Assembly (NCBI RefSeq): GCF_000733725.1
Contig: NZ_JMQM01000001.1
Span: 1 to 64,000, forward strand
Direction: 5' to 3'
Length of the DNA: 64,000 nt
DNA from: Nitratireductor basaltis
Lineage (GTDB): Bacteria; Pseudomonadota; Alphaproteobacteria; Rhizobiales; Rhizobiaceae
This document shows positions 1 to 64,000 of this stretch, piece after piece (positions within the stretch are counted from its first letter, which is position 1; the number at the start of each line of letters is the position of its first letter). The notes under the pieces were generated by a model, which was given only the letters and a program-made list of their open reading frames with translations, was not told the DNA's origin and did not search any database. The translations under genes were made by a program, and so were the position numbers.

Positions 1-9
1 GGCCGTCAA

Positions 10-87
<78 letters not shown>

Positions 88-96
88 ATCATTCCA

Positions 97-122
97 AAAG
101 CGCTCAAACGAGCGCTTTTTTT
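97..122 (+). terminator. Rho-independent terminator after tRNA-fMet
   Basis: AAAGCGCTC, loop, GAGCGCTTT followed by a T-run, starting 10 bases after the tRNA. It would end the tRNA (and probably rRNA) transcript. A 34-base segment (97-130) beginning here and running past it is repeated with 31 matches at 33928-33961. Confidence 0.85.
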
Positions 123-316
123 GATTCAAGCTCCTTCCTTACGCGTCCCATGAACCGCAGACGGTCAACCACCGTCTGAAATGCGCCAGCTTCCAACTTC
201 TCGAAAAGCGCATGGTGATCATTGCGCTCATAGAGCGCGCTCGCGTCGCTGGCGTCAAAGTACCGGCCACCAGTGTTTTCGGTAATGCAGCGCGACTCTT
301 TATACGTGAGAAGACT
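104..316 (-). pseudogene. Remnant: C-terminal end of a VWA-domain-like protein
   Basis: An open frame of 70 codons without a usable start, bounded by an in-frame TGA at 317-319 and a stop inside the tRNA terminator hairpin. It reads CITENTGGRYFDASDASALYE, which resembles the last strand and helix of bacterial von Willebrand A domains. The intact VWA protein at 1944-3944 has CIAEQGNGTYYPANDALSF at the matching place. The N-terminal domain and MIDAS are absent, so it cannot be a functional VWA protein. I infer a gene fragment left at the tRNA by insertion or deletion. The family call rests on one motif. Confidence 0.45.
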
Positions 317-480
317 TCAGGCAGTTCACGTGATGCCTCAGAAGACCTGACAAGTCGGTCTCGGGAATAGTCGAGAGCGGCAAGCCTGCCTGCGCGCGGA
401 ATGTGGGAACTGCTTCTTTGCTACGGTGGGAAAGGATCGCTCGCCTGGCTCGGTCTCGCATCTGGGTCCGCCTGCTGTTC

Positions 481-497
481 CTCTCCCATATGAGGGA
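481..497. promoter_or_regulatory. Palindromic operator-like motif, copy 1
   Basis: CTCTCCCATATGAGGGA lies 68 bases before the first gene of the secreted-protein operon. The same motif recurs at 8796, 11385 and 12540, always upstream of a gene of this cluster. The rest of 317-564 shows no gene. Confidence 0.55.
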
Positions 498-564
498 CGG
501 CAGCCGGTTTGCGCCAGTGTAACTCCTGGTCATCGATCGATGACACGGATGGAGAATACGCGAC

Positions 565-1911
565 ATGATCCGTCGGCTTACTAGCAGGATGAACAGCCTT
601 ATTCGCGCGTTGGCGGTGGCTGTGTTGCTCGCCACGGTGTCGGCGGTAGGGGCGGGGGCCCAGAACCAGGTCTCTGACGAAATTGCCGCCAGGAGTGTGA
701 TCCTGTCACTCTTCACCATCAGTTCCATGATGGAGCAGCAGGGCGCGGGGCTTAAGGGTGGTGGCCCGGTGATGACGTCCTTTCGCGCCTTTCTCGCGCC
801 AGAGCTCATCGAGGCAATAGCATCCGGCGAAGCCGGCTTTCGTCCGCTTGCCGGCACGCGCGAAGGCTCGGTGGATGACTACGAGCTGCGGAAGGCGGAG
901 AAGCAGTCCGCGGGGGAAATAATCTTCGAGGCTGCCGTGGAATCCCAGGGCAAGGTCCGTCTCATTTCCTTCTCGGTCGTCCAGTCGAAAGGCCGGCCGC
1001 TGATCACGCGGATCTGGGGCGATGGCTGGTCTTTCGGCCGGGTAGGCGCCGACGCGGCGCAGGCAGCGCCCGGCGGGACCATGCAAGCTGGTTTGAAGCA
1101 ACCGCCGGACAAGGAGCAGCAACAGGCTCTTGCGGCGGCTGATGAGGGCGCAACGGCGGCCAGCGCCAGTTTAGCCGGAGCCGCGGGGCTATCCCTGCCG
1201 TTTCAGGACGCCTTTGACGGCACGGCGCTGGGGCCGCAATGGACTGTCGTTGGAGAAGCGCCCGACAAATTCGTGGTCGAGGGCGGTGTGATCTACACCA
1301 TCGCCACGGGCGGCGACGACAGTTTCCGCAAGGAGGGCAGCGAGAACATCTTCCGGCTCGGCGCAGCGCCGGAGGGCGACTTCGACATGACGCTGACGGG
1401 GCGGCTTGAAGCGAAGACCGGACGGGAAGGTGTATGGGTCGGCCTCTACGAGGATGCGACCAGTTTCGTTGCCGGAACCTTGCACGTCTACACCAGCGGC
1501 TGCGGCCCCTATCTGAGCCTCAGGATCGTCAACCGGCAGCCGGTCACCAATGCAGAGAAATCACTGACCAGCGAGTTCGACGACAACCTGTTCGACAAGG
1601 GACCGATCCTCTCCGACTACTGCTCGGGCGGAAACAGGAAAATCGGTGACACAATTCTGAGCGGCATTAACCAGAGGGGCTTCTCCGTGACCCTGTCGCG
1701 CCGGGGCTTCCGCTATTTCGCGACGGCAGAACTCGATCTTCCGGAGTTCGGAGATTATCCGGGCGGAAAATTCACCGCCACGACCCGCAACGTTGCCCGC
1801 ACTACCGCCGCCGGTGCTCCCGCATTCATGCTGGGACAACTGCAAAAGGCGGGCGAGGGCGAATCGGTTGCGCAATTCGACGGTTTTTCGATTTCGGCAC
1901 CGCCGCGCTGA
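565..1911 (+). CDS. Secreted protein with C-terminal concanavalin-like domain
   Basis: This protein of 448 residues begins with a signal peptide (about residues 1-32, ending GAGAQ) and is probably periplasmic or secreted. Residues about 35-150 form an unrecognised alpha/beta domain, followed by an Ala/Gln-rich linker. The C-terminal 230 residues look like a beta-sandwich (LamG/concanavalin-like). They share a pattern with the C-terminus of the next gene: FxDxFDG, PEGDFDxxL, GCG, FDxNLF, a later Cys, GDxIL and a final FDxFxI. Two cysteines are conserved between the paralogues and could form a disulfide. The next gene starts 33 bases downstream, so the two are co-transcribed from a promoter carrying operator copy 1. 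Function unknown. Confidence 0.85.
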   Translation: MIRRLTSRMNSLIRALAVAVLLATVSAVGAGAQNQVSDEIAARSVILSLFTISSMMEQQGAGLKGGGPVMTSFRAFLAPELIEAIASGEAGFRPLAGTREGSVDDYELRKAEKQSAGEIIFEAAVESQGKVRLISFSVVQSKGRPLITRIWGDGWSFGRVGADAAQAAPGGTMQAGLKQPPDKEQQQALAAADEGATAASASLAGAAGLSLPFQDAFDGTALGPQWTVVGEAPDKFVVEGGVIYTIATGGDDSFRKEGSENIFRLGAAPEGDFDMTLTGRLEAKTGREGVWVGLYEDATSFVAGTLHVYTSGCGPYLSLRIVNRQPVTNAEKSLTSEFDDNLFDKGPILSDYCSGGNRKIGDTILSGINQRGFSVTLSRRGFRYFATAELDLPEFGDYPGGKFTATTRNVARTTAAGAPAFMLGQLQKAGEGESVAQFDGFSISAPPR

Positions 1912-1943
1912 CAGCGGCCACCATAACGTTGGGAATTCAGGTC

Positions 1944-3944
1944 ATGCTTCGTATGTTAAGGATCGCTTCTTGCAGCTTGTCCATATTGCTGCTGGCGGCA
2001 GTCGGCGGAAGCGCTCAGGCGCAGGACATCGGTTCAGCCGTCGCTCTTGTCGAGCAATTCATCGCTGCACACAAGACCGGTCTGGAGACCCGACAAGAAG
2101 GGTTGCTCAACAATGCCAAGGCCGCGGCACCCTATGTGATCGACGGGCTGGCAGTCGACGGTTTGCAGGGCAGGCTCGGCTTCGATCCGGTTTATAACGC
2201 ACAGGACTATGAGGTCTCGAATATCCGCGTCTTCGCGGACGCCGAAGCACCATTCCTGCGCGGGGCGGCGCAGGTCCGCGTCAACCTCGACAATTTCGGC
2301 CAGCATCAGAAATTTCTCTACACGCTTGTGCGAGTCCCGCCGGACAATGCCTGGCAGATTTCGGACATCCATTCGCTCACCAGCGACTGGTCGCTTGCCG
2401 ACATGGCCTACGATCTGGGTCTTGATCTCAGGGGCGCGGGCGGACCCGAAATCACTCTTCGGAATGGCGAGATGCCAATTCCCTGCGCCTTTGCCTGCGG
2501 GAATCCCAATGAACCAGGCAACGGGGGGGACTCCGCTCCGATTGTCGTACCGGGTAAGGAAAGCATTGTGGTTCCCGATCCTGTGGTCGTTCCGGGGATG
2601 GAAGAAGGGGATCTGCCCGGCGATGGCCTCAATCCTGCGGGCCGCAACCTGCTGATCATTCTCGATGCATCCGGGTCGATGTGGGGGCAGGTCGACGGTG
2701 TCGCCAAGATCGCCACTGCGCGGCAGGCCCTGTCGGGCATTGTCGGCGATCTCAACCCGGCCATGAATATCGGATTGATGGCCTATGGACATCGACGGGA
2801 GGGGGACTGCACCGATACCGAAATCCTCTACCCCGTAGCCAATTATGAGACGGGGCGGCTGGTGCCGGCCATTCAGGACATCTCACCGCTCGGGAAAACG
2901 CCCATCGCCGGTGCATTGGAAAAGGCCGCGGCCGCGATGCCTGCTTCCGGTCAATCCTCAAGCGTTCTGCTGATCTCGGACGGACTGGAAACCTGCGGCG
3001 GCGACCCCTGTGCCGCCGCGGCCCGGCTGGCCGCCAGCGGGATTGACACGCGCGTCCACGTCGTCGGCTTCGACCTGAAGGACGAGGAGCACGCGGCGCT
3101 GCAATGCATCGCGGAGCAAGGCAATGGCACTTACTATCCGGCCAACGATGCCCTCAGTTTTGCAGCCGCTGTCAATGAGGCGGTGGGGCAGGCGGAAGGC
3201 GACGCACCGGCCGCGCCCACAGAAAATCCAGCACCCGCGACGGAAACCGTTTTCGAGGATCGTTTTGACGGTCCGGAACGCGATGCGGCATGGCGCGTCG
3301 ACGACGCGATTGATGAACTCACGGCGTTCACGCCCGAGGGCACGCTGTTCGTGGCAGCGCTCGGCAAGGAGCCGATCTTCAGCAATCCCAAGGCGACGAA
3401 CCGCTTCGTACTGGATCGCCCCCTTCCGGAGGGGGATTTCGATCTGGTGCTCGATTTCAAGATGCCTGAGCAGACCCGGCACGAAAGGCTGATGCTCTCG
3501 CTTTTCAATGCCGCCGAGGATCAGGTCGGGGCGCAGATATGGCTCGAACCGTTGGGCTGCGGCACGCGGCTGCATCTCGAACTGACCAGGATTTCGGGCG
3601 GCGTGGATGCTCCGCAAAAGACCGCCTTCGATACCAATCTGTTCGGCGGCCCCTGGGTCGATGGTGTGTGCGAGGCCGAGGGACGGGCACGGGGCGATGC
3701 CATTCTCGAAACGCTGGGCCGTAATGGCGCGCAACTGCGCCTGAAGCGGCGTGGCCGCGAAATCAATGCGAGCCTGGCGATGCGGTTGCCCGGCGATGAA
3801 ACGCTCTCTTTCGACACCGAGGCGATCACCATGCTCCGTCTGTCTGGCGCGGCCAGCATCCTCGCTGGACACGGCCACAAGGCGCAGCCTGGCGAAAGCC
3901 ATTTCGAATTCGACCGTTTCGCCATCGAGGTTCCCCGGCAATGA
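1944..3944 (+). CDS. Secreted von Willebrand factor A domain protein
   Basis: About 666 residues. A signal peptide ends in GSAQAQ, then come an unassigned N-terminal domain, a VWA domain (about 235-420) and a C-terminal beta-sandwich domain (about 440-666) paralogous to that of the preceding gene. The MIDAS motif is visible as LLIILDASGSMWG (DxSxS), so metal-dependent binding of a protein partner is plausible. The domain ends with CIAEQGNGTYYPAND. I start at ATG 1944 because it follows an AGGT-like site; an in-frame TTG lies at 1929. The stop overlaps the next start (ATGA), so translation is coupled. The partner is unknown. Confidence 0.88.
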   Translation: MLRMLRIASCSLSILLLAAVGGSAQAQDIGSAVALVEQFIAAHKTGLETRQEGLLNNAKAAAPYVIDGLAVDGLQGRLGFDPVYNAQDYEVSNIRVFADAEAPFLRGAAQVRVNLDNFGQHQKFLYTLVRVPPDNAWQISDIHSLTSDWSLADMAYDLGLDLRGAGGPEITLRNGEMPIPCAFACGNPNEPGNGGDSAPIVVPGKESIVVPDPVVVPGMEEGDLPGDGLNPAGRNLLIILDASGSMWGQVDGVAKIATARQALSGIVGDLNPAMNIGLMAYGHRREGDCTDTEILYPVANYETGRLVPAIQDISPLGKTPIAGALEKAAAAMPASGQSSSVLLISDGLETCGGDPCAAAARLAASGIDTRVHVVGFDLKDEEHAALQCIAEQGNGTYYPANDALSFAAAVNEAVGQAEGDAPAAPTENPAPATETVFEDRFDGPERDAAWRVDDAIDELTAFTPEGTLFVAALGKEPIFSNPKATNRFVLDRPLPEGDFDLVLDFKMPEQTRHERLMLSLFNAAEDQVGAQIWLEPLGCGTRLHLELTRISGGVDAPQKTAFDTNLFGGPWVDGVCEAEGRARGDAILETLGRNGAQLRLKRRGREINASLAMRLPGDETLSFDTEAITMLRLSGAASILAGHGHKAQPGESHFEFDRFAIEVPRQ

Positions 3945-5059
3945 CCGCGAGCCGAGCGCTTCTTCCCGTTCTGCTTGCGATGCTCCTTGCCGGAACGATG
4001 ATCCTCACAGCCGGGGCTCAGAACGACATGAGCTTCACCGCCGAAGAGGTGGAGCGCGGCGAAAGCCTGTTCGACCGGATAGACGCCGCGCAGGAGGACG
4101 GCACGGGCGGCGAGGCGGTGGGCTTCGACGAGGGGGCGGTTGCCGAGCACGATGCGCTGGCCTGCGCGGCGGGGCTGGGCTGCGAGGGATTGGCGGTTTC
4201 GCAAGACGATGCGCTTGTCCTGACGGGGCACGACAGCACCGAGGCCGCGCGCAAGACCTATCAGAAGCAGTACGGAACACAGGATTCGCAGGCCGAAGAG
4301 CAGGTTCAGGGCGAAGATCGCGAAGCCATGTCTTTTTCCGAGGATGAAGTGGTCAAGGAAGGTGAAAGCCTGTTCGACCGGGTGGATGCCATGCAGGAGA
4401 ACGGCACGGGCGGCGAGGCGGTGGGCTTCGACGAGGGGGCGGTTGCCGAGCACGATGCGCTGGCCTGCGCCGCAGGCCTGGGCTGCGAGGGGCTGGCTGT
4501 CTCGCAGGACGAAGCGCTTGTCCTGACGGGACACGACAGCGCCGAAGGCGCGCGCAAGACCTATCTGGAACAATATGGAACCGAGGATTCACAGGCCGAA
4601 GATCCGATTCAGGGCGAGGACCTGTCGGTCGATGCGGACGAGGGGGACATGTCCTTCTCCGAAGAGGAAGTGGGCGAGGACCATGACGCCATGTCTTTTT
4701 CGGAGGACGAGGTGGCTGACGACGCCAACGGGCAAGCAGAAATGTCCTTTACCGAGGAGGAGGCGCAAGACGGCGATGGGCGCCCGCCCCTCGAGAACAG
4801 GTTTTCCGAGGCCGAAATCGCCGCGTTCAGCAAGGAAGAAGACGCGCTTTGGTCATGTGCTGCCGGTTTCGGCTGCAAGGGGGCTGCCGCGGGCCTGACG
4901 CCACATCAGGCTGTGCACCGGCTGGGCCTGCCGGAATATTCCTATGAGTGGCCGCTCGCTGCCTGTGCCACCAACACGCCGGGAGCCTGTGCGGAGATCG
5001 GAATCAGCCTCATGGATGCGATGCGTATCATGTCGCATCTGGCAAATCCCAACCGTTAA
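3941..5059 (+). CDS. Secreted acidic tandem-repeat protein
   Basis: This 372-residue protein begins with a signal peptide (about 1-27) and then two nearly identical units of about 100 residues. Each opens with MSF(T/S)xEEV and contains the motif CAAGLGC (C-x5-C). Two or three short MSF(S/T)EE(E/D) units follow, then a C-terminal part with a divergent copy, CAAGFGC. The protein is strongly Asp/Glu-rich. The acidic MSF segments suggest cation or partner binding and the three Cys pairs could be disulfides; both are inference. It overlaps the VWA gene by four bases and is the last gene of that operon. I do not recognise the family. Confidence 0.85.
   Translation: MTASRALLPVLLAMLLAGTMILTAGAQNDMSFTAEEVERGESLFDRIDAAQEDGTGGEAVGFDEGAVAEHDALACAAGLGCEGLAVSQDDALVLTGHDSTEAARKTYQKQYGTQDSQAEEQVQGEDREAMSFSEDEVVKEGESLFDRVDAMQENGTGGEAVGFDEGAVAEHDALACAAGLGCEGLAVSQDEALVLTGHDSAEGARKTYLEQYGTEDSQAEDPIQGEDLSVDADEGDMSFSEEEVGEDHDAMSFSEDEVADDANGQAEMSFTEEEAQDGDGRPPLENRFSEAEIAAFSKEEDALWSCAAGFGCKGAAAGLTPHQAVHRLGLPEYSYEWPLAACATNTPGACAEIGISLMDAMRIMSHLANPNR
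4028..4648 (+). repeat. In-frame tandem duplication inside the acidic repeat gene
   Basis: Two consecutive units start at 4028 and 4328. Their cores are offset by 303 bases (a one-codon indel near the start), and about 70 bases are identical between 4098-4167 and 4401-4470. Such identity points to a recent duplication or gene conversion, so copy number may vary between strains. Confidence 0.9.
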
Positions 5060-5089
5060 CAGCCCGCGGGGGATGCGAGCCTGAAACAC

Positions 5090-6907
5090 TCAGCCCAGCC
5101 AGCCGAGCGGACCGGACAGGAGGAGCGAGGTGAGTTCGGACTGGCTGTGGACGTTCATCTTCGAAAACGCCTTCTTGAGATGGCCACGCACCGTGCTGAC
5201 GAGGATACCCAGAGTTTCCGCGGCCTCTTCGGGGGATTTGCCGCCGGCGATCAGAAGCGCGATCTCTGCTTCCTTGCCGGTCAGCCCGTAGGCGAGTTCC
5301 ACCAGCGCCACGCGCGCGTCCGCTCCAAGTTCCCGATCCCGGTTGGTGCGCAGCACCAGAACAGAGGCCGGTCCCTTGCGTTGCAAGCTTGCCTGCCTGA
5401 GCGCGTCGGGGCGAAAGCGGAATCCGACCGGCATGTCGTCACGGATGACGAGGGTGTCGCGACGGTCCGCATGGCTGGCCGGAGCGGCACGTTCTCCGGT
5501 CAAGAGCCTGCGCGTTAGCGCGCCCGCGCTTCCCTCTCCGACGATGGGCAAATCGGTGTCCGGAAACAGCCTGGAAAGCGCTTCGAGATAAATCCGGTTG
5601 GAATGAAGCAACGCCCCCTCGCTGTCGAGAATGGCGATACCGATCTGAAGCCTTTCGATCACAGACTGGAGCAGAACGCCCAGGGTGGCGTTCATCATCA
5701 CCTGCCGGTTGAGGGTGAACGAACGCTCCCAGTGCGGCATCAGCGACAGGATGCGCTTGTGCAGTGCTGCCTCCGCCAGATCGCCTGAGCGTTCAGCCTC
5801 GTAGATCATGCGATAGATGATCTCGTTCCATCTGCTTTCGTCGTCGATGGCATTGTAGCACAGTTCGACAAGCTCTCCCGGGCTCATCTCCGCGGATGCG
5901 CCCGGGCTGCTGGTTGTCGCCAGCAATTTCGCTGCGAGTTCGGCAACGCCGATCTCGGTGTGTCCTTCCTCTGGATGCCATTCCTCGCCCACCCAGCGGA
6001 TGATGCGCTCGGCAATGCCAAAACGCTTCTCCTCCAGAAACAGCGCCGAGCGTGCGCCCTCGATGCGGGCCGATGCGATGTCGTCGAAACCAACCCGTTC
6101 GAGGAACCGTTCAACGGGTGGCAGAAAACCGCCGTCGCGCAGCATGGCGTCTTCACCGCCGAACAGGATCAGGCACCGCGTGCCGGGCACCACGGAGGCG
6201 CCCTTTGGCCACTTCCAGGCTGAAAGCATTCCCGAAAAGATATTGTACCAGTAGGCGGGCGTCGGGGTGGGCCAGCCAAGCGGGTCGGCGATCATGGCGT
6301 CGATCAGGGCGCGATCCCTGCTCATGACATCGGCCGGGTGGCGGCGCTCCTTCAGGTGCGAGCCGAGAAATGCGTAGAGGTGATGCAGGGACTGCTCGTC
6401 GGGCGCTTCCGGAGAGCCCAGCTTGCAACGGGTCTGCGAAAATGTTTTGCCGAACATGGCGATGGCGCGCTGGTTCGGCGGGGGCGAGATCAACACGATG
6501 TGGCGCGCAAGATCCGGCCATGTCTTCAGCACCTCGAGCGTCAGTAGCGCCGTGATGTTGGGGACGACGATCAGCCGGTGTTCCCACGGGATGTCCGCAA
6601 AGCTTTTCTCGTAGAACAGCCGCATGTCGGCAACTGCGCGCTGCCAACCGGCCTCGTAGTCGAGATGTCCAAGCGGATTGCTGCTGCCCGTGGATCTGCC
6701 GTGGCCGCGTATGTCGCCCGAATAGGCATTCCACCCCAACTGGCGGAAGGCTCCGCCCAGATCGCCAAGCATCCCCGAATGGGTGGGTTGGCTATGGCCG
6801 AGAAACACGGCCCTGTGACCGCGTCCTGGTCTGCGGCCCGGGTCGACGGTCCATCTGCGCAGGAGCAGCGGCTGGTTTCCCTCACCCACCAGAAATTCCG
6901 CGTCCAT
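5090..6907 (-). CDS. Alpha/beta-hydrolase-like domain fused to LuxR-type HTH regulator
   Basis: 605 residues. The N-terminal 300 residues follow an alpha/beta hydrolase plan, including the D-x-R-G-H-G-x-S strand (GDIRGHGRSTG). The nucleophile elbow, normally GxSxG, reads VVPNITAL, and the usual catalytic His position near residue 280 also lacks His, so the domain looks like a sensor rather than an enzyme. A PAS-like segment (IGIAILDSEGALLHSN) lies near 400-470. The last 60 residues are a LuxR/GerE helix-turn-helix (LTGKEAEIALLIAGG...VSTVRGHLKKAF). ATG 6907 follows a purine-rich GGGAAGGG site. It converges on the secreted-protein operon and is the best candidate for binding the shared palindrome; its own promoter has no copy. 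Confidence 0.85.
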   Translation of the reverse strand: MDAEFLVGEGNQPLLLRRWTVDPGRRPGRGHRAVFLGHSQPTHSGMLGDLGGAFRQLGWNAYSGDIRGHGRSTGSSNPLGHLDYEAGWQRAVADMRLFYEKSFADIPWEHRLIVVPNITALLTLEVLKTWPDLARHIVLISPPPNQRAIAMFGKTFSQTRCKLGSPEAPDEQSLHHLYAFLGSHLKERRHPADVMSRDRALIDAMIADPLGWPTPTPAYWYNIFSGMLSAWKWPKGASVVPGTRCLILFGGEDAMLRDGGFLPPVERFLERVGFDDIASARIEGARSALFLEEKRFGIAERIIRWVGEEWHPEEGHTEIGVAELAAKLLATTSSPGASAEMSPGELVELCYNAIDDESRWNEIIYRMIYEAERSGDLAEAALHKRILSLMPHWERSFTLNRQVMMNATLGVLLQSVIERLQIGIAILDSEGALLHSNRIYLEALSRLFPDTDLPIVGEGSAGALTRRLLTGERAAPASHADRRDTLVIRDDMPVGFRFRPDALRQASLQRKGPASVLVLRTNRDRELGADARVALVELAYGLTGKEAEIALLIAGGKSPEEAAETLGILVSTVRGHLKKAFSKMNVHSQSELTSLLLSGPLGWLG

Positions 6908-7120
6908 ATCCCTTCCCCCCCGAGCCGTTCAGCGCACCCCAATTCACCAAGTCCAAGCTTTGTCGTTGTTTAACCTCGCTTGCGTGAACTTGGACTGAAT
7001 GGCCTAGCCAGCATTCATGCAGCCGCGTGCGACTATAGGAAAGGGCTCGGCTCGAGTGAAGCTTTCGCAGTCATCCCGCACGGAGACGCGGACAAGGTCC
7101 GTTCGAAGTGGATCGGCGGA

Positions 7121-8146
7121 TTATTCGACGTAGCGCTTGATGGAAAGCTTGGCGGCTTCGAATTCTTCCAGAATACCCGGCAAGAGGCGGTCGATCCCGC
7201 CTTCGGAGGCGTTCTCGCCGACCAGTTTGTCCTGTGCCATGAAGAACAGAACATCGTCGACTACAACGAAGCCGACCGTATGGAAGCGTACCGCAAGATC
7301 AAGCAGGGTTGCTTGCGTGGCCGGTGTCAGGATCTGCAGGACCTCTCGTGACACGTCCATTTCGCCGTCCGTGGCCACGGAGCGTCCGGAGACATGAAAT
7401 TGCTCGTTGAAATGTATCGATTCCGTCTTGATGTCGCGATCGAAGGGCCCCCGGTTGGCAATGTTTTCGGGCCGGATGATCGCGCGGATGCCGGTCTTGC
7501 GGCCGATCCGATAGGCCCCGAGCAAGGAAATGAACTGTCCATATCCGCCCCTGCCGCCGCGCGCGTCGCGCCGTCTTTCGCGCGGACCGAGCGCGGCTTC
7601 CATCTGCATCGCGCCCAGCGCCACCCATAGGGGCAGACCGTCCTGCACGCTCTCACCCCAGAACTCGCCATCGAGCCGCACACCCATGAAGGAGCCGGCC
7701 TGCATCACCGTCAGTTCGGGTATCGCGGTCTCGATCGTCTTCAGGCGCTGCGGCTTCACGCGTTGCGAACGGCGCTCGAAATTTCCGTCGGAATCCCGCG
7801 CAGGCTTTCGTTCGATCTGCCATTCCAGGAATTTTCCGGTGTAGGACCAGTTTCTGTCCCGCGCGATGAGGATCCGGCGCCGGGTTCGGTGGCCGTCAGC
7901 ATTTTCCAGTATTTCCATCAGGAAGATCGTGCCGAAGGCGAAGGTCGTGACGGTGACCGGGACGAACGGAAACCCGCCGCCGCCGAAACCCGCAGCCATC
8001 GTCCAGACAAGGCTGAACAGCACCGCGGGGAGGGGGATGCGTTTGAGCCAGAGGGGGAGCGCGATCCCCTTGCGGATGCTGGAAAGCTCGGGCGTTTCGA
8101 CTTCGATTTCGCCCTCGAACGGATCCCAATGCCGGCGTGCACTCAC
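7121..8146 (-). CDS. DUF3137-like membrane protein, partner of LemA
   Basis: 341 residues with two hydrophobic segments near residues 30-80 and a long cytoplasmic part. The C-terminal half (FNEQFHVSG ... ILTPATQATLLDLAVRF ... VVVDDVLFFM) aligns by eye with the DUF3137 core of the protein at 11474-12388 (FEERFEVFA ... LLTPRFMERIVELTERL ... SLAFIDNRLLI). DUF3137 proteins often sit beside LemA, and here the start overlaps the lemA stop by four bases, so the two are one operon. The molecular role of such pairs is not known to me. Downstream, 6908-7120 holds no gene and carries the promoter region of the LuxR fusion gene. Confidence 0.75.
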   Translation of the reverse strand: MSARRHWDPFEGEIEVETPELSSIRKGIALPLWLKRIPLPAVLFSLVWTMAAGFGGGGFPFVPVTVTTFAFGTIFLMEILENADGHRTRRRILIARDRNWSYTGKFLEWQIERKPARDSDGNFERRSQRVKPQRLKTIETAIPELTVMQAGSFMGVRLDGEFWGESVQDGLPLWVALGAMQMEAALGPRERRRDARGGRGGYGQFISLLGAYRIGRKTGIRAIIRPENIANRGPFDRDIKTESIHFNEQFHVSGRSVATDGEMDVSREVLQILTPATQATLLDLAVRFHTVGFVVVDDVLFFMAQDKLVGENASEGGIDRLLPGILEEFEAAKLSIKRYVE

Positions 8147-8718
8147 GAGCGGCTTCCCGGAAGATCGATCCGAGGCATGGTGCGCACCGCTTCGGCTTCC
8201 GCTTCGGCCAGCGCGAAGGGTGTCGCGCGGTCGAGCCGCATGGCGCGGGCGACCCAGTTGGAAGGGATGGCGTCTAGCAGTGTGTTGTAGCGTTCGACAT
8301 TGGAATTGTAGAGCCGCCGCGCCGCGCTGATCTGGTCTTCGGTTTCCTCCAGTTGCTTCTGCAACTCGCGCACATTGCCCGCCGTGCCGATCTCGGGCGT
8401 GTCCTCGGAATAGGCGACGAAGGCGCGTAGCAGGACTGAAAGTTCGGCCTCGGCCCGTTGAACGGTCTCGATGTCGTCGTTGCGTGCACTCATGGCAGTC
8501 CGACGCGCATCAAGAAGCTGGTCGAAAATCCGGTTCTCCTGCGCCATCGCGCCGCGAACGGAGTCGACCAGCGCGGGAACGAGGTCGTGACGGCGCTTGA
8601 GTTGCACGTCGATCCCCGAATAGCCGGTTGCCACTGCATTCCTGGCCGCTGCCAGCCGGTTCTGCAGATAGATGAGAATGAGTATGACGGCGGCGATGGT
8701 GAGAATGATCGCGATCAT
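8143..8718 (-). CDS. LemA family protein
   Basis: 191 residues. One N-terminal transmembrane segment (IIAIILTIAAVILILIYL-like) is followed by a long helical domain. The LemA signature is clear: YSGIDVQLKRRHDLVPALVDSVRG, then repeated heptad-like helices and YNxxVERYNTLLDAIPSNWVA. LemA proteins are membrane-anchored coiled bundles, often paired with DUF3137 or TPM-domain proteins; no enzymatic role is established. This is the first gene of a two-gene operon, with operator copy 2 lying 78 bases upstream and shared with the divergent symporter gene. Confidence 0.93.
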   Translation of the reverse strand: MIAIILTIAAVILILIYLQNRLAAARNAVATGYSGIDVQLKRRHDLVPALVDSVRGAMAQENRIFDQLLDARRTAMSARNDDIETVQRAEAELSVLLRAFVAYSEDTPEIGTAGNVRELQKQLEETEDQISAARRLYNSNVERYNTLLDAIPSNWVARAMRLDRATPFALAEAEAEAVRTMPRIDLPGSRS

Positions 8719-8795
8719 GCCTGGTGTTGGATGCCTCCCGATACGCTTGGTTTACAACGCGGTTAGATGAGGTATCGGGCCGCAGGCACCCGGGC

Positions 8796-8812
8796 GTCCC
8801 CCAAATGAGGGA
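8796..8812. promoter_or_regulatory. Palindromic operator-like motif, copy 2
   Basis: GTCCCCCAAATGAGGGA lies between the divergent lemA and symporter genes, where one bound regulator could control both. It matches copy 1 at 14 of 17 positions. Confidence 0.55.
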
Positions 8813-8904
8813 GCGGCAAGATCCCTCCGGGGGAGCCTGACAAGGCCGGGTTGGCACAAACAATGGCTGGCGATCTGGCTGCTATGGGTGATACGTAATC
8901 CACT

Positions 8905-10239
8905 ATGCACTCGCCCGCCGACATTCTCGAACTCGCACCGATCGTGTTCGTCCTTTTCGCGCCGCTTGCCTACGCGCTCGTGCGGGCACGCGATACGACG
9001 CGGGCCGACTTCATTTTCAATTCCGGGCGCACGGGAACGCTTGCCACCGTTGCGGGGATCGTTTGCGGGAATATCGGAGCAGGGACATTTGTCGCGCTCC
9101 TGCTCTTTTCGGATGCCAGCCCGATCCTCGGGGTTTCGCTGGCGACCGCATATGCTTTGGGTCTGGTTATCTGCGCCGCGATCGCGCCTGCGGTTCACCG
9201 TCGGTCAAAGCTGTACGGGGTTCACGGACTGGTCGATCTCATCGTGGCGGCGCATGGTGTGCACCACCCATTGGCGATCTGGGCTCCTACCGCATTCGTC
9301 TTCCTGTTGCGCACGGCGGTGCAGCTTCTGGCGCTCGCGGCGATCCTGACGACGATCATGCCCGTTTCGAACCTTGTCGCCTTGATCCTGGCGAGCGGCC
9401 TCACGGGGATCTACACTGCCATTGGCGGCTATCGCGTGGCGACGGAGACCGACGTCTTCCAGGCCGCCGTCATCCTTGTCGGCATCGGTGTGCTCACGGT
9501 TGCAAATCTGGGCGGCATGCCGCAGGTCGATAACCTGTTTGATCTTGGACCCTACAAGTTTCCGCTGCTGGTCGGCATCTGGTTGTTCATACCGGTCAGT
9601 GCGGTGCTTGCCATCGACAACTGGCAGAGGATGGCAACGGCCCGGGAGCCGGCAGTTGCGCGCAGGGCGTTCCTGCTTGCCGCGCCCCTGTGCCTGTTCT
9701 GCTATATGGGCATTGTCTGGCTGGGCCTCAAAGGCCATGCCGGCGAAGAGGTCCTCGCCGTGCTGCGCGTGACCATGCCGGCGCACTGGACATGGCTGGC
9801 CGATGTGATGCTGATCGCCGTGCTCATGTCGACGATGGACACGTTCGTCATGCCGCTGGTCACCAGTCTGGAGCGCACGCGCTACACGCTGCGCCAACTG
9901 CGCCTGACCGTCCTGATGCTGTTTGCCGCGCTGACCGTTGCGGCCTATGCGATGGGGCCGCTGCTCAATTCGATCATCGCCGCCTTCAGCTCGCTGGTGG
10001 TTTTCCTGCCTGCCGTCCTTGCCGCTCTGATGTGGCGGCGTCTCAGCGCTGCGGCTGCGATCGCTTCACTCAATCTCGGGGTGGCGGTCAGCCTGATCCT
10101 GGTCGGCATCGACCTGAATTTCGCCGCTTTCGCGGGTTTCGCGGCAGCAGTGTTCACCTACGGCGTTGCATGGGCGCTCGCAAGGCGGCGGGAGGCGCGG
10201 TCCTGCGGCAGCAGCGAAGTTCTGGAAAGCAGCGGATGA
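8905..10239 (+). CDS. Sodium/solute symporter (SSS) family membrane protein
   Basis: 444 residues with about 12 hydrophobic segments. SSS-family features are visible: an early glycine-rich helix (VAGIVCGNIGAGTFVALL), the segment YGVHGLVDLI, and GLTGIYTAIGGYRVATETDVFQ, where most family members carry the GGxxAVxxTD loop. It is shorter than typical transporters of the family (about 480-550), and may be a sensor-like or divergent member. The substrate cannot be read from the sequence. It is divergent from lemA with operator copy 2 between them, which places it in the regulon. Its stop is 11 bases from the convergent gene at 10251. Confidence 0.8.
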   Translation: MHSPADILELAPIVFVLFAPLAYALVRARDTTRADFIFNSGRTGTLATVAGIVCGNIGAGTFVALLLFSDASPILGVSLATAYALGLVICAAIAPAVHRRSKLYGVHGLVDLIVAAHGVHHPLAIWAPTAFVFLLRTAVQLLALAAILTTIMPVSNLVALILASGLTGIYTAIGGYRVATETDVFQAAVILVGIGVLTVANLGGMPQVDNLFDLGPYKFPLLVGIWLFIPVSAVLAIDNWQRMATAREPAVARRAFLLAAPLCLFCYMGIVWLGLKGHAGEEVLAVLRVTMPAHWTWLADVMLIAVLMSTMDTFVMPLVTSLERTRYTLRQLRLTVLMLFAALTVAAYAMGPLLNSIIAAFSSLVVFLPAVLAALMWRRLSAAAAIASLNLGVAVSLILVGIDLNFAAFAGFAAAVFTYGVAWALARRREARSCGSSEVLESSG

Positions 10240-10250
10240 ACCTGTCCGGG

Positions 10251-10772
10251 TCAGCCGCCGCTTTCGGCTTGCGGGAGGGACTGGCTTTGATCCTCGTCCA
10301 GCACGATGGCAGCGAACCCGTCGCCTTCCAGATGGATTTTGGGGCATGCCCGTGGCTCGCGGTTTGACGGATCGTACCAGCACTCCTTGATCCTGTAGGC
10401 GATCTTCAAACTGGTGCAGGGCGTTTGAGTGTTGATCCCGGTCGTCGTCTGTGATTTCGACATGCCGTTGTCGTCCCAGCCCATAAAGACCCATTGCAGC
10501 GGCAGGCGGGTCGATTCATCATTGCGCGTATCAATGTAGCGCGCCTCTCCATACAGCGCGTAGAGACCCTGTTCCTGCTTGTTCACGGAGACAAGGGCTT
10601 CGGGCAGGCAGATGCCGTTATCGGTTTCACCGGCTTTGATCACGACGAGCAATTCGCCTGCCGGCACGCTTTTCCCGATGTCCTGCCGATTGAACGCAAA
10701 AGCGCCAGCAGCGGCCGCCAGCGCCAGCGCGCCGATGATTGACGAGGCAATGAGATATCTTGAGCTGGGCAT
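10251..10772 (-). CDS. Hypothetical exported or membrane-anchored protein
   Basis: 173 residues. An N-terminal hydrophobic segment (about 8-27, IGALALAAAAGAFAF) serves as signal or anchor. The exported part has four cysteines (GICLPEA, TPCTSLK, KECWYDP, RACPKIH) that could form two disulfides. I do not recognise the family. It starts 15 bases after the Tat-type repeat protein gene and is probably in the same operon, which begins with the DUF3137 gene at 12388. Confidence 0.75.
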   Translation of the reverse strand: MPSSRYLIASSIIGALALAAAAGAFAFNRQDIGKSVPAGELLVVIKAGETDNGICLPEALVSVNKQEQGLYALYGEARYIDTRNDESTRLPLQWVFMGWDDNGMSKSQTTTGINTQTPCTSLKIAYRIKECWYDPSNREPRACPKIHLEGDGFAAIVLDEDQSQSLPQAESGG

Positions 10773-10787
10773 CGGTTTCTCCTGGCG

Positions 10788-11324
10788 TCAGCCCTTCATC
10801 GTGAGGAGGTAGAGGCCGGTGCAAGGCGCTTCGCCGCGATCATCCAGGGCTGCAAGAAATAGCCCGCTCCGTTCTCCCATCCGCTGCATTCCCCTGGAGC
10901 TCAAGTGCCTGATGGTCGCCTGATGTTCCTTGCCGGGTACGAAACTGTCACCGGGAAAGAAACTGTCTCCGGGGAAGAAACTGTCGCGAGGGAAAAAGCT
11001 GTCTCCCGGAAAGAAGCTGTCACCGGGGAAGGCCTGCCTGCCTACGGCGATCTTGAACGGTTCTGACAGGAAAACATCCGTTACCCGGCCCTGCTCCATC
11101 CGTCCAACACCCAGTCTGCCGGATATGGAGCCCTGCAGTTCGGACCGGATGACGATATTCCAGATCAGGCCGCGCCGCAGTTCATTCCCGGCCTTTCCGG
11201 CCAAGGCTTTCGCCTCGCGCAAGCCAAGGTGCAGTCCGGCCGTGCCGCGCGCCCATACCGGGCTGGTGACCAGTCCGGCCATCCCGGTCAGGGCCAGATG
11301 ATTGAAGCGCCTGCGGGTCAGCAT
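10788..11324 (-). CDS. Tat-signal-like protein with tandem FPGDSF hexapeptides
   Basis: 178 residues. The N-terminus MLTRRRFNHLALTGMAGL has a twin-arginine-type signal, which would send the folded protein to the periplasm. A short alpha/beta domain follows (about 30-100). Then five consecutive hexapeptides (four FPGDSF and one FPRDSF) plus a trailing VPGK form a Pro-Gly-Asp-rich stretch likely to make a regular turn structure. The C-terminal 45 residues contain RMGERSGLFLAALDDRGEAPC. I choose ATG 11324 because GGAG stands 7-8 bases before it. Operator motif copy 3 lies about 60 bases upstream. No known function. Confidence 0.75.
   Translation of the reverse strand: MLTRRRFNHLALTGMAGLVTSPVWARGTAGLHLGLREAKALAGKAGNELRRGLIWNIVIRSELQGSISGRLGVGRMEQGRVTDVFLSEPFKIAVGRQAFPGDSFFPGDSFFPRDSFFPGDSFFPGDSFVPGKEHQATIRHLSSRGMQRMGERSGLFLAALDDRGEAPCTGLYLLTMKG
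10941..11030 (-). repeat. Five 18-bp tandem units encoding FPGDSF
   Basis: Five in-frame 18-base units with consensus GAAACTGTCNCCGGGGAA on the plus strand. They differ by scattered substitutions that mostly keep the peptide, except one unit giving FPRDSF. Selection on the peptide is suggested. The number may vary by slippage. Confidence 0.9.
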
Positions 11325-11384
11325 TTTGAATCTCCTGATCGAATTTGCATCGGAAACATTGCTGCACGAAACAGGCTCCCGGTC

Positions 11385-11401
11385 CCCTCCCAAATGGGAG
11401 A
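11385..11401. promoter_or_regulatory. Palindromic operator-like motif, copy 3
   Basis: CCCTCCCAAATGGGAGA contains the perfect inverted repeat CTCCCA-AA-TGGGAG. A further half-like copy in the opposite sense, CCATTTGGGA, lies at 11410-11419. Both are upstream of the FPGDSF gene start at 11324. Confidence 0.6.
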
Positions 11402-11473
11402 GCAACATGCCATTTGGGAAGTGTTCTGGCTCAAGGCTGCATCGGACTTTTCGGTCTCCGGCAGGCGATTTCG

Positions 11474-12388
11474 CTACCGGATCCGATTTCGCGCGCCGAT
11501 GTTGAGGCTGTCGATGATGCCGGTCACCAGCCCCAGTTCGGTCAAGAGGGCGCCGGCACGTTCCCTGCCGTCGCGAACCGGGCGGAAGACGTTGCCGATC
11601 TCGAAACGCCGGGCCGCCGAGCCGATGCGGATGCAAATCAGCAACCGATTGTCGATGAAGGCCAGTGATACGCCGCTCCGATTGTTGAGACGTTCGGTGA
11701 GTTCGACGATCCGCTCCATGAAGCGCGGGGTGAGCAGGTAGCGAGCCTCGATCTGATCGGAGGCGAAGACTTCAAAACGCTCCTCGAATCGTGGATCCTC
11801 CAGCCGGACGCGATCGCCGCTCTGGCGGTATTGTTCCAACGTGTTGCCGATCCAGTCGGTGTCCGCAACAATCGTTGTTATGCCCTTGAATGGCTTGTTG
11901 AAGCTGTAGCTCAGCATCAGCGTGCGCCATTTGGAGTCCTTCTTCGAGAACCTGCCCTCGCACAGATCCAACTCCACGCCGTCGACATGCCCTTTGATCC
12001 GATCTTCGAGGCTGGCGTTCTTGTGGAAGGGCAGGAGGGGTGCGAAGCTGGACAGCGGAAAATCAAACTCTCTAAGCGTGTAGTCGAAGCCGAGATAGGC
12101 GCAGACGCCGCCGTTCAAAACTTGTTTGTAGCGGTTAGTGAGCCCGAGATAGGCTAGGCCCGCACCCAGCAGCGCACCAAATCCGATGGCAAAGGCCGCG
12201 AGCGCCGGCAAACCGCGCAGCCCTCCCGTCAGGGCCAGGATCGCGACGGCTGCAAATCCAACCGCGCCGAGCAGCGTGAGAGCGGTCACGAGCCGCATTC
12301 GCTTCCTCCTGTGCGCTTCGAGTTCCTCGAGAGCAGGCTCGATTTGGCGCGTGTAGAAGCTATCGAAATCCTGTTGGGATGAGGTCAT
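11474..12388 (-). CDS. DUF3137 domain membrane protein
   Basis: 304 residues. A short N-terminal helix (FYTRQIEPALEELEAHRRKR) precedes two transmembrane segments (about 33-85), then a cytoplasmic DUF3137 domain with the typical strings VDGVELDLCEG, DPRFEERFEVFASDQIEARYL and LLTPRFMERIVEL. It is the first gene of a likely three-gene operon reading leftwards into the Tat-repeat and four-cysteine proteins; the 149-base gap contains operator copy 3, so the downstream genes may have their own promoter. The function of DUF3137 is unknown to me. Confidence 0.88.
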   Translation of the reverse strand: MTSSQQDFDSFYTRQIEPALEELEAHRRKRMRLVTALTLLGAVGFAAVAILALTGGLRGLPALAAFAIGFGALLGAGLAYLGLTNRYKQVLNGGVCAYLGFDYTLREFDFPLSSFAPLLPFHKNASLEDRIKGHVDGVELDLCEGRFSKKDSKWRTLMLSYSFNKPFKGITTIVADTDWIGNTLEQYRQSGDRVRLEDPRFEERFEVFASDQIEARYLLTPRFMERIVELTERLNNRSGVSLAFIDNRLLICIRIGSAARRFEIGNVFRPVRDGRERAGALLTELGLVTGIIDSLNIGARNRIR

Positions 12389-12539
12389 GGCGTCATCAGG
12401 ATCAATGCCGCAAACCAGCGATGCGGCACGGCAAAAAAATTGAAATGGATGTCGGCGAACCGGATTGCAGGCACCGCTTGTCCTTCATTTGTTTGAACGT
12501 CGTCATGCTGGATCTTCATGCAGACCGATCTGCGCGCGC

Positions 12540-12556
12540 CTCTCCCAGATTGGAGA
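12540..12556. promoter_or_regulatory. Palindromic operator-like motif, copy 4
   Basis: CTCTCCCAGATTGGAGA lies about 150 bases upstream of the DUF3137 gene. The arms TCTCCCA and TTGGAGA match at six of seven places. It is flanked by direct repeats of GATCTGCGCG (12528-12537 and 12557-12566). The rest of 12389-12605 shows no gene. Confidence 0.5.
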
Positions 12557-12605
12557 GATCTGCGCGTGCTGACATAAGGTAATGTCGCTGCTCGTCGGCG
12601 CAGAT

Positions 12606-12852
12606 ATGTCGGATGAAGTGGCCGAGGAGGTGGTAGACGCGCGCTTTCGATAAGGTCGGAGACCTGGATGATCTACGTGCCGGTGATGCTGTCGAAAAGT
12701 CTTTGAATCACGTTTTTCATATAATGCAGCTGATGGAATTGCCGGATTTGTCCAGCAAAGTTCTCATTAGCTCATTGTCCTCCGGTGCACTTAATGCGCT
12801 GGTGGCAAAGAGTACTTGGGACCCTTCGCAACATTGCACCGGAGCCCGCTGA
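12606..12852 (+). pseudogene. Possible decayed small gene, unrecognised
   Basis: An ATG at 12606 opens a 15-codon frame (MSDEVAEEVVDARFR) that stops. The next frame is then open for 66 codons (KVGDLDDLRAGDAVEKSLNH onwards) to a TGA at 12850. Joined, the two read like one acidic helical protein with a single frameshift. The base composition is less GC-rich than its neighbours. It may equally be chance. I recognise no family. Confidence 0.25.
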
Positions 12853-12854
12853 CG

Positions 12855-13229
12855 CTAGTGATCCACGACGATACGAAAGCCGACATGGCTGGTCGAGCTA
12901 TCTGCACTGGCAGCGGTCCTCGCGGATATGCGATAGCGATGGCAATAGGATCGGTGGCAGAGGAAGGAGCCTCCTTTCATGACCCGCTGGTTTGCTGTTG
13001 TGGCTGCGGCATTGCGTCGTTTGGCGCTACTGGTCAGGGAGCGGACGCGGAAGAGGTCCGAGCACCATTCCCAGACATTGCCGGACATGTTGTAGAGGCC
13101 ATATCCATTCGGTGTGAAACTTCTAACCGGAGCAGTTCCTGCGCGCTTGGTGAGAGAAAAGTCTTGATAGCGCCCGCAGAACCCCGCCGCACTTCCGAAT
13201 CCGGACGGGTTATCCGGCGAAGGGTTTGG
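12855..13229 (-). pseudogene. Truncated formylglycine-generating enzyme (SUMF1/FGE-sulfatase family), C-terminal part
   Basis: The frame reads TAPVRSFTPNGYGLYNMSGN, then VWEWC, then KGGSFLCHRSYCHRYRI, and ends DSSTSHVGFRIVVD. These are the signature C-terminal strings of enzymes that convert an active-site Cys of sulfatases to formylglycine; CHRSYC carries the two active-site cysteines. The N-terminal half is missing. The frame simply runs out of the preceding gene, whose stop codon TGA (13230-13232) lies in the same frame. No sulfatase gene is in the window. I read it as a remnant, though an internal ATG (13088) could in principle start a 77-residue peptide. Confidence 0.75.
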
Positions 13230-13649
13230 TCAGCCATTGTCTTCCTGTTGGGCCTCGTCCATCTCCCGGAAGACCGCCTGTGCGCTGCGCATTGCATCGA
13301 GCGAGGCTGGAACGCCGCAATAGATCGCGCCCTGCAATATCGTCTCGACGATTTCCTCACGCGTGAGCCCATTGTTGAGCGCGCCGCGGACATGAAGCTT
13401 GTACTCAGCCGAGCGATTCAAGCCCATCATCATGCCCAGGTTAAGGACGCTGCGCATGCGCCGGTCGAGACCTGGTCTGTTCCAGATTTCGCCCCAGCAC
13501 CACTCCGTGATCAATTTCTGCAGTGGCGCAGACATATCATCCGCTGCGGCAATCGAGCGGTCGACATATTTGTCACCCAGAACCTCACGGCGAATCTGCA
13601 GTCCTTTCTCGAACTGCTCTCCTTCGAATTCCGGTCTTTTGCTGCTCAT
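13230..13649 (-). CDS. Carboxymuconolactone decarboxylase (CMD/AhpD-like) family protein
   Basis: 139 residues, the length of gamma-carboxymuconolactone decarboxylases. The helical CMD fold is visible in EWCWGEIWNRPGLDRRMRSV, LNLGMMMGLN, and GLTREEIVETILQGAIYCGV-PASL. The CxxC of peroxidase-type AhpD proteins is missing, so a decarboxylase/isomerase-like role fits better than peroxidase. It lies 49 bases downstream of pyridoxine 4-oxidase on the same strand and is likely co-transcribed. No step of the published vitamin B6 pathway needs it, so its role here is unknown. Confidence 0.85.
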   Translation of the reverse strand: MSSKRPEFEGEQFEKGLQIRREVLGDKYVDRSIAAADDMSAPLQKLITEWCWGEIWNRPGLDRRMRSVLNLGMMMGLNRSAEYKLHVRGALNNGLTREEIVETILQGAIYCGVPASLDAMRSAQAVFREMDEAQQEDNG

Positions 13650-13698
13650 GTGAAGATTCCTCCGTCCCGGTTTGGAAAAGTTCTGGCAGCCCTGTCAT

Positions 13699-15243
13699 TC
13701 AGTCGACCGCGGTCATCGCGCGGGCGAATGTTTCGGCGATCGCCAGGACAGCGGCGTGAATGGGGCCCGCGGTCAGGGTGGGCATGACGGATGCGTCCAC
13801 CACGTAGAGATTGTCGAGTGAGCGAAGTCGGAGGTTTGGTCCAACTACGGCCATCTCGTCCGTTCCCATTCTGCAGGTGCCGCACGGATGGTGATGCGTG
13901 ATCGCGGCCTTCGCGATGAATTCATCGATCTCTGTCTTGTTCGCCAAGGTGGCTGGGAGCAGTTCGCGATCCCTCCACTCTGCAAGTTCGTCACTATGGC
14001 CGAGCATGCGCGCGGCCTGGAGAGCCTGGCGAAACATGGCCCGGTCATGCTCGGTTTTCAGATATGCCGGGTCGATGACAAGGCGGTCGTCCAATTCCGG
14101 CCCGCTTATACGAATGCTGCCGCGACTTGTGGGGTGCGTGACCCCGAATAGAAGCGAATAGGCAGAGCCGGTATCTGGAGCCTGGAAACACTCGGAAACG
14201 ATTGGCGCGACGCCGCAGCCGACAACGATGTCCGGCATTCCCCCTCCGGCAAAACTGCCGGCGGTCATATAGGCCATGGATTCGGAATGCTGAAGGCGCG
14301 AGGGCGGGAGATTTCTGCGTGTGGCGTAGAGGTTCCCGGCTCCCAGCAGATGATCCTGCAGGTTCTGGCCCACCCCTGGCATATCGACATGGCATTCCAC
14401 GCCTGCTGCAGCCAGAATTTCACGTGGTCCGATGCCGGAGCGCATCAATAGCGCGGGGCTCTCGAGGGAACCCGCACATAGAACAAATCTGTCGGCGGAT
14501 ATGCGAGTCAATCCTTCGCGAGCGACAACTTCGAGATAGTGCGCACGATGGGCACCGATCACCATTCTGCGTGCCCGACCTCCCGTTAGAATTGTCAGAT
14601 TGGGACGAGCGCGCACATCCGGAGTAAGCCAGGCGTCAGCGACAGTGACACGCCTGCCATTGCGGATGTTCATGGCGTTCGGGGTCACCCCGACCATTTC
14701 ACCGTCATTGTGACCGTCAATGCGCGGAAGGCCCAAGGCGGCGCCCGCGACGATGAAGGCCTTTGTGAGCGGGCTGATTTCATCATGGGTCGAATGAACC
14801 GTCAGTGGCCCTCTTCGCCCACCCCCGCGCTCCTTGTCTTCATTCGCTTCGAATGCTGGCAAAAGCCCGTTCCAGCTCCACCGCGTGTCACCGGTCGCTT
14901 CCACCCAAGGGTCGAAATCAGACGGGTGACCCCGCATGTAGCCCATCGCGTGGAGGCAGCTTGAGCCGCCGACGATGCGCCCGCGAGCCCAGTCATGCGT
15001 CCTGTTGGCGGTACCAGCCTGCGGGACGGTCCGATAGTTCCAGTCGTAGGCGCGGCCCTGAAGGGCGGGCCAGGCCGCAGGGTTCCAGATATCGGGGTCG
15101 TCTGCTTCTTCGCCGGCCTCGATCAGCAAGACCGTGCGGTCGGGATCTTCGCTCAGCCGGGCGGCGACAAGTACGCCGGCCGATCCACCGCCGACGATTG
15201 CCACATCCGCGTGCATCTTGTTGCCGAGCGTAATTCCTTTCAT
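13699..15243 (-). CDS. pno: Pyridoxine 4-oxidase (GMC family flavoenzyme)
   Basis: 514 residues. This FAD enzyme oxidises pyridoxine to pyridoxal with O2, the entry step of vitamin B6 degradation. The Rossmann motif VAIVGGGSAGVLVAARLSED is at the N-terminus, GMC signature RGRIVGGSSCLHAMGYMRGH near residue 100, and the C-terminal active-site segments are HHHPCGTCRMG and TAGPIHAAVLAIAETFA. It agrees almost line by line with my memory of the M. loti enzyme. Residue 10 is also Met (15216), and the M. loti N-terminus aligns there, so that start is possible. It diverges in direction from the main catabolic operon and lies downstream of the GntR gene. Confidence 0.92.
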   Translation of the reverse strand: MKGITLGNKMHADVAIVGGGSAGVLVAARLSEDPDRTVLLIEAGEEADDPDIWNPAAWPALQGRAYDWNYRTVPQAGTANRTHDWARGRIVGGSSCLHAMGYMRGHPSDFDPWVEATGDTRWSWNGLLPAFEANEDKERGGGRRGPLTVHSTHDEISPLTKAFIVAGAALGLPRIDGHNDGEMVGVTPNAMNIRNGRRVTVADAWLTPDVRARPNLTILTGGRARRMVIGAHRAHYLEVVAREGLTRISADRFVLCAGSLESPALLMRSGIGPREILAAAGVECHVDMPGVGQNLQDHLLGAGNLYATRRNLPPSRLQHSESMAYMTAGSFAGGGMPDIVVGCGVAPIVSECFQAPDTGSAYSLLFGVTHPTSRGSIRISGPELDDRLVIDPAYLKTEHDRAMFRQALQAARMLGHSDELAEWRDRELLPATLANKTEIDEFIAKAAITHHHPCGTCRMGTDEMAVVGPNLRLRSLDNLYVVDASVMPTLTAGPIHAAVLAIAETFARAMTAVD

Positions 15244-15391
15244 CGCCGGGCAACTTTCGTCGTGGGAGGAGAGATGTATGCATGCATGTTGCCATAGGGG
15301 GCGGGATGAGCAACTTCGCCCGCTAAACGCTGTGGGAGACGTTCTGGCATTCTGGCTTCCCCGCTACCTGTTTCAAGGACAGACGAGGCGG

Positions 15392-16063
15392 TCAGTTACC
15401 GCTGTCCATCGACTTCTTTGCTGCAGCCATTGCCTTCAGGACGTGCTTGCGTGCGGCCTTCCGGGCCGCTTTTTCATCGCTGGCAGCAATGGCCTCGTAG
15501 ATCTCTTTCATCTCCGCGAGGCTGCTTTGCGCGCGCCCTTCGAGCGACATCGACCGTGATCGGAAAAGGCTGATCCGGGCCACCAGACCGCGATGGATCT
15601 CTTCAAGGATCGGATTTCCGCAATTGGCCAGAATGATCGAGTAGAAATCGGCTGCAGTGGTAATGCGCGCCAGGCTGTCATTGCTGGAGGCCGCGGCCTC
15701 GAAGGCAGAAAGTGCCTTTTCGAGCGCCTGCAGCTGCTCTGCCGATATGCGTTGCGAACACCGTCCGACCGCTTCCACCTCCAGTAGCTCACGCGCCTCG
15801 TAGATGGAGGTCACTTCCTCCCAGGTAAGCGCGGGGATGGAGGGGCCACGATTGGGCACGATGTCAATGAGCCGTTCAGCCGCAAGACTGCGCAGAGCCT
15901 CCCGAAGGGAAGGGCGGCTGATGCCGAGCTGAACGCATAACTGGCTTTCAACCAGCCGGGTACCGGGTTCGAACACGCCTGAAAAGATCGCAAGCCTGAG
16001 CTTGTCGACCGTCTCCTGCTGCACCGTGCGGGGCAAAATTCTCAAATTCAGGTCTGACGGCAT
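15392..16063 (-). CDS. GntR family regulator (FCD domain), probable regulator of vitamin B6 degradation
   Basis: About 223 residues. The winged helix is at residues about 15-75 (LRLAIFSGVFEPGTRLVESQ, then LGISRPSLREALRSL). The FCD effector domain is in the C-terminal 140 residues with the expected metal/ligand residues (YEARELLEVEAV, DFYSIILANCGN, H near the end). I prefer ATG 16063 over an upstream ATG at 16156, because the extra N-terminal residues lack family character. It is divergent from the first ring-cleavage gene with 192 bases between, the typical place for autoregulation and control of the catabolic operon. The ligand may be a B6 catabolite (inference). Confidence 0.85.
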   Translation of the reverse strand: MPSDLNLRILPRTVQQETVDKLRLAIFSGVFEPGTRLVESQLCVQLGISRPSLREALRSLAAERLIDIVPNRGPSIPALTWEEVTSIYEARELLEVEAVGRCSQRISAEQLQALEKALSAFEAAASSNDSLARITTAADFYSIILANCGNPILEEIHRGLVARISLFRSRSMSLEGRAQSSLAEMKEIYEAIAASDEKAARKAARKHVLKAMAAAKKSMDSGN

Positions 16064-16174
16064 CGTTTCTGATCTCGTGCATCTCGGGTTGCGCAGCCTA
16101 TGGCGAACATAGGTCGGCGCAGCTTTCATTGACAGCATGGAAGACATTTCTGTCAAGACGTAAGATTGAAAGAA

Positions 16175-16183
16175 TGTCTGACA
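16175..16183. promoter_or_regulatory. Possible GntR operator in the divergent intergenic region
   Basis: TGTCTGACA is a 9-base palindrome (TGTC-T-GACA) within AATGTCTGACAATG. Related half sites lie nearby (TTGACA and CTGTCAAG, 16127-16157). It sits 73 bases before the start at 16256. Short palindromes arise by chance, so this is a weak call. Confidence 0.3.
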
Positions 16184-16255
16184 ATGTGGTTGACGCTGTT
16201 CGATTTTGTGTCATGCTTCCTGTCACCAAAGGGCAGCAATGCAGGGGACCCAGGC

Positions 16256-17086
16256 ATGACGGCAGTCGCCTCATACAAGGACATGAAGATGCGCCGGATC
16301 GATTGCGGGCGGATAACGCTTAATGTTCGTGAGGCAGGCAGCGGGCCCCTGATGCTTTTCTTCCACGGCATCACAGCGAATTCCGCAACTCTGGTGCCGC
16401 TGGCGGCGCGCTTCAGTGAACGCTTCACCACAGTCGTGGTCGATCAGCGCGGCCACGGTCACAGCGACAAGCCGGAAAGCGGATATGAGGCGCAGGACTT
16501 TGCCGACGATATCCTGGCACTCGTAAGGACGCTTGATCGCGGGCCGGCCATCCTGGTGGGGCATTCCCTCGGATCGCGCAACTCCGTCACTGCAGCGGTT
16601 CGTGATCCCGATCTGGTGCGCTCCGTCGTGGCGATCGATTTCACCCCATATATCGAGACGGAAGTGTTCGATGCGCTGGAAGCGCGTGTGAATGCCGGGG
16701 ATCAGCTGTTCGGTGATCTTCAAGCAGTGAAGGCCTATCTGGCGGCTCGCTATCCGAGCTTCCCCGCCGAAGCCATCGATATCAGGGCGCAAAGCGGCTA
16801 CCGCGAAGTAGAAGGTGGGTTGCGCCCGCTGGCATCACCTTCGGCCATGGCGCAGATCGCGACCGGATTGCGTGCCGATCTCACTCAGACCTATCGGGAA
16901 CTCACGAAGCCTACCCTGCTCGTGCGCGGGGAGGTCAGCAAGCTGGTTTCGGCCGATGCGCTGGCAAAGACAAGCCGATTGCGGCCCGACCTACCCGTCG
17001 TCGTTGTTCCCGGCGCCGACCACTATGTCAACGAAGTCTCCCCCGACATCACCTTCAGGGCAATCACCAACTTCATCGACGCCTGA
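16256..17086 (+). CDS. 2-(Acetamidomethylene)succinate hydrolase (alpha/beta hydrolase)
   Basis: 276 residues. This is the last step of vitamin B6 degradation pathway I: the open-chain amide is hydrolysed to succinate semialdehyde, acetate, ammonia and CO2. The alpha/beta hydrolase motifs are intact: LFFHGITANS, VVDQRGHGHSDKPESGY, nucleophile elbow VGHSLGSRNS, and the catalytic His in VPGADHYVNEVSP. Start ATG 16256 is preceded by AGGGGAC. It is the first gene of a long plus-strand operon. The immediately following oxygenase makes its substrate, and this gene order is as I recall it from M. loti. Confidence 0.9.
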   Translation: MTAVASYKDMKMRRIDCGRITLNVREAGSGPLMLFFHGITANSATLVPLAARFSERFTTVVVDQRGHGHSDKPESGYEAQDFADDILALVRTLDRGPAILVGHSLGSRNSVTAAVRDPDLVRSVVAIDFTPYIETEVFDALEARVNAGDQLFGDLQAVKAYLAARYPSFPAEAIDIRAQSGYREVEGGLRPLASPSAMAQIATGLRADLTQTYRELTKPTLLVRGEVSKLVSADALAKTSRLRPDLPVVVVPGADHYVNEVSPDITFRAITNFIDA

Positions 17087-17129
17087 CGGCGAGAACGCCA
17101 ACTCTTTCATACGCAACAGGATTTGGACC

Positions 17130-18269
17130 ATGGCGAATATCAACAAGACATCTGGAAATGCTCTTCGCGCACAGGTCGCCGGTGCGGGTTTCGCCGGACT
17201 GACGGCAGCAATCGCGCTGCGTCAAAACGGCTGGGATGTCACCTTGCATGAGAGGGATTCGGAGCTGCGCGCATTCGGAGCGGGCATCTATCTCTGGCAC
17301 AACGGTCTCAGGGTCCTTGAAGCGGTCGGTGCGCTCGACGATGTGCTTCTGGGCTCCCATACGCCTCCCACCTACGAAACATGGATGCAGAACAAGTCGG
17401 TTTCCAAGGAAACATTCAATGGTCTGCCATGGCGCATCATGACGCGTCGCCATCTGCACAATGCGCTGGTCAAGCGCGCCAAGGAAGTCGGCGTTGAAAT
17501 CCGCGTGAATTCCGAGGCCGTAGCTGCCGATGCCGATGGTCGGCTGACGCTGCAGACGGGCGAGGTTCTGGAGGGCGATCTTATTGTCGGAGCGGACGGT
17601 GTCGGCTCCAAGGTGCGGGATTCCCTGGGGTTCGAGCAGGATCGCTGGGTTTCCACCGATGGCATCATTCGCCTCATCGTACCTCGCAAGAAGGAAGAGC
17701 TTGGTGATGGTGAATGGGACAACACCATCGACATGTGGAACTTCGAGCCGCGGGTTCAGCGCATTCTCTACTCCCCTTGCAACAAGGACGAGCTTTATCT
17801 CGGCCTGATGGCACCGGCAGCCGATCCGCGCGGCTCGCGCGTACCGCTCGATCTGGAAGTCTGGGTCGAGATGTTCCCCTTCCTTGAGCCGTGCCTTTCC
17901 GAGGCGGCCAAGCTGGAATCCGCGCGCTACGACAAATATGCGACGACCAAGCTCGACAGCTGGGTGAAGGGCAAGGTGGCACTGGTGGGTGACGCTGCTC
18001 ACGCGATGTGCCCGGCGCTTGCCCAGGGTGCGGGCTGCGCGATGGTCAATGCCTTCAGCCTTTCGCAGGACCTTGCTGAACAGAACTCGGTCGAGGATGC
18101 GCTTTCTTCCTGGGAAAATCGCATCCGCCCGATCACGGATCGTTGCCAGGCGCTGTCAGGCGAATATGCGGCGAACCGCTCGCTATCCAGAGGCAACATG
18201 TTCACACCCGCGGCCTTGGAGGCTGCGCGCTACGACCCAATCCGCCGTGTTTACTCATGGCCCCAGTAA
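17130..18269 (+). CDS. 2-Methyl-3-hydroxypyridine-5-carboxylate oxygenase (FAD monooxygenase)
   Basis: 379 residues. This flavoprotein uses NAD(P)H and O2 to hydroxylate and open the pyridine ring, giving 2-(acetamidomethylene)succinate. It shows the FAD-binding GAGFAGLTAAIALRQNGWDV, the substrate-channel stretch AFGAGIYLWHNGLRVLE, and the second FAD motif VALVGDAAHAMCPALAQGAG. It matches my memory of the crystallised M. loti enzyme closely, including the C-terminus (AARYDPIRRVYSWPQ). ATG 17130 starts the family N-terminus MANINKT. The gene follows the hydrolase by 43 bases. Confidence 0.93.
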   Translation: MANINKTSGNALRAQVAGAGFAGLTAAIALRQNGWDVTLHERDSELRAFGAGIYLWHNGLRVLEAVGALDDVLLGSHTPPTYETWMQNKSVSKETFNGLPWRIMTRRHLHNALVKRAKEVGVEIRVNSEAVAADADGRLTLQTGEVLEGDLIVGADGVGSKVRDSLGFEQDRWVSTDGIIRLIVPRKKEELGDGEWDNTIDMWNFEPRVQRILYSPCNKDELYLGLMAPAADPRGSRVPLDLEVWVEMFPFLEPCLSEAAKLESARYDKYATTKLDSWVKGKVALVGDAAHAMCPALAQGAGCAMVNAFSLSQDLAEQNSVEDALSSWENRIRPITDRCQALSGEYAANRSLSRGNMFTPAALEAARYDPIRRVYSWPQ

Positions 18270-18335
18270 CGGCCGGGAAGCCAGCCTGAAAATCACTTGC
18301 GCGCGCCTTGGCTGCGCGTCCCCAAGGAGAAAGAC

Positions 18336-18926
18336 ATGAACCATACGGCTGAAGTAGAAAAGCACTACGAGGTGCGGGGCTGGTATTCATCCGTGCAGGA
18401 AATCCGGCATGATGGCGGTGCGCCCGTGGAACCACTCATCAAGGTTGCGGTCGGCGTTATCATCCGCAACCCCTTCGTGGGCGTCCATTCCCCGGACCTG
18501 TCAGCCCTGATCAAGCCCAGCGCATCCATTGGCCACGCACTTGGTGCAAGAGCCATGGCGCTGCTTAGTGGGCGTCCGGCAGAAAGCTATGGCAAAGGCG
18601 GTATCGCCGGTGTCGGCGGCGAGCAGGAACATGTTGTCGCCTGCATCACGACCGAATTCGGAAATCCGCTGCGCGAGCAGGTGGGTGGTGGAAAAGCCTG
18701 GATCTCCTCGGCCAGCAAGGTGGCCTCGGCTGGCACTTCAATAGACATCCCGCTGGCCCACAAGGACGAGCTTTACATTCGCTCCCACTATGATGCGATC
18801 ACCTTTTCGGTCCCCGACGGGCCGCGGCCGGACGAGATACTCGTTTGCGTTGCTGCGGCGACTGGACCTCGCGTTCATCAGCGCGTGGGTGGAAAGACCG
18901 TCGCAGACCTGGCGGCAGCACAATAA
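18336..18926 (+). CDS. Amino acid synthesis family protein (DUF1185/PF06684)
   Basis: 196 residues. The family shows in KVAVGVIIRNPFVGVHSPDL, GRPAESYGKGGIAGVGGEQE, and GGGKAWISSASKVASAGTSI. AAGGAGA stands six bases before ATG 18336. The name of this family is not backed by a clear reaction; members form small oligomeric alpha/beta proteins and often lie in heterocycle or amino-acid catabolic operons. Its position between the ring-opening oxygenase and the decarboxylase suggests an unassigned side step (for example removal of an unstable intermediate). That is inference. Confidence 0.85.
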   Translation: MNHTAEVEKHYEVRGWYSSVQEIRHDGGAPVEPLIKVAVGVIIRNPFVGVHSPDLSALIKPSASIGHALGARAMALLSGRPAESYGKGGIAGVGGEQEHVVACITTEFGNPLREQVGGGKAWISSASKVASAGTSIDIPLAHKDELYIRSHYDAITFSVPDGPRPDEILVCVAAATGPRVHQRVGGKTVADLAAAQ

Positions 18927-18958
18927 GCCGACGACAAATCGAGAGAAGGACACACTCA

Positions 18959-19417
18959 ATGCCCCTGAACATCAAAGACCTGAAGATAACGTCCTCGGAT
19001 TTCGAGCCGCTTGCGATGATGCGTGACGAGCATGCCGGTGACAAAGGCAATGTGTTGCCCAAGCTGACCGTCAGTGGCGTGCCCGAAGGCACCAAGGAAC
19101 TTGCTGTAATCTGCCACGATCCGGATGCGCCGCTGCCCCACGGTTTCACGCACTGGACCGTCTACGGCATCGACCCTTCCGCAACCGATCTCTCGGACGC
19201 GCAGGAGAAGTACAGGGTCGGGCCCAACGGCGCGGGTGACAAGCAGTATTACGGACCGCAGCCGCCGGCCGGTCACGGCAAGCACCACTACTACTTCTGG
19301 GTCTATGCGCTCGACACCACCGTGGAAGGGACGCCTACCCGCGAGGAATTCCTGACCAAATACGCTGACAAAATCATCGAGCAGAACAGGATCGTCGGCC
19401 TTTACGAAAACAACTGA
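18959..19417 (+). CDS. YbhB/YbcL family PEBP-like protein
   Basis: 152 residues, the normal length for bacterial phosphatidylethanolamine-binding-protein homologues. Visible motifs are the ligand-site CHDPDAPLPHGFTHWTVYGI (DPDAP plus HW) and the later GPQPPAGHGKHHYYFWVYAL. There is no signal peptide, so it is cytoplasmic. GAGAGAAGGA precedes ATG 18959. Its task in this operon is not known. A small-molecule-binding role is possible because the PEBP pocket is intact. It follows the DUF1185 gene by 32 bases. Confidence 0.88.
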   Translation: MPLNIKDLKITSSDFEPLAMMRDEHAGDKGNVLPKLTVSGVPEGTKELAVICHDPDAPLPHGFTHWTVYGIDPSATDLSDAQEKYRVGPNGAGDKQYYGPQPPAGHGKHHYYFWVYALDTTVEGTPTREEFLTKYADKIIEQNRIVGLYENN

Positions 19418-19424
19418 AGTGCAT

Positions 19425-19463
19425 GGTCTCGGCGAGACAAAAAAATAAAACGCCGTCGAGACC
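19425..19463 (+). other. Intercistronic stem-loop
   Basis: GGTCTCGGCG (19425-19434) pairs with CGCCG-T-CGAGACC (19451-19463) across an A-rich loop. No T-run follows, so this looks more like an mRNA processing or stability element than a full terminator. Confidence 0.4.
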
Positions 19464-19487
19464 GCAGCGACTTGGGAGACTTCAGAA

Positions 19488-20213
19488 ATGACAACAACTA
19501 CATCTGCCCGGAAGACTGTCTTCGAAGAGCTCGTCACGGCGACGAAGATATTGCTGCACGAGGGCATACTCGACACATTTGGCCATATCAGCGCGCGTGA
19601 CCCTGAAGATCCCAAGAGCTTCTTCCTGGCGCAGAAACTCGCACCGAGCCATATCACGGTCGACGACATGCAGCGTTTCGACCTGGATGGTGAGACCGAT
19701 GATCCGCGGCCTTCCTATCTCGAACGCTATATCCACAGCGAGATCTACAAGGCCCGCCCCGATGTGAACTGTGTGCTTCACAGTCACTCGCCGGCAGTTC
19801 TTCCCTATTGTTTCACCGACCAGCCATTGCGGCCTGTCACCCATATGGGTGCATTTCTCGGCGAGACGGTTCCCGTGTACGAAATCCGCGACAAGCAGGG
19901 CGATGCAACCGACCTTTTCGGCGGCAGCCGTGAGGTGTGCGCCGACATCGCGGAAAGTCTTGGAGATCAGGCGGTCGTGCTCATGGCTCGCCACGGCGTG
20001 GTCAATGTCGGCGGCTCGGTCAGAGAGGTCGTGTTCCGCGCATTCTACACCGAGCAGAACGCTGCCGCGCAGACGGCCGGCCTGCAGGTGGGCAAGATTG
20101 AATATCTCTCGCCTGGAGAGGTCAAGACTGCCGGAAAGCTGGTCGGTGCCCAGATCGATCGCGGTTGGGACCACTGGACGATGAGACTCCGTCAGGCCGG
20201 GCTGCTCAACTAG
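19488..20213 (+). CDS. 3-Hydroxy-2-methylpyridine-4,5-dicarboxylate 4-decarboxylase (class II aldolase fold)
   Basis: 241 residues. It removes the 4-carboxylate from the pyridine dicarboxylate using a divalent metal. Class II aldolase features are present: FGHISARD near residue 35, the metal histidines in [12 protein letters not shown], and [11 protein letters not shown]. The sequence matches my memory of the crystallised M. loti decarboxylase nearly throughout (TTTSARK...[33 protein letters not shown]). It is cytoplasmic, in the main catabolic operon, followed after 93 bases by 4-pyridoxate dehydrogenase. Confidence 0.94.
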
Positions 20214-20306
20214 CACGCCGACGACACGCAGAAACCCGGTTGCGACCGGGGATCCGATCTTCCTGTCCCGCATGGTCAGGGGAGATCAGATGAAAGCAGG
20301 GAAGTC

Positions 20307-21935
20307 ATGTCGCACGCGGAATATTACGACTACATCATCGTGGGAGCCGGTTCTGCCGGGTGTGTGCTGGCCAATCGGCTGAGCGCGGACCCGTCCTGCT
20401 CGGTGCTGCTCCTGGAAGCAGGCGGCTGGGACCGGGACCCGATGATCCACATTCCGTTGGGCTGGGGCAAGATCCTCACCGAGCGGCGGCACGACTGGAT
20501 GTATTTCTGCGAACCGGAAGAAAATGTCGGGGGACGCAGCGTCGAGTGCGCCCGCGGCAAGGTTATCGGAGGATCGTCTTCGACCAATGCCATGGCTTAT
20601 GTGCGCGGCAATCGCGGCGACTACGACCGTTGGGCTGCCAACGGTCTTGACGGCTGGTCCTTTGACGAGGTGCTGCCTTACTTCAAGAAGCAGGAAAGCT
20701 GGGAGGGCGGTGCGGACGATTATCGAGGCGGTTCCGGCCCGCTCAGCACGCAGCACTGTCGCTACAAGGATCCTCTGATAGATGCATTTGCCGAGGCGAG
20801 TGTAGAGGCAGGTTACCCGCAAACCAGTGACTACAACGGGGCCAGTCAGGAAGGCTTCAGCCGCCTGCAGATGACGATTTCGAACGGGCGTCGTTCATCG
20901 ACATCCTCAGCCTATCTGCGTCCCGTCCTCAAGCGTGCGAACCTGACGGTCCTGACCAACGCGATGGCACTGCGCGTCAACATGCAGGGGAAGCGGGCCA
21001 GCGGTATCACCATCAGGCATCATGGCCGAGAGAAGACCTTCAAGGCAGGCCGCGAGGTGCTTTTGTCAGGAGGGGTCATCAACTCACCTCAACTTCTGAT
21101 GCTGTCCGGCATCGGCGCTCCCGATGAACTCGCCGCGCAGGGAATCGAGACCCGCGTCAGTTTGCCGGCGGTAGGCAAGAACTTGCAGGACCACGTATCG
21201 GTCATCCTGATGTACAAGCGGCGAGAACCCGGACCGTTCTTCAAGAACATGCGAGCCGATCGCATCGGGATCGATTTCCTGAAGACCTACCTGACGGGCA
21301 AGGGCTTTTCCGCAGACGTCCCGGGCGGTGTCGTCGCATTTCTCAAAAGCGGTGAAGACCGGCCCCTGCCGGACGTGCAACTGCTGTTCACTGCTGCTCC
21401 ACTTGCTGCATGGCCGTATTTCCAACCCTTCAAGGCACCCTTCCAGGACGGTTTTGCCACCCGCATCGTGGCTACCCAGCCTGAAAGCCGTGGCTCGGTG
21501 AAGCTTGCTTCGGCAGATCCGCTCGCAGCACCGCTGATCCACCAGAACTTCCTGGCTTCGCCGCGCGACTGGGCATCGCTTCGTGCCGGTTTCCGGGTGG
21601 CGCGCGATCTCGCGTCGCAGCCGGCGATGAAGCCATTCATAGAGGCAGAATTCTTCCCCGGACCTGATTGCCAATCAGACGAGGAGATCGACGAGCATAT
21701 CCGCAAGACGTGCATAACCGTCCACCATCCGGCCGGCACTTGCCGGGCGGGCACCGATGCGCGCGCGGTAGTTGACCCGCAGCTGCGTGTGCGCGGTGTG
21801 GAGGGGCTGCGCGTTGTCGATGCCTCCGTCATGCCGGACCTGGTCTGCGGAAACATCAATGCCGCGGTCATCATGATCGCCGAGAAAGCAGCCGATCTCA
21901 TCCTCAATTCCCAAGTCAGCGAGGCAGCGGCATGA
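20307..21935 (+). CDS. 4-Pyridoxic acid dehydrogenase (GMC family flavoenzyme)
   Basis: 542 residues. It oxidises the 5-hydroxymethyl of 4-pyridoxate to 5-formyl-3-hydroxy-2-methylpyridine-4-carboxylate. The N-terminal FAD motif is [20 protein letters not shown], the GMC signature is [20 protein letters not shown], and the C-terminal segments are [11 protein letters not shown] and [14 protein letters not shown]. Motifs alone only say GMC oxidoreductase. The specific call rests on its place between the decarboxylase and the 5-formyl dehydrogenase, as in M. loti, where this step is a membrane-associated GMC enzyme. It overlaps the next gene by four bases. Confidence 0.87.
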
Positions 21936-22861
21936 TCAAGCGAACAGCAATTATCGGTCTTGGGACAATGGGGCCCGGCATGGCCGCCCGTCTGGCAAGA
22001 GGTGGTGTGGAGGTCGTGGCATACGACATCGCACCGGCAGCAATCGAGCGCGCGCGCGGTATGCTGGGCGCTGCCGAGGGCGTGCTGGACAGCCTGGAGA
22101 TCGACGGCACGGGGAAGGGCGGTTCGGTTCGGTTGACGGATGTCCTCGAGGAGGCCGTCGCCGGCGCCGATCTGGTAATCGAGAACGTCCCCGAAAAGGA
22201 AGAAATCAAGGCTGAGGTCTACCGCTCGATCGAGGGGCTGATCTCAGCCGACACGATCGTCGCATCGGATACGTCGGGCATTCCCATCACCAAGCTGCAG
22301 GCGCATATTTCCAATCCCGCGCGCATGGTGGGCATGCACTGGTCAAACCCGCCGCATATCATTCCCATGATCGAGGTGATTGGTGGTGAGGCCACGTCGC
22401 CGGAGACGGTTCAGACCATCCGCGACTTTATCCGTTCGCTGGGGCTGCTGCCCGTATTGCTGAAGAAGGACGTCCCCGGCTTCGTGGAGAACCGGGTGCT
22501 CTATGCCTTGCTGCGCGAAGTCGTCGATCTGGTAGAGCGCGGTGTGATCGAGCCCGAAGACATTGATACCTGCGTCTCCTGGGGTATCGGATACAAGCTG
22601 GCGGTGGTGGGCCCCATGGCGCTCCTCGACATGGCCGGCATGGATATCTACCACTCCGTCTCCTCCTTCCTCAACGAAGACCTGTGCGACCGCAAGGATG
22701 TCGCGCCGCTGGTGCAAGAGCAGATCGCCGCCGGGAAGCTGGGCATCAAATCGGGTGCCGGGCTCTATTCCTATACGCCGGAGAGCATAGCCAGGCTGCA
22801 GCCGGAACGGGCGCGGAAGCTCGTTGCCATTCGACGGATCCTCGAAGGGAAAGATCAGTGA
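21932..22861 (+). CDS. 5-Formyl-3-hydroxy-2-methylpyridine-4-carboxylate 5-dehydrogenase (3-hydroxyacyl-CoA dehydrogenase family)
   Basis: 309 residues. This NAD-dependent enzyme oxidises the 5-formyl group to the 4,5-dicarboxylate. The N-terminal NAD site is [20 protein letters not shown], followed by VIENVPE, the [11 protein letters not shown] stretch, the catalytic His region [16 protein letters not shown], and the C-terminal helical domain with [12 protein letters not shown]. It agrees closely with my memory of the crystallised M. loti enzyme. Its start overlaps the upstream stop (ATGA), so translation is coupled. Confidence 0.93.
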
Positions 22862-22862
22862 C

Positions 22863-23402
22863 ATGACCATCGGGGCGGACAGAGACCAGCGCATGAACGG
22901 CAACGGATTTATCCGCGCCGAGGCAATCGCCGTCCGGTTGGTCGCTGTCCTGCTCGGTCTCTGCCTGATCGCAATGGTTCTGGTCAATGTGGCCAATGCA
23001 GTCGGTCGCTACAGCGGCTTGTTTTCGCTTGTTGGTGCCGACGAACTGCTCGTCTACGGCATGATCTGGATCGTCATGCTGGGCGCGATCCTGGCAGCGC
23101 GTAGCCGTGATCATCTCTCCGTCAATCTTCTGCCGAGTGCCCTGACGGGCAGGCTGCGCATGGTCCTGCAGATCGTGATCGATATCGCCACGGTCGCCGT
23201 TTCCATTTTCATCGCCTGGCATAGCTTCACCTTCATCGATCGCATTGCCAGTCTGAACCAGAAGAGCATGGGGCTTGGCATACCCATGGTCATCCCGCAT
23301 TCCGCGATCCCCGTGGGGTTCATCGGCATAGCCGCAGTGACGGCATTCCTGGTGATCATCGACATCGCCCGCTTCTCCCTCGCGAAGGGAGCGCGCGCAT
23401 GA
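22863..23402 (+). CDS. TRAP transporter small membrane subunit (DctQ type)
   Basis: 179 residues with four hydrophobic segments (about 25-45, 62-80, 100-120, 140-160), the DctQ plan. The typical first loop YSGLFSLVGADELLVYGMIW and the ARSRDHLSVNLL motif are present. I start at ATG 22863, two bases after the preceding stop. It overlaps the large subunit gene by four bases. It should work with DctM and the binding protein downstream to import an organic acid, by context probably 4-pyridoxate or a related B6 catabolite. Confidence 0.88.
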   Translation: MTIGADRDQRMNGNGFIRAEAIAVRLVAVLLGLCLIAMVLVNVANAVGRYSGLFSLVGADELLVYGMIWIVMLGAILAARSRDHLSVNLLPSALTGRLRMVLQIVIDIATVAVSIFIAWHSFTFIDRIASLNQKSMGLGIPMVIPHSAIPVGFIGIAAVTAFLVIIDIARFSLAKGARA

Positions 23403-24673
23403 CCTGGGTCATAGGCATCAGCGTTGCAGCATTCATCGCGATGGGAGCACCCATCTTCGTCGCCCTGCTTGTTGCCGCTTCGCTGGCGCTGCTTCTTTTT
23501 CCCGGTCCTCCGCTTCTTGCCTTGCAGCAGACCATTTTCGGCGGACTGGACGCCTATGCGCTGCTTTCTGTGCCGTTTTTCATTTTTGCTGGTGAACTGA
23601 TGGCAATCAGCGGGATCGCCGACCGGCTCATCAACCTGGTACGGGCGCTTTTCGGCCGTCTCCCCGGCTCGATCGGTATCGCGGCGCTTGGCGGGTCGAC
23701 ACTGATCGGCACGATCTGCGGTTCCTCAGCCGCCGCTGTCGCAGCGGTCGGGCGCAACATGTATCCGCAGCTCATCGCGGGTGGCTATGGCCAGCGCCGT
23801 GCGGCCGGCATCATCACCTCCAGCGGCGCGATCGATATCGTCATTCCGCCTTCGATCGCCATGATCCTCTATGGAGCTTCTGCCGAGCAGTCCATCGCCA
23901 AGCTTTTCATAGCCGGTATCATCCCCGGCATCGTGATGGCACTTCTGATGGCAGGCTACATCTCCATCTCGGCCTATATGGCACGCATCCCGCGGGAAGC
24001 GAATTTCAGGGCACAGCTGGCCTGGACCGCTTTCAAGCAGGCATCATGGGCGCTCACCATGCCGGCCTTCGTGATGGTGGGCATCTATGCCGGTTTCTTC
24101 TCCCCAACCGAGGCCGGTGGTTTCGCCTGCGCCTATGCAGCCTTCCTTGGGTTTGTCGTCTATCGAACCGTCACGTTCCGCGGTCTGCTCGAGGCAGCTG
24201 TCAGCTCGGCCATGATGACTGCCCGGATCATGATCGTGGTTGCAGCGGCAGGCGTCATCAGCTGGGTTCTGACCGTGGAAGGCATACCTCAGGCACTGAT
24301 CGCTGCAACCACCGATGCCGGACTTTCGCCTCTGGGCTTCCTGTTGACGGTAAATCTCCTGCTCCTGGCCATAGGCTGTGTCCTGGATCCCACTTCGGCG
24401 ATCCTCGTGCTGGCTCCGCTTCTCGTGCCCATCGCGGTCTCGCTGGGGATCGATCCCATCCACTTTGGCGTGGTGATGACCGTCAACCTCGCCATTGGCA
24501 TGTTCACGCCGCCCTTCGGTTTGAACATATTCGTCGCGCAGTCCGTGCTCGGCGTGCCCACCTCCGTCATTTACCGCGGGGTTCTGCCTTACATGGCGGT
24601 CCAGATCTCCGCTCTCGCCCTCATCACCCTGATACCCGCGCTTTCGCTATGGCTGATCAACGGCATGTCGTGA
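23399..24673 (+). CDS. TRAP transporter large membrane subunit (DctM type)
   Basis: 424 residues with about 12 transmembrane segments, the standard DctM length. Family strings are FFIFAGELMAISGIADRLIN, GSSAAAVAAVGRNMYPQL, and TAGIITSSGAIDIVIPPSIA-like (here RAAGIITSSGAIDIVIPPS). It is the ion-coupled channel of the importer. It lies in the vitamin B6 operon between the 5-formyl dehydrogenase/DctQ pair and DctP. Confidence 0.93.
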   Translation: MTWVIGISVAAFIAMGAPIFVALLVAASLALLLFPGPPLLALQQTIFGGLDAYALLSVPFFIFAGELMAISGIADRLINLVRALFGRLPGSIGIAALGGSTLIGTICGSSAAAVAAVGRNMYPQLIAGGYGQRRAAGIITSSGAIDIVIPPSIAMILYGASAEQSIAKLFIAGIIPGIVMALLMAGYISISAYMARIPREANFRAQLAWTAFKQASWALTMPAFVMVGIYAGFFSPTEAGGFACAYAAFLGFVVYRTVTFRGLLEAAVSSAMMTARIMIVVAAAGVISWVLTVEGIPQALIAATTDAGLSPLGFLLTVNLLLLAIGCVLDPTSAILVLAPLLVPIAVSLGIDPIHFGVVMTVNLAIGMFTPPFGLNIFVAQSVLGVPTSVIYRGVLPYMAVQISALALITLIPALSLWLINGMS

Positions 24674-24701
24674 GTGCGGCGAAGCCCATGGAGGATTGAA
24701 C

Positions 24702-25730
24702 ATGATGTCTATCACGAAACGCTTCAGGAGAACCCGACGTGCCCTGGGCATAGCGCTTGCTGTGATGCTGCCGATGGCCGGAGCCGGGCAGGCGCAGGAA
24801 AGCACAATGAAGCTGGCCTCGGCCACAATCAACGACGTGCAACATGAGTGGCAGAAGGAGTTTCAAAAGGAAGTCGAAGCACGCGTCGGCGATGCCTTGA
24901 AGGTAGAGATCTACCCGGCGTCACAGCTCGGCGCCATTCCACGGATGTCGGAAGGCGTGCTGCTTGGAACCATTGAAGCCTTCACGACCCCCACGTCATT
25001 CGTCACCAATGTCGATCCGCGCTTCCAGGCATTCGATGTGCCTGGGCTCTTCATGGATGCCGATGAAGTCCACGCTGTCATACATGACCAGGAATTCCGC
25101 GATTACATCGAGACGCTCTTTCTCGACAAGGGCGTGAGGATCATCGGTGCGATCTTCAATTCGCCCACGCAGATACTGACCCGCGAGCCGATCACCACAC
25201 TGAACGGCTTCGATGGACTGAAGGTTCGTACCTTCGCATCGCCCCTTCAGATGGAGCCGATGAAAGCCATCGGGGTCAATCCGACGCCGCTCGCCCTGTC
25301 GGAAGTCACGCCCCAGCTCCAGGCTGGCGGCATCGACGGCATGCTGGCCGGGATTCCGATCCTCACCGCTTTCAAATTCTACGACACGGCCAAGCACGTC
25401 ACCAATATCAACATGAACCAGATCGTTTCGGTCACTCTGGTCAACGAAGCCTGGTTCCAGTCGCAGTCGGACGAGGTGAAGGCCGCTATCATCGAGGCAG
25501 GTCGCGCGGCGGAAGAGACCGTCTTCCCGTGGGGCGTGGAGAATGTTCAGCGTGCCGAGAAAGCCTGGCTGGAGAATGGCGGCGAAGTCCACATGCTTCC
25601 CGACGATCAGCAGGCAGAACTCATGGAGACCTTCGCAACAGTCGCCAATAAGGTGATCGCGGATCAGGCCGATGTGGTCGATGTGCGTGACCGGATCGTC
25701 GCGAAGCTCGAGGAGGTCCGCGCGCAATGA
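24702..25730 (+). CDS. TRAP transporter solute-binding protein (DctP type)
   Basis: 342 residues with a signal peptide ending GAGQAQ. Mature DctP features are seen: YPASQLGAIPRMSEGVLLGT, FDVPGLFMDADEV, the carboxylate-binding Arg region GLKVRTFASPLQMEPMKAIG, and GGIDGMLAGIPIL. ATG 24702 has GGAGG seven bases before it. The ligand should be a carboxylate because of the conserved Arg (family knowledge). Position in the B6 locus suggests 4-pyridoxate or a pyridine carboxylate (inference). Confidence 0.9.
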   Translation: MMSITKRFRRTRRALGIALAVMLPMAGAGQAQESTMKLASATINDVQHEWQKEFQKEVEARVGDALKVEIYPASQLGAIPRMSEGVLLGTIEAFTTPTSFVTNVDPRFQAFDVPGLFMDADEVHAVIHDQEFRDYIETLFLDKGVRIIGAIFNSPTQILTREPITTLNGFDGLKVRTFASPLQMEPMKAIGVNPTPLALSEVTPQLQAGGIDGMLAGIPILTAFKFYDTAKHVTNINMNQIVSVTLVNEAWFQSQSDEVKAAIIEAGRAAEETVFPWGVENVQRAEKAWLENGGEVHMLPDDQQAELMETFATVANKVIADQADVVDVRDRIVAKLEEVRAQ

Positions 25731-25735
25731 TCGCG

Positions 25736-26233
25736 TCAGCCGCCCGTGGCAATGCAGCTCAAACCCGCCTCGGTACCGGTGCGGCAGGAGAAGCGCAGCT
25801 TCGCTTCTCTAGCACCGGCGGAGATGGGCAGGTTGAGCCGCGTGCGGGCGGTATTGGTGGAGCACCAAAGCGCTTCGACAGGCATCCGGTCCTCAGTCGC
25901 ATTCATGAGATTGAGGACGCCTGTTTCCGGGTCATGCCAGAGCGTCACGGTGAGTTCGCCGCTTGGATGGATCCGTCCAAGTTCATCGGAATACCAATGC
26001 GCCAGTGCGGCCTGGCAATCGATGGGGCTGTCGGTCTCGTTGAGGATGGAGACCTCGACCGGATCAGCACCTTCCGTCCCGCGAATGATGCCTGAATAGG
26101 GCACGTAAGTTCCGCTGTCGGCCAGTGCCGGGAGCGAGAAAAGCCCAGCAGACAGGGCGACCAAAACAACAATTCGTCTGCCGACCGCTTTCGTCTTCCG
26201 TTTGGAAACCGACAACCATTGTGGGAACAACAT
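25736..26233 (-). CDS. Small secreted hypothetical protein
   Basis: About 165 residues, read against the surrounding operon. A hydrophobic segment (VVLVALSAGLFSLPALA) would be a signal peptide; the mature part SGTYVPYSG onwards has four Cys (PIDCQAAL, ALWCSTN, RFSCRTG, LSCIATG). The ATG at 26233 is one base from the ATG of the divergent BMP gene, which leaves no room for a ribosome site, so a TTG near 26216 may be the true start. Family not recognised. Reading-frame quality and the signal peptide support it as real. Confidence 0.6.
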   Translation of the reverse strand: MLFPQWLSVSKRKTKAVGRRIVVLVALSAGLFSLPALADSGTYVPYSGIIRGTEGADPVEVSILNETDSPIDCQAALAHWYSDELGRIHPSGELTVTLWHDPETGVLNLMNATEDRMPVEALWCSTNTARTRLNLPISAGAREAKLRFSCRTGTEAGLSCIATGG

Positions 26234-26234
26234 A

Positions 26235-27251
26235 ATGAAAAACCTACTCATGTCTGCCGCGCTTAGCGTGGTCTTAGCAACCCCGGCGGCACTCGCTGCC
26301 GATGTTGATACCATAGCCGTCCTGACGCCGGAACAAGGGAGTGACTTCGGCTGGAACCAGCAGGGCGTCGAAGCAGCCAAGGCCGCTGCAGCGGCAACCG
26401 GTGTGGAAATCATCGTGGCCGAAGGCCTGGGCTACGGCGATGTTCGTGCCCCCATGCGCGAATTGGCAGCCGATGGCGCTGACCTGATGATCGCCCATGC
26501 TAGCGGCTACAATACCGCCGGTCCCGAGATCGCCAAGGAAACCGGGGTTCCGGTCGCCATTGTCGACAGCCCCGACGCGCTGGAGAAGGGTCTTGTGGCC
26601 GATTACACGCTCTCTGGCCATGAGGGTGCCTATCTGGCGGGCCGTCTGGCCGCCAAGATGACCTCCACGGGCACTGTCGGCATCGTCGTCTCCGGCGAAC
26701 CTCCGTCCTGGAACTCGCAGTCCGCCGGTTTCGCCGAGGGTGTTCGTGCCGAGAATCCTGAAGTGAAGATCCTGTATTCGGTGATCGGACCGGCAGCCTA
26801 TTCGGATGCCGCGGGCGGCAATCGCGTGACGACTTCGGTCATCGCAGCCGGTGCCGACATCATCTTCGGCCAGGGCAATGGCTCAAGTTTCGGCATGATC
26901 CAGGCGGTCGAGTCGAACAAGGCGACCGACGGGTCGGATGTGCTCTTCATCGACGTGATCGGCGACAAGTCCGAATTGGACAAGGGGCATCTTCTCGCTT
27001 CGGTTCTCTGGGACATGACGCCGGTCTATACCGCCATGATCGAAGATCTGAAGGCTGACAAGTTCGGCACACGCGGATATGCGATCAGCCTCGCCGATGA
27101 CTCCGTGCGGCTCATCAAGACCCCTCAGGTGGATGAAGCCGCGTGGAACGAGGTGATGAAACTGCGCGAGCAGATCATCTCCGGTGACATCAAGGTGGAG
27201 CCGAAATTCGAAGCGGAGGAGGTCCGCGCTCTCGTCACCTTGGCCGAATGA
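26235..27251 (+). CDS. BMP family ABC transporter substrate-binding protein
   Basis: 338 residues with a signal peptide ending ATPAALAA. BMP/Med family features: GSDFGWNQQGVEAAKAAA, AHASGYNTAGPEIAKETGV, GHEGAYLAGRLAAKMT and FGQGNGSSFGMIQAVE. Characterised BMP proteins mostly bind nucleosides. Here the gene heads a complete BMP-type ABC system located between vitamin B6 degradation genes, so a B6 vitamer is the more likely ligand (inference). GTGGGA stands before ATG 26235. It overlaps the ATPase gene by four bases. Confidence 0.9.
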   Translation: MKNLLMSAALSVVLATPAALAADVDTIAVLTPEQGSDFGWNQQGVEAAKAAAAATGVEIIVAEGLGYGDVRAPMRELAADGADLMIAHASGYNTAGPEIAKETGVPVAIVDSPDALEKGLVADYTLSGHEGAYLAGRLAAKMTSTGTVGIVVSGEPPSWNSQSAGFAEGVRAENPEVKILYSVIGPAAYSDAAGGNRVTTSVIAAGADIIFGQGNGSSFGMIQAVESNKATDGSDVLFIDVIGDKSELDKGHLLASVLWDMTPVYTAMIEDLKADKFGTRGYAISLADDSVRLIKTPQVDEAAWNEVMKLREQIISGDIKVEPKFEAEEVRALVTLAE

Positions 27252-28861
27252 GTGCTTCCGTGGCACATGCAACGGAAACAATGACAGACCTGCCCTCGCA
27301 AGAGAGGGCAGGCGTCATCGGCGTCCACGGGGTTACCAAGCGTTTCCCCGGCGTGATTGCCGTCGACAATGTATCTCTCACCTTTCACCGGGGTGAGGTG
27401 CATGTCCTTTTGGGCGAGAATGGCGCTGGAAAATCGACGCTTGTCGGCATGCTTTCCGGGCTGCAGGAACCCGATGAAGGCCATCTCACGCTCAACGGAC
27501 ACAAGGCGCGGCTGGCCAGCCCTTCGGCCAGCCTGGAAGCAGGCATAAGCACGGTATTCCAGCACTCCATGCTGGTGCCGACATTGACGGTTCTGGAGAA
27601 TCTTACGCTGGGTGCGCCCTGGCATGAGCGGCCTCCGCGTGCACGTATCGCGGCTCGTATGGAGGAGTTGAAACGCGAATTCGCGCTCTCCCTGCCACTC
27701 GATGCCGTCGTCGGAGAACTTTCCCTCGGTCAGCAGCAGCAGATCGAGATTGCCCGTGCGCTGCTGCGTGACAGCAAGGTGCTCATCCTTGATGAAGCAA
27801 CCTCCATGCTGACACCACAGGGCGCGCAGGAACTTGGCGAGCGGATGCAGCAGCTCGTCAGGAGCGGTCTTGCAGTCATCTTCATCACCCACAAGCTCGC
27901 CGAGGCATATCGCTACGGCAATCGGATTTCCGTTCTCAAGCAGGGCGCGCTCGCCGGCGAAATGGGGCCGGAGGAACTGAAGGCCATGTCCGAGGAGCAG
28001 GCAGTGGATGAGATCGTCCGCCTGATGTTCGGTCGTGAGGCAGGTACCGCGTCTGTCGAGAACAGAAAAAGCACGGCGCGTGACAGCATTGTCCTGAAGG
28101 TCGAAGGTCTCTCCACACAGGGTGATGCCGATGTCATGGGCGTGAGGGACGTGTCGCTGGCGCTCCGTGCAGGCGAGATTGTCGGTGTCGCCGGCATTGA
28201 TGGCAATGGCCAGAAACAGCTTGCCGAAGCCATGGCAGGCCAGCGGCCTCTGATCGCCGGCCATGTTGAACTGGAGGGTGAGGACATAACGCGAGCGAGC
28301 GTCGCACAACGTCGACGTAAGGGGCTGCGCTACCTCACGGATGACCGTCTTTCGGAAGGCTCGGTTTCGGCATTCCCGATCTCCGAGAACACGGTACTGA
28401 AGGATATCGGCCAGCCACCCTTCTGGGTGAGGGGTGTGGAGCGTCCGCAACGCATAGCACAGCATGCCCGCGACCTGATCGCCCGGTTCTCCGTTCGCAC
28501 ACCCAATGAAATGACCCCGATCGGGCGGCTTTCGGGCGGTAACATCCAGAAGGTTCTGCTTGGCCGCGAGCTGTCGGGAGAAGCGCGTGTCGTCGTGTTC
28601 AACAAGCCGACCTACGGCCTTGATCTGAAGAATATCGAGACATCGCGCCAGCGTATTTCGGACATCGCCGAGCGGGGGCTCGGGGTGCTTCTCATCTCCA
28701 CCGATCTCGACGAGCTGATGGCGCTTTCGGACCGCATCGCGGTGATGGAAGGAGGGCGCATTCGCGGGATAGTCGAGAATGATGGCAGCGGTGAAGCCCT
28801 GCGCCTTCGCATCGGTCGAATGATGGCTGGCGAGGAAGACCACAAACAGGCGACGCCATGA
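27248..28861 (+). CDS. ABC transporter ATPase with two nucleotide-binding domains (YufO/RbsA type)
   Basis: 537 residues in two ABC domains. Domain 1 has Walker A GENGAGKSTLVG, signature LSLGQQQQIEIARALLR and Walker B VLILDEATSML. Domain 2 is degenerate: GIDGNGQKQLAEA in place of Walker A, and signature LSGGNIQKVLLGREL. Such asymmetric double ATPases are typical for nucleoside and sugar importers of the BMP group. The start is ATG 27248, overlapping the binding-protein stop. The two permeases follow with a further four-base overlap. Confidence 0.94.
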   Translation: MSASVAHATETMTDLPSQERAGVIGVHGVTKRFPGVIAVDNVSLTFHRGEVHVLLGENGAGKSTLVGMLSGLQEPDEGHLTLNGHKARLASPSASLEAGISTVFQHSMLVPTLTVLENLTLGAPWHERPPRARIAARMEELKREFALSLPLDAVVGELSLGQQQQIEIARALLRDSKVLILDEATSMLTPQGAQELGERMQQLVRSGLAVIFITHKLAEAYRYGNRISVLKQGALAGEMGPEELKAMSEEQAVDEIVRLMFGREAGTASVENRKSTARDSIVLKVEGLSTQGDADVMGVRDVSLALRAGEIVGVAGIDGNGQKQLAEAMAGQRPLIAGHVELEGEDITRASVAQRRRKGLRYLTDDRLSEGSVSAFPISENTVLKDIGQPPFWVRGVERPQRIAQHARDLIARFSVRTPNEMTPIGRLSGGNIQKVLLGRELSGEARVVVFNKPTYGLDLKNIETSRQRISDIAERGLGVLLISTDLDELMALSDRIAVMEGGRIRGIVENDGSGEALRLRIGRMMAGEEDHKQATP

Positions 28862-29967
28862 CGATACAAGACAACATGAAGCCGGAAACGTTGGAGCCGG
28901 AGCTCAACGAAGCCGAAAATGTGCGGCCGGCATCCGAGCGCAGCGCGTTGGAACGCATACTCACCCTCACCATTGGCCCGATCATCGCCGCGTTCCTGCT
29001 GTCGGCAATCATATTGATGCTGGTCGGCGTCAATCCGCTGACCTATTACGGATATATCCTGGAGCGGTCGCTTTTCTCGGGGCTGGGCCTGCAGCAGACA
29101 GCCACCCGCATGGCACCGCTCCTTTTCCTCTGCGCCAGCCTGATCGTTGCATTCCGAGCCGGGCTCTGGAATCTGGGAACAGACGGACAGTTTCTTCTTG
29201 GCGCGGTCATTTCCGCGGCGACAGCACCACTGCTTGTTGGCGTTCTTCCCGGCTGGGCGGTGCTTCTTGTCGGCTTTGTTCTTGCTGCCCTGGTTGGCGC
29301 AATCTGGTCGGTCATTCCCGCACTTCTGAAAGCCTATCAGGGAGTGAACGAGATCATCACGACCTTGATGATGTCCTTTCTCGGCGTCCTGCTGGCCTCG
29401 ACGCTGGTGAAGCTTCTGTTCCGTGATCCAGCGACGACCGTGCCGCAAACGCGGACACTGCCGGTGGAAGACCGGCTTCCCCGACTGTTCGACACCTCCA
29501 TTTCCAGCGGACTTATATGGGGGCTGATCGCCGTTCTTGCGGTCCACATTATGATGACACGAACCGCTTTCGGATTGCGTTTGCGGATGGTGGGCGCGAA
29601 CCCTGCTGCGGCCACGCATGCGGGACTTTCCGTGCCGCTCCTGACCATGGCGACCTTCGGAATTTCGGCGGGCTTCGCGGGACTGTCGGGTGCGACCGAA
29701 ATCCTCGGGGTTGCCGGCAATATCCGCGCCAACTGGGACCCAGCCTACGGGCTCATGGTCATTCCGCTCGTCTTCCTCGCCAGGTTCCACGGCGTGGGAT
29801 CCATAGTTCTCGTGTTCTTCTACTCGGCCCTGATGATTGGCAGCGAAAGTGCCGCGCGACGTCTTGGTGTGCCGCAGGATTTCACACTGGTGCTGGTTGC
29901 CAGCCTGCTGATCTGCCTCGGACTGGGTGAGTATATCGATCAGCACAAGCGCAAAAAGGAGCGCTGA
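28858..29967 (+). CDS. ABC transporter permease 1 (YufP type)
   Basis: 369 residues with about eight to ten transmembrane segments after an acidic N-terminal tail of 40 residues. The permease signature is FRAGLWNLGTDGQFLLGAVI, and YQGVNEIITTLMMSFLGVLL is the conserved coupling region. GLSVPLLTMATFGISAGFAG is also typical. It is one half of the membrane channel of the BMP-type importer. Confidence 0.93.
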   Translation: MTIQDNMKPETLEPELNEAENVRPASERSALERILTLTIGPIIAAFLLSAIILMLVGVNPLTYYGYILERSLFSGLGLQQTATRMAPLLFLCASLIVAFRAGLWNLGTDGQFLLGAVISAATAPLLVGVLPGWAVLLVGFVLAALVGAIWSVIPALLKAYQGVNEIITTLMMSFLGVLLASTLVKLLFRDPATTVPQTRTLPVEDRLPRLFDTSISSGLIWGLIAVLAVHIMMTRTAFGLRLRMVGANPAAATHAGLSVPLLTMATFGISAGFAGLSGATEILGVAGNIRANWDPAYGLMVIPLVFLARFHGVGSIVLVFFYSALMIGSESAARRLGVPQDFTLVLVASLLICLGLGEYIDQHKRKKER

Positions 29968-29968
29968 G

Positions 29969-30904
29969 ATGAGCTCGCTGCTAACGGAAGCGTTCCTGTC
30001 ATCCCTGTTCACAGGCGCAATTGTCGCTGCCATTCCGATGCTCCTGGCAGGCCTTGGCGAGCAGATGTCGGAGAAGGCAGGCGTGCTGAATATCGGCATC
30101 GAGGGCATGATGCTGATGGGCGCCTATATGGGCTTTCTCGTCGCATTCAGCACGGATTCCCTCTGGTTGGGTTTCCTGGGGGGTATATTCGGCGGTGTGC
30201 TGACGGCCGTCGTCATGGCGGTGCTGTGTGTAAGGCTGGGACTGAACCAGATCGTGATCGGCATCGGCCTGACACTCGGGGTAGAGGGGCTGACCGCACT
30301 GCTCCACCATTTCCAGTTCTCCCGAACCTATCCGCGCCTGCCGGCACCGGTACGGCTGGACATTCCGGGACTGACCGATCTGCCGGTGATAGGGCCATCG
30401 CTCTTCGGGCGGCACCCGATTGTCTATCTGGCGCTGCTGGCGGTCCTGGTGCTGGCACTCCTCTACCGACGCACCAATCTCGGCATGACCCTTCGTGCTG
30501 CCGGTGAGCGGCCTGCCGCCCTTGATGTGGCGGGGGGCAATGTGCTGGGCATTCGAGTTGTAGCAGTGCTTTTCACCGGCGCCATGGCGGGTCTCGGCGG
30601 GGCCTATCTAGCAAATATCGGAGCAGGATTGTTCATCCCGTTCATGACCGGCGGTGCTGGCTTCATCGGCATCGTACTCGCCATGCTGGCAAGAGGCAGA
30701 CCGCTCTGGGTGCTGATCGGCTCTCTCATTTTCGGAGCAGCCCTCTCCCTGACCACTGCGCTGCAGGTCGCCGGTTCCAACATTCCAACCGATGTCATCC
30801 AGATGCTGCCATTCGCAGCGGTGATGCTGGTTCTCGTCATCTTCGGGCGCAGGGCCAAACTGCCGGCGGCATTGGGTGCCGCCTATGAGCGCGGCGCCCG
30901 TTAG
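29969..30904 (+). CDS. ABC transporter permease 2 (YufQ type)
   Basis: 311 residues with about eight transmembrane segments. The family strings are SEKAGVLNIGIEGMMLMGAY, the coupling region LGLNQIVIGIGLTLG, and GAMAGLGGAYLANIG. ATG 29969 is directly after the preceding stop. It is the second half of the channel; together with 26235-29967 it completes an importer of four genes. A gap of 63 bases separates it from 4-pyridoxolactonase. Confidence 0.93.
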   Translation: MSSLLTEAFLSSLFTGAIVAAIPMLLAGLGEQMSEKAGVLNIGIEGMMLMGAYMGFLVAFSTDSLWLGFLGGIFGGVLTAVVMAVLCVRLGLNQIVIGIGLTLGVEGLTALLHHFQFSRTYPRLPAPVRLDIPGLTDLPVIGPSLFGRHPIVYLALLAVLVLALLYRRTNLGMTLRAAGERPAALDVAGGNVLGIRVVAVLFTGAMAGLGGAYLANIGAGLFIPFMTGGAGFIGIVLAMLARGRPLWVLIGSLIFGAALSLTTALQVAGSNIPTDVIQMLPFAAVMLVLVIFGRRAKLPAALGAAYERGAR

Positions 30905-31774
<870 letters not shown>

Positions 31775-31784
31775 GGAGAGCCCC

Positions 31785-33745
<1,961 letters not shown>

Positions 33746-33911
33746 AAGGGTATCTGAACGAAGGTGGCGGTGCCGGTCAGTCCTTGCCGCTGCGTGCCTG
33801 GCCCCCAGGCACCGGCATCGCCGTCGAGCCCATGGACGAGCGCCTTCTCTCAAAGCTGCAAGATTGCCGATAGCCTCCTCTGCTTCCGTTCGACCCCGGT
33901 GCAGACAGGCG

Positions 33912-33961
33912 CGCAACCAAGCATCTGAAAGCGCTCAACCGAGCGCTTTTCCTGATTCAAG
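33912..33961 (+). repeat. Copy of tRNA-fMet 3' end plus terminator (att-like direct repeat)
   Basis: CGCAACCAA (33912-33920) equals the last bases of tRNA-fMet and the next A (79-87). After a gap, 33928-33961 equals 97-130 at 31 of 34 positions, covering the terminator hairpin and the following GATTCAAG. The order and orientation are the same, so this is a direct repeat flanking 33.8 kb. It looks like the far attachment site of an island inserted at the tRNA, or the relic of another tRNA-fMet locus. No tRNA body is recognisable upstream. The flanking stretches 33746-33911 and 33962-34169 show no gene I can support. Confidence 0.7.
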
Positions 33962-34169
33962 GATGGTGAGACCGTTTCTTGTGTAGGCTCTCGACCTCAC
34001 CCGGACAGGCAATAAGGTCTCCCCACAGGCGGGCATTACCATTGCGATGGACGACACGACACAACGTTTTCGCGGTGTCAGGGGAAGATGCGCCTCGACT
34101 TCTCCGGCAAGCTGCGCAGGGTGGCGGATCAAACGCTTCAAGGCAGTTTGGTTCTGCCCGGCGACGCAT

Positions 34170-35276
34170 TCAACGTATCGCCTCGGCCTCGAGTAGAGCG
34201 CGGATCAACTCTGCCTGCCGCGTTACGCCGACTTTCTCGAAAATGCTCGTCAGTTGTGTGCGTGCCGTATTGATCGACACACCGCAACGACTTGCTGCTG
34301 CGGCGCGTCCATCTCCCGCAAGCATCTCCAGGGCAAGCCTTGCCTCGGCAGGCGTAAAGCCGAAGCGATCTTGCAGCAGAGCGATGCGTTGTTTTCGGCG
34401 CCGTTCAGGATCGCTCACCAACAGCATTGCAGCCGGACGCGGCATCCCCGGCACCGCACCGGCAATGCGGAAGGGGCGAACCTCAACGCTCAACGACGAG
34501 TATTCACCTGACCTGACCTTTATTTTGCGGCTGGCCGGGGCAGTGAATCTGGCTGCGGAGCAGGCGACAATGGCGGCATTCAGCTCGCCATTAGAAATTT
34601 CGCTGTGGCAGTGCAGACGGCCCTTTGAAACGGTAATGCCGGATGGTCCTGAAAACAGATCTTCGGCGGCATCGTCGGCGAAAATCACGCGCCCTTCAGG
34701 GTCAACAATGACTGTACCCGTCTCATGGCTGCCGTAGCCACTTTCCAGCAGGAACTTTTCGAATGTCATCCGCTGCATATTGCGGGCGATACCTATGCTG
34801 CGGACAAAGTGGGGAATGAAGTAGCGAAAGCGTTCCTGTGTCTCGGGATCGATTTCATCCCGGCGTTCAGACGCCTGCAGGATGATGCTTGCGAAGCCAC
34901 CATTGTCGGTGAACAAATTCGTGGCAAGACGTTCGGCACCCAAGCCGGAACGCCGCCAATAGTCGTTGTAGAATGGACTGGAGAAGAAACGCTCCCGACC
35001 GGTGAAATCAAGATCGGTAACTTGTCCGACTGGCGAAGAGGCCGTGGCCTCGGCAGTTGGATCATGCGCCCACCAGTGATCTGCATAATCCGATATGAGC
35101 CTCGGGTCCGCCCGTGGCGCCATCACAGACGCGAAACCGATACGTGGGTCGGTGGCTACCAATGCAGCATTTTCCACACGGCAGTAGTCGGCAATGGTGC
35201 AAAGCAGATCAGGCCAGATCTGCGCCTCGAAGGCTGCATCATATATTTCTCCCACAATTCTCGAAACAATGTCCAT
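34170..35276 (-). CDS. LuxR family transcriptional regulator with PAS-like sensor region
   Basis: 368 residues. The N-terminal 170 residues (IYDAAFEAQIWPDLLCTIAD, DHWWAHDPTAEA, FYNDYWRRSG) form a sensor region frequent in rhizobial LuxR proteins. A PAS-like segment (TVIVDPEGRVIFADDAAEDL) lies near 185-205. The C-terminal LuxR helix-turn-helix is FGFTPAEARLALEMLAGDG, VSINTARTQLTSIFEKVGV. There is no receiver domain or recognisable acyl-homoserine-lactone pocket, so the signal is unknown. It stands alone next to the island-end repeat. Confidence 0.85.
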   Translation of the reverse strand: MDIVSRIVGEIYDAAFEAQIWPDLLCTIADYCRVENAALVATDPRIGFASVMAPRADPRLISDYADHWWAHDPTAEATASSPVGQVTDLDFTGRERFFSSPFYNDYWRRSGLGAERLATNLFTDNGGFASIILQASERRDEIDPETQERFRYFIPHFVRSIGIARNMQRMTFEKFLLESGYGSHETGTVIVDPEGRVIFADDAAEDLFSGPSGITVSKGRLHCHSEISNGELNAAIVACSAARFTAPASRKIKVRSGEYSSLSVEVRPFRIAGAVPGMPRPAAMLLVSDPERRRKQRIALLQDRFGFTPAEARLALEMLAGDGRAAAASRCGVSINTARTQLTSIFEKVGVTRQAELIRALLEAEAIR

Positions 35277-35736
35277 GCCGATCCCCCGACCAGGCCAAGG
35301 ATGCAGAAAGTACTCTTGTGATCACCATCACTAACAAGGCACGATTAATCTGCAAAATCGTTCGATCTGATAGATCCTATCGCCAAATCGAATTTATGGA
35401 CGCGGATCGTCTGGCTTCTGACCTCACAAATACCGGCGACAAATCTTGCCGACTTCGCTTTGAGTAACAGTCGAGCGGATCACCAGAAGAATATTCCCAC
35501 CAGCGCCTTGTGGGGTTGCCTTGTTGGTCTTGTCCGGCAAGGCCAGATTGTCTCCACGACTGGAAGAGATCACCTTATTCGATGGGAAAGCTGCACCTCC
35601 GTGCTCCATTGCCGCTTCCGCATTCGATCTCGCCCGTATCGCACAAACGTCGCATGACCCACTTCTGGGGGGTGGATAAGTTCCACGCCTGAAGTGCGGG
35701 AAACAGCTGCCGCGCACCATTTAGGGAGCAATGGTC
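35277..35736. other. Intergenic stretch without a supported gene
   Basis: 460 bases between the LuxR gene and the cupin gene. The reading frames here lack family motifs, start sites and codon bias, so I see no gene. It must hold the promoters of both flanking genes. AGGGAG at 35723-35728 is the ribosome site of the cupin gene. Confidence 0.5.
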
Positions 35737-36189
35737 ATGGATGTCGCCACGAGTGAGAAGCCAACCGGCGTAGTCTGGATGGGGACGCGGTATGAGATCC
35801 TTCTCCGCGCTGCGACGACGAACGGGGCAATGGGGATGTTCCAGTCGGAAGATCAGCCCGGTTTCGGTCCTCCCATGCATGTTCACCATGACGCCGAAGA
35901 AACCTTCTACATCCTGAGTGGTGCTGTCGATTTCGCTCGGGGTGATGAACGGCTCACCGTAAGGGCAGGTGGTGCCGTGCACATTCCACGCGGAACACCT
36001 CATACCTTCCGGGTGCGTGATGAGGGTTCAGCGAGAATGCTCACCATTCTTACACCCGGCGGCTTCGAAGGTTTCTTTGCAGAAGTTGCGGCAGCCGGGT
36101 TTGAAATGCCTCGCGACCTCGCAGCCATGCAGCCGATTTCGGAAAAGTACCGCCTCGAGATCGTCGGACCACCGCTAAGCGCCACCTGA
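35737..36189 (+). CDS. Cupin domain protein
   Basis: 150 residues, a single cupin. Motif 1 is visible as GFGPPMHVHHDAEETFYILSG (metal ligands H, H, E) and motif 2 as GGAVHIPRGTPHTFRV (H). All four metal ligands are present, so a metal-binding enzyme or sensor is likely, but the substrate is unknown. There is no signal peptide. ATG 35737 lies eight bases after AGGGAG; ATG 35731 is also in frame but too close to that site. Confidence 0.85.
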   Translation: MDVATSEKPTGVVWMGTRYEILLRAATTNGAMGMFQSEDQPGFGPPMHVHHDAEETFYILSGAVDFARGDERLTVRAGGAVHIPRGTPHTFRVRDEGSARMLTILTPGGFEGFFAEVAAAGFEMPRDLAAMQPISEKYRLEIVGPPLSAT

Positions 36190-36241
36190 AATCCCTGCAG
36201 AACGGAATTTCATCTTCGCTATGGAAAGCGGGAAGTCGAAA

Positions 36242-36739
36242 ATGAGACGAAGAAACATCCTGCACATGGCCGCCATCGCAGTCGGTCTGGCATTGCCGCT
36301 GTCTGCACAGGCGCAGAATTTGGGGCTCACCCTCGACCAGTACATCGCGGGATTCGAAGCGGCGTCGAAGGCTGCCGGTGATCCATTGAGTGCTCAGCAA
36401 CTGTCCTGCATGGAAAACGCCAAACCGGGCGATGGGGCGCAAAAGATCGTAAGTTGCACCTTCACACTTGGGGGTGGGCGCTTGCTCATCACGAATGCCG
36501 ATCCCGATGGACCTCTCCTCGATATTGCGACCCAACCCTGGCCGGGTGAAACGGGCGCACAGATTATCTCGTGGATAGCAGGTGCGATCAACGAGGCGGA
36601 TCCGTCAACATTCAGCGCAGCAGCCGAAGATCTCGCCGAGGCGGTCGCAGCCAAAGGCGAAGGCACGGCCACATTGGGCCGGAGCAATTTCTACGTGCTC
36701 GACCTGGGTGGAAACATGACGATCACCGCACAGCCTTGA
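36242..36739 (+). CDS. Small secreted hypothetical protein
   Basis: 165 residues with signal peptide MRRRNILHMAAIAVGLALPL and cleavage after SAQAQ. The mature protein has two Cys (LSCMEN, VSCTF) that could form one disulfide, and a C-terminal strand-rich part (GRSNFYVLDLGGNMTITAQP). No family recognised. It follows the cupin by 52 bases and precedes the DUF805 gene by 35, so may be co-transcribed with both. Confidence 0.75.
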   Translation: MRRRNILHMAAIAVGLALPLSAQAQNLGLTLDQYIAGFEAASKAAGDPLSAQQLSCMENAKPGDGAQKIVSCTFTLGGGRLLITNADPDGPLLDIATQPWPGETGAQIISWIAGAINEADPSTFSAAAEDLAEAVAAKGEGTATLGRSNFYVLDLGGNMTITAQP

Positions 36740-36774
36740 GCTTTGGGATCGCCTTGTCACATAGGAGGGAAACA

Positions 36775-37254
36775 ATGGACCTGTTCACATCATTCGAAGG
36801 CCGCATATCGCGCAAGGGTTTCTGGCTTGGTTTCGTGGGGATGGCCGCAATATCCCTGATCCTCGGAGCAGGTGTGCTGTCCCTTCTGCCGGGCGGGCCC
36901 CTGCAGATCCTGTTCCAGATCATACTGTCGGCCGGCGTGGTCTATATCTGGTCAGCGGTTGTGGTGAAGCGGCTGCATGATCGTGGAAAGCCAGCTCTGC
37001 CCTGGGCCGTGATTTTCATCGCCCCGGGTGTCCTCATGCAGGTGATGAGCATCTTCAGGATCGGCTATTCGCCAGTTGAGCTGGCTGGGAGCCAGATCAT
37101 GGTTCCGGGTGTCGGAGCCACGGTTGCGATGTGGGCGGCAACCGCCGTGGCTTTGTGGATGGTGGTGGAACTCGGCTTCCTGAAAGGGGTTCCGGGGGCG
37201 AATGCCTATGGTCCCGATCCGCGCGGTGCCCTTGCAGGTGCAACTGCAGCATAA
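36775..37254 (+). CDS. DUF805 family inner membrane protein
   Basis: 159 residues with four hydrophobic segments. The DUF805 plan is clear: FTSFEGRISRKGFWLGFVGM at the N-terminus (the family usually reads GRxxRxxFW), VKRLHDRGKPAL in the middle and GPDPR near the C-terminus. These are membrane proteins of unknown function, often found in phage or mobile regions. AGGAGGGA at 36762-36769 sets the start ATG 36775. Confidence 0.9.
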   Translation: MDLFTSFEGRISRKGFWLGFVGMAAISLILGAGVLSLLPGGPLQILFQIILSAGVVYIWSAVVVKRLHDRGKPALPWAVIFIAPGVLMQVMSIFRIGYSPVELAGSQIMVPGVGATVAMWAATAVALWMVVELGFLKGVPGANAYGPDPRGALAGATAA

Positions 37255-37296
37255 GGAACAGCGCGCGCGTATGCCGCCAAGTAGGGAATCGGCAAA

Positions 37297-37836
37297 ATGC
37301 TGCACACCGCCCTGATCCGCCTCAACATGACGCAGCTCTATCTGCTCCGCACTGGTTCCGGCGGCAAGCGGCAGGCGTCCTGGCGGGTATGGGTGCTGAT
37401 TTTCCTGCTTCCCGTACTCTTCTTGGGAACTGCCGCGGCATTGGCATGGGAGAGCTACGCTTTCATCTCCAGCGCGACCCGAACGACGGGTGAAGTCGTG
37501 CGCGTCTATGCGTGGGAGGGTTGGAACCCTTGGGATGGCAAGACTACCGACTACAGCCCGGTCTTCCGTTACCGCTTCTCCGATACTGAGATGACAGAAG
37601 CCAGCACCGGTCAATCCTCGCCCAACTGGAATTTCGCCATCGGGTCTCAGCATGAGATTTTTTTCACGCCCGACGAGAAGCGGGATGTGCGGCAAAAAAA
37701 TTTCGAACAGCTCTGGGCATTGCCCGCCGCCATCGGCGGGATCGGGATGGTCCTGCTCATTCCATCTGCAATTGTGGCCTGGTTTGTCTTGCGGTGGTTG
37801 AGGGGCGGTGAAGCGAAAGCCGGATCCTATGACTGA
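37297..37836 (+). CDS. DUF3592-like membrane protein 1
   Basis: 179 residues. Two transmembrane segments (about 30-52 and 143-168) enclose an exported beta-rich domain with the DUF3592 pattern: TTGEVVRVYAWEGWN, YSPVFRYRFSD, IGSQHEIFFTPDEK. A start at ATG 37327 is also possible. It overlaps the next gene, a paralogue of the same plan. Function unknown. Confidence 0.78.
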   Translation: MLHTALIRLNMTQLYLLRTGSGGKRQASWRVWVLIFLLPVLFLGTAAALAWESYAFISSATRTTGEVVRVYAWEGWNPWDGKTTDYSPVFRYRFSDTEMTEASTGQSSPNWNFAIGSQHEIFFTPDEKRDVRQKNFEQLWALPAAIGGIGMVLLIPSAIVAWFVLRWLRGGEAKAGSYD

Positions 37837-38359
37837 TACCACCGATCATGGAGGCGGATCGCTGCTGCGAAACAGCCATTTGCAGGCTCTGCTACGCACT
37901 CTGGTGCTCGCGCTGCCCTTTGCAGCTGCCTTTCTGTACGGGCTCTGGACCTATCATGGCAGCGACAAGATCTACCGCGGCCTTGAGGCTCACGGCGTCG
38001 AAACCCAAGCTACCATCATATCGAAACGTATCATCCGCAGTGGCACCGATCGTCCACGCTACGCCTATGAGATGACCGTCAGCTTTACGGTTGGTGATAA
38101 AATGCGGCGTGGAAATGTGAGCGTTACCAGCGGATTCTACGACCGACACAACCCGCCCGACCGCGTCACTATTCGCTATATGCCCCACGATCCGCAAACC
38201 CGGCAAATCGACCCTGCAATGCGCGGGAATGCGATGCGGGAGGCGCTTACTGTCATCGCTATCCTCTTGTTCATCGGCGTCGTCAATATCGGCATGGCTC
38301 GTGGCGCAAGGCGGACCGATGGCGCAAGGGGGAGGAGTAATACCAGTGACGATTTTTGA
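37829..38359 (+). CDS. DUF3592-like membrane protein 2
   Basis: 176 residues. The same plan as its upstream neighbour: a transmembrane segment (about 22-42), an exported domain with GVETQATIISKRI, YAYEMTVSFTVGDK, PDRVTIRYMPHDP, and a second transmembrane segment (TVIAILLFIGVVNIG). The start ATG 37829 overlaps the preceding stop by eight bases, so translation is probably coupled. Its 3' end overlaps the next small gene. Confidence 0.78.
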   Translation: MTDTTDHGGGSLLRNSHLQALLRTLVLALPFAAAFLYGLWTYHGSDKIYRGLEAHGVETQATIISKRIIRSGTDRPRYAYEMTVSFTVGDKMRRGNVSVTSGFYDRHNPPDRVTIRYMPHDPQTRQIDPAMRGNAMREALTVIAILLFIGVVNIGMARGARRTDGARGRSNTSDDF

Positions 38360-38684
38360 CGTGCCCGTAGCCGACATCGAATGGACCACCTGGTGGTTGC
38401 TGGGATCCGCCGCAACGATCCTCATCGGCTTTGCCGGGTGGCAGATCAGCCAGTTTTTTATCGGTGCCAAGATCATTGCGCAGCGCGACGAGAAAGGTCC
38501 CAGGTTCAACTGGGTACGCGAGAAGATGCTGCCGGGATATCTTGCAAACCGGTCGTTCAAACGAGAAGTGTCCGGTCGGCTGCATCGAGGCGGCATCGGC
38601 AGACTTTGCTTCAATCTCATGCTCTTGGGATCAGGGGCGCATGTCGCTTTCTGGGTCTACGCCGTCAACTTCATGGACAAGTAG
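38346..38684 (+). CDS. Small membrane protein, unrecognised
   Basis: About 112 residues with a GTG start at 38346, chosen because GGAGGAG stands eight bases before it; an in-frame ATG lies at 38319. Two hydrophobic segments (WWLLGSAATILIGFAGW and FNLMLLGSGAHVAFWVYAV) flank a basic middle part. It overlaps the DUF3592-like gene by 14 bases and is the last gene of this run. No family recognised. Confidence 0.65.
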   Translation: MTIFDVPVADIEWTTWWLLGSAATILIGFAGWQISQFFIGAKIIAQRDEKGPRFNWVREKMLPGYLANRSFKREVSGRLHRGGIGRLCFNLMLLGSGAHVAFWVYAVNFMDK

Positions 38685-38772
38685 CGCGGCAGACCGAAAG
38701 AAACTGCGGCCGCATCACACAAATGTCGCATGTCGCGCGAAGCCTGCCTTCGTAGAAGCCTCTGATACCGGC

Positions 38773-38792
38773 CGTTCGTTCGCGAACGAACG
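38773..38792. promoter_or_regulatory. Perfect 20-bp palindrome before the autotransporter gene
   Basis: CGTTCGTTCGCGAACGAACG is identical to its own reverse complement and ends 11 bases before ATG 38804. It may be an operator overlapping the promoter or leader; as RNA it would form a hairpin next to the ribosome site. There is no T-run, so it is not a terminator. Confidence 0.55.
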
Positions 38793-38803
38793 CTGACAGG
38801 GTG

Positions 38804-41800
38804 ATGGGGGGATTCCACGTGCACATCGAAAACGATAAAGCCGAAGCGTATCAGGCAGGGAAGGTCCGCTCAGTCCGTCGAGCCAGTGCCGCTCGTTTCC
38901 GGTTTTCCGCTCTGATGGCCACAACTGCCTTTGTCGGTATCCTACCGGCAAGTGCTTATGCGCAGGAGGTCATAGACGGGGGCGCAACCGAGACCGTGAT
39001 CGGCGGCGGTGGCGGCACGCAGGCCAGTCCCTGGAACATATCCGGTGAGCTTCATGTGGGTGATGTCAGCACCGGCACGCTCGAAATCTCAAATGGCGGG
39101 AGCGGCGGCAGCGTTTCCAGTGATGCCGGCTATATTGGCCGCAGTTCGACCGGCCAAGGTGACGTATCCGTGGATGGTACAGATTCGAACTGGACATCGA
39201 GTGGCCAGATCTGGGTCGGTTATGACGGTGTCGGCGAACTCAACATATCGGGCGGCGCCCGCGTTTCGGATACCACCGGAAACATAGCGTTCGACCCCGC
39301 TTCCATTGGCGTTGTTACTGTTACCGGCGCGGACTCATCCTGGGAGAACGTCAACACCATCTATGTTGCAGAAGGCGGAACCGGCTATCTGACCGTCTCC
39401 GATAGCGGCTCCGTCAGTGTTGGTCCATTAGGCGGTGCCATCCGTATTGCAAATGACGCAGGCGCCTATGGTGAGGTCACTGTCACTGGCGCAGGATCAA
39501 AACTGGAGGTCCCTGATGGTGATCTGACCGTTGGCTATGGCGGCACCGGGCTTTTGAACATTCAGGACTTGGCAACGGTCACGGCGGACGACGTCACCAT
39601 CGGACGGACGAGTACGGCTGTCGGCACGGTCAATGTCGAATCCGGCGGTGTACTCGATGTCTCCGCCTCGGGAAGCACTCTCACGATCGGGTACTCAAGC
39701 GGTAGCGAGGGCACACTCACTGTCTCGGATGGACTTGTCGACGTCGGCAGAACAACGACGCTCGGTGATCACAGCGGCTCCAGTGGCGTTCTCGAAATCA
39801 GTTCTGCAAGCGGACAATTGCAAACCCGGAACCTCTTCGTTGGCGAAGGGGGAACCGGCACGCTCAATGTCGTCGACGGTACGGTAACAGTTGATGTCGA
39901 CATGACCGTCGGCGCACAGGCGGGAAGCAGTGGCGAGGTCGTCAATGACGGAGGCGTGATCGATGTCGGGTTCGATCTGTCCGTCGGTGATTTCGGCACG
40001 GGAACGATGGTCATCGAAAACGGAGGCACGTTGTCGACGGGTGGTTTCACCAATATTGGCGAAATCACCGGCATGGGAGCACTCACCGTTACGGGCACCG
40101 GCACCACCTGGAACATCGGCAACCTGACCTATGTCGGCACCGGCGGGACGGGCAACATCGTGATTTCAGACGATGCCCAGGTGAATGACAGCGGCTTTGC
40201 CCTTTATCTGGGTTCACACGACAGCGCCGGGCTCGGCACCTTGCAGATCAACAATGCCGACTGGAGCAATGTCGGCCAGGTCTTGCTTGGCGGTGATCCG
40301 GGCGCGCAAGGGGCGTTGACGATCGAGGCGGGCGGTACGCTTTCCTCCGACGATCATGTTTTCATCGGTGATCTGGGCGATGGCATTGCCCTAGTTGCCG
40401 GGTCCGGTTCAAGTCTTTCAGCATCCGGAGGTCTCTATCTCGGCAACTCGGTTGGCGGTACGGGCACATTGAGCATAGAGGATGGTGGCGAGGTCGTTAT
40501 TGGCGACAATATCACCATCGCGGCTGACGACAGCACCGTTGGCACTCTGGATATCACTGGACAAACGTCACGCCTTGAAACCGGCAATGAGTTGCTGGTT
40601 GGCGATCGCGGCACGGGCACGCTCAACATCATCGATGGGAGCGTATATGCCGATTCCACGGTAAGTCTTGGATATGCGCCTGATGGTGAGGGAACGGTAC
40701 TTGTGGACGGCGCCACGGCCAGCCTCAGCAGCAATTCCGCGCTTTTCATTGCCGAAGAAGGCACCGGCAGCCTGACCATCGCGAATGGCGGGACTGTCAG
40801 CGTATCGGGTAGGACCTATCTGGGTTACAACGCAGCTTCTGACGGCGTGCTGAACATTGGTGCTGCGGCCGGCGAGTCCGCAGAGGGTTCGGGTACGCTT
40901 GATACGGCAGAGCTTTGGTTTGGCGATCACGAAGATGCCAGACTGGTCTTCAACCACACGGACACTGACTATGCTTTTGAAGCCGACATGATCGGCGAAG
41001 GCCGCATATACCATGTCGCTGGAGAGACACGTCTTGCGGGCGATTCCTCAGGTTTCTCCGGGGTCACCTCGATCTCCGGCGGTGCCTTGCTCGTCAATGG
41101 CAGTCTCGGAGGAAACATTGTTGCAATGAGTGGCGGCGTCCTGGGCGGGTCAGGTACCTTCTCGGGTCTCGTCTCGATGGAATCGGGTGGCATATTGGCG
41201 CCGGGCAACTCCATCGGCACGGCTCATATTGGCAACATGATCTTCAATTCCGGCTCGATCTATGAAGTCGAGATCAGAGGCGGCGGCAATACCGCCGGAG
41301 TGCACAACGACCTTCTGGAGGCGAGCGGCTCGGTTACGATCAATGGCGGTACGGTGCGTGTGACGCCGGAAAACGGAGCGGACGACGGTTCTGCTTATGA
41401 CGCTCCGGAAACCTACACGATCCTTACCGCGGGCAGCATCACGGGCAGGTTCGGCGATGTGACGGACGATTATGTCTTCCTGGACTTTACCGACAGCTAT
41501 GATGCCGAGAATGTTTATCTGACGTCGGAGCAGGTCGCAGATGTCTCGGACATAGCTGACACGCCCAATCAGGAAGCCGGTGCGCCGGCACTGGAAGACC
41601 CCGAGAGCGACAACCCGATACATGAAAAGCTGATCGCGCTTACCGGGAACGAAGAGGATGCCCGCGCCGTCCTGGACGATCTCACCGGCGAGATCCATTC
41701 CAGCGCAAAAACCGCAATATTGGAAGACAGCAGATTTCTGCGCGAGGCGGCGATGGATCGGCTGCGCTTCACGCTGGGCGGTGTGGCGACCCGAAGAAGC

Positions 41801-42649
41801 GGTCAAGCCGATGGGCAGCTTCCTGCAGGATCGGGTATCTGGGGACGAGGCTTCGGCTCCTGGAGCCAGTGGGCCAGCGACGGCAATGCCGCAGCCATGG
41901 ACCGGAGCATTGGCGGGTTCCTGATGGGCGGCGATGCGCCAGTGTGGGACAGTGCACGACTTGGCGTGTTGGGCGGCTATTCCCGCTCAAGCTTCAACGT
42001 TTCCGACCGCAACTCCACTGCTACGGCAGACACCTATACTCTTGGCGTCTATGGCGGTGGCAACTGGGAGACTCTCACGCTGACGGGAGGATTAGCCCAT
42101 AGCTGGCACAGCCTCGCCACTTCACGATCGGTGTCCTTTGGCGACTTTTCGGACAGCCTTGCCGCAGACTACAGCGCTCGGACCCTGCAAGCCTGGGGCG
42201 AGGCAGCCTACAGCTTCAAGACCGATGCCGTCGAAATCGAGCCATTCGTCAATCTCGCCCATGTGCATCTAACGAACGAAGCCTTCACCGAACGCGGCGG
42301 CGCAGCGGCGCTGAATATAGGTTCAACCGCGGTGGACGCTACCTTCATGACGCTTGGTCTGCGTGGACAAACCGAGGTCGCGCTTGGCAACGCATATGGC
42401 ACATTGCGCGGCATGGTGGGTTGGCGGCACGCTTTCGGCGACGCACCTACATCCCGTATGGCCTTTGCGTCCGGTGGTGGATCCTTTTCGATCGCAGGCG
42501 TTTCGCCCGCGCGGGACAGTCTGGTCGTCGATATTGGATGGGACGTAAATCTGGCAGACGACGCGACTTTGGGTTTTGCCTATGGCGGCCAGTTCGGCTC
42601 GTCGGTTCAGGAGCATTCGGCAAATCTCAATCTGAACCTGCAGTTCTGA
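38804..42649 (+). CDS. Autotransporter (type Va) with long repeat passenger
   Basis: About 1281 residues. A long N-terminal region with a late signal (LMATTAFVGILPASAYAQ, cleavage near residue 54) resembles extended autotransporter leaders. The passenger (about 55-980) is built of degenerate units of the form LxVGxxGTGxLxIxxGGxV plus VxVxGxxSxW, as in T5SS/PEP-CTERM-associated repeats, and would fold as a beta-helix on the surface. The linker helix is near 1010, and the last 260 residues are the beta-barrel (GIWGRGFGSWSQW ... LGVLGGYSRSSF ... NLNLQF, ending in Phe). A GTG at 38819 is an alternative start. It is probably an adhesin; no protease motif seen. Confidence 0.9.
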   Translation: MGGFHVHIENDKAEAYQAGKVRSVRRASAARFRFSALMATTAFVGILPASAYAQEVIDGGATETVIGGGGGTQASPWNISGELHVGDVSTGTLEISNGGSGGSVSSDAGYIGRSSTGQGDVSVDGTDSNWTSSGQIWVGYDGVGELNISGGARVSDTTGNIAFDPASIGVVTVTGADSSWENVNTIYVAEGGTGYLTVSDSGSVSVGPLGGAIRIANDAGAYGEVTVTGAGSKLEVPDGDLTVGYGGTGLLNIQDLATVTADDVTIGRTSTAVGTVNVESGGVLDVSASGSTLTIGYSSGSEGTLTVSDGLVDVGRTTTLGDHSGSSGVLEISSASGQLQTRNLFVGEGGTGTLNVVDGTVTVDVDMTVGAQAGSSGEVVNDGGVIDVGFDLSVGDFGTGTMVIENGGTLSTGGFTNIGEITGMGALTVTGTGTTWNIGNLTYVGTGGTGNIVISDDAQVNDSGFALYLGSHDSAGLGTLQINNADWSNVGQVLLGGDPGAQGALTIEAGGTLSSDDHVFIGDLGDGIALVAGSGSSLSASGGLYLGNSVGGTGTLSIEDGGEVVIGDNITIAADDSTVGTLDITGQTSRLETGNELLVGDRGTGTLNIIDGSVYADSTVSLGYAPDGEGTVLVDGATASLSSNSALFIAEEGTGSLTIANGGTVSVSGRTYLGYNAASDGVLNIGAAAGESAEGSGTLDTAELWFGDHEDARLVFNHTDTDYAFEADMIGEGRIYHVAGETRLAGDSSGFSGVTSISGGALLVNGSLGGNIVAMSGGVLGGSGTFSGLVSMESGGILAPGNSIGTAHIGNMIFNSGSIYEVEIRGGGNTAGVHNDLLEASGSVTINGGTVRVTPENGADDGSAYDAPETYTILTAGSITGRFGDVTDDYVFLDFTDSYDAENVYLTSEQVADVSDIADTPNQEAGAPALEDPESDNPIHEKLIALTGNEEDARAVLDDLTGEIHSSAKTAILEDSRFLREAAMDRLRFTLGGVATRRSGQADGQLPAGSGIWGRGFGSWSQWASDGNAAAMDRSIGGFLMGGDAPVWDSARLGVLGGYSRSSFNVSDRNSTATADTYTLGVYGGGNWETLTLTGGLAHSWHSLATSRSVSFGDFSDSLAADYSARTLQAWGEAAYSFKTDAVEIEPFVNLAHVHLTNEAFTERGGAAALNIGSTAVDATFMTLGLRGQTEVALGNAYGTLRGMVGWRHAFGDAPTSRMAFASGGGSFSIAGVSPARDSLVVDIGWDVNLADDATLGFAYGGQFGSSVQEHSANLNLNLQF

Positions 42650-42944
42650 GAGCCGCTGTCGCAAGGCAATCCCGGCGGTTTCGATTGGCGATGTTTGCCG
42701 GTCAGGGCGCGGCGATTATCTCCGCAAAATGGCGCCCGGCAAGATTGACGGAGAGGCTATCGAGCCTCTTCCCCGCCGGGGGCTCTCCTGCACGCCGTTG
42801 TGACCTTCGTACCGTGCCGATACGGCTTCTCATCTTGTATAACCAACAAATACGACAGAGCTGATCCCTTCAGGCGGTTCCTGCGCTTGACGAAGTTGTG
42901 CATGCTGGCCAAATCAACGCAGGGCAAGTAGGGAGAATCTGGTT

Positions 42945-43652
42945 GTGTCGGAAGGTGCATCTTCACCTGTAAAGGGTGAGCGCAAGCGCGGATCGGGCGT
43001 GCAATATGTCTATGATGTCCTGCGCGACGAGATACTCGATCTGGCCCTGGCGCCCGGCTCGCCGATTGACGAGATCCAGCTTTCCAAGCGGCTTTCCATG
43101 TCGCGGACCCCGATCCGTGAGGCGCTTGTGCGTCTGGCAGGCGAGGGGCTTGTCACCACGCTGCCAAACCGCTCGACCGTTGTTTCGAATATCGATTTCC
43201 TCAATCTTCACGCGTTTTTCGATGCGATCACCTTGATGTATCGCGTAACCACGCGATTGGCTGCCCAGCACCATATGCCGGGTGACCTGGATGTGATCCG
43301 GGAGCGCCAGGCGGAATTTGCCAATGCCGTCGAGGCTCAGGATGCGCTCTCCATGATCGCTACGAACCGGGAATTCCACGCCGCAATCGCCGCGGCAGGA
43401 CGCAATCCATATTATGAGGGCCTGTTTCAAAGGCTTCTGGACGAGGGGCGCCGGCTGCTTCGGCTCTACTACTCATCCTATAATGATCGACTGCCTCACC
43501 GTTACGTCGTTGAGCATGAAGACATCATCGCTGCGATCGAGGCTCGGGATATCGAGCGGGCGGATCGTCTGGGAAGAGAACATGCAGACCAGATCGTCGC
43601 CCAGATCCGTAGCCTCATTGCGCGCGACGATCGTCAGACCATAGACCTGTAG
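42945..43652 (+). CDS. hypR: GntR family regulator (FCD domain), probable hydroxyproline regulator
   Basis: 235 residues with a GTG start preceded by GTAGGGAGA. The winged helix is in residues about 20-80 (YVYDVLRDEILDLALAPGSP, SMSRTPIREALVRLAGEGLV). The FCD domain follows with metal-type residues (FDAITLMYRVTTRLAA, NREFHAAIAAAGRN, H near residue 185 in VVEHEDIIAAIE). It stands at the head of the hydroxyproline locus and is the best candidate for binding the ATAC-N5-GTAT repeats found before three neighbouring transcription units. The name is by analogy to the S. meliloti hyp locus. The preceding 42650-42944 shows no gene. Confidence 0.8.
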   Translation: MSEGASSPVKGERKRGSGVQYVYDVLRDEILDLALAPGSPIDEIQLSKRLSMSRTPIREALVRLAGEGLVTTLPNRSTVVSNIDFLNLHAFFDAITLMYRVTTRLAAQHHMPGDLDVIRERQAEFANAVEAQDALSMIATNREFHAAIAAAGRNPYYEGLFQRLLDEGRRLLRLYYSSYNDRLPHRYVVEHEDIIAAIEARDIERADRLGREHADQIVAQIRSLIARDDRQTIDL

Positions 43653-43712
43653 CCTTCTGCCGGAAGATACGATCGCCGCGCTTTTGCGGGTCTGAAATTG
43701 TTGTCGACAAAT

Positions 43713-43731
43713 AAAATACAAGTGGTATTTT
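43713..43731. promoter_or_regulatory. Operator-like inverted repeat upstream of hypD
   Basis: AAAATAC-AAGTG-GTATTTT is a perfect 7-5-7 inverted repeat ending 73 bases before the deaminase start. Its core ATAC-N5-GTAT recurs at 45883 and 47599. Confidence 0.65.
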
Positions 43732-43804
43732 GTTGGCGGATCATACTGCTGGAACCGGCACGCCGCGTGCCGGGAACATGCGTCAGGCAATGAAGGAGAC
43801 CCGC

Positions 43805-44767
43805 ATGACCGACCACATCTTTTCAGGCTGTATTCCGGCCTTGATGACACCCTGCACCGAAGACCGGCAGCCGGATTTCGGTGCCCTGGTTCGCAAGGGC
43901 AAGGCTCTTGTCGAGGCGGGAATGCGCGGTGTGGTCTATTGCGGTTCCATGGGTGACTGGCCGCTGCTCACCGATGAGCAGCGCATGGAAGGCGTGAAGC
44001 GCCTCGTCGAGGCCGGCGTGCCGGTGATTGTCGGCACTGGTGCCGTCAATACGAAAAGCGCTGTCGCCCATGCGGCACATGCGGCGGAAGTTGGTGCGCA
44101 GGGACTGATGGTCATTCCACGCGTCCTGTCGCGCGGCTCCTCTTCGACCGCCCAGAAGAACCACTTCAAGGCGATTCTTGCAGCTGCACCGGATCTGCCT
44201 GCAGTTATCTACAACAGCCCCTATTATGGCTTCGCCACGCGCGCGGATCTCTTTTTCGCTCTGCGCGCGGAACATCCGAACCTCGTCGGCTTCAAGGAGT
44301 TCGGCGGGGCGAAGGACCTGACCTATGCAGCCGAGAACATCACCAGCGGTGATCCGGAGATCAAGCTGATGATCGGTGTCGATACGACCGTCTTCCACGG
44401 ATACGTGAATTGCGGCGCATCGGGTGCGATCACCGGCATCGGGAACGTGTTCCCTAAGGAAGTTCTGCATCTTGTTGCATTGTCGGAGGCAGCTGCTGCG
44501 GGTGATGCGGATGCACGTATACGTGCGCAGGAGCTTGACGCAGCGCTCCATGTCCTCTCGACCTTCGACGAGGGCCCGGATCTCGTGCTCTATTTCAAGT
44601 ATCTCCTGGTGCTGAATGGCGAGGAAGAATACGCACTGCACTTCAATGAAGATGATGCTCTGACAGACAGCCAGCGTGGCTACGCCGAGCGTCAGTACAA
44701 GCTTTTCCGCAACTGGTATGCGGAATGGAGCAAGCAGCCGGGTGCGGTGACCAAATACGCGGCTTGA
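43805..44767 (+). CDS. hypD: 1-Pyrroline-4-hydroxy-2-carboxylate deaminase (DHDPS family)
   Basis: 320 residues. It converts the imino acid made from D-hydroxyproline to 2-oxoglutarate semialdehyde and ammonia. The aldolase-type barrel of the dihydrodipicolinate synthase family is visible (GVVYCGSMGDWPLLTDEQRM), with the Tyr in IYNSPYYGF and the Schiff-base Lys in VGFKEFGGAKD. Motifs give only the family; the assignment rests on the nearby epimerase, D-hydroxyproline oxidase and semialdehyde dehydrogenase. ATG 43805 follows AAGGAGA. Confidence 0.85.
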   Translation: MTDHIFSGCIPALMTPCTEDRQPDFGALVRKGKALVEAGMRGVVYCGSMGDWPLLTDEQRMEGVKRLVEAGVPVIVGTGAVNTKSAVAHAAHAAEVGAQGLMVIPRVLSRGSSSTAQKNHFKAILAAAPDLPAVIYNSPYYGFATRADLFFALRAEHPNLVGFKEFGGAKDLTYAAENITSGDPEIKLMIGVDTTVFHGYVNCGASGAITGIGNVFPKEVLHLVALSEAAAAGDADARIRAQELDAALHVLSTFDEGPDLVLYFKYLLVLNGEEEYALHFNEDDALTDSQRGYAERQYKLFRNWYAEWSKQPGAVTKYAA

Positions 44768-44786
44768 ACCCGTCAGCCCAAGGATA

Positions 44787-44814
44787 AAGGCCCTCCATCG
44801 TGAGGGCCTTTTTT
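44787..44814 (+). terminator. Rho-independent terminator between convergent genes
   Basis: AAGGCCCTC (44787-44795) pairs with GAGGGCCTT (44802-44810), followed by a T-run. It ends the hypD transcript just before the stop of the convergent reductase gene. Confidence 0.85.
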
Positions 44815-44817
44815 GTG

Positions 44818-45849
44818 TCAGACGGCCGCAAGGCCCTTTTCTTTCAGACGCTCAAGCATCGACCACTCTTCGGCACTCAGCTCGATACCCTCAGTAAGTG
44901 ATTTCTTGCGTGCAGCAAATCGGCGCTGGGATGGCAGGCGTGCGCCTTGGCCGGCGATGGCTTCGAACAGCGTTTCTGCACGCTCGAATGGATCGCCCGG
45001 GCGCCCATTGGCGAAGCGGGTCGGGTCGAATGCCAGGATCAGTTCGCCATGCGCAGGGGCGAGCGTGGTCGTTCCGAGCGCCTCCAATGCCTCGGGACTC
45101 GTGAGATCGCCGATCATCACGCCGGCCAGAAGCTCGATCATCGTCGATATGGCCGAGCCTTTGTGACTGCCGAATGGAAGCATGGCGCCTTCCAGCGCAG
45201 CGGCCGGATCCGTGGTCGGGTTGCCCTCCCTGTCGATGGCCCAGCCCTCGGGCAAAGGTTTGCCGGCCTGACGGTGCAGTTCGATTTCACCACGTGCTGC
45301 GACACTGGTTGCAAAATCGAAGACATATGGTGGCTGGTCCTTGCGCGGCCATCCAAAGGCAAAGGGATTCGTGCCGAGAAGGGGGGCTGTGCCGCCGGAA
45401 GGCGCAACGCTGGCATAGCTGGGACACATGGCCATGGCTGCGACGCCCTTGTCCGTGAGCGCCTCGATCTCGGGCCAAAGGGCTGAAAAATGGGTGCAGT
45501 CATTGATGACAAGCGCGGCCATTCCAAGTTCATGCGCGCGCTCCACCAGGCGTGGTGCGCCAAGCTCGAATGCCGCATTGGCGAAGCCGCCATCGGCGTC
45601 AATGCGCAAAATTGCACCTTCATCGGCAGAAAATACAGGATTGGCATGGGTTTCGACCTTGCCAGCCTTTATGGTACGCAGGCATCCTTCCAGACGATAA
45701 ACACCATGGGACTTACAAGCGTCGCGCTCACCGGCCACGATGACCCGCATGAGCGCTCCTGCATGAAGTGCCGACAGACCCGCCTTTTGGAGGATTTCGT
45801 CAACCAGTTCTGCGAGCGCGTCCACTGAAACAGCTTGCCGATGCACCAA
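44818..45849 (-). CDS. Ldh family oxidoreductase, probable delta-1-pyrroline-2-carboxylate reductase
   Basis: 343 residues of the malate/L-lactate dehydrogenase type (non-Rossmann NAD(P)-binding fold). Family strings are AGERDACKSHGVYRLEGCLR, ALVINDCTHFSALWPE, GTAPLLGTNPFAFGWPRKDQ, DFATSVAARGEIE and PFGSHKGSAISTMIELLAG. In bacteria this family reduces the cyclic imino acid released from 3-hydroxyprolines to L-proline. The two dehydratase candidates at 52849 and 54569 would supply that substrate. It is divergent from the semialdehyde dehydrogenase, with an ATAC-N5-GTAT repeat between. Confidence 0.8.
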   Translation of the reverse strand: MVHRQAVSVDALAELVDEILQKAGLSALHAGALMRVIVAGERDACKSHGVYRLEGCLRTIKAGKVETHANPVFSADEGAILRIDADGGFANAAFELGAPRLVERAHELGMAALVINDCTHFSALWPEIEALTDKGVAAMAMCPSYASVAPSGGTAPLLGTNPFAFGWPRKDQPPYVFDFATSVAARGEIELHRQAGKPLPEGWAIDREGNPTTDPAAALEGAMLPFGSHKGSAISTMIELLAGVMIGDLTSPEALEALGTTTLAPAHGELILAFDPTRFANGRPGDPFERAETLFEAIAGQGARLPSQRRFAARKKSLTEGIELSAEEWSMLERLKEKGLAAV

Positions 45850-45882
45850 TCATCCTTTCCGCCCGCGAGGGCTATCTAGTCT

Positions 45883-45901
45883 TGCATACTTTTTGTATAC
45901 G
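45883..45901. promoter_or_regulatory. Operator-like inverted repeat between divergent hyp genes
   Basis: TGCATAC-TTTTT-GTATACG carries the core ATAC-N5-GTAT. It lies 34 bases before the reductase start (minus strand) and 86 before the dehydrogenase start (plus strand), so it could control both. Confidence 0.6.
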
Positions 45902-45986
45902 CGAAGCGGAGGCTGCTGACCACCTGGCACAGCAGTGAAACATTTGAGCCTGTCACAGGCGAATGATCTCGAGAATGGAGTAAATC

Positions 45987-47504
45987 ATGTCTTTCACACC
46001 TCACGGAAAACACCTCATCGCCGGCGAATGGGTTGCTGGAGATGATACGTTCGACTCCTCGCCAGCACATGGTCCAGCACATGCCTATTCTGTCGGCACG
46101 GTGGCTCTTGTCGATCAGGCTGTCAAAGCGGCTGAAGAGGCATTCGACACCTATTCGCGCAAATCCCGCGAGGAGCGTGCGGCATTTCTCGATGCGATTG
46201 CCGAAGAGATGGAAAAGCGTGGCGATGCCATCACCGAGATCGGCACCCAGGAGACGGGCCTCCCCAATGGGCGTCTTGAAGGTGAGCGCGGCCGCACGGT
46301 CGGCCAGCTTCGTCTCTTTGCCGAGCATATCCGCAAGGGCGAATATCTCGATCGCCGCAAGGATGCGGCATTGCCCGATCGCAAGCCCGCACCACGTCCC
46401 GAGCTGGTCATGGTACAGCGCCCCATCGGTCCGGTTGCCGTGTTCGGTGCCTCCAATTTCCCGCTCGCATTCTCCACTGCCGGCGGAGACACGGCATCGG
46501 CCCTTGCTGCCGGTTGCCCGGTTGTGGTCAAGGGCCATTCGGCTCATCCCGGCACTGGCGAGATCGTCGCCGAAGCCGTGAAGGCTGCGCAGGAGCGCTG
46601 CGGCATGCCGGCAGGTGTCTTCTCCCTCATCCAGGGTGGCAATCGCCAGGTCGGCCAGGCGCTGGTGCAGCATCCGCTCATAAAGGCGGTCGGCTTTACC
46701 GGCAGCCTTGCTGGTGGTCGTGCACTATTCGATCTTTGCGCTGCACGTCCCGAACCAATCCCGTTCTTTGGTGAACTCGGTTCCGTCAATCCGATGTTCC
46801 TGCTGCAGAATGCCCTTGAGGAGCGCGGCGAAGAGATCGGCAAGGGTTGGGCAGGATCGCTCACCATGGGTGCTGGCCAGTTCTGCACCAATCCGGGCAT
46901 CGCGATCTTGCGCGAAGGTGAGGCCGCGGACCGTTTTGTTTCTGCTGCTGCCGAAGCTCTCGGTGCTGTCGAGGCTCAGGTCATGCTGACGGACGGCATC
47001 GCACAGGCATTCTGCTCGGGCCGCGATCAGATCGCGCAGAGCAATGCGGCTCGGCCCGTATTCTCGAGCGAATCGGAAGGCCGCAATGCTTCACCGGTTC
47101 TGTTCGAGACCACAGCCGCGGAATTCTCCGAGAATGAACTGCTGCACCACGAGGTTTTCGGACCGCTCGGGCTCGTTGTTCGTGCGAAGACTTCGGATGA
47201 GATCGAGAGCATCGCCCGAAACCTCGAAGGCCAGCTGACGATTACCCTCCACATGGATGACGCGGATCTGGACGAGGCGGTAGCGCTGCGTCCGATCCTG
47301 GAGCGCAAGGCGGGCCGTCTGCTGGTCAACGGTTTCCCGACCGGCGTCGAGGTCGTCGATTCCATGGTTCATGGGGGGCCGTACCCGGCCAGCACCAATT
47401 TCGGCGCGACCAGCGTCGGCACTCTTGCCATCCGGCGTTTCCTGCGTCCGGTCTGCTACCAGAACATGCCGGAAGCGCTTCTTCCTGAGGATGCGCGGGC
47501 ATAA
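45987..47504 (+). CDS. hypH: 2-Oxoglutarate semialdehyde dehydrogenase
   Basis: 505 residues. It oxidises 2-oxoglutarate semialdehyde to 2-oxoglutarate, which enters the TCA cycle. Aldehyde dehydrogenase features: VFGASNFPLAFSTAGGDTAS, NAD-binding VGFTGSLAGGRAL, catalytic Glu in PFFGELGSVNPMF and catalytic Cys in MGAGQFCTNPG. The string and length fit the hydroxyproline-type (type III) ketoglutarate semialdehyde dehydrogenases rather than the smaller succinate semialdehyde enzymes. ATG 45987 follows a GGAG-containing site. A terminator follows it. Confidence 0.9.
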   Translation: MSFTPHGKHLIAGEWVAGDDTFDSSPAHGPAHAYSVGTVALVDQAVKAAEEAFDTYSRKSREERAAFLDAIAEEMEKRGDAITEIGTQETGLPNGRLEGERGRTVGQLRLFAEHIRKGEYLDRRKDAALPDRKPAPRPELVMVQRPIGPVAVFGASNFPLAFSTAGGDTASALAAGCPVVVKGHSAHPGTGEIVAEAVKAAQERCGMPAGVFSLIQGGNRQVGQALVQHPLIKAVGFTGSLAGGRALFDLCAARPEPIPFFGELGSVNPMFLLQNALEERGEEIGKGWAGSLTMGAGQFCTNPGIAILREGEAADRFVSAAAEALGAVEAQVMLTDGIAQAFCSGRDQIAQSNAARPVFSSESEGRNASPVLFETTAAEFSENELLHHEVFGPLGLVVRAKTSDEIESIARNLEGQLTITLHMDDADLDEAVALRPILERKAGRLLVNGFPTGVEVVDSMVHGGPYPASTNFGATSVGTLAIRRFLRPVCYQNMPEALLPEDARA

Positions 47505-47532
47505 GGCGCTTCTACCATCGGTTGGACGGGAG

Positions 47533-47560
47533 AGCGGGGGCCGGTCGGCTCCCGCTTTTT
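47533..47560 (+). terminator. Rho-independent terminator after hypH
   Basis: AGCGGG-x-GCC pairs with GGC-x-CCCGCT across a short loop, followed by a T-run (47556-47560). It separates hypH from the ABC transporter operon, which has its own operator at 47599. Confidence 0.8.
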
Positions 47561-47598
47561 CTGCACCTAATCGAGGAAAATTTTTTCCGTCGACCTTT

Positions 47599-47617
47599 AG
47601 TATACAAATTGTATTTT
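47599..47617. promoter_or_regulatory. Operator-like inverted repeat upstream of the hyp ABC operon
   Basis: AGTATAC-AAATT-GTATTTT has the core ATAC-N5-GTAT and shares GTATTTT with the copy before hypD. It is 80 bases before the binding-protein start. Confidence 0.6.
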
Positions 47618-47697
47618 AATGATGGATGTGCTTCTGTGACGCGCGCTCTGCGAAAGCGGCTGTGCCGGAACAACAGAAAAATGGGAGACCTCCATCC

Positions 47698-48507
47698 ATG
47701 AATTCCAAGATCATCGCCAGTGGCCTAATCGCCGCAGCCGTACTTGTCGGTCCTGCCACGGCAGACAAGCTTGATGACATCATCGCTTCGGGCACCCTGC
47801 GCTGCGCCGTCGTGCTCGACTTCCCTCCGATGGGTTCGCGCGACGAGAACAACGAGCCGATCGGCTTCGACGTCGACTACTGCAACGACCTGGCCAAGGC
47901 GCTTGGTGTAGAGGCCGAGATTGTCGAGACGCCATTCCCGGATCGTATTCCCGCGCTTGTTTCGGGTCGTGCGGATGTCGGCGTCGCCTCCACCTCCGAC
48001 ACGCTTGAGCGTGCAAAGACCGTGGGCTTCACCATTCCCTACTTCGCCTTCACCAATGTGGTGCTGACCAGGGACGGTACCGAAATCGACAGCTACGAGT
48101 CCCTCAAGGGCAAGACGGTCGGTTCGGTTGCCGGTACCTATGAGGCAATCGCTCTGGAAGAAGACATCAATAAATGGGGCGAGGGCGGCAGCTTCCGTCC
48201 GTACCAGTCGCAGGCCGATGTCTTCCTGGCACTTTCGCAGGGGCAGATCGAGGCGACCGTCGTTACCTCCACCGTTGCATCCTCCATCGTCGAGAGCGGC
48301 AAGTATGAGGGCCTGACCATCGGTGGCGATGCGCCTTACATCCCCGATTACGTATCGCTCATCACGCTGCGCAACGAATACGGCCTTCTCAACTATCTCG
48401 ATCTCTTCGTGAACCAGCAGGTTCGCAGCGGTCGCTACCAGGAGCTTTACGAGAAGTGGGTTGGTGGCGAAGCACCAGACCTGACCATTAACAAAGTCTA
48501 CCGCTGA
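47698..48507 (+). CDS. hypM: Amino acid ABC transporter substrate-binding protein
   Basis: 269 residues with a signal peptide ending GPATA. It has the polar amino acid binding protein plan: ASGTLRCAVVLDFPPMGSRD, GFDVDYCNDLAKALGVE, and RADVGVASTSDTLERAKTV with the Arg/Asp that hold alpha-amino and carboxyl groups. By context the ligand is hydroxyproline. It heads an operon that continues with two permeases, the ATPase and catabolic genes. The symbol follows the S. meliloti hydroxyproline transporter naming. Confidence 0.87.
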   Translation: MNSKIIASGLIAAAVLVGPATADKLDDIIASGTLRCAVVLDFPPMGSRDENNEPIGFDVDYCNDLAKALGVEAEIVETPFPDRIPALVSGRADVGVASTSDTLERAKTVGFTIPYFAFTNVVLTRDGTEIDSYESLKGKTVGSVAGTYEAIALEEDINKWGEGGSFRPYQSQADVFLALSQGQIEATVVTSTVASSIVESGKYEGLTIGGDAPYIPDYVSLITLRNEYGLLNYLDLFVNQQVRSGRYQELYEKWVGGEAPDLTINKVYR

Positions 48508-48514
48508 TCCCGAT

Positions 48515-48539
48515 GAGGGGGCGCTTTCCGCGCTCCCTC
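48515..48539 (+). other. Intercistronic hairpin after the binding-protein gene
   Basis: GAGGGGGCGC pairs over ten positions with GCGCTCCCTC (one G-T) around a five-base loop. No strong T-run follows, so it probably stabilises or partly terminates the upstream mRNA, giving more binding protein than permease. Confidence 0.6.
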
Positions 48540-48569
48540 TTCCATTCTGGGTAGAACGCGGAGCGCAGT

Positions 48570-49235
48570 ATGTTTGACTACACGTTTCAATGGCGGCAGG
48601 CCTATCGCGCCTTACCGCAGATGCTGGACGGCGCGCTTGTAACCTTGCAGATCGCCGTCCTGTCGATGGTCATCGGCGTGACCATTGCCGTTATCCTGGC
48701 CGTTGCCCGCAATTCGCATTCGCGCTGGCTCTACTGGCCCGCCACCGCCTGGGTCGAAGTCGCACGCAACACGCCGGCCCTGTTCCAGATTTATATGGCG
48801 CATTTCGGTCTGGGGTCCTTCGGGATCTATCTCAGCCCCTATGTGGCGCTTCTCGCAGGCATCACCTTCAACAATGCCGGTTATCTGTGCGAGACGTTCC
48901 GCGGCGCACTTAGAGCAATTCCCGATACGCAGGTGCGTGCAGGGCGTTCGCTGGGCATGGGGCAGGCCAAGGCTTTCCGCCTGATCGTGCTGCCGCAAAT
49001 GCTGCGCATCGCGTTTTTGCCCACCACGAACCAGATGGTCTGGGCCATTCTCATGACGTCACTGGGCGTGACGGTCGGCATGAGCACAGATCTGACCGGC
49101 GTGACGCAGGATCTCAATTCGCGGACCTTCCGCACGTTCGAGCTCTTCGCGCTTGCTGCGGTTCTTTATTATGCCATCGCGAAAGCGGTGATGCTTGGCG
49201 CGCGTCTCCTCGCCTGGCGCCTGTTCAGGTACTGA
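48570..49235 (+). CDS. hypN: Amino acid ABC transporter permease 1
   Basis: 221 residues with five transmembrane segments, typical of HisM/GlnP permeases. Family strings are GALVTLQIAVLSMVIGVTIA, ARNTPALFQIYMAHFG, and the EAA-like loop AIPDTQVRAGRSLGMGQAKA. It pairs with the following permease. No signal for a separate promoter; the gap to the binding protein contains the hairpin. Confidence 0.9.
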   Translation: MFDYTFQWRQAYRALPQMLDGALVTLQIAVLSMVIGVTIAVILAVARNSHSRWLYWPATAWVEVARNTPALFQIYMAHFGLGSFGIYLSPYVALLAGITFNNAGYLCETFRGALRAIPDTQVRAGRSLGMGQAKAFRLIVLPQMLRIAFLPTTNQMVWAILMTSLGVTVGMSTDLTGVTQDLNSRTFRTFELFALAAVLYYAIAKAVMLGARLLAWRLFRY

Positions 49236-49248
49236 GGAGGAGCAAACC

Positions 49249-49902
49249 ATGTTTGAAACCGCATTGACCCTCAACGATCTGGTCTTCCTTGCAAAAGGGG
49301 CGGGCGTAACGCTGGCGATCACTTTTTTCGCCGTGATCGGCGGAACGGTCCTCGGACTGACCTTCGGCGTTGTCCGCAGCCACATCAGCCCGTGGATGGC
49401 ACTGCCGCTGACCTTCGTCCTGGACATCTTCCGTTCGGTCCCGCTGCTCATCCAGCTCATCCTGGCGAATGCCTTCCAGGCGATTGCCGGTCTCCAGCTT
49501 TCGCCATTCGTCACCTCATGCGTGGTGCTGGCGCTCTACACCTCGGCCTACTGCACCGAGATCGTGCGTGGCGCGATCGATGCCGTGCCGACGGTCACAC
49601 GCCGTGCAGCGCGTTCGCTGGGGCTGACCTGGGGGCAGGACATGACGCAGGTCGTGTTCCCCATGGCCCTGCGCGTGGCACTGCCAAGCTGGATCGGTCT
49701 GACCTTGAGTGTTCTGAAAGACAGCGCGCTGGTGCTGTGGCTCGGCATCATCGAGCTGCTGCGCTCAAGCCAGATCCTCGTAACGCGACTGCAGGAACCG
49801 ATGACCATCCTGCTCATCACCGGCGCGATCTATTTCGCGCTCAGCTTCCCGATTGCCCGACTTGGCGGTCGCCTGGAGAAAAGGTGGCAAGAGAATGATT
49901 GA
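49249..49902 (+). CDS. hypP: Amino acid ABC transporter permease 2
   Basis: 217 residues with five transmembrane segments. Strings GAGVTLAITFFAVIGGTVLG, FRSVPLLIQLILA and the EAA loop AVPTVTRRAARSLGLTWGQD mark the HisM-type family. GAGGAGGAGC precedes ATG 49249. It overlaps the ATPase gene by eight bases. Confidence 0.9.
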   Translation: MFETALTLNDLVFLAKGAGVTLAITFFAVIGGTVLGLTFGVVRSHISPWMALPLTFVLDIFRSVPLLIQLILANAFQAIAGLQLSPFVTSCVVLALYTSAYCTEIVRGAIDAVPTVTRRAARSLGLTWGQDMTQVVFPMALRVALPSWIGLTLSVLKDSALVLWLGIIELLRSSQILVTRLQEPMTILLITGAIYFALSFPIARLGGRLEKRWQEND

Positions 49903-50617
49903 GATTGAAAATGTTCACAAATCCTTCGGCTCGCTGAAGGTCCTCAAAGGCATCAACCTGACCGTCGACAAGGGTGAGGTGGTGTCGGTGATCGGTGGTT
50001 CGGGCTCCGGCAAGTCGACGCTTCTGACCTGCATCAACGGGCTTGAGAAGATCGACAGCGGCCGCATTCTCGTGGACGGTACCGAGGTTCACGCCAAGTC
50101 GACGGACCTCAACCGTTTGCGCCGCAAGATCGGCATCGTCTTCCAGCAGTTCAATGCCTTTCCGCATCTGACCGTCATGGAGAATGTCACGCTTGCACCA
50201 CGCAAGGTGAAGGGGCTCGGCAAGGCCGAAGCCGAAGAGATTGCGGTGAAGCAACTGGAGCATGTGGGTCTTGGTGACAAGTTGAAGGTCTATCCGGGCC
50301 GTCTGTCCGGTGGTCAGCAGCAGCGCATGGCGATTGCCCGCGCGCTTGCCATGTCTCCCGACTACATGCTCTTCGACGAGGTGACATCCGCGCTTGATCC
50401 GCAGCTTGTCGGTGAAGTTCTCGACACGCTGAAAATGCTTGCCGAAGACGGCATGACCATGATCTGCGTGACCCATGAGATGAGCTTCGCCCGTGATGTC
50501 TCCAACCGTGTCGCTTTCTTCCACAAGGGTGTGATGGAAGAGATCGGACCGCCGGAGCAGATATTCGGCGAGGCCAAAAGTGAAGAGACACGCAAGTTCC
50601 TGTCGAGTGTGCGATAG
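49895..50617 (+). CDS. hypQ: Amino acid ABC transporter ATPase
   Basis: 240 residues, one ABC domain. Walker A is GGSGSGKSTLL, the Q-loop is VFQQFNAFPHLTV, the signature is LSGGQQQRMAIARALAM and Walker B is YMLFDEVTSALDP, with the H-loop in CVTHEMSFA. This is the GlnQ/HisP type and completes the importer. Its stop is directly followed by the start of the D-hydroxyproline oxidase. Confidence 0.94.
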   Translation: MIEIENVHKSFGSLKVLKGINLTVDKGEVVSVIGGSGSGKSTLLTCINGLEKIDSGRILVDGTEVHAKSTDLNRLRRKIGIVFQQFNAFPHLTVMENVTLAPRKVKGLGKAEAEEIAVKQLEHVGLGDKLKVYPGRLSGGQQQRMAIARALAMSPDYMLFDEVTSALDPQLVGEVLDTLKMLAEDGMTMICVTHEMSFARDVSNRVAFFHKGVMEEIGPPEQIFGEAKSEETRKFLSSVR

Positions 50618-51850
50618 ATGAGCAGTGACGAGGTGGTGGTCGTCGGGGCAGGGGTGATCGGGCTTTCCATCGCTCTTGCCGCGCAGGCCCGGGGCATGAA
50701 GGTTCGTGTCATCGAGCGTGAGGCGCCGGCAGCCGGTGCCTCTGCCGGCAATGCCGGTGCGTTCGCCTTTCCCGACATTCTGCCGCTTGCCTCGCCGCGC
50801 ATCATCCGTCAGGCGCCGAAATGGCTGCTTGATCCGCTGGGACCCCTCAGCGTACCGCCGCGCTACGCTCACCGCATCGCGCCGTGGATGCTGCGGTTCT
50901 GGCGGGCAAGCTGGCCGGATCGCCTGCGTGCGTCCACTGTGGCGCAGGCCGCCATGATGCAGCATGCGCAGGAAACGCTCGAACCCTTCCTTAAGCGCAA
51001 TAGCCTCATCGACATGCTCCGTCGTGAAGGTCAGCTTCAGGTCTATGAGGGCGAACGGGAATTCAAAGCCTCGCTTGAAGGCTGGAAGGCGCGGGAGGAA
51101 GCGGGCATCCCCTTCAAGCATCTGAAGGGCGATGAAATCGCGGAATATCAGCCGGGTCTCGCACCGCGCTTCACCCATGCCACCTTCACACCAGGCTGGG
51201 CGACGATCGACGATCCGAAGGACTATGTCCTGGCACTGGCCGAACGCTTCAGGGCGGATGGCGGCGAGATCGAGATCGCAACGGCAGAAGCACTGGTTCC
51301 CGGAGGGGTGAAGACCTCTGCGGGGCTCCGCAAGGGGCGGGTGGTGCTCGCGGCAGGCGCGTTTTCCCATCACCTTGCCCGTACGGCGGGCGCGAAAATC
51401 CCGCTGGAGACGGAGCGCGGCTACAATACCACGCTGCCGGACGACGCGTTCGATCTGCGCATGCACATTACATTTGGCGGCCATGGCTTTGTCATATCGC
51501 GCCTGCGCTCCGGCCTTCGTGTCGGAGGTGCCGTGGAACTGGGCGGGCTGGATCTGCCGCCGAACTATGCCCGGGCAGACGCAATGCTGAACAAGGCCAA
51601 GGCCTTCCTGCCGGGGCTGAAAACGACCGGTGGCAAGCAATGGATGGGCTTCCGCCCGTCACTGCCTGACAGTCTGCCGGCCATTGGTCCCCTGCCGGGC
51701 CATCCCGAAATCCTATGCGCCTTTGGACATGGTCATCTGGGCCTGACACAATCGACCGCAACGGCTGAGATCGTCGCTGACCTTCTGGATGGGGGGAAGC
51801 CGAAGATCGATTTGCAAGCCTTTTCGCCCGCTCGTTTTTCGAGGTTTTGA
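50618..51850 (+). CDS. hypO: D-amino acid dehydrogenase/oxidase, probable D-hydroxyproline dehydrogenase
   Basis: 410 residues of the DAAO/DadA family. The FAD motif is VVVGAGVIGLSIALAAQARG, followed by GASAGNAGAF as in DadA, and the C-terminal FAD segment MGFRPSLPDSLPAIGPLPGH. It would oxidise cis-4-hydroxy-D-proline to the pyrroline carboxylate used by the deaminase. The epimerase that makes its substrate starts at the next base, and the hydroxyproline importer precedes it. Electron acceptor unknown. Confidence 0.87.
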   Translation: MSSDEVVVVGAGVIGLSIALAAQARGMKVRVIEREAPAAGASAGNAGAFAFPDILPLASPRIIRQAPKWLLDPLGPLSVPPRYAHRIAPWMLRFWRASWPDRLRASTVAQAAMMQHAQETLEPFLKRNSLIDMLRREGQLQVYEGEREFKASLEGWKAREEAGIPFKHLKGDEIAEYQPGLAPRFTHATFTPGWATIDDPKDYVLALAERFRADGGEIEIATAEALVPGGVKTSAGLRKGRVVLAAGAFSHHLARTAGAKIPLETERGYNTTLPDDAFDLRMHITFGGHGFVISRLRSGLRVGGAVELGGLDLPPNYARADAMLNKAKAFLPGLKTTGGKQWMGFRPSLPDSLPAIGPLPGHPEILCAFGHGHLGLTQSTATAEIVADLLDGGKPKIDLQAFSPARFSRF

Positions 51851-52852
51851 ATGAGCACCTACACATTCCCCTGCATTGATGGTCACACCTGCGGCAATCC
51901 GGTGCGTCTGGTCACCGGCGGAGCGCCGCTGCTCAAAGGCGCGAACATGCTGGAAAAGCGCGCGCATTTCCTGGCCGATTATGACTGGATCCGCACCGGC
52001 CTGATGTTCGAGCCGCGCGGGCACGACCAGATGTCAGGCGCCATTCTCTATCCGCCGACGCGGGAGGATTGCGATATCGCGGTGCTGTTCATCGAGACTT
52101 CCGGCTGCCTGCCCATGTGCGGGCATGGCACGATTGGCACGGTGACAATCGCGCTTGAAAAGGGCCTCGTGCGTCCGCAGGTGCCAGGCCAGTTGCGGCT
52201 TGAAACGCCTGCAGGCCGCGTCGATGTCAGCTACCGCCAGGAAGGCCGGTTCGTCGAAGAGGTTCGGCTGACCAATGTGCCGGGCTTCCTGCATTCGGAA
52301 GGCCTGACGGCTGAGTTGGAAGGTGTTGGCGAGATCGTGGTCGACGTCGCCTATGGTGGCAATTTCTATGCCATCGTCGAGCCGCAGAAGAACTTCCGTG
52401 ACATGGAAGACTTCACCGCGTCGGAACTGATCGGTCTCAGCCCGAAACTGCGCCGCGCGCTCAACGAGAAATATGAGTTCGTTCATCCCGAACATCCCGC
52501 TATCAATGGCTTGAGCCACATCCTCTGGACGGGCAAACCACGCGATCCTGAAGCTCATGCACGCAATGCTGTGTTCTATGGCGACAAGGCGATTGACCGG
52601 TCGCCCTGTGGCACCGGCACCTCCGCGCGCATGGCGCAGCTTGCGGCCAAGGGCAAGCTGAAGGAAGGCGATGATTTCGTGCATGAGAGCATCATCGGGT
52701 CCCTCTTCAAGGGACGCGTTGAGAAGATGACGGAAGTGGCCGGCAGGTCTGCGATCATCCCGTCAATTGCCGGTTGGGCGCGGGTGACGGGCATCAACAC
52801 GATCTTCATCGATGAGCGTGATCCTTTCGCACACGGCTTTGTCGTCACATGA
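51851..52852 (+). CDS. hypRE: 4-Hydroxyproline 2-epimerase (proline racemase family)
   Basis: 333 residues. It interconverts trans-4-hydroxy-L-proline and cis-4-hydroxy-D-proline by a two-base mechanism. Both catalytic cysteines are present: LPMCGHGTIGT near residue 91 and DRSPCGTGTSARMAQ near residue 255. This Cys/Cys pair separates it from the second family member at 54569. Its ATG follows the oxidase stop directly and it overlaps the aconitase-X gene by four bases, so the three are tightly coupled. Confidence 0.88.
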   Translation: MSTYTFPCIDGHTCGNPVRLVTGGAPLLKGANMLEKRAHFLADYDWIRTGLMFEPRGHDQMSGAILYPPTREDCDIAVLFIETSGCLPMCGHGTIGTVTIALEKGLVRPQVPGQLRLETPAGRVDVSYRQEGRFVEEVRLTNVPGFLHSEGLTAELEGVGEIVVDVAYGGNFYAIVEPQKNFRDMEDFTASELIGLSPKLRRALNEKYEFVHPEHPAINGLSHILWTGKPRDPEAHARNAVFYGDKAIDRSPCGTGTSARMAQLAAKGKLKEGDDFVHESIIGSLFKGRVEKMTEVAGRSAIIPSIAGWARVTGINTIFIDERDPFAHGFVVT

Positions 52853-54540
52853 CCGAGTATGAAGGCGGCAAGCTTATTGCTCCTGCCGAAGTGCAGGCCG
52901 CGATTCTCGCCCTCTCTGAGGGCCTGAGCTTCTGGGGTGGGGTTGATCCTAACAGCGGACATATACGCGACGCCTATCACCCCGCATGCGGCGAGAGCCT
53001 GGCGGGGCGGATCGTGATGATGCCGACCAGTCGCGGCTCATGCACCGGCAGCGGCGTACTTCTGGAACTTGCGCTCAACGGCCATGCGCCTGCCGCTCTC
53101 GTCTTCCGCGAGAGTGAGGATATCCTGACCTTGGGCGCGCTGATTGCAGGACGCATGTTCGACCGGCATCTCGCGGTGCTGCGCCTGCCTGCCGAAAGCT
53201 ATGACGCGCTGGCCGCCTGTAGCGAGGCTGCGATCCATGAAGATCGCGTCGAGGCAGAGGGTCTGAGCATTCCGCTGGAGCGTGTCGATGCCTCCGCGCT
53301 CGAACTCACCGCGGCAGATCGTGCCATGCTGGACGGGCAGGAGGGCGAGGCCGTCCAGCTTGCCATGGAGATGATCTGCACGATGGCCGCTTCACAGGGC
53401 GCGAAAGCGCTGGTGGATGTGACGCGCGGTCATATCGACGGCTGCATCTATGCCAGCCACGCCAATCTGCGCTTTGCCGAAGCCATGCTGGACCTGGGTG
53501 CAGGTGTGCGCATCCCGACCACGATGAACGCGATCTCCGTCGATTTCGGCAACTGGCAGGCGCAGGGTGTCGATCCCGAATTCGGCCAGCCCGCATCGCG
53601 CCTGGCTCAGGCCTATGTCGATATGGGCGCACGCGCCAGCTTCACCTGTGCACCCTATCTTCTGGACGATGCGCCAACCATGGGCGAGGCCATTGCCTGG
53701 GCTGAATCCAATGCGGTTATCTATGCCAACAGCGTGCTTGGCGCGCGCACGGTCAAGCATCCCGATTTTATGGATCTATTCATCGCCATGACAGGCCGGG
53801 CGCCCATGTCTGGCGTCTATGCCGATGACGCAAGGCGGGCCAGACTGATCATCAATGTCGAGCTGCCCTCGAGGCATGACGATGCCTTCTGGCCGATGAT
53901 GGGCTGGGTGGCTGGACGTCTTGCGCCCGACTGCATCCCGCTCATCCGTGGTCTTGAGGCGGCAGCACCCGATGAAGACGACCTGAAGGCGCTCTGCGCG
54001 GCCTTCGGCACGACATCGGCCGGGCCCATGCTTCATGTAGCGGGCGTGACCCCGGAAGCCGACAATGCAGCACTGCCAGATGCCCGGGAAGTCTCCGTTG
54101 GACCGGCGGACTTGCTGGAAGCCTGGACCGCCTTCAATCAGGGCGGCGAACAGGTGGAGCTTGTCGCCTTCGGCAGTCCTCACTTCTCAATCGCGGAATG
54201 CGGCAAGCTGGCGGAGCTTCTTGAGGGCCGCCAGTGCAAGACCGGTACGACTGCCATTGTGACACTTGGCCGTGATGCGCTTGCCACCGTGCAAGCCGAC
54301 GGGACGCTCGCGCGCCTGAGACAGGCGGGCGTCAAGGTGGTGGCCGATATCTGCTGGTGCTCGATATCCGAGCCGGTCTTCCCGCCCGAGGCGCGCAATC
54401 TCATGACCAATTCGGGCAAATACGCCCATTACGCGCCGGGCCTTTCGGGCCGAACCGTGCGTTTCGGCAGCCTTGCGGAATGTGCCGAGGCGGCGGTCAC
54501 CGGTTCTGCGCCCAAGGCCCCCCCAGTCTGGCTCGCCTGA
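52849..54540 (+). CDS. Aconitase X fusion protein, probable cis-3-hydroxy-L-proline dehydratase
   Basis: 563 residues. The N-terminal 130 residues are the small swivelling domain (DUF126 type: [37 protein letters not shown]) and the remainder is the large DUF521/AcnX domain ([68 protein letters not shown]). Members in hydroxyproline loci dehydrate cis-3-hydroxy-L-proline to delta-1-pyrroline-2-carboxylate. The nearby Ldh-family reductase would turn that into L-proline. Small and large domains are fused here, while in many AcnX systems they are separate genes. Confidence 0.85.
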
Positions 54541-54568
54541 CTTCCCATTTCCTTCAGGAGAAAGCGCA

Positions 54569-55597
54569 ATGCGCAGTTCGAAGACGGTTCACGTTATATC
54601 CGCTCATGCCGAGGGCGAAGTCGGTGATGTAATTGTCGGCGGCGTAACCCCACCGCCCGGCGAAACCCTCTGGGAACAAAGCCGCTTCATTGCCCGCGAC
54701 GAAACCTTGCGCAATTTCGTGTTGAACGAGCCGCGTGGCGGTGTCTTTCGCCACGTGAACCTGCTGGTGCCGCCAAAGGACCCACGCGCGGATGCGGCCT
54801 TCATCATCATGGAGCCGGAAGACACTCCGCCCATGTCCGGCTCGAACTCTATCTGCGTTTCCACCGTGCTTCTGGATGGCGGTATCCTGCCAATGAGCGA
54901 GCCGGTGACGGAGCTGACACTGGAGGCACCGGGCGGGCTGGTGAAGGTGCGCGCGGAGTGCCGCAACGGCAAGGCGGAACGCATATTTGTGCAGAACCTG
55001 CCGAGTTTTGCAGCGCGTCTCGACGCCGATCTCGAGGTGGAGGGCATCGGCACGCTGAAGGTCGACACAGCCTATGGCGGTGACAGCTTCGTGTTCGTCG
55101 ATGCTCAAGCGCTGGGCTTTACCCATTCGCCCGACGAAGCGCATGACATGGCAAGGCTTGGCGTGAAGATTACCGCCGCTGCCAATGAGGCGCTGGGCTT
55201 CGATCATCCGGACAATCCGGACTGGAAACATATCTCTTTCTGCCTCTTTGCCGGGCCGGTCATGCGCGAGGGCAATGAACTGCGCGCCAATGCAGCTGTC
55301 GCGATCCGACCGGGCAAGATCGATCGCTCGCCGACCGGCACCGCACTCAGCGCCCGCATGGCCGTGCTGCATGCGCGGGGGCAGATGACGAAGGATGATC
55401 GGCTGACCGCCGTCTCCCTGATCGGTTCAACATTCACGGGTCGGATCGTGAGCGAGACGGAAGTGGGCGGGAAGCTGGCCATCGTTCCCGAGCTTTCGGG
55501 ACGCGGCTGGATCACCGGCATTCACCAGCACATGCTGGACCCGGACGATCCGTGGCCGGAAGGCTACCGGCTAAGCGACACCTGGGGTGCGCGCTGA
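54569..55597 (+). CDS. Proline racemase family protein with Ser/Thr active site, probable trans-3-hydroxy-L-proline dehydratase
   Basis: 342 residues. The family fold is clear ([69 protein letters not shown]). The first catalytic Cys position reads MSGSNSI (Ser) and the second [11 protein letters not shown] (Thr), so neither cysteine of the racemases is kept. Members with Thr at the second place are trans-3-hydroxyproline dehydratases; the exact reaction of this Ser/Thr type is less sure. ATG 54569 follows CAGGAGA. Confidence 0.75.
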
Positions 55598-55709
55598 GGG
55601 TCGTGCGCGCTGGCACATCTCTTTCTGTCATCTTCGTGTTTCTCAGGCCCACCGGTGAAGCTAGGCTCTGTACGTGGGGTCGAATCCGTTCCAGCTTTGA
55701 GGTGATGTC

Positions 55710-56954
55710 ATGGGTGTGAATGCACAAGCACGCGTTGATCTTGATAGGTTCTGGGACACGATCCAGACCTCTGCCCGGATCGGCGTGGGGCGGCCGGGTG
55801 GTCTGGCACGGCTCACGCTGACGGACGAGGATCGCCAGATGCGCGATCAGTTTGTGAACTGGTGCAAGCAGGCGAAGCTGGAAGTGGAAGTTGACGAGCT
55901 TGGCTCGATATTCGCCTGCCGGCCGGGCCGTGAGCCGGATCTGCCGCCTGTCCTTGTCGGCAGTCATCTCGACACGCAGATCAATGGCGGGCGCTATGAC
56001 GGCATTGCCGGTGTTCTGGCTGGTCTGGAACTCTGCCGCACCCTTGATGAGCTTGACCAACAGACAAAGCGTTCAATTGTCGTCGTGAACTGGACGAACG
56101 AGGAAGGTGCGCGTTTCTCCCCACCCATGGCGGCCTCGGGCGGCTTTGTCGGTCGCTATGAGCGCGACTGGATCTACGGACTTGCAGATGACGAGGGCAA
56201 GACCTTCGGCGATGAGCTGGAGCGGATCGGCTATCGCGGAACACGCAAGGCGACCGGCCACGCGGTGGACGCCTATTTCGAGCTCCACATCGAGCAGGGG
56301 CCGCTCCTGCATGCCGAGAACAAGCAGGTCGGCATCGTGTGTGGCGGTTACCCCAGCCACGGCATGCGGGTTGGCTTTGCCGGCCAAACCGCACATACGG
56401 GACCAACCCCGATGGATCTGCGGCACAATGCACTGGTGGCGGCGGCGCGCTGGGCAACGGCGGTTGACGACATTGGCTGGGACTTCGCCGTCCATGACGG
56501 CAAGGCCACTGCCGCGCGTCTAGTGGCTTGGCCCAACAAGGCCGGTATCCTCTCGGAAACCTCAGAGGCCGTTTGCGATGTTCGCCATCCCGACGCGATC
56601 ACCGCTCGGGTAATGGCGGAGAAGATGCGCCGTGCGGCCTTCGAGGCGGGTGCGCGTGCCGGTTGCGAGGTGACCATTCACGATGAATGGCAGTGGGGCG
56701 GCGATATCTTCGACGACACACTGGTCGACAGCCTGCGAAAGCAGGCGCAACGCCTTGACTATGACTGGCGGGACATCCAGTCGCAGGCGGGCCACGATGC
56801 CTACTTCTTGGCGATGAAATATCCGACCGCCATGGTCTTCACTCCCTGCAAGAACGGCATCACGCACAACAATCACGAGCATTGCGAGCCGCACGATTTC
56901 GAACCCGGCCTGAACATACTGCTTCATGCCGTCGTCGAACGCGCGGATCGCTAG
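55710..56954 (+). CDS. M20 family Zn amidohydrolase (N-carbamoyl-L-amino acid hydrolase/allantoate amidohydrolase type)
   Basis: 414 residues. Zinc-site strings are PVLVGSHLDTQINGGRYDGI, WTNEEGARFSPPMAASG, ELHIEQGPLLHAENKQVGIV and ITHNNHEHC. The family hydrolyses N-carbamoyl amino acids or ureido acids in the cytoplasm. It shares the direction of the hydroxyproline genes after a 112-base gap, so an N-acylated or N-carbamoyl imino acid is one idea, but the substrate is not evident. Confidence 0.87.
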   Translation: MGVNAQARVDLDRFWDTIQTSARIGVGRPGGLARLTLTDEDRQMRDQFVNWCKQAKLEVEVDELGSIFACRPGREPDLPPVLVGSHLDTQINGGRYDGIAGVLAGLELCRTLDELDQQTKRSIVVVNWTNEEGARFSPPMAASGGFVGRYERDWIYGLADDEGKTFGDELERIGYRGTRKATGHAVDAYFELHIEQGPLLHAENKQVGIVCGGYPSHGMRVGFAGQTAHTGPTPMDLRHNALVAAARWATAVDDIGWDFAVHDGKATAARLVAWPNKAGILSETSEAVCDVRHPDAITARVMAEKMRRAAFEAGARAGCEVTIHDEWQWGGDIFDDTLVDSLRKQAQRLDYDWRDIQSQAGHDAYFLAMKYPTAMVFTPCKNGITHNNHEHCEPHDFEPGLNILLHAVVERADR

Positions 56955-56967
56955 GCGGCGACGCTCG

Positions 56968-57141
56968 CTATCGGCGGTCTTTTCCCGTGGAAAGCTGGCT
57001 CCAGAAGTCATAGGCCACGAGCAGGAGCACGAAGCCGACGACCACGAAAAGCGCGGGGCGCGGGACCGAGAAGACGAATATCCCTAGATAACCCGCCAGT
57101 GCCGCAAAGGCGATGAGGGCGGTGATGCGGTCAAGCAGCAT
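56968..57141 (-). CDS. Small TRAP-associated membrane protein
   Basis: 57 residues (MLLDRITALIAFAALAGYLG to STGKDRR). Two transmembrane segments (about 6-25 and 29-48) are joined by FSVPRP. GGGAGGAG stands seven bases before ATG 57141, and the gene starts 16 bases after the DctM stop on the same strand. Small two-helix proteins at the end of TRAP operons are common. A role as accessory subunit is inference. Confidence 0.75.
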   Translation of the reverse strand: MLLDRITALIAFAALAGYLGIFVFSVPRPALFVVVGFVLLLVAYDFWSQLSTGKDRR

Positions 57142-57156
57142 GGATGTTCTCCTCCC

Positions 57157-58575
57157 TCATCGTCCGTAAACGAGCTGCGGCAGATAGTAGATGATCGCCG
57201 GCACGTTGTAGAGGATGATCATCGCAAGGAAGACCATGCCGACATATGGCAGCGAGCCTGCGAAGATCTGCGTCAGGCGCACATGAGGCGGTGCGATGCC
57301 CTTCAGGTAGTAGGCTGACATGGCCATGGGCGGCGTCAGGAACGAGGTCTGCAGGTTGAGCGCGATCAGGATGCCGAAAAACAGCGGGTCGATGTCGAAC
57401 ATCGGCAGAAGCGGCAGGAAGATCGGCACGAAGATGATGATGATCTCCGACCATTCCAGCGGCCAGCCAAGCAGGAAGATGATGAGCTGGGCGAGCAGCA
57501 GGAACTGCAGCGGTGTCAGGTCGAGCCCCTGCACGAATTCGCTGACCAGATGCTCGCCGCCGAGATAGGAAAACACCGAAGCGAATACCCAGGAGCCGAC
57601 AAAGAGCCAGCAGACCATCGCGGTCGTCTTCACCGTCAGATAGACGGATTCCTGCAGGCGCTTCCATGTCAGCGCACGATAGGCCATAGCGAGCAGCAGG
57701 CCGCCCAGCGCGCCGATTGCAGCGGCTTCCGACGGGGTGGCGAAGCCGAACAGGATTGCACCTAACACCGCGACGATCAGGAATGCGAGCGGGAAGAAGG
57801 ATGTCAGGAGCATCCAGACGACCTGGAAGGCCGTCACGTCGTCTCCAAGCTTTTCCGGCTTTGGCGCGAGTTGCGGCTGCAGCATGGCGCGTACGACGAC
57901 ATAGACTAGGTACATGCCTGCCAACAGAAAGCCCGGCAGCAATGCACCTGCATAAAGGCGCACGATGGAAACGCCGGAGGTCGCGGCATAGACGATCAGC
58001 ATGATCGAGGGCGGAATGAGAATGCCGAGCGTGCCGCCGGCGCATATGACGCCCGCTGCAAGCGAGGTGTCGTAACGCGCTTTCAGCATTGCAGGGAAGG
58101 CGAGCAGCCCCATGAGCGTGACGACCGCGCCCACGATACCCGTCGCCGTCGCAAAGAGCGCGCAGGTGATAAGCGCCGCCACGGCCATGGAGCCTGGCAA
58201 TCTGCGGGTGGTGACACTCAGTGTCTGGAACAGGCGGTCGACGATATTCGCCCGCTCCACCACATAGCCCATGAACAGGAACAGCGGCACGGCGGTCAGG
58301 ACATCGTTGGCCATGACCGAATAGGTCTGGTTGACGAAAAGATCGAAGACCCGGTTGTTGAAGAAGCCGCCGATATAGTTCTGGATCAGCGTAAAAGTGT
58401 CGGCGTCCTGCTGGAGCGCACGCGTGTAGGGCATCCACATGCGGTCGGCATCGAAATAGGCGTAGTAGCCGAAGATGATCCCCATCGCCATCAGAGTAAA
58501 GGCAATCGGGAAACCGAGAAGAATGATAAAGATGAAGATGCCGAGCATCGCCACGGCGACTTGGGGATCAGTCAT
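57157..58575 (-). CDS. TRAP transporter large membrane subunit (DctM type)
   Basis: 472 residues with about 12 transmembrane segments. Family strings: FLFMGYVVERANIVDRLFQT, GIVGAVVTLMGLLAFPAMLK, GVICAGGTLGILIPPSIMLI, LQTSFLTPPMAMSAYYLKGI. It is longer than the B6-locus DctM, with the larger loop typical of the mannitol/chloroaromatic subgroup. It overlaps the DctQ gene by four bases. The import substrate is unknown; neighbours suggest a compound from imino-acid metabolism. Confidence 0.93.
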   Translation of the reverse strand: MTDPQVAVAMLGIFIFIILLGFPIAFTLMAMGIIFGYYAYFDADRMWMPYTRALQQDADTFTLIQNYIGGFFNNRVFDLFVNQTYSVMANDVLTAVPLFLFMGYVVERANIVDRLFQTLSVTTRRLPGSMAVAALITCALFATATGIVGAVVTLMGLLAFPAMLKARYDTSLAAGVICAGGTLGILIPPSIMLIVYAATSGVSIVRLYAGALLPGFLLAGMYLVYVVVRAMLQPQLAPKPEKLGDDVTAFQVVWMLLTSFFPLAFLIVAVLGAILFGFATPSEAAAIGALGGLLLAMAYRALTWKRLQESVYLTVKTTAMVCWLFVGSWVFASVFSYLGGEHLVSEFVQGLDLTPLQFLLLAQLIIFLLGWPLEWSEIIIIFVPIFLPLLPMFDIDPLFFGILIALNLQTSFLTPPMAMSAYYLKGIAPPHVRLTQIFAGSLPYVGMVFLAMIILYNVPAIIYYLPQLVYGR

Positions 58576-59192
58576 CGACGCGGCTCCTTGGGCTCAACAA
58601 TGTCGACAGCTTCGCTACCGTGTCGCAGCGCTTCCGCACCTTCCTTCTGAAGGATTTCCTCAAGCTCCTGCACGTCCTGTGCATGAGGCGGCCATTCGCC
58701 AGTGCGGATGGTGATGATGCAGCGGAAGACCTGCGCGATGCCCTGTATGACGAGCAGGATACCGGCCGCGATGATGATCGTCTTGAACTGGTAGATCGGC
58801 ACATTGGCCGGGCTCATATTCGAGACTTCCAGATAGCGCCATGAGCGGCTGGCATATTTCCAGCCTGCGAATATCAACGCCAGGACACCGGGAAAGAAGA
58901 ACAGGAAGTAGAGTACCAGCTCCACCTTGGCCTGCGTGCGTTCCGACCAGAGCCGGTAGAGAAAGTCACCGCGCACATGTCCGTCACGCGACAATGTATA
59001 GGCGCCGGCCATCATGAACAGCGTTCCATACAGGATGTAGGTGAGATCAAAGGCCCAGACCGTTGGCGCGCGGAACGCGTAGCGGACAACGACCTCGTAG
59101 CTGACGGCCAGTGTCATCAGGACCACGCACCAGGCAAAGGCCTTGCCGAACCATGCGGAGACGGTGTCGGCGAAATGAATATAGCGCTGCAT
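58572..59192 (-). CDS. TRAP transporter small membrane subunit (DctQ type)
   Basis: 206 residues with four transmembrane segments, typical DctQ features (YEVVVRYAFRAPTVWAFDLT, LSRDGHVRGDFLYRLWSERT), and a charged C-terminal tail of about 40 residues. It lies between DctP and DctM on the minus strand, separated from DctP by a 131-base gap holding two stem-loops. Confidence 0.92.
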   Translation of the reverse strand: MQRYIHFADTVSAWFGKAFAWCVVLMTLAVSYEVVVRYAFRAPTVWAFDLTYILYGTLFMMAGAYTLSRDGHVRGDFLYRLWSERTQAKVELVLYFLFFFPGVLALIFAGWKYASRSWRYLEVSNMSPANVPIYQFKTIIIAAGILLVIQGIAQVFRCIITIRTGEWPPHAQDVQELEEILQKEGAEALRHGSEAVDIVEPKEPRR

Positions 59193-59245
59193 CGTGAAAA
59201 TCTGCTCCCGATCGGCTGTGTTCCCAATCAGCCGCTTGTGGCAAG

Positions 59246-59309
59246 CGGGCCGTCAGCCTTTCTGGTGACGGCCCGTTCCCGCTGGCGCTGCAGCCCCCCA
59301 CTGCAGCGC
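59246..59309 (-). other. Two intercistronic stem-loops between dctP and dctQ
   Basis: CGGGCCGTCA pairs with TGACGGCCCG (59246-59275), and GCGCTGCAG pairs with CTGCAGCGC (59285-59309). Both are perfect. Without a T-run they more likely protect the dctP mRNA end and raise binding-protein level than stop all transcription. Confidence 0.6.
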
Positions 59310-59323
59310 TGCCCTCCCGTGTT

Positions 59324-60451
59324 CTAGAAGTCGATCTTGCCCGGGAAGTAGTGGTTGTAAGCCAGCTTGTAGTCCGGCGCATTCATGAGCGTGTAGTAGA
59401 CCACGCGCTCGCACCAAGCCTTCTGGCTGTCCACGACCTTGGCGAAGAATTCATCCTGCATGAGGTCGGGCAGGATCTTGTCCCAGGCATCAAGCTGAAC
59501 CTTGAGCACATCCTCCGGCGTGCGCTGGACATTGACACCCGACTCTTCCTGCAGCGTCTTCAGATCGGCGGAATACTGGTCCATCGCGAGTGCGGTATTG
59601 GCCAGATGCGTGGCTTCAACGGCATATTTGAGGATGGCCTGGAGGTCGGGTTCAAGGCTCTCATAACGGTCGCGGTTGAAGATGAACTCGAAGCTCTCGC
59701 TCGCCTGGTGGTAGGAGGACAACATGTAGTTCTTCGCCACATCCTGTGCGCCGAAGCGTTTGTCCGAGGTCGGGTTGTTGAACTCGAAGGCATCGATGAC
59801 GCCGCGCTCCATCGCGGGCACGATCTCGCCGCCGGGAAGCTGGGCGACACTTGCGCCCATGGACTGGAAAAGATCGGCCGCCAGACCAACCGTGCGGTAT
59901 TTCAGGCCCTGAAGCTGATCGGCACTTTCAATCGGTTCCTTGAACCAGCCAAAGGGCTGGGCCGGCATGCCGAAGGCGAAGAAGCCGACAACGTTGAGAC
60001 CCAGAATGTCCTGGGTAAGTTCGCGATAAAGGTCATAGCCGCCGCCATGATACATCCAGGCAATCATCTGCGTAGCGTCAGCACCGAAGACAGGGCCGGT
60101 GCCGAACAGCGATGCGGCCTTGTGCTTGCCGTACCAATAGACCGGAACATCATGAGCGGCATCGAGAATGCCGTCATGGCAGGCATCCTGCACCTGGAAG
60201 GCACCCACGACCGCGCCTGCAGGCAGAAGATCGATCTTCAGGCGTCCGCCGGACATGGCGTCAACGCGTTCGACATATTGCTTGGCCATGTCCTGGAAGA
60301 CATCGGACGCCGGCCAAGCCGACTGCATCTTCAAGGTGATGGGGGCCTGAGCCAATACGGCGGGTGCCGCCAATGATCCAGCTGCCGCTGCACCAGCCGC
60401 CGTGGTGGCCGTGCCGAGGAACTTACGGCGTGAATAGGATTTCTCTGTCAT
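59324..60451 (-). CDS. TRAP transporter solute-binding protein (DctP type) with Tat signal
   Basis: About 375 residues. The start MTEKSYSRRKFLGTATTAAG carries a twin-arginine signal, so the binding protein is exported folded. The mature protein has LKMQSAWPASDVFQDMAKQY, LPAGAVVGAFQVQDACHDGI, and the carboxylate-binding region GLKYRTVGLAADLFQSMGAS. This is the mannitol/chloroaromatic group. I use the ATG near 60451 because GGGAGGAGAAG precedes it. Confidence 0.9.
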   Translation of the reverse strand: MTEKSYSRRKFLGTATTAAGAAAAGSLAAPAVLAQAPITLKMQSAWPASDVFQDMAKQYVERVDAMSGGRLKIDLLPAGAVVGAFQVQDACHDGILDAAHDVPVYWYGKHKAASLFGTGPVFGADATQMIAWMYHGGGYDLYRELTQDILGLNVVGFFAFGMPAQPFGWFKEPIESADQLQGLKYRTVGLAADLFQSMGASVAQLPGGEIVPAMERGVIDAFEFNNPTSDKRFGAQDVAKNYMLSSYHQASESFEFIFNRDRYESLEPDLQAILKYAVEATHLANTALAMDQYSADLKTLQEESGVNVQRTPEDVLKVQLDAWDKILPDLMQDEFFAKVVDSQKAWCERVVYYTLMNAPDYKLAYNHYFPGKIDF

Positions 60452-60567
60452 GCACTTCTCCTCCCGTTGCCGCTCGTCATTCTTGTTGCTTTTCGAGCAT
60501 GCGGACATTTTCCGCTGAAACAATCATGCAAGAAAAGATTGCAGGAGAGGAAGTGGAAGAGTGTTTT

Positions 60568-60585
60568 CTAATACTAAAGTATTAG
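60568..60585. promoter_or_regulatory. Palindrome between divergent TRAP and LysE genes
   Basis: CTAATACT-AA-AGTATTAG is a perfect inverted repeat located 117 bases before dctP and 83 before the LysE gene. Its ATAC and GTAT halves resemble the hyp operator but with a four-base spacer, so another GntR-type protein, or the same with lower affinity, may bind. Confidence 0.55.
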
Positions 60586-60667
60586 GGATAGGCGCTTTTC
60601 GGGTGGTATTCCCGCGGCTGAGATGATGCGTTACAAGCTTGGCATCAACACCCGTGGGACAAACTCC

Positions 60668-61309
60668 ATGAACTTTATTCCCGATAGCGCGACCATCATC
60701 CAGTTCGCCATCGCCACCTTCATCTTGTCGATTACGCCAGGACCCGACATGACGCTGTTTGTCGGGCGTGCGCTTTCGCAGGGACGCGCTGCCGGATTTG
60801 CCTGCATGTTTGGCGCAATGTCCGGGATTGTCATCCACACGGCACTGGTGGCGCTGGGGCTTTCCGCCCTGATTGTCGCGTCGCCAGAGGCATTCTTCGC
60901 GCTGAAGATCTTTGGTGCGGGTTATCTGCTTTGGCTGGCCTTTCAGGCCATCCGCCACGGCTCCGCCTTCAAGCCCGAAGCCGAAGGGAAAGCGGAACGC
61001 TCACTCTTCAAGAACTGGGCGACTGGGCTTGGCATCAACCTGCTCAACCCGAAGATCATCCTGTTTTTCATGACCTTCCTGCCGCAGTTCGTCTCGGCCA
61101 GTGATCCGCATGCTCCGGGCAAGCTCTTCTTCCTTGGCCTGATGTTCATACCGCTGGCGCTGCCGGTGACAGCACCCATGGTGCTGGCAGCCGATGGCTT
61201 TTCCAGGCTGTTACGCAAAAGCCCGCGGATCGCGCGCATCATCGACTGGCTGTTCGCCGGTGTCTTCTCGGCTTTTGCGCTGAAGATACTGACCGCACAG
61301 GCGCGATAA
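60668..61309 (+). CDS. LysE/RhtB family amino acid exporter
   Basis: 213 residues with about six transmembrane segments. The N-terminal family signature is FILSITPGPDMTLFVGRALS, followed by GAMSGIVIHTALVALGLSAL and NLLNPKIILFFMTFLPQF. These carriers export amino acids and relieve overload, which would fit a proline- or hydroxyproline-rich diet of the neighbouring locus (inference). It is divergent from the TRAP operon with a palindrome between. Confidence 0.9.
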   Translation: MNFIPDSATIIQFAIATFILSITPGPDMTLFVGRALSQGRAAGFACMFGAMSGIVIHTALVALGLSALIVASPEAFFALKIFGAGYLLWLAFQAIRHGSAFKPEAEGKAERSLFKNWATGLGINLLNPKIILFFMTFLPQFVSASDPHAPGKLFFLGLMFIPLALPVTAPMVLAADGFSRLLRKSPRIARIIDWLFAGVFSAFALKILTAQAR

Positions 61310-61344
61310 GGATCGGGCAAAGCGGCGGACAAGCCGCCCCGGCA

Positions 61345-62568
61345 TTATCCTTCGCCGGCGACGGCCGCTTCTTCCAGCTTCATGCGCTCGGCCTTCTTCA
61401 TCCGCTCCGAGGCGGATTTAAGCTGGCCGCAGGCGGCGAGAATATCGCGGCCGCGCGGGGTGCGGATCGGGGAGGCGTAGCCGGCGCGGTTCACATAGTC
61501 CGCGAATTTCTCGATCTGCTCCCAGTCCGAGCACTCATAATCCGTGCCGGGCCACGGGTTGAAGGGGATCAGGTTAATCTTCGCCGGAATGCCCTTGAGC
61601 ATCCGCACAAGAGCGCGCGCATCTTCCATGCTGTCATTGACGCCCTTGAGCATCACATATTCGAAGGTGATGCGGCGGGCATTGGAGAGGCCGGGATAGT
61701 CGCGGCAGGCCTGCATCAGCTTTTCCAGCGGATACTTCTTGTTGATCGGCACCAGCAGATTGCGCAGATCATCGCGCACGGCATGCAGGGAGATCGCCAG
61801 CATGACGCCGATTTCTTCGCCGGTGCGATAGATTTCCGGCACCACGCCGGAGGTGGAAAGCGTGATGCGGCGCTTGGAGAGTGACAGGCCTTCACCATCG
61901 GAAGCGATCAGCAGCGCCTGCTTCACGTTCTCGAAATTGTAGAGCGGTTCGCCCATGCCCATCATGACGATATTCGTCACCTTGCGGCCTTCGGCGGGCA
62001 CGATTGCGCCATCGGGCGTATCGGCGTCGGGGAAGTCGCCCAGCCGGTCGCGCGCGATCAGGAGCTGGTCGAGGATTTCGCCAGGCGTGAGATTGCGCAC
62101 CAGCTTCTGGGTGCCGGTGTGGCAGAAGGTGCAGGTGAGCGTGCAGCCGACCTGCGAGGAGATGCAAAGCGTGCCGCGCCCTTCTTCGGGGATGTAGACC
62201 GTTTCGACATCCACCGGACGCCCCGCGCCCCGGGCGGGAAAACGCAAAAGCCACTTGCGGGTGCCATCCTGCGAAATCTGCTCTTCCACGATCTCCGGGC
62301 GTGCGACCGTAAAGTGCTCGTCGAGCTTCGTGCGCAGTTCCTTGGAGATGTTGAACATCTGCGAGAAATCGGAGACACCGCGCACATAAAGCCAGTGCCA
62401 AAGCTGGCGCACGCGCATGCGCGTCTGGCGCTCGGGCACACCGATTTCGGCCAGCGCCTCGGCCATTTCCTCGCGGGAAAGACCGATCAGCGATTTCTTC
62501 TCAGGGGCTGCAGTCGGGCGCAGCCGGTCACGCGCTTGAGGCGTGGTGATGTCGAGTGTCAGGGCCAT
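61345..62568 (-). CDS. rlmN: 23S rRNA (adenine-2503-C2)-methyltransferase RlmN
   Basis: 407 residues. This radical-SAM enzyme methylates A2503 of 23S rRNA and A37 of some tRNAs. The CxxxCxxC cluster motif is seen in [16 protein letters not shown], with the N-terminal accessory domain ([20 protein letters not shown]) and [20 protein letters not shown]. The second catalytic Cys is expected in the C-terminal region (LAACGQL). It is a housekeeping gene, marking return to core chromosome. Confidence 0.96.
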
Positions 62569-62701
62569 GTGTCACGCTATGGGTCAGCGGGTGGCGGAAC
62601 AGGTCTTCGCCACCGGTTATAAAACGGTTGGGCGGCACATAGCACGACTTGGCCAGCGCGTCACCTCATGGCAGCCATGTAGTAACGCGCAGGCGCAATG
62701 C

Positions 62702-63790
62702 CTAGAGATAAAGCAGCGACCGGCCCTTTTCGTTGAAGAGATGCATCTTTGCAGGATCGGCGGTCACGGTGATCGGTGCATGGCGGTCGATCTTCTGCAC
62801 GCCCTGCAGCTTCAGGACCATCGGCTCCTCGCTGCCTTCGACATCGATATAGACATTGGTCACCTCACCGAGCGACTCCACGATATTCACTTCGCCATCA
62901 ATTAGGCCGTTGTCACCGCTGGCAATGCTTAGATCTTCAGGGCGGATGCCAAAGCTGACGGGGGCGCCTTCCATGTCAGGTTTGGAGGGGATCGGGACGC
63001 TGACCGTCCGGTTTCCGATGCGCACGAGCGTTACCGGTCCAGACTTCTCAATTTTTGCCGGCAGGATGTTCATGGCTGGAGAACCGATGAACTGGGCCAC
63101 GAACAGGTTCGCCGGTCGCTCGTAAAGCTCGATCGGCGCGCCGACCTGCTCGATATATCCAGCGGAGAGAACCACTATGCGATCCGCCAGCGTCATGGCT
63201 TCGACCTGATCGTGGGTGACATAGATCATGGTCGAGTCCGGCAGCGATTCCTTGAGCTTGGCGATCTCGATGCGGGTGGCAACGCGCAGCGCAGCATCGA
63301 GATTGGAAAGCGGTTCGTCAAACAGGAACACCTTCGGATCGCGGCAGATGGCACGGCCGATGGCGACACGCTGGCGCTGGCCGCCTGAAAGCGCCTTTGG
63401 CAGACGTCCCAGATAGGGCGTGAGCTGCAGGATCTCGGCAGCTGCCGTCACGCGCTTTTCGATCTCTGCCTTGGGCGCCTTGGCAATCTTCATGCCAAAG
63501 GCCATGTTGTCGTAGACGGTCATGTGCGGGTAGAGCGCATAGGACTGGAAGACCATGGCGATGCCGCGCTGGGAGGGCGGGATATCGTTGACGCGCTGGT
63601 CGTCGATATACATGTCGCCGGACGAGATTGCCTCAAGGCCCGCAATCATGCGCAGAAGCGTGGATTTCCCGCAGCCCGAGGGACCGACAAAGACCACGAA
63701 TTCGCCCGGCGTGATCTCGAGATCGATGCCGTGGATGACTTCGGTCGAACCGTAGCTCTTTTTTATGTCTTTCAGAACGACGCCCGTCAT
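62702..63790 (-). CDS. aglK: Carbohydrate ABC transporter ATPase (MalK/UgpC type), probable AglK
   Basis: 362 residues. Walker A is GPSGCGKSTLLRMIAGLE, Q-loop VFQSYALYPHMTV, signature LSGGQRQRVAIGRAICRDP, Walker B VFLFDEPLSNLDA, and a C-terminal OB/TOBE domain (FGIRPEDLSI) of about 120 residues. It starts one base before the stop of the glycosidase gene, and the pair glucosidase plus ATPase matches the end of the rhizobial aglEFGAK alpha-glucoside operon. The symbol is inferred from that order. Confidence 0.9.
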   Translation of the reverse strand: MTGVVLKDIKKSYGSTEVIHGIDLEITPGEFVVFVGPSGCGKSTLLRMIAGLEAISSGDMYIDDQRVNDIPPSQRGIAMVFQSYALYPHMTVYDNMAFGMKIAKAPKAEIEKRVTAAAEILQLTPYLGRLPKALSGGQRQRVAIGRAICRDPKVFLFDEPLSNLDAALRVATRIEIAKLKESLPDSTMIYVTHDQVEAMTLADRIVVLSAGYIEQVGAPIELYERPANLFVAQFIGSPAMNILPAKIEKSGPVTLVRIGNRTVSVPIPSKPDMEGAPVSFGIRPEDLSIASGDNGLIDGEVNIVESLGEVTNVYIDVEGSEEPMVLKLQGVQKIDRHAPITVTADPAKMHLFNEKGRSLLYL

Positions 63791-64000
63791 TTAAGCTCCC
63801 CCATCCTGTGAAACCGCGATCCAGTAGCCATAGGGCTCAAGTTTCAGCCGTCCATCTTCTTCCGTGGTGCCAACCGAGAAGCCCGGCACTGGCGAGAAGT
63901 TGCCTTGTGGGCGATCATGGATGGCGGTTTCATCCTTCATGTTTATGACAACAGTCATGGTGCTGTCGTTGAATCTGCGCTCAAAGGCAAGAATGGCGTC
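63791..64000 (-). CDS. aglA: Alpha-glucosidase-like protein, C-terminal fragment cut by window end
   Basis: The last 69 codons of a gene that enters from the right edge. DAILAFERRFNDSTMTVVIN and LKLEPYGYWIAVS fit the C-terminal beta-domain of GH13 alpha-glucosidases. The catalytic domain is outside the window. Its stop directly abuts the ATPase start, as for aglA before aglK. Confidence 0.7.
   Translation of the reverse strand, partial: DAILAFERRFNDSTMTVVINMKDETAIHDRPQGNFSPVPGFSVGTTEEDGRLKLEPYGYWIAVSQDGGA

What the first reader, a model, noticed from the sequence alone, without database searches (positions are those of the whole stretch)
481..12556. Four copies of a palindrome CTCTCCCAnATGRGRGA link the transcription units of this cluster
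17-mers at 481, 8796, 11385 and 12540 align without gaps and each lies 60-155 bases upstream of a gene of the same cluster, in one case between divergent genes. I noticed no copy elsewhere in the window while reading. The hybrid LuxR protein encoded in the middle is the natural binder.
Basis: seen in the sequence. Interest (0 to 1): 0.75.

Follow-up and report, generated by a model that had tools for sequence, protein, structure and literature searches.

The report
Operator sites of a hydrolase-LuxR regulator
Four matching DNA switches mark the promoters of one bacterial gene cluster, and comparison with related genomes says they are read by a regulator of the same cluster whose sensor looks like a worn-out enzyme, so the cluster very probably controls itself.

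Summary
The four sites are the only matches within 3 mismatches in the window. The unit is a 16-bp dyad, TCNCYCAnnTGRGNGA. Exact copies occur in 14 of 14 loci with a clade-A orthologue of the hybrid protein (HYB) and in 5 of 7 clade-B loci (39 sites in 405 kb, 0.05 expected). Genome-wide the clade-A form is in 10 of 12 HYB genomes (18 of 19 sites beside HYB) and in 0 of 14 genomes without HYB. Two genomes with the target genes but no HYB lack it nearby. Site base 3 changes with the HYB recognition helix: not A in 49 of 54 half-sites under R-G-H, in 4 of 24 under R-T-H. A TA stands exactly 22 bases past the site before sec565 (14 of 14) and lemA (7 of 12), putting the dyad near -42.5, the usual LuxR activator position. 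The other two sites do not show this. HYB's sensor is an alpha/beta-hydrolase domain whose aligned catalytic Ser and His are replaced in 20 of 20. Most likely a ligand-sensing one-component activator of its own cluster. Binding was not measured.

The parts
482..497 (.). Operator 1, TCTCCCATATGAGGGA, before sec565
   Evidence: matching site before sec565 in 14 of 14 clade-A loci, in L050 and L063 only with 2 mismatches
520..525 (+). Predicted -10 of the sec565 promoter (TAACTC); TA begins 22 bases after the site
   Evidence: TA at this offset in 14 of 14
565..1911 (+). sec565, predicted exported protein, no Pfam family; its C-terminal part resembles that of the VWA protein
1944..3944 (+). VWA-domain protein, predicted exported
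   Evidence: Pfam VWA 3.1e-11
3941..5059 (+). acidic protein with an internal repeat
5090..6907 (-). HYB: alpha/beta-hydrolase-like domain plus GerE (LuxR) HTH; the proposed binder
   Evidence: Hydrolase_4 2.7e-15, GerE 5.4e-9; both in 20 of 20 members
7121..8146 (-). duf7124, weak DUF3137 resemblance (below the Pfam cutoff)
8143..8718 (-). LemA family protein
   Evidence: 1.6e-39
8769..8774 (-). Predicted -10 of the lemA promoter; TA begins 22 bases after the site
   Evidence: TA at this offset in 7 of 12 lemA promoters, the window included
8797..8812 (.). Operator 2, TCCCCCAAATGAGGGA, between lemA and ssf
   Evidence: matching site in 12 of 14 clade-A loci (not in L050, L063)
8905..10239 (+). 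SSF (sodium:solute symporter family) protein
   Evidence: 1.6e-6
10251..10772 (-). p10254, small protein, no family
10788..11324 (-). ffpgds, small protein with FFPGDS repeats, no family
11386..11401 (.). Operator 3, CCTCCCAAATGGGAGA (one mismatch), before ffpgds
   Evidence: matching places in L046, L048, L050, L063
11474..12388 (-). DUF3137 protein
   Evidence: 1.4e-30
12541..12556 (.). Operator 4, TCTCCCAGATTGGAGA, before duf3137
   Evidence: matching places in L045, L046, L047, L048, L061, L064

Best explanation
The palindrome is the operator of HYB, a one-component LuxR/GerE-type regulator encoded in the middle of the cluster. A HYB dimer binds the 16-bp dyad TCYCYCAnnTGRGRGA. At the sec565-VWA and lemA promoters the dyad is centred near -42.5, where a class II activator touches RNA polymerase in place of the missing -35 box, so HYB most likely switches these genes on. 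The signal is probably a small molecule held by the N-terminal alpha/beta-hydrolase fold, which has lost its catalytic Ser and His and would act as a receptor rather than an enzyme. Shown here: the sites, their conservation, their dependence on HYB, the change of the sites with the recognition helix, the -10 spacing at two promoters, the altered triad. Inferred: binding, dimer, activation rather than repression, ligand sensing, autoregulation.
For: 39 exact core sites in 21 HYB loci against 0.05 expected. 10 of 12 HYB genomes and 0 of 14 without HYB have the clade-A form, 18 of 19 sites within about 6.5 kb of HYB. The clade-B form is in 5 of 7 clade-B HYB genomes, 0 of 3 with clade-A HYB only and 0 of 10 without HYB. 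Two genomes with sec565-VWA but no HYB have no core site at 0-1 mismatch in the 20 kb around. Half-site base 3 is A in 5 of 54 (R-G-H) against 20 of 24 (R-T-H) half-sites; one genome, G166, carries both HYB types, each with its own sites. TA at exactly +22 in 21 of 26 sec565 and lemA promoters, no other offset reaching 6; -35 matches no better than chance, 2.4 against 2.7 of 6. GerE and Hydrolase_4 in 20 of 20; Asn117 and Ser/Thr/Ala287 at the places of the catalytic Ser and His.
Against: No binding or expression data. G022 and G212 (HYB present) have no exact clade-A site genome-wide, G272 and G146 no exact clade-B site. One clade-A site in G1161 and one clade-B site in G499 lie far from HYB. 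Sites 3 and 4 and the ssf side of site 2 lack the +22 TA, as do 5 of 12 lemA promoters and 13 of 17 clade-B sites. The helix-site change is one deep split on the tree, not many independent events. L050, L063 and the clade-A sites of other loci contain some A at base 3 (5 of 54). The His alignment rests on a weak second stretch (5.4 bits).
Confidence: 0.8

Rival explanations
1. HYB binds the sites but represses: it covers the -35 region and blocks polymerase until a ligand releases it.
For: A dyad at about -50 to -35 overlaps the polymerase footprint; sites 3 and 4 lack the activator spacing.
Against: No -35 box better than chance, so polymerase would need help; fixed 22-base spacing at the usual LuxR activator position (PMC4471428 passage).
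Confidence: 0.13
2. The sites belong to another regulator of the genome, and HYB is only a passenger of the cluster.
For: No binding data; the genomes hold other GerE proteins, one of them in the window at 34188-34883.
Against: Sites follow HYB presence, are absent around the target genes where HYB is absent, and change with the HYB helix even inside one genome.
Confidence: 0.05
3. The palindromes are copies of a spreading repeat or form RNA hairpins, with no protein binder.
For: The genome has a palindromic repeat of similar look, TCCCCCACAAGGGGGG, at least 13 exact copies.
Against: Flanks are unconserved, 0.27-0.40 identity against 0.85-0.90 at the site (partly built in, as sites were chosen by the motif); at sec565 and lemA the sites lie upstream of the -10 and would not be transcribed; they do not spread outside the cluster.
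Confidence: 0.02

Closest known systems
LuxR-type activators at a lux box centred at -42.5 (quorum-sensing LuxR proteins)
   Same: GerE HTH; palindromic site; inferred centre at -42.5 (PMC4471428, passage seen)
   Different: Dyad of 16 bp and other sequence, against 20 bp; no autoinducer-binding domain among the Pfam matches
NarL/FixJ response regulators (NarL, VraR, LiaR)
   Same: GerE HTH is most like theirs among solved structures
   Different: No receiver domain among the Pfam matches
Monoacylglycerol lipases / S33 hydrolases
   Same: N-terminal domain: Pfam Hydrolase_4, profile match to Mtb monoacylglycerol lipase 6.4e-6
   Different: Aligned catalytic Ser is Asn and aligned His is Ser, Thr or Ala in 20 of 20
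Plant DAD2/D14/KAI2 strigolactone and karrikin receptors
   Same: Alpha/beta-hydrolase fold used as a receptor (recalled); they are among the Foldseek matches
   Different: Low-confidence model (mean pLDDT 53) and rmsd above 9 A in the 50 rows shown, so no evidence of kinship; they are not DNA-binding and keep their triad (recalled)

Membership tests
LuxR/GerE HTH superfamily | GerE domain (PF00196) above its cutoff | tested here: met
   window 36.0 bits against cutoff 23.5; matched at E up to 0.01 in 20 of 20
LuxR quorum-sensing (autoinducer) regulators | autoinducer-binding domain | tested here: not met
   absent from the 11 families matched by any of 20 members at E up to 0.01
NarL/FixJ response regulators | receiver domain | tested here: not met
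   absent from the 11 families
Active S33 / monoacylglycerol-lipase-type hydrolases | Ser-Asp-His triad | tested here: not met
   aligned residues Asn117, Asp253, Ser/Thr/Ala287 in 20 of 20
Class II LuxR-type activation | operator centred near -42.5 next to a -10 and without a -35 box | tested here: inconclusive
   fits at sec565 (14 of 14) and lemA (7 of 12), not at sites 3 and 4; start sites not mapped
Class II LuxR-type activation | regulator-dependent rise of transcription | not testable with these tools
   needs expression data

The most novel reading that the evidence does not exclude
A family of bacterial receptors in which a catalytically dead alpha/beta-hydrolase is the ligand sensor of a LuxR-type activator, with two DNA-recognition codes (an R-G-H helix reads TCYCYCA, an R-T-H helix reads TCACYCA) that coexist without mixing in one cell, each governing one private cluster built around exported VWA proteins and, in most loci, LemA and DUF3137-like proteins.
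Probability: 0.6. Interest if true: 0.62.

Novelty: new variant of a known kind. Interest (0 to 1): 0.52.

Why it matters
A regulator, its operator code and what looks like its whole private regulon could be read from sequence alone, with a natural specificity switch to test at one or two residues (571 and 575). It also gives a handle, the ligand of the dead hydrolase, on an uncharacterised, patchily inherited cluster of exported and membrane proteins in Hyphomicrobiales. As a cluster-specific regulator with local operators it is otherwise of a familiar kind.

Tried and rejected
Rejected: the 17-mer as the unit (a 16-bp dyad fits better). Rejected: symmetric control of lemA and ssf from site 2 (only the lemA side has the -10 spacing). 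Rejected: the six extra one-mismatch places of the own genome as regulon members (all inside mechanical ORFs). Rejected: the tRNA-Met at window 10-86 as a conserved island boundary (of 16 related loci scanned 15 have no tRNA and one has tRNA-Arg). Defence function: PADLOC gave one weak match to the HTH region only; NCBIfam gave no match above its cutoff. AF2 with 6 sequences gave a poor model (mean pLDDT 53), so the fold matches serve only as agreement with the sequence result. Searches for a described hydrolase-LuxR fusion: I saw only the listed titles and starts of abstracts (15, 2 and 10 papers; searches had more than they listed) and recognised none as this family; two searches returned nothing. 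This covers one open-licence library only. NarL base contacts were looked for and not found.

Names: sec565, duf7124, ffpgds, p10254, HYB are labels of mine. Clade A means HYB with R-G-H and clade B means HYB with R-T-H; clade B is one side of a branch and not shown to be a clade.

Full report
Observation. The repeating unit is a 16-bp dyad. Start codons lie 61 to 152 bp from the sites. In the own genome the pattern TCYCCCANATKRGRGA without mismatch hits only three of the four sites; site 3 has one mismatch, as do six places elsewhere. All six lie in mechanically called ORFs; one of them is a single base away from the repeat TCCCCCACAAGGGGGG, which has at least 13 exact copies in the list.

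The cluster. sec565, a VWA protein and an acidic repeat protein run on the plus strand; HYB, a protein weakly like DUF3137 and LemA on the minus strand; then an SSF-family protein (+), two small proteins and a DUF3137 protein (-). HYB has a Hydrolase_4 and a GerE match in 20 of 20 aligned members.

Distribution of HYB. A relative at E up to 1e-60 was found in 10 of 394 genomes of the family, 5 of 397 of the order and 1 of 385 of the class, each count including the own genome and the samples overlapping. Further sampling around carriers gave 5 of 10, 2 of 10, 5 of 87 and 2 of 4. Five named loci came from one scan: Nitratireductor aquibiodomus, Nitratireductor sp. B36, N. aquimarinus, Pelagibacterium xiamenense and a MAG. 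HYB is patchy, which makes its presence and absence informative.

The sites follow HYB. In 21 HYB loci (first 20 kb of each; 405 kb) there are 39 exact core sites TCNCYCANNTGRGNGA; 20 simulations of the same dinucleotide make-up gave mean 0.05, largest 1. 14 of 14 clade-A and 5 of 7 clade-B loci hold at least one. They stand before the same genes: before sec565 in 14 of 14 clade-A loci (L050 and L063 with 2 mismatches), before lemA in 12 of 14. Around the sites the ungapped identity falls from 0.85-0.90 to 0.27-0.40; the sites were chosen by the motif, so this contrast is partly built in. Whole-genome scans are free of that: TCYCYCANNTGRGRGA without mismatch is in 10 of 12 HYB genomes (19 sites, 18 within about 6.5 kb of HYB; G022 and G212 have none; one site of G1161 lies far away) and in 0 of 14 genomes without HYB. 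The backward control pattern had one match, in G525. TCACYCANNTGRGTGA is in 5 of 7 clade-B HYB genomes (11 sites, 10 within about 10 kb of HYB; none in G272 and G146; the one in G499 is far away), in 0 of 3 genomes with clade-A HYB only and in 0 of 10 without HYB.

Targets without HYB. Of 388 genomes, two (G041, G139) have a near-full-length VWA relative (48%) but are not among the HYB matches. Both keep the sec565-VWA pair in other surroundings. In about 20 kb around it neither has a core site with 0 or 1 mismatch; one has two places with 2 mismatches, not before these genes, and no HYB match appears. The motif thus follows the regulator, not the targets. This control rests on two genomes.

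Helix and site change together. The recognition helix reads STVRGHLKK or STARGHLKK in clade A and HTVRTHLKR, NTIRTHLKR or HTTRTHLKR in clade B. In 20 aligned members residue 575 is Gly with Ser571 and Thr with His/Asn571. Half-site base 3 is C or T in 49 of 54 clade-A half-sites and A in 20 of 24 clade-B half-sites; the Fisher value of 2e-10 treats related half-sites as independent and is too strong. In a tree of HYB without its HTH one 100/100 branch separates the groups, so this is one deep change with its descendants. In NarL the residue at this place of the helix touches bases (recalled; not found); for the related DegU this helix is described as the base-reading one (PMC9263151, passages seen).

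Promoter geometry. Past the site end TA stands after exactly 22 bases in 14 of 14 sec565 and 7 of 12 lemA promoters, and no other offset reaches 6 of 26. TA is 1.7% of dinucleotides there. Taking TA as the start of the -10 puts the dyad centre near -42.5, the usual place for LuxR homologues (PMC4471428, passage seen). Over 21 such promoters the best -35 match averages 2.4 of 6 against 2.7 by chance. In clade B, not used to find the spacing, the TA is present at 4 of 17 sites, all four facing VWA genes (L065, L066, L074, L086); the VWA-facing sites of L067 and L068, which have one mismatch, lack it, as do the other clade-B sites. Sites 3 and 4 of the window and the ssf side of site 2 do not show it.

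Sensor. A profile of 17 N-terminal domains matches Mtb monoacylglycerol lipase (6.4e-6). Asn117 aligns with the nucleophile Ser and Asp253 with Asp; Ser287 aligns with the His, in a weak second stretch of 5.4 bits (which lipase residues are catalytic is recalled). Across 20 members 117 is always Asn, 253 always Asp and 287 is Ser, Thr or Ala. A bound ligand is therefore likelier than hydrolysis. The predicted structure is poor and adds only that alpha/beta hydrolases lead the matches.

Conclusion. HYB most likely activates at least the sec565-VWA operon and lemA-duf7124 from class II sites. It may regulate itself: in L065 and L074 a site lies 84 and 171 bp before HYB, though without the spaced TA. 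The ligand and the purpose of the exported proteins are unknown; a surface or envelope role is a guess from the predicted export and the VWA and LemA families.

Noticed in passing
10788-11324 (-): The small protein carries about six near-copies of the peptide FFPGDS in tandem; orthologues exist in L048, L050 and L063.
   Followed up: no
4020-4620: The acidic protein 3941-5059 holds two near-identical stretches (ESLFDR...VGFDEGAVAEHDALACAAGLGCEG...).
   Followed up: no
1201-1893 and 3195-3935: sec565 and the VWA protein share a related C-terminal domain of about 230 residues (30%), as if duplicated.
   Followed up: no
34188-34883 (-): A second GerE protein in the window resembles the C-terminal part of HYB (25% over residues 368-598).
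   Followed up: no
own genome, many places, e.g. L009 2634: A palindromic repeat TCCCCCACAAGGGGGG occurs in at least 13 exact copies, in places as close pairs in opposite orientation.
   Followed up: no
8143-8718 (-): The LemA protein matches the magnetosome protein model MamQ at 7.3e-17, far below its cutoff.
   Followed up: no
8860-8904: A block ending in TGATAC just before ssf is conserved in several relatives and looks like a separate promoter for ssf.
   Followed up: partly
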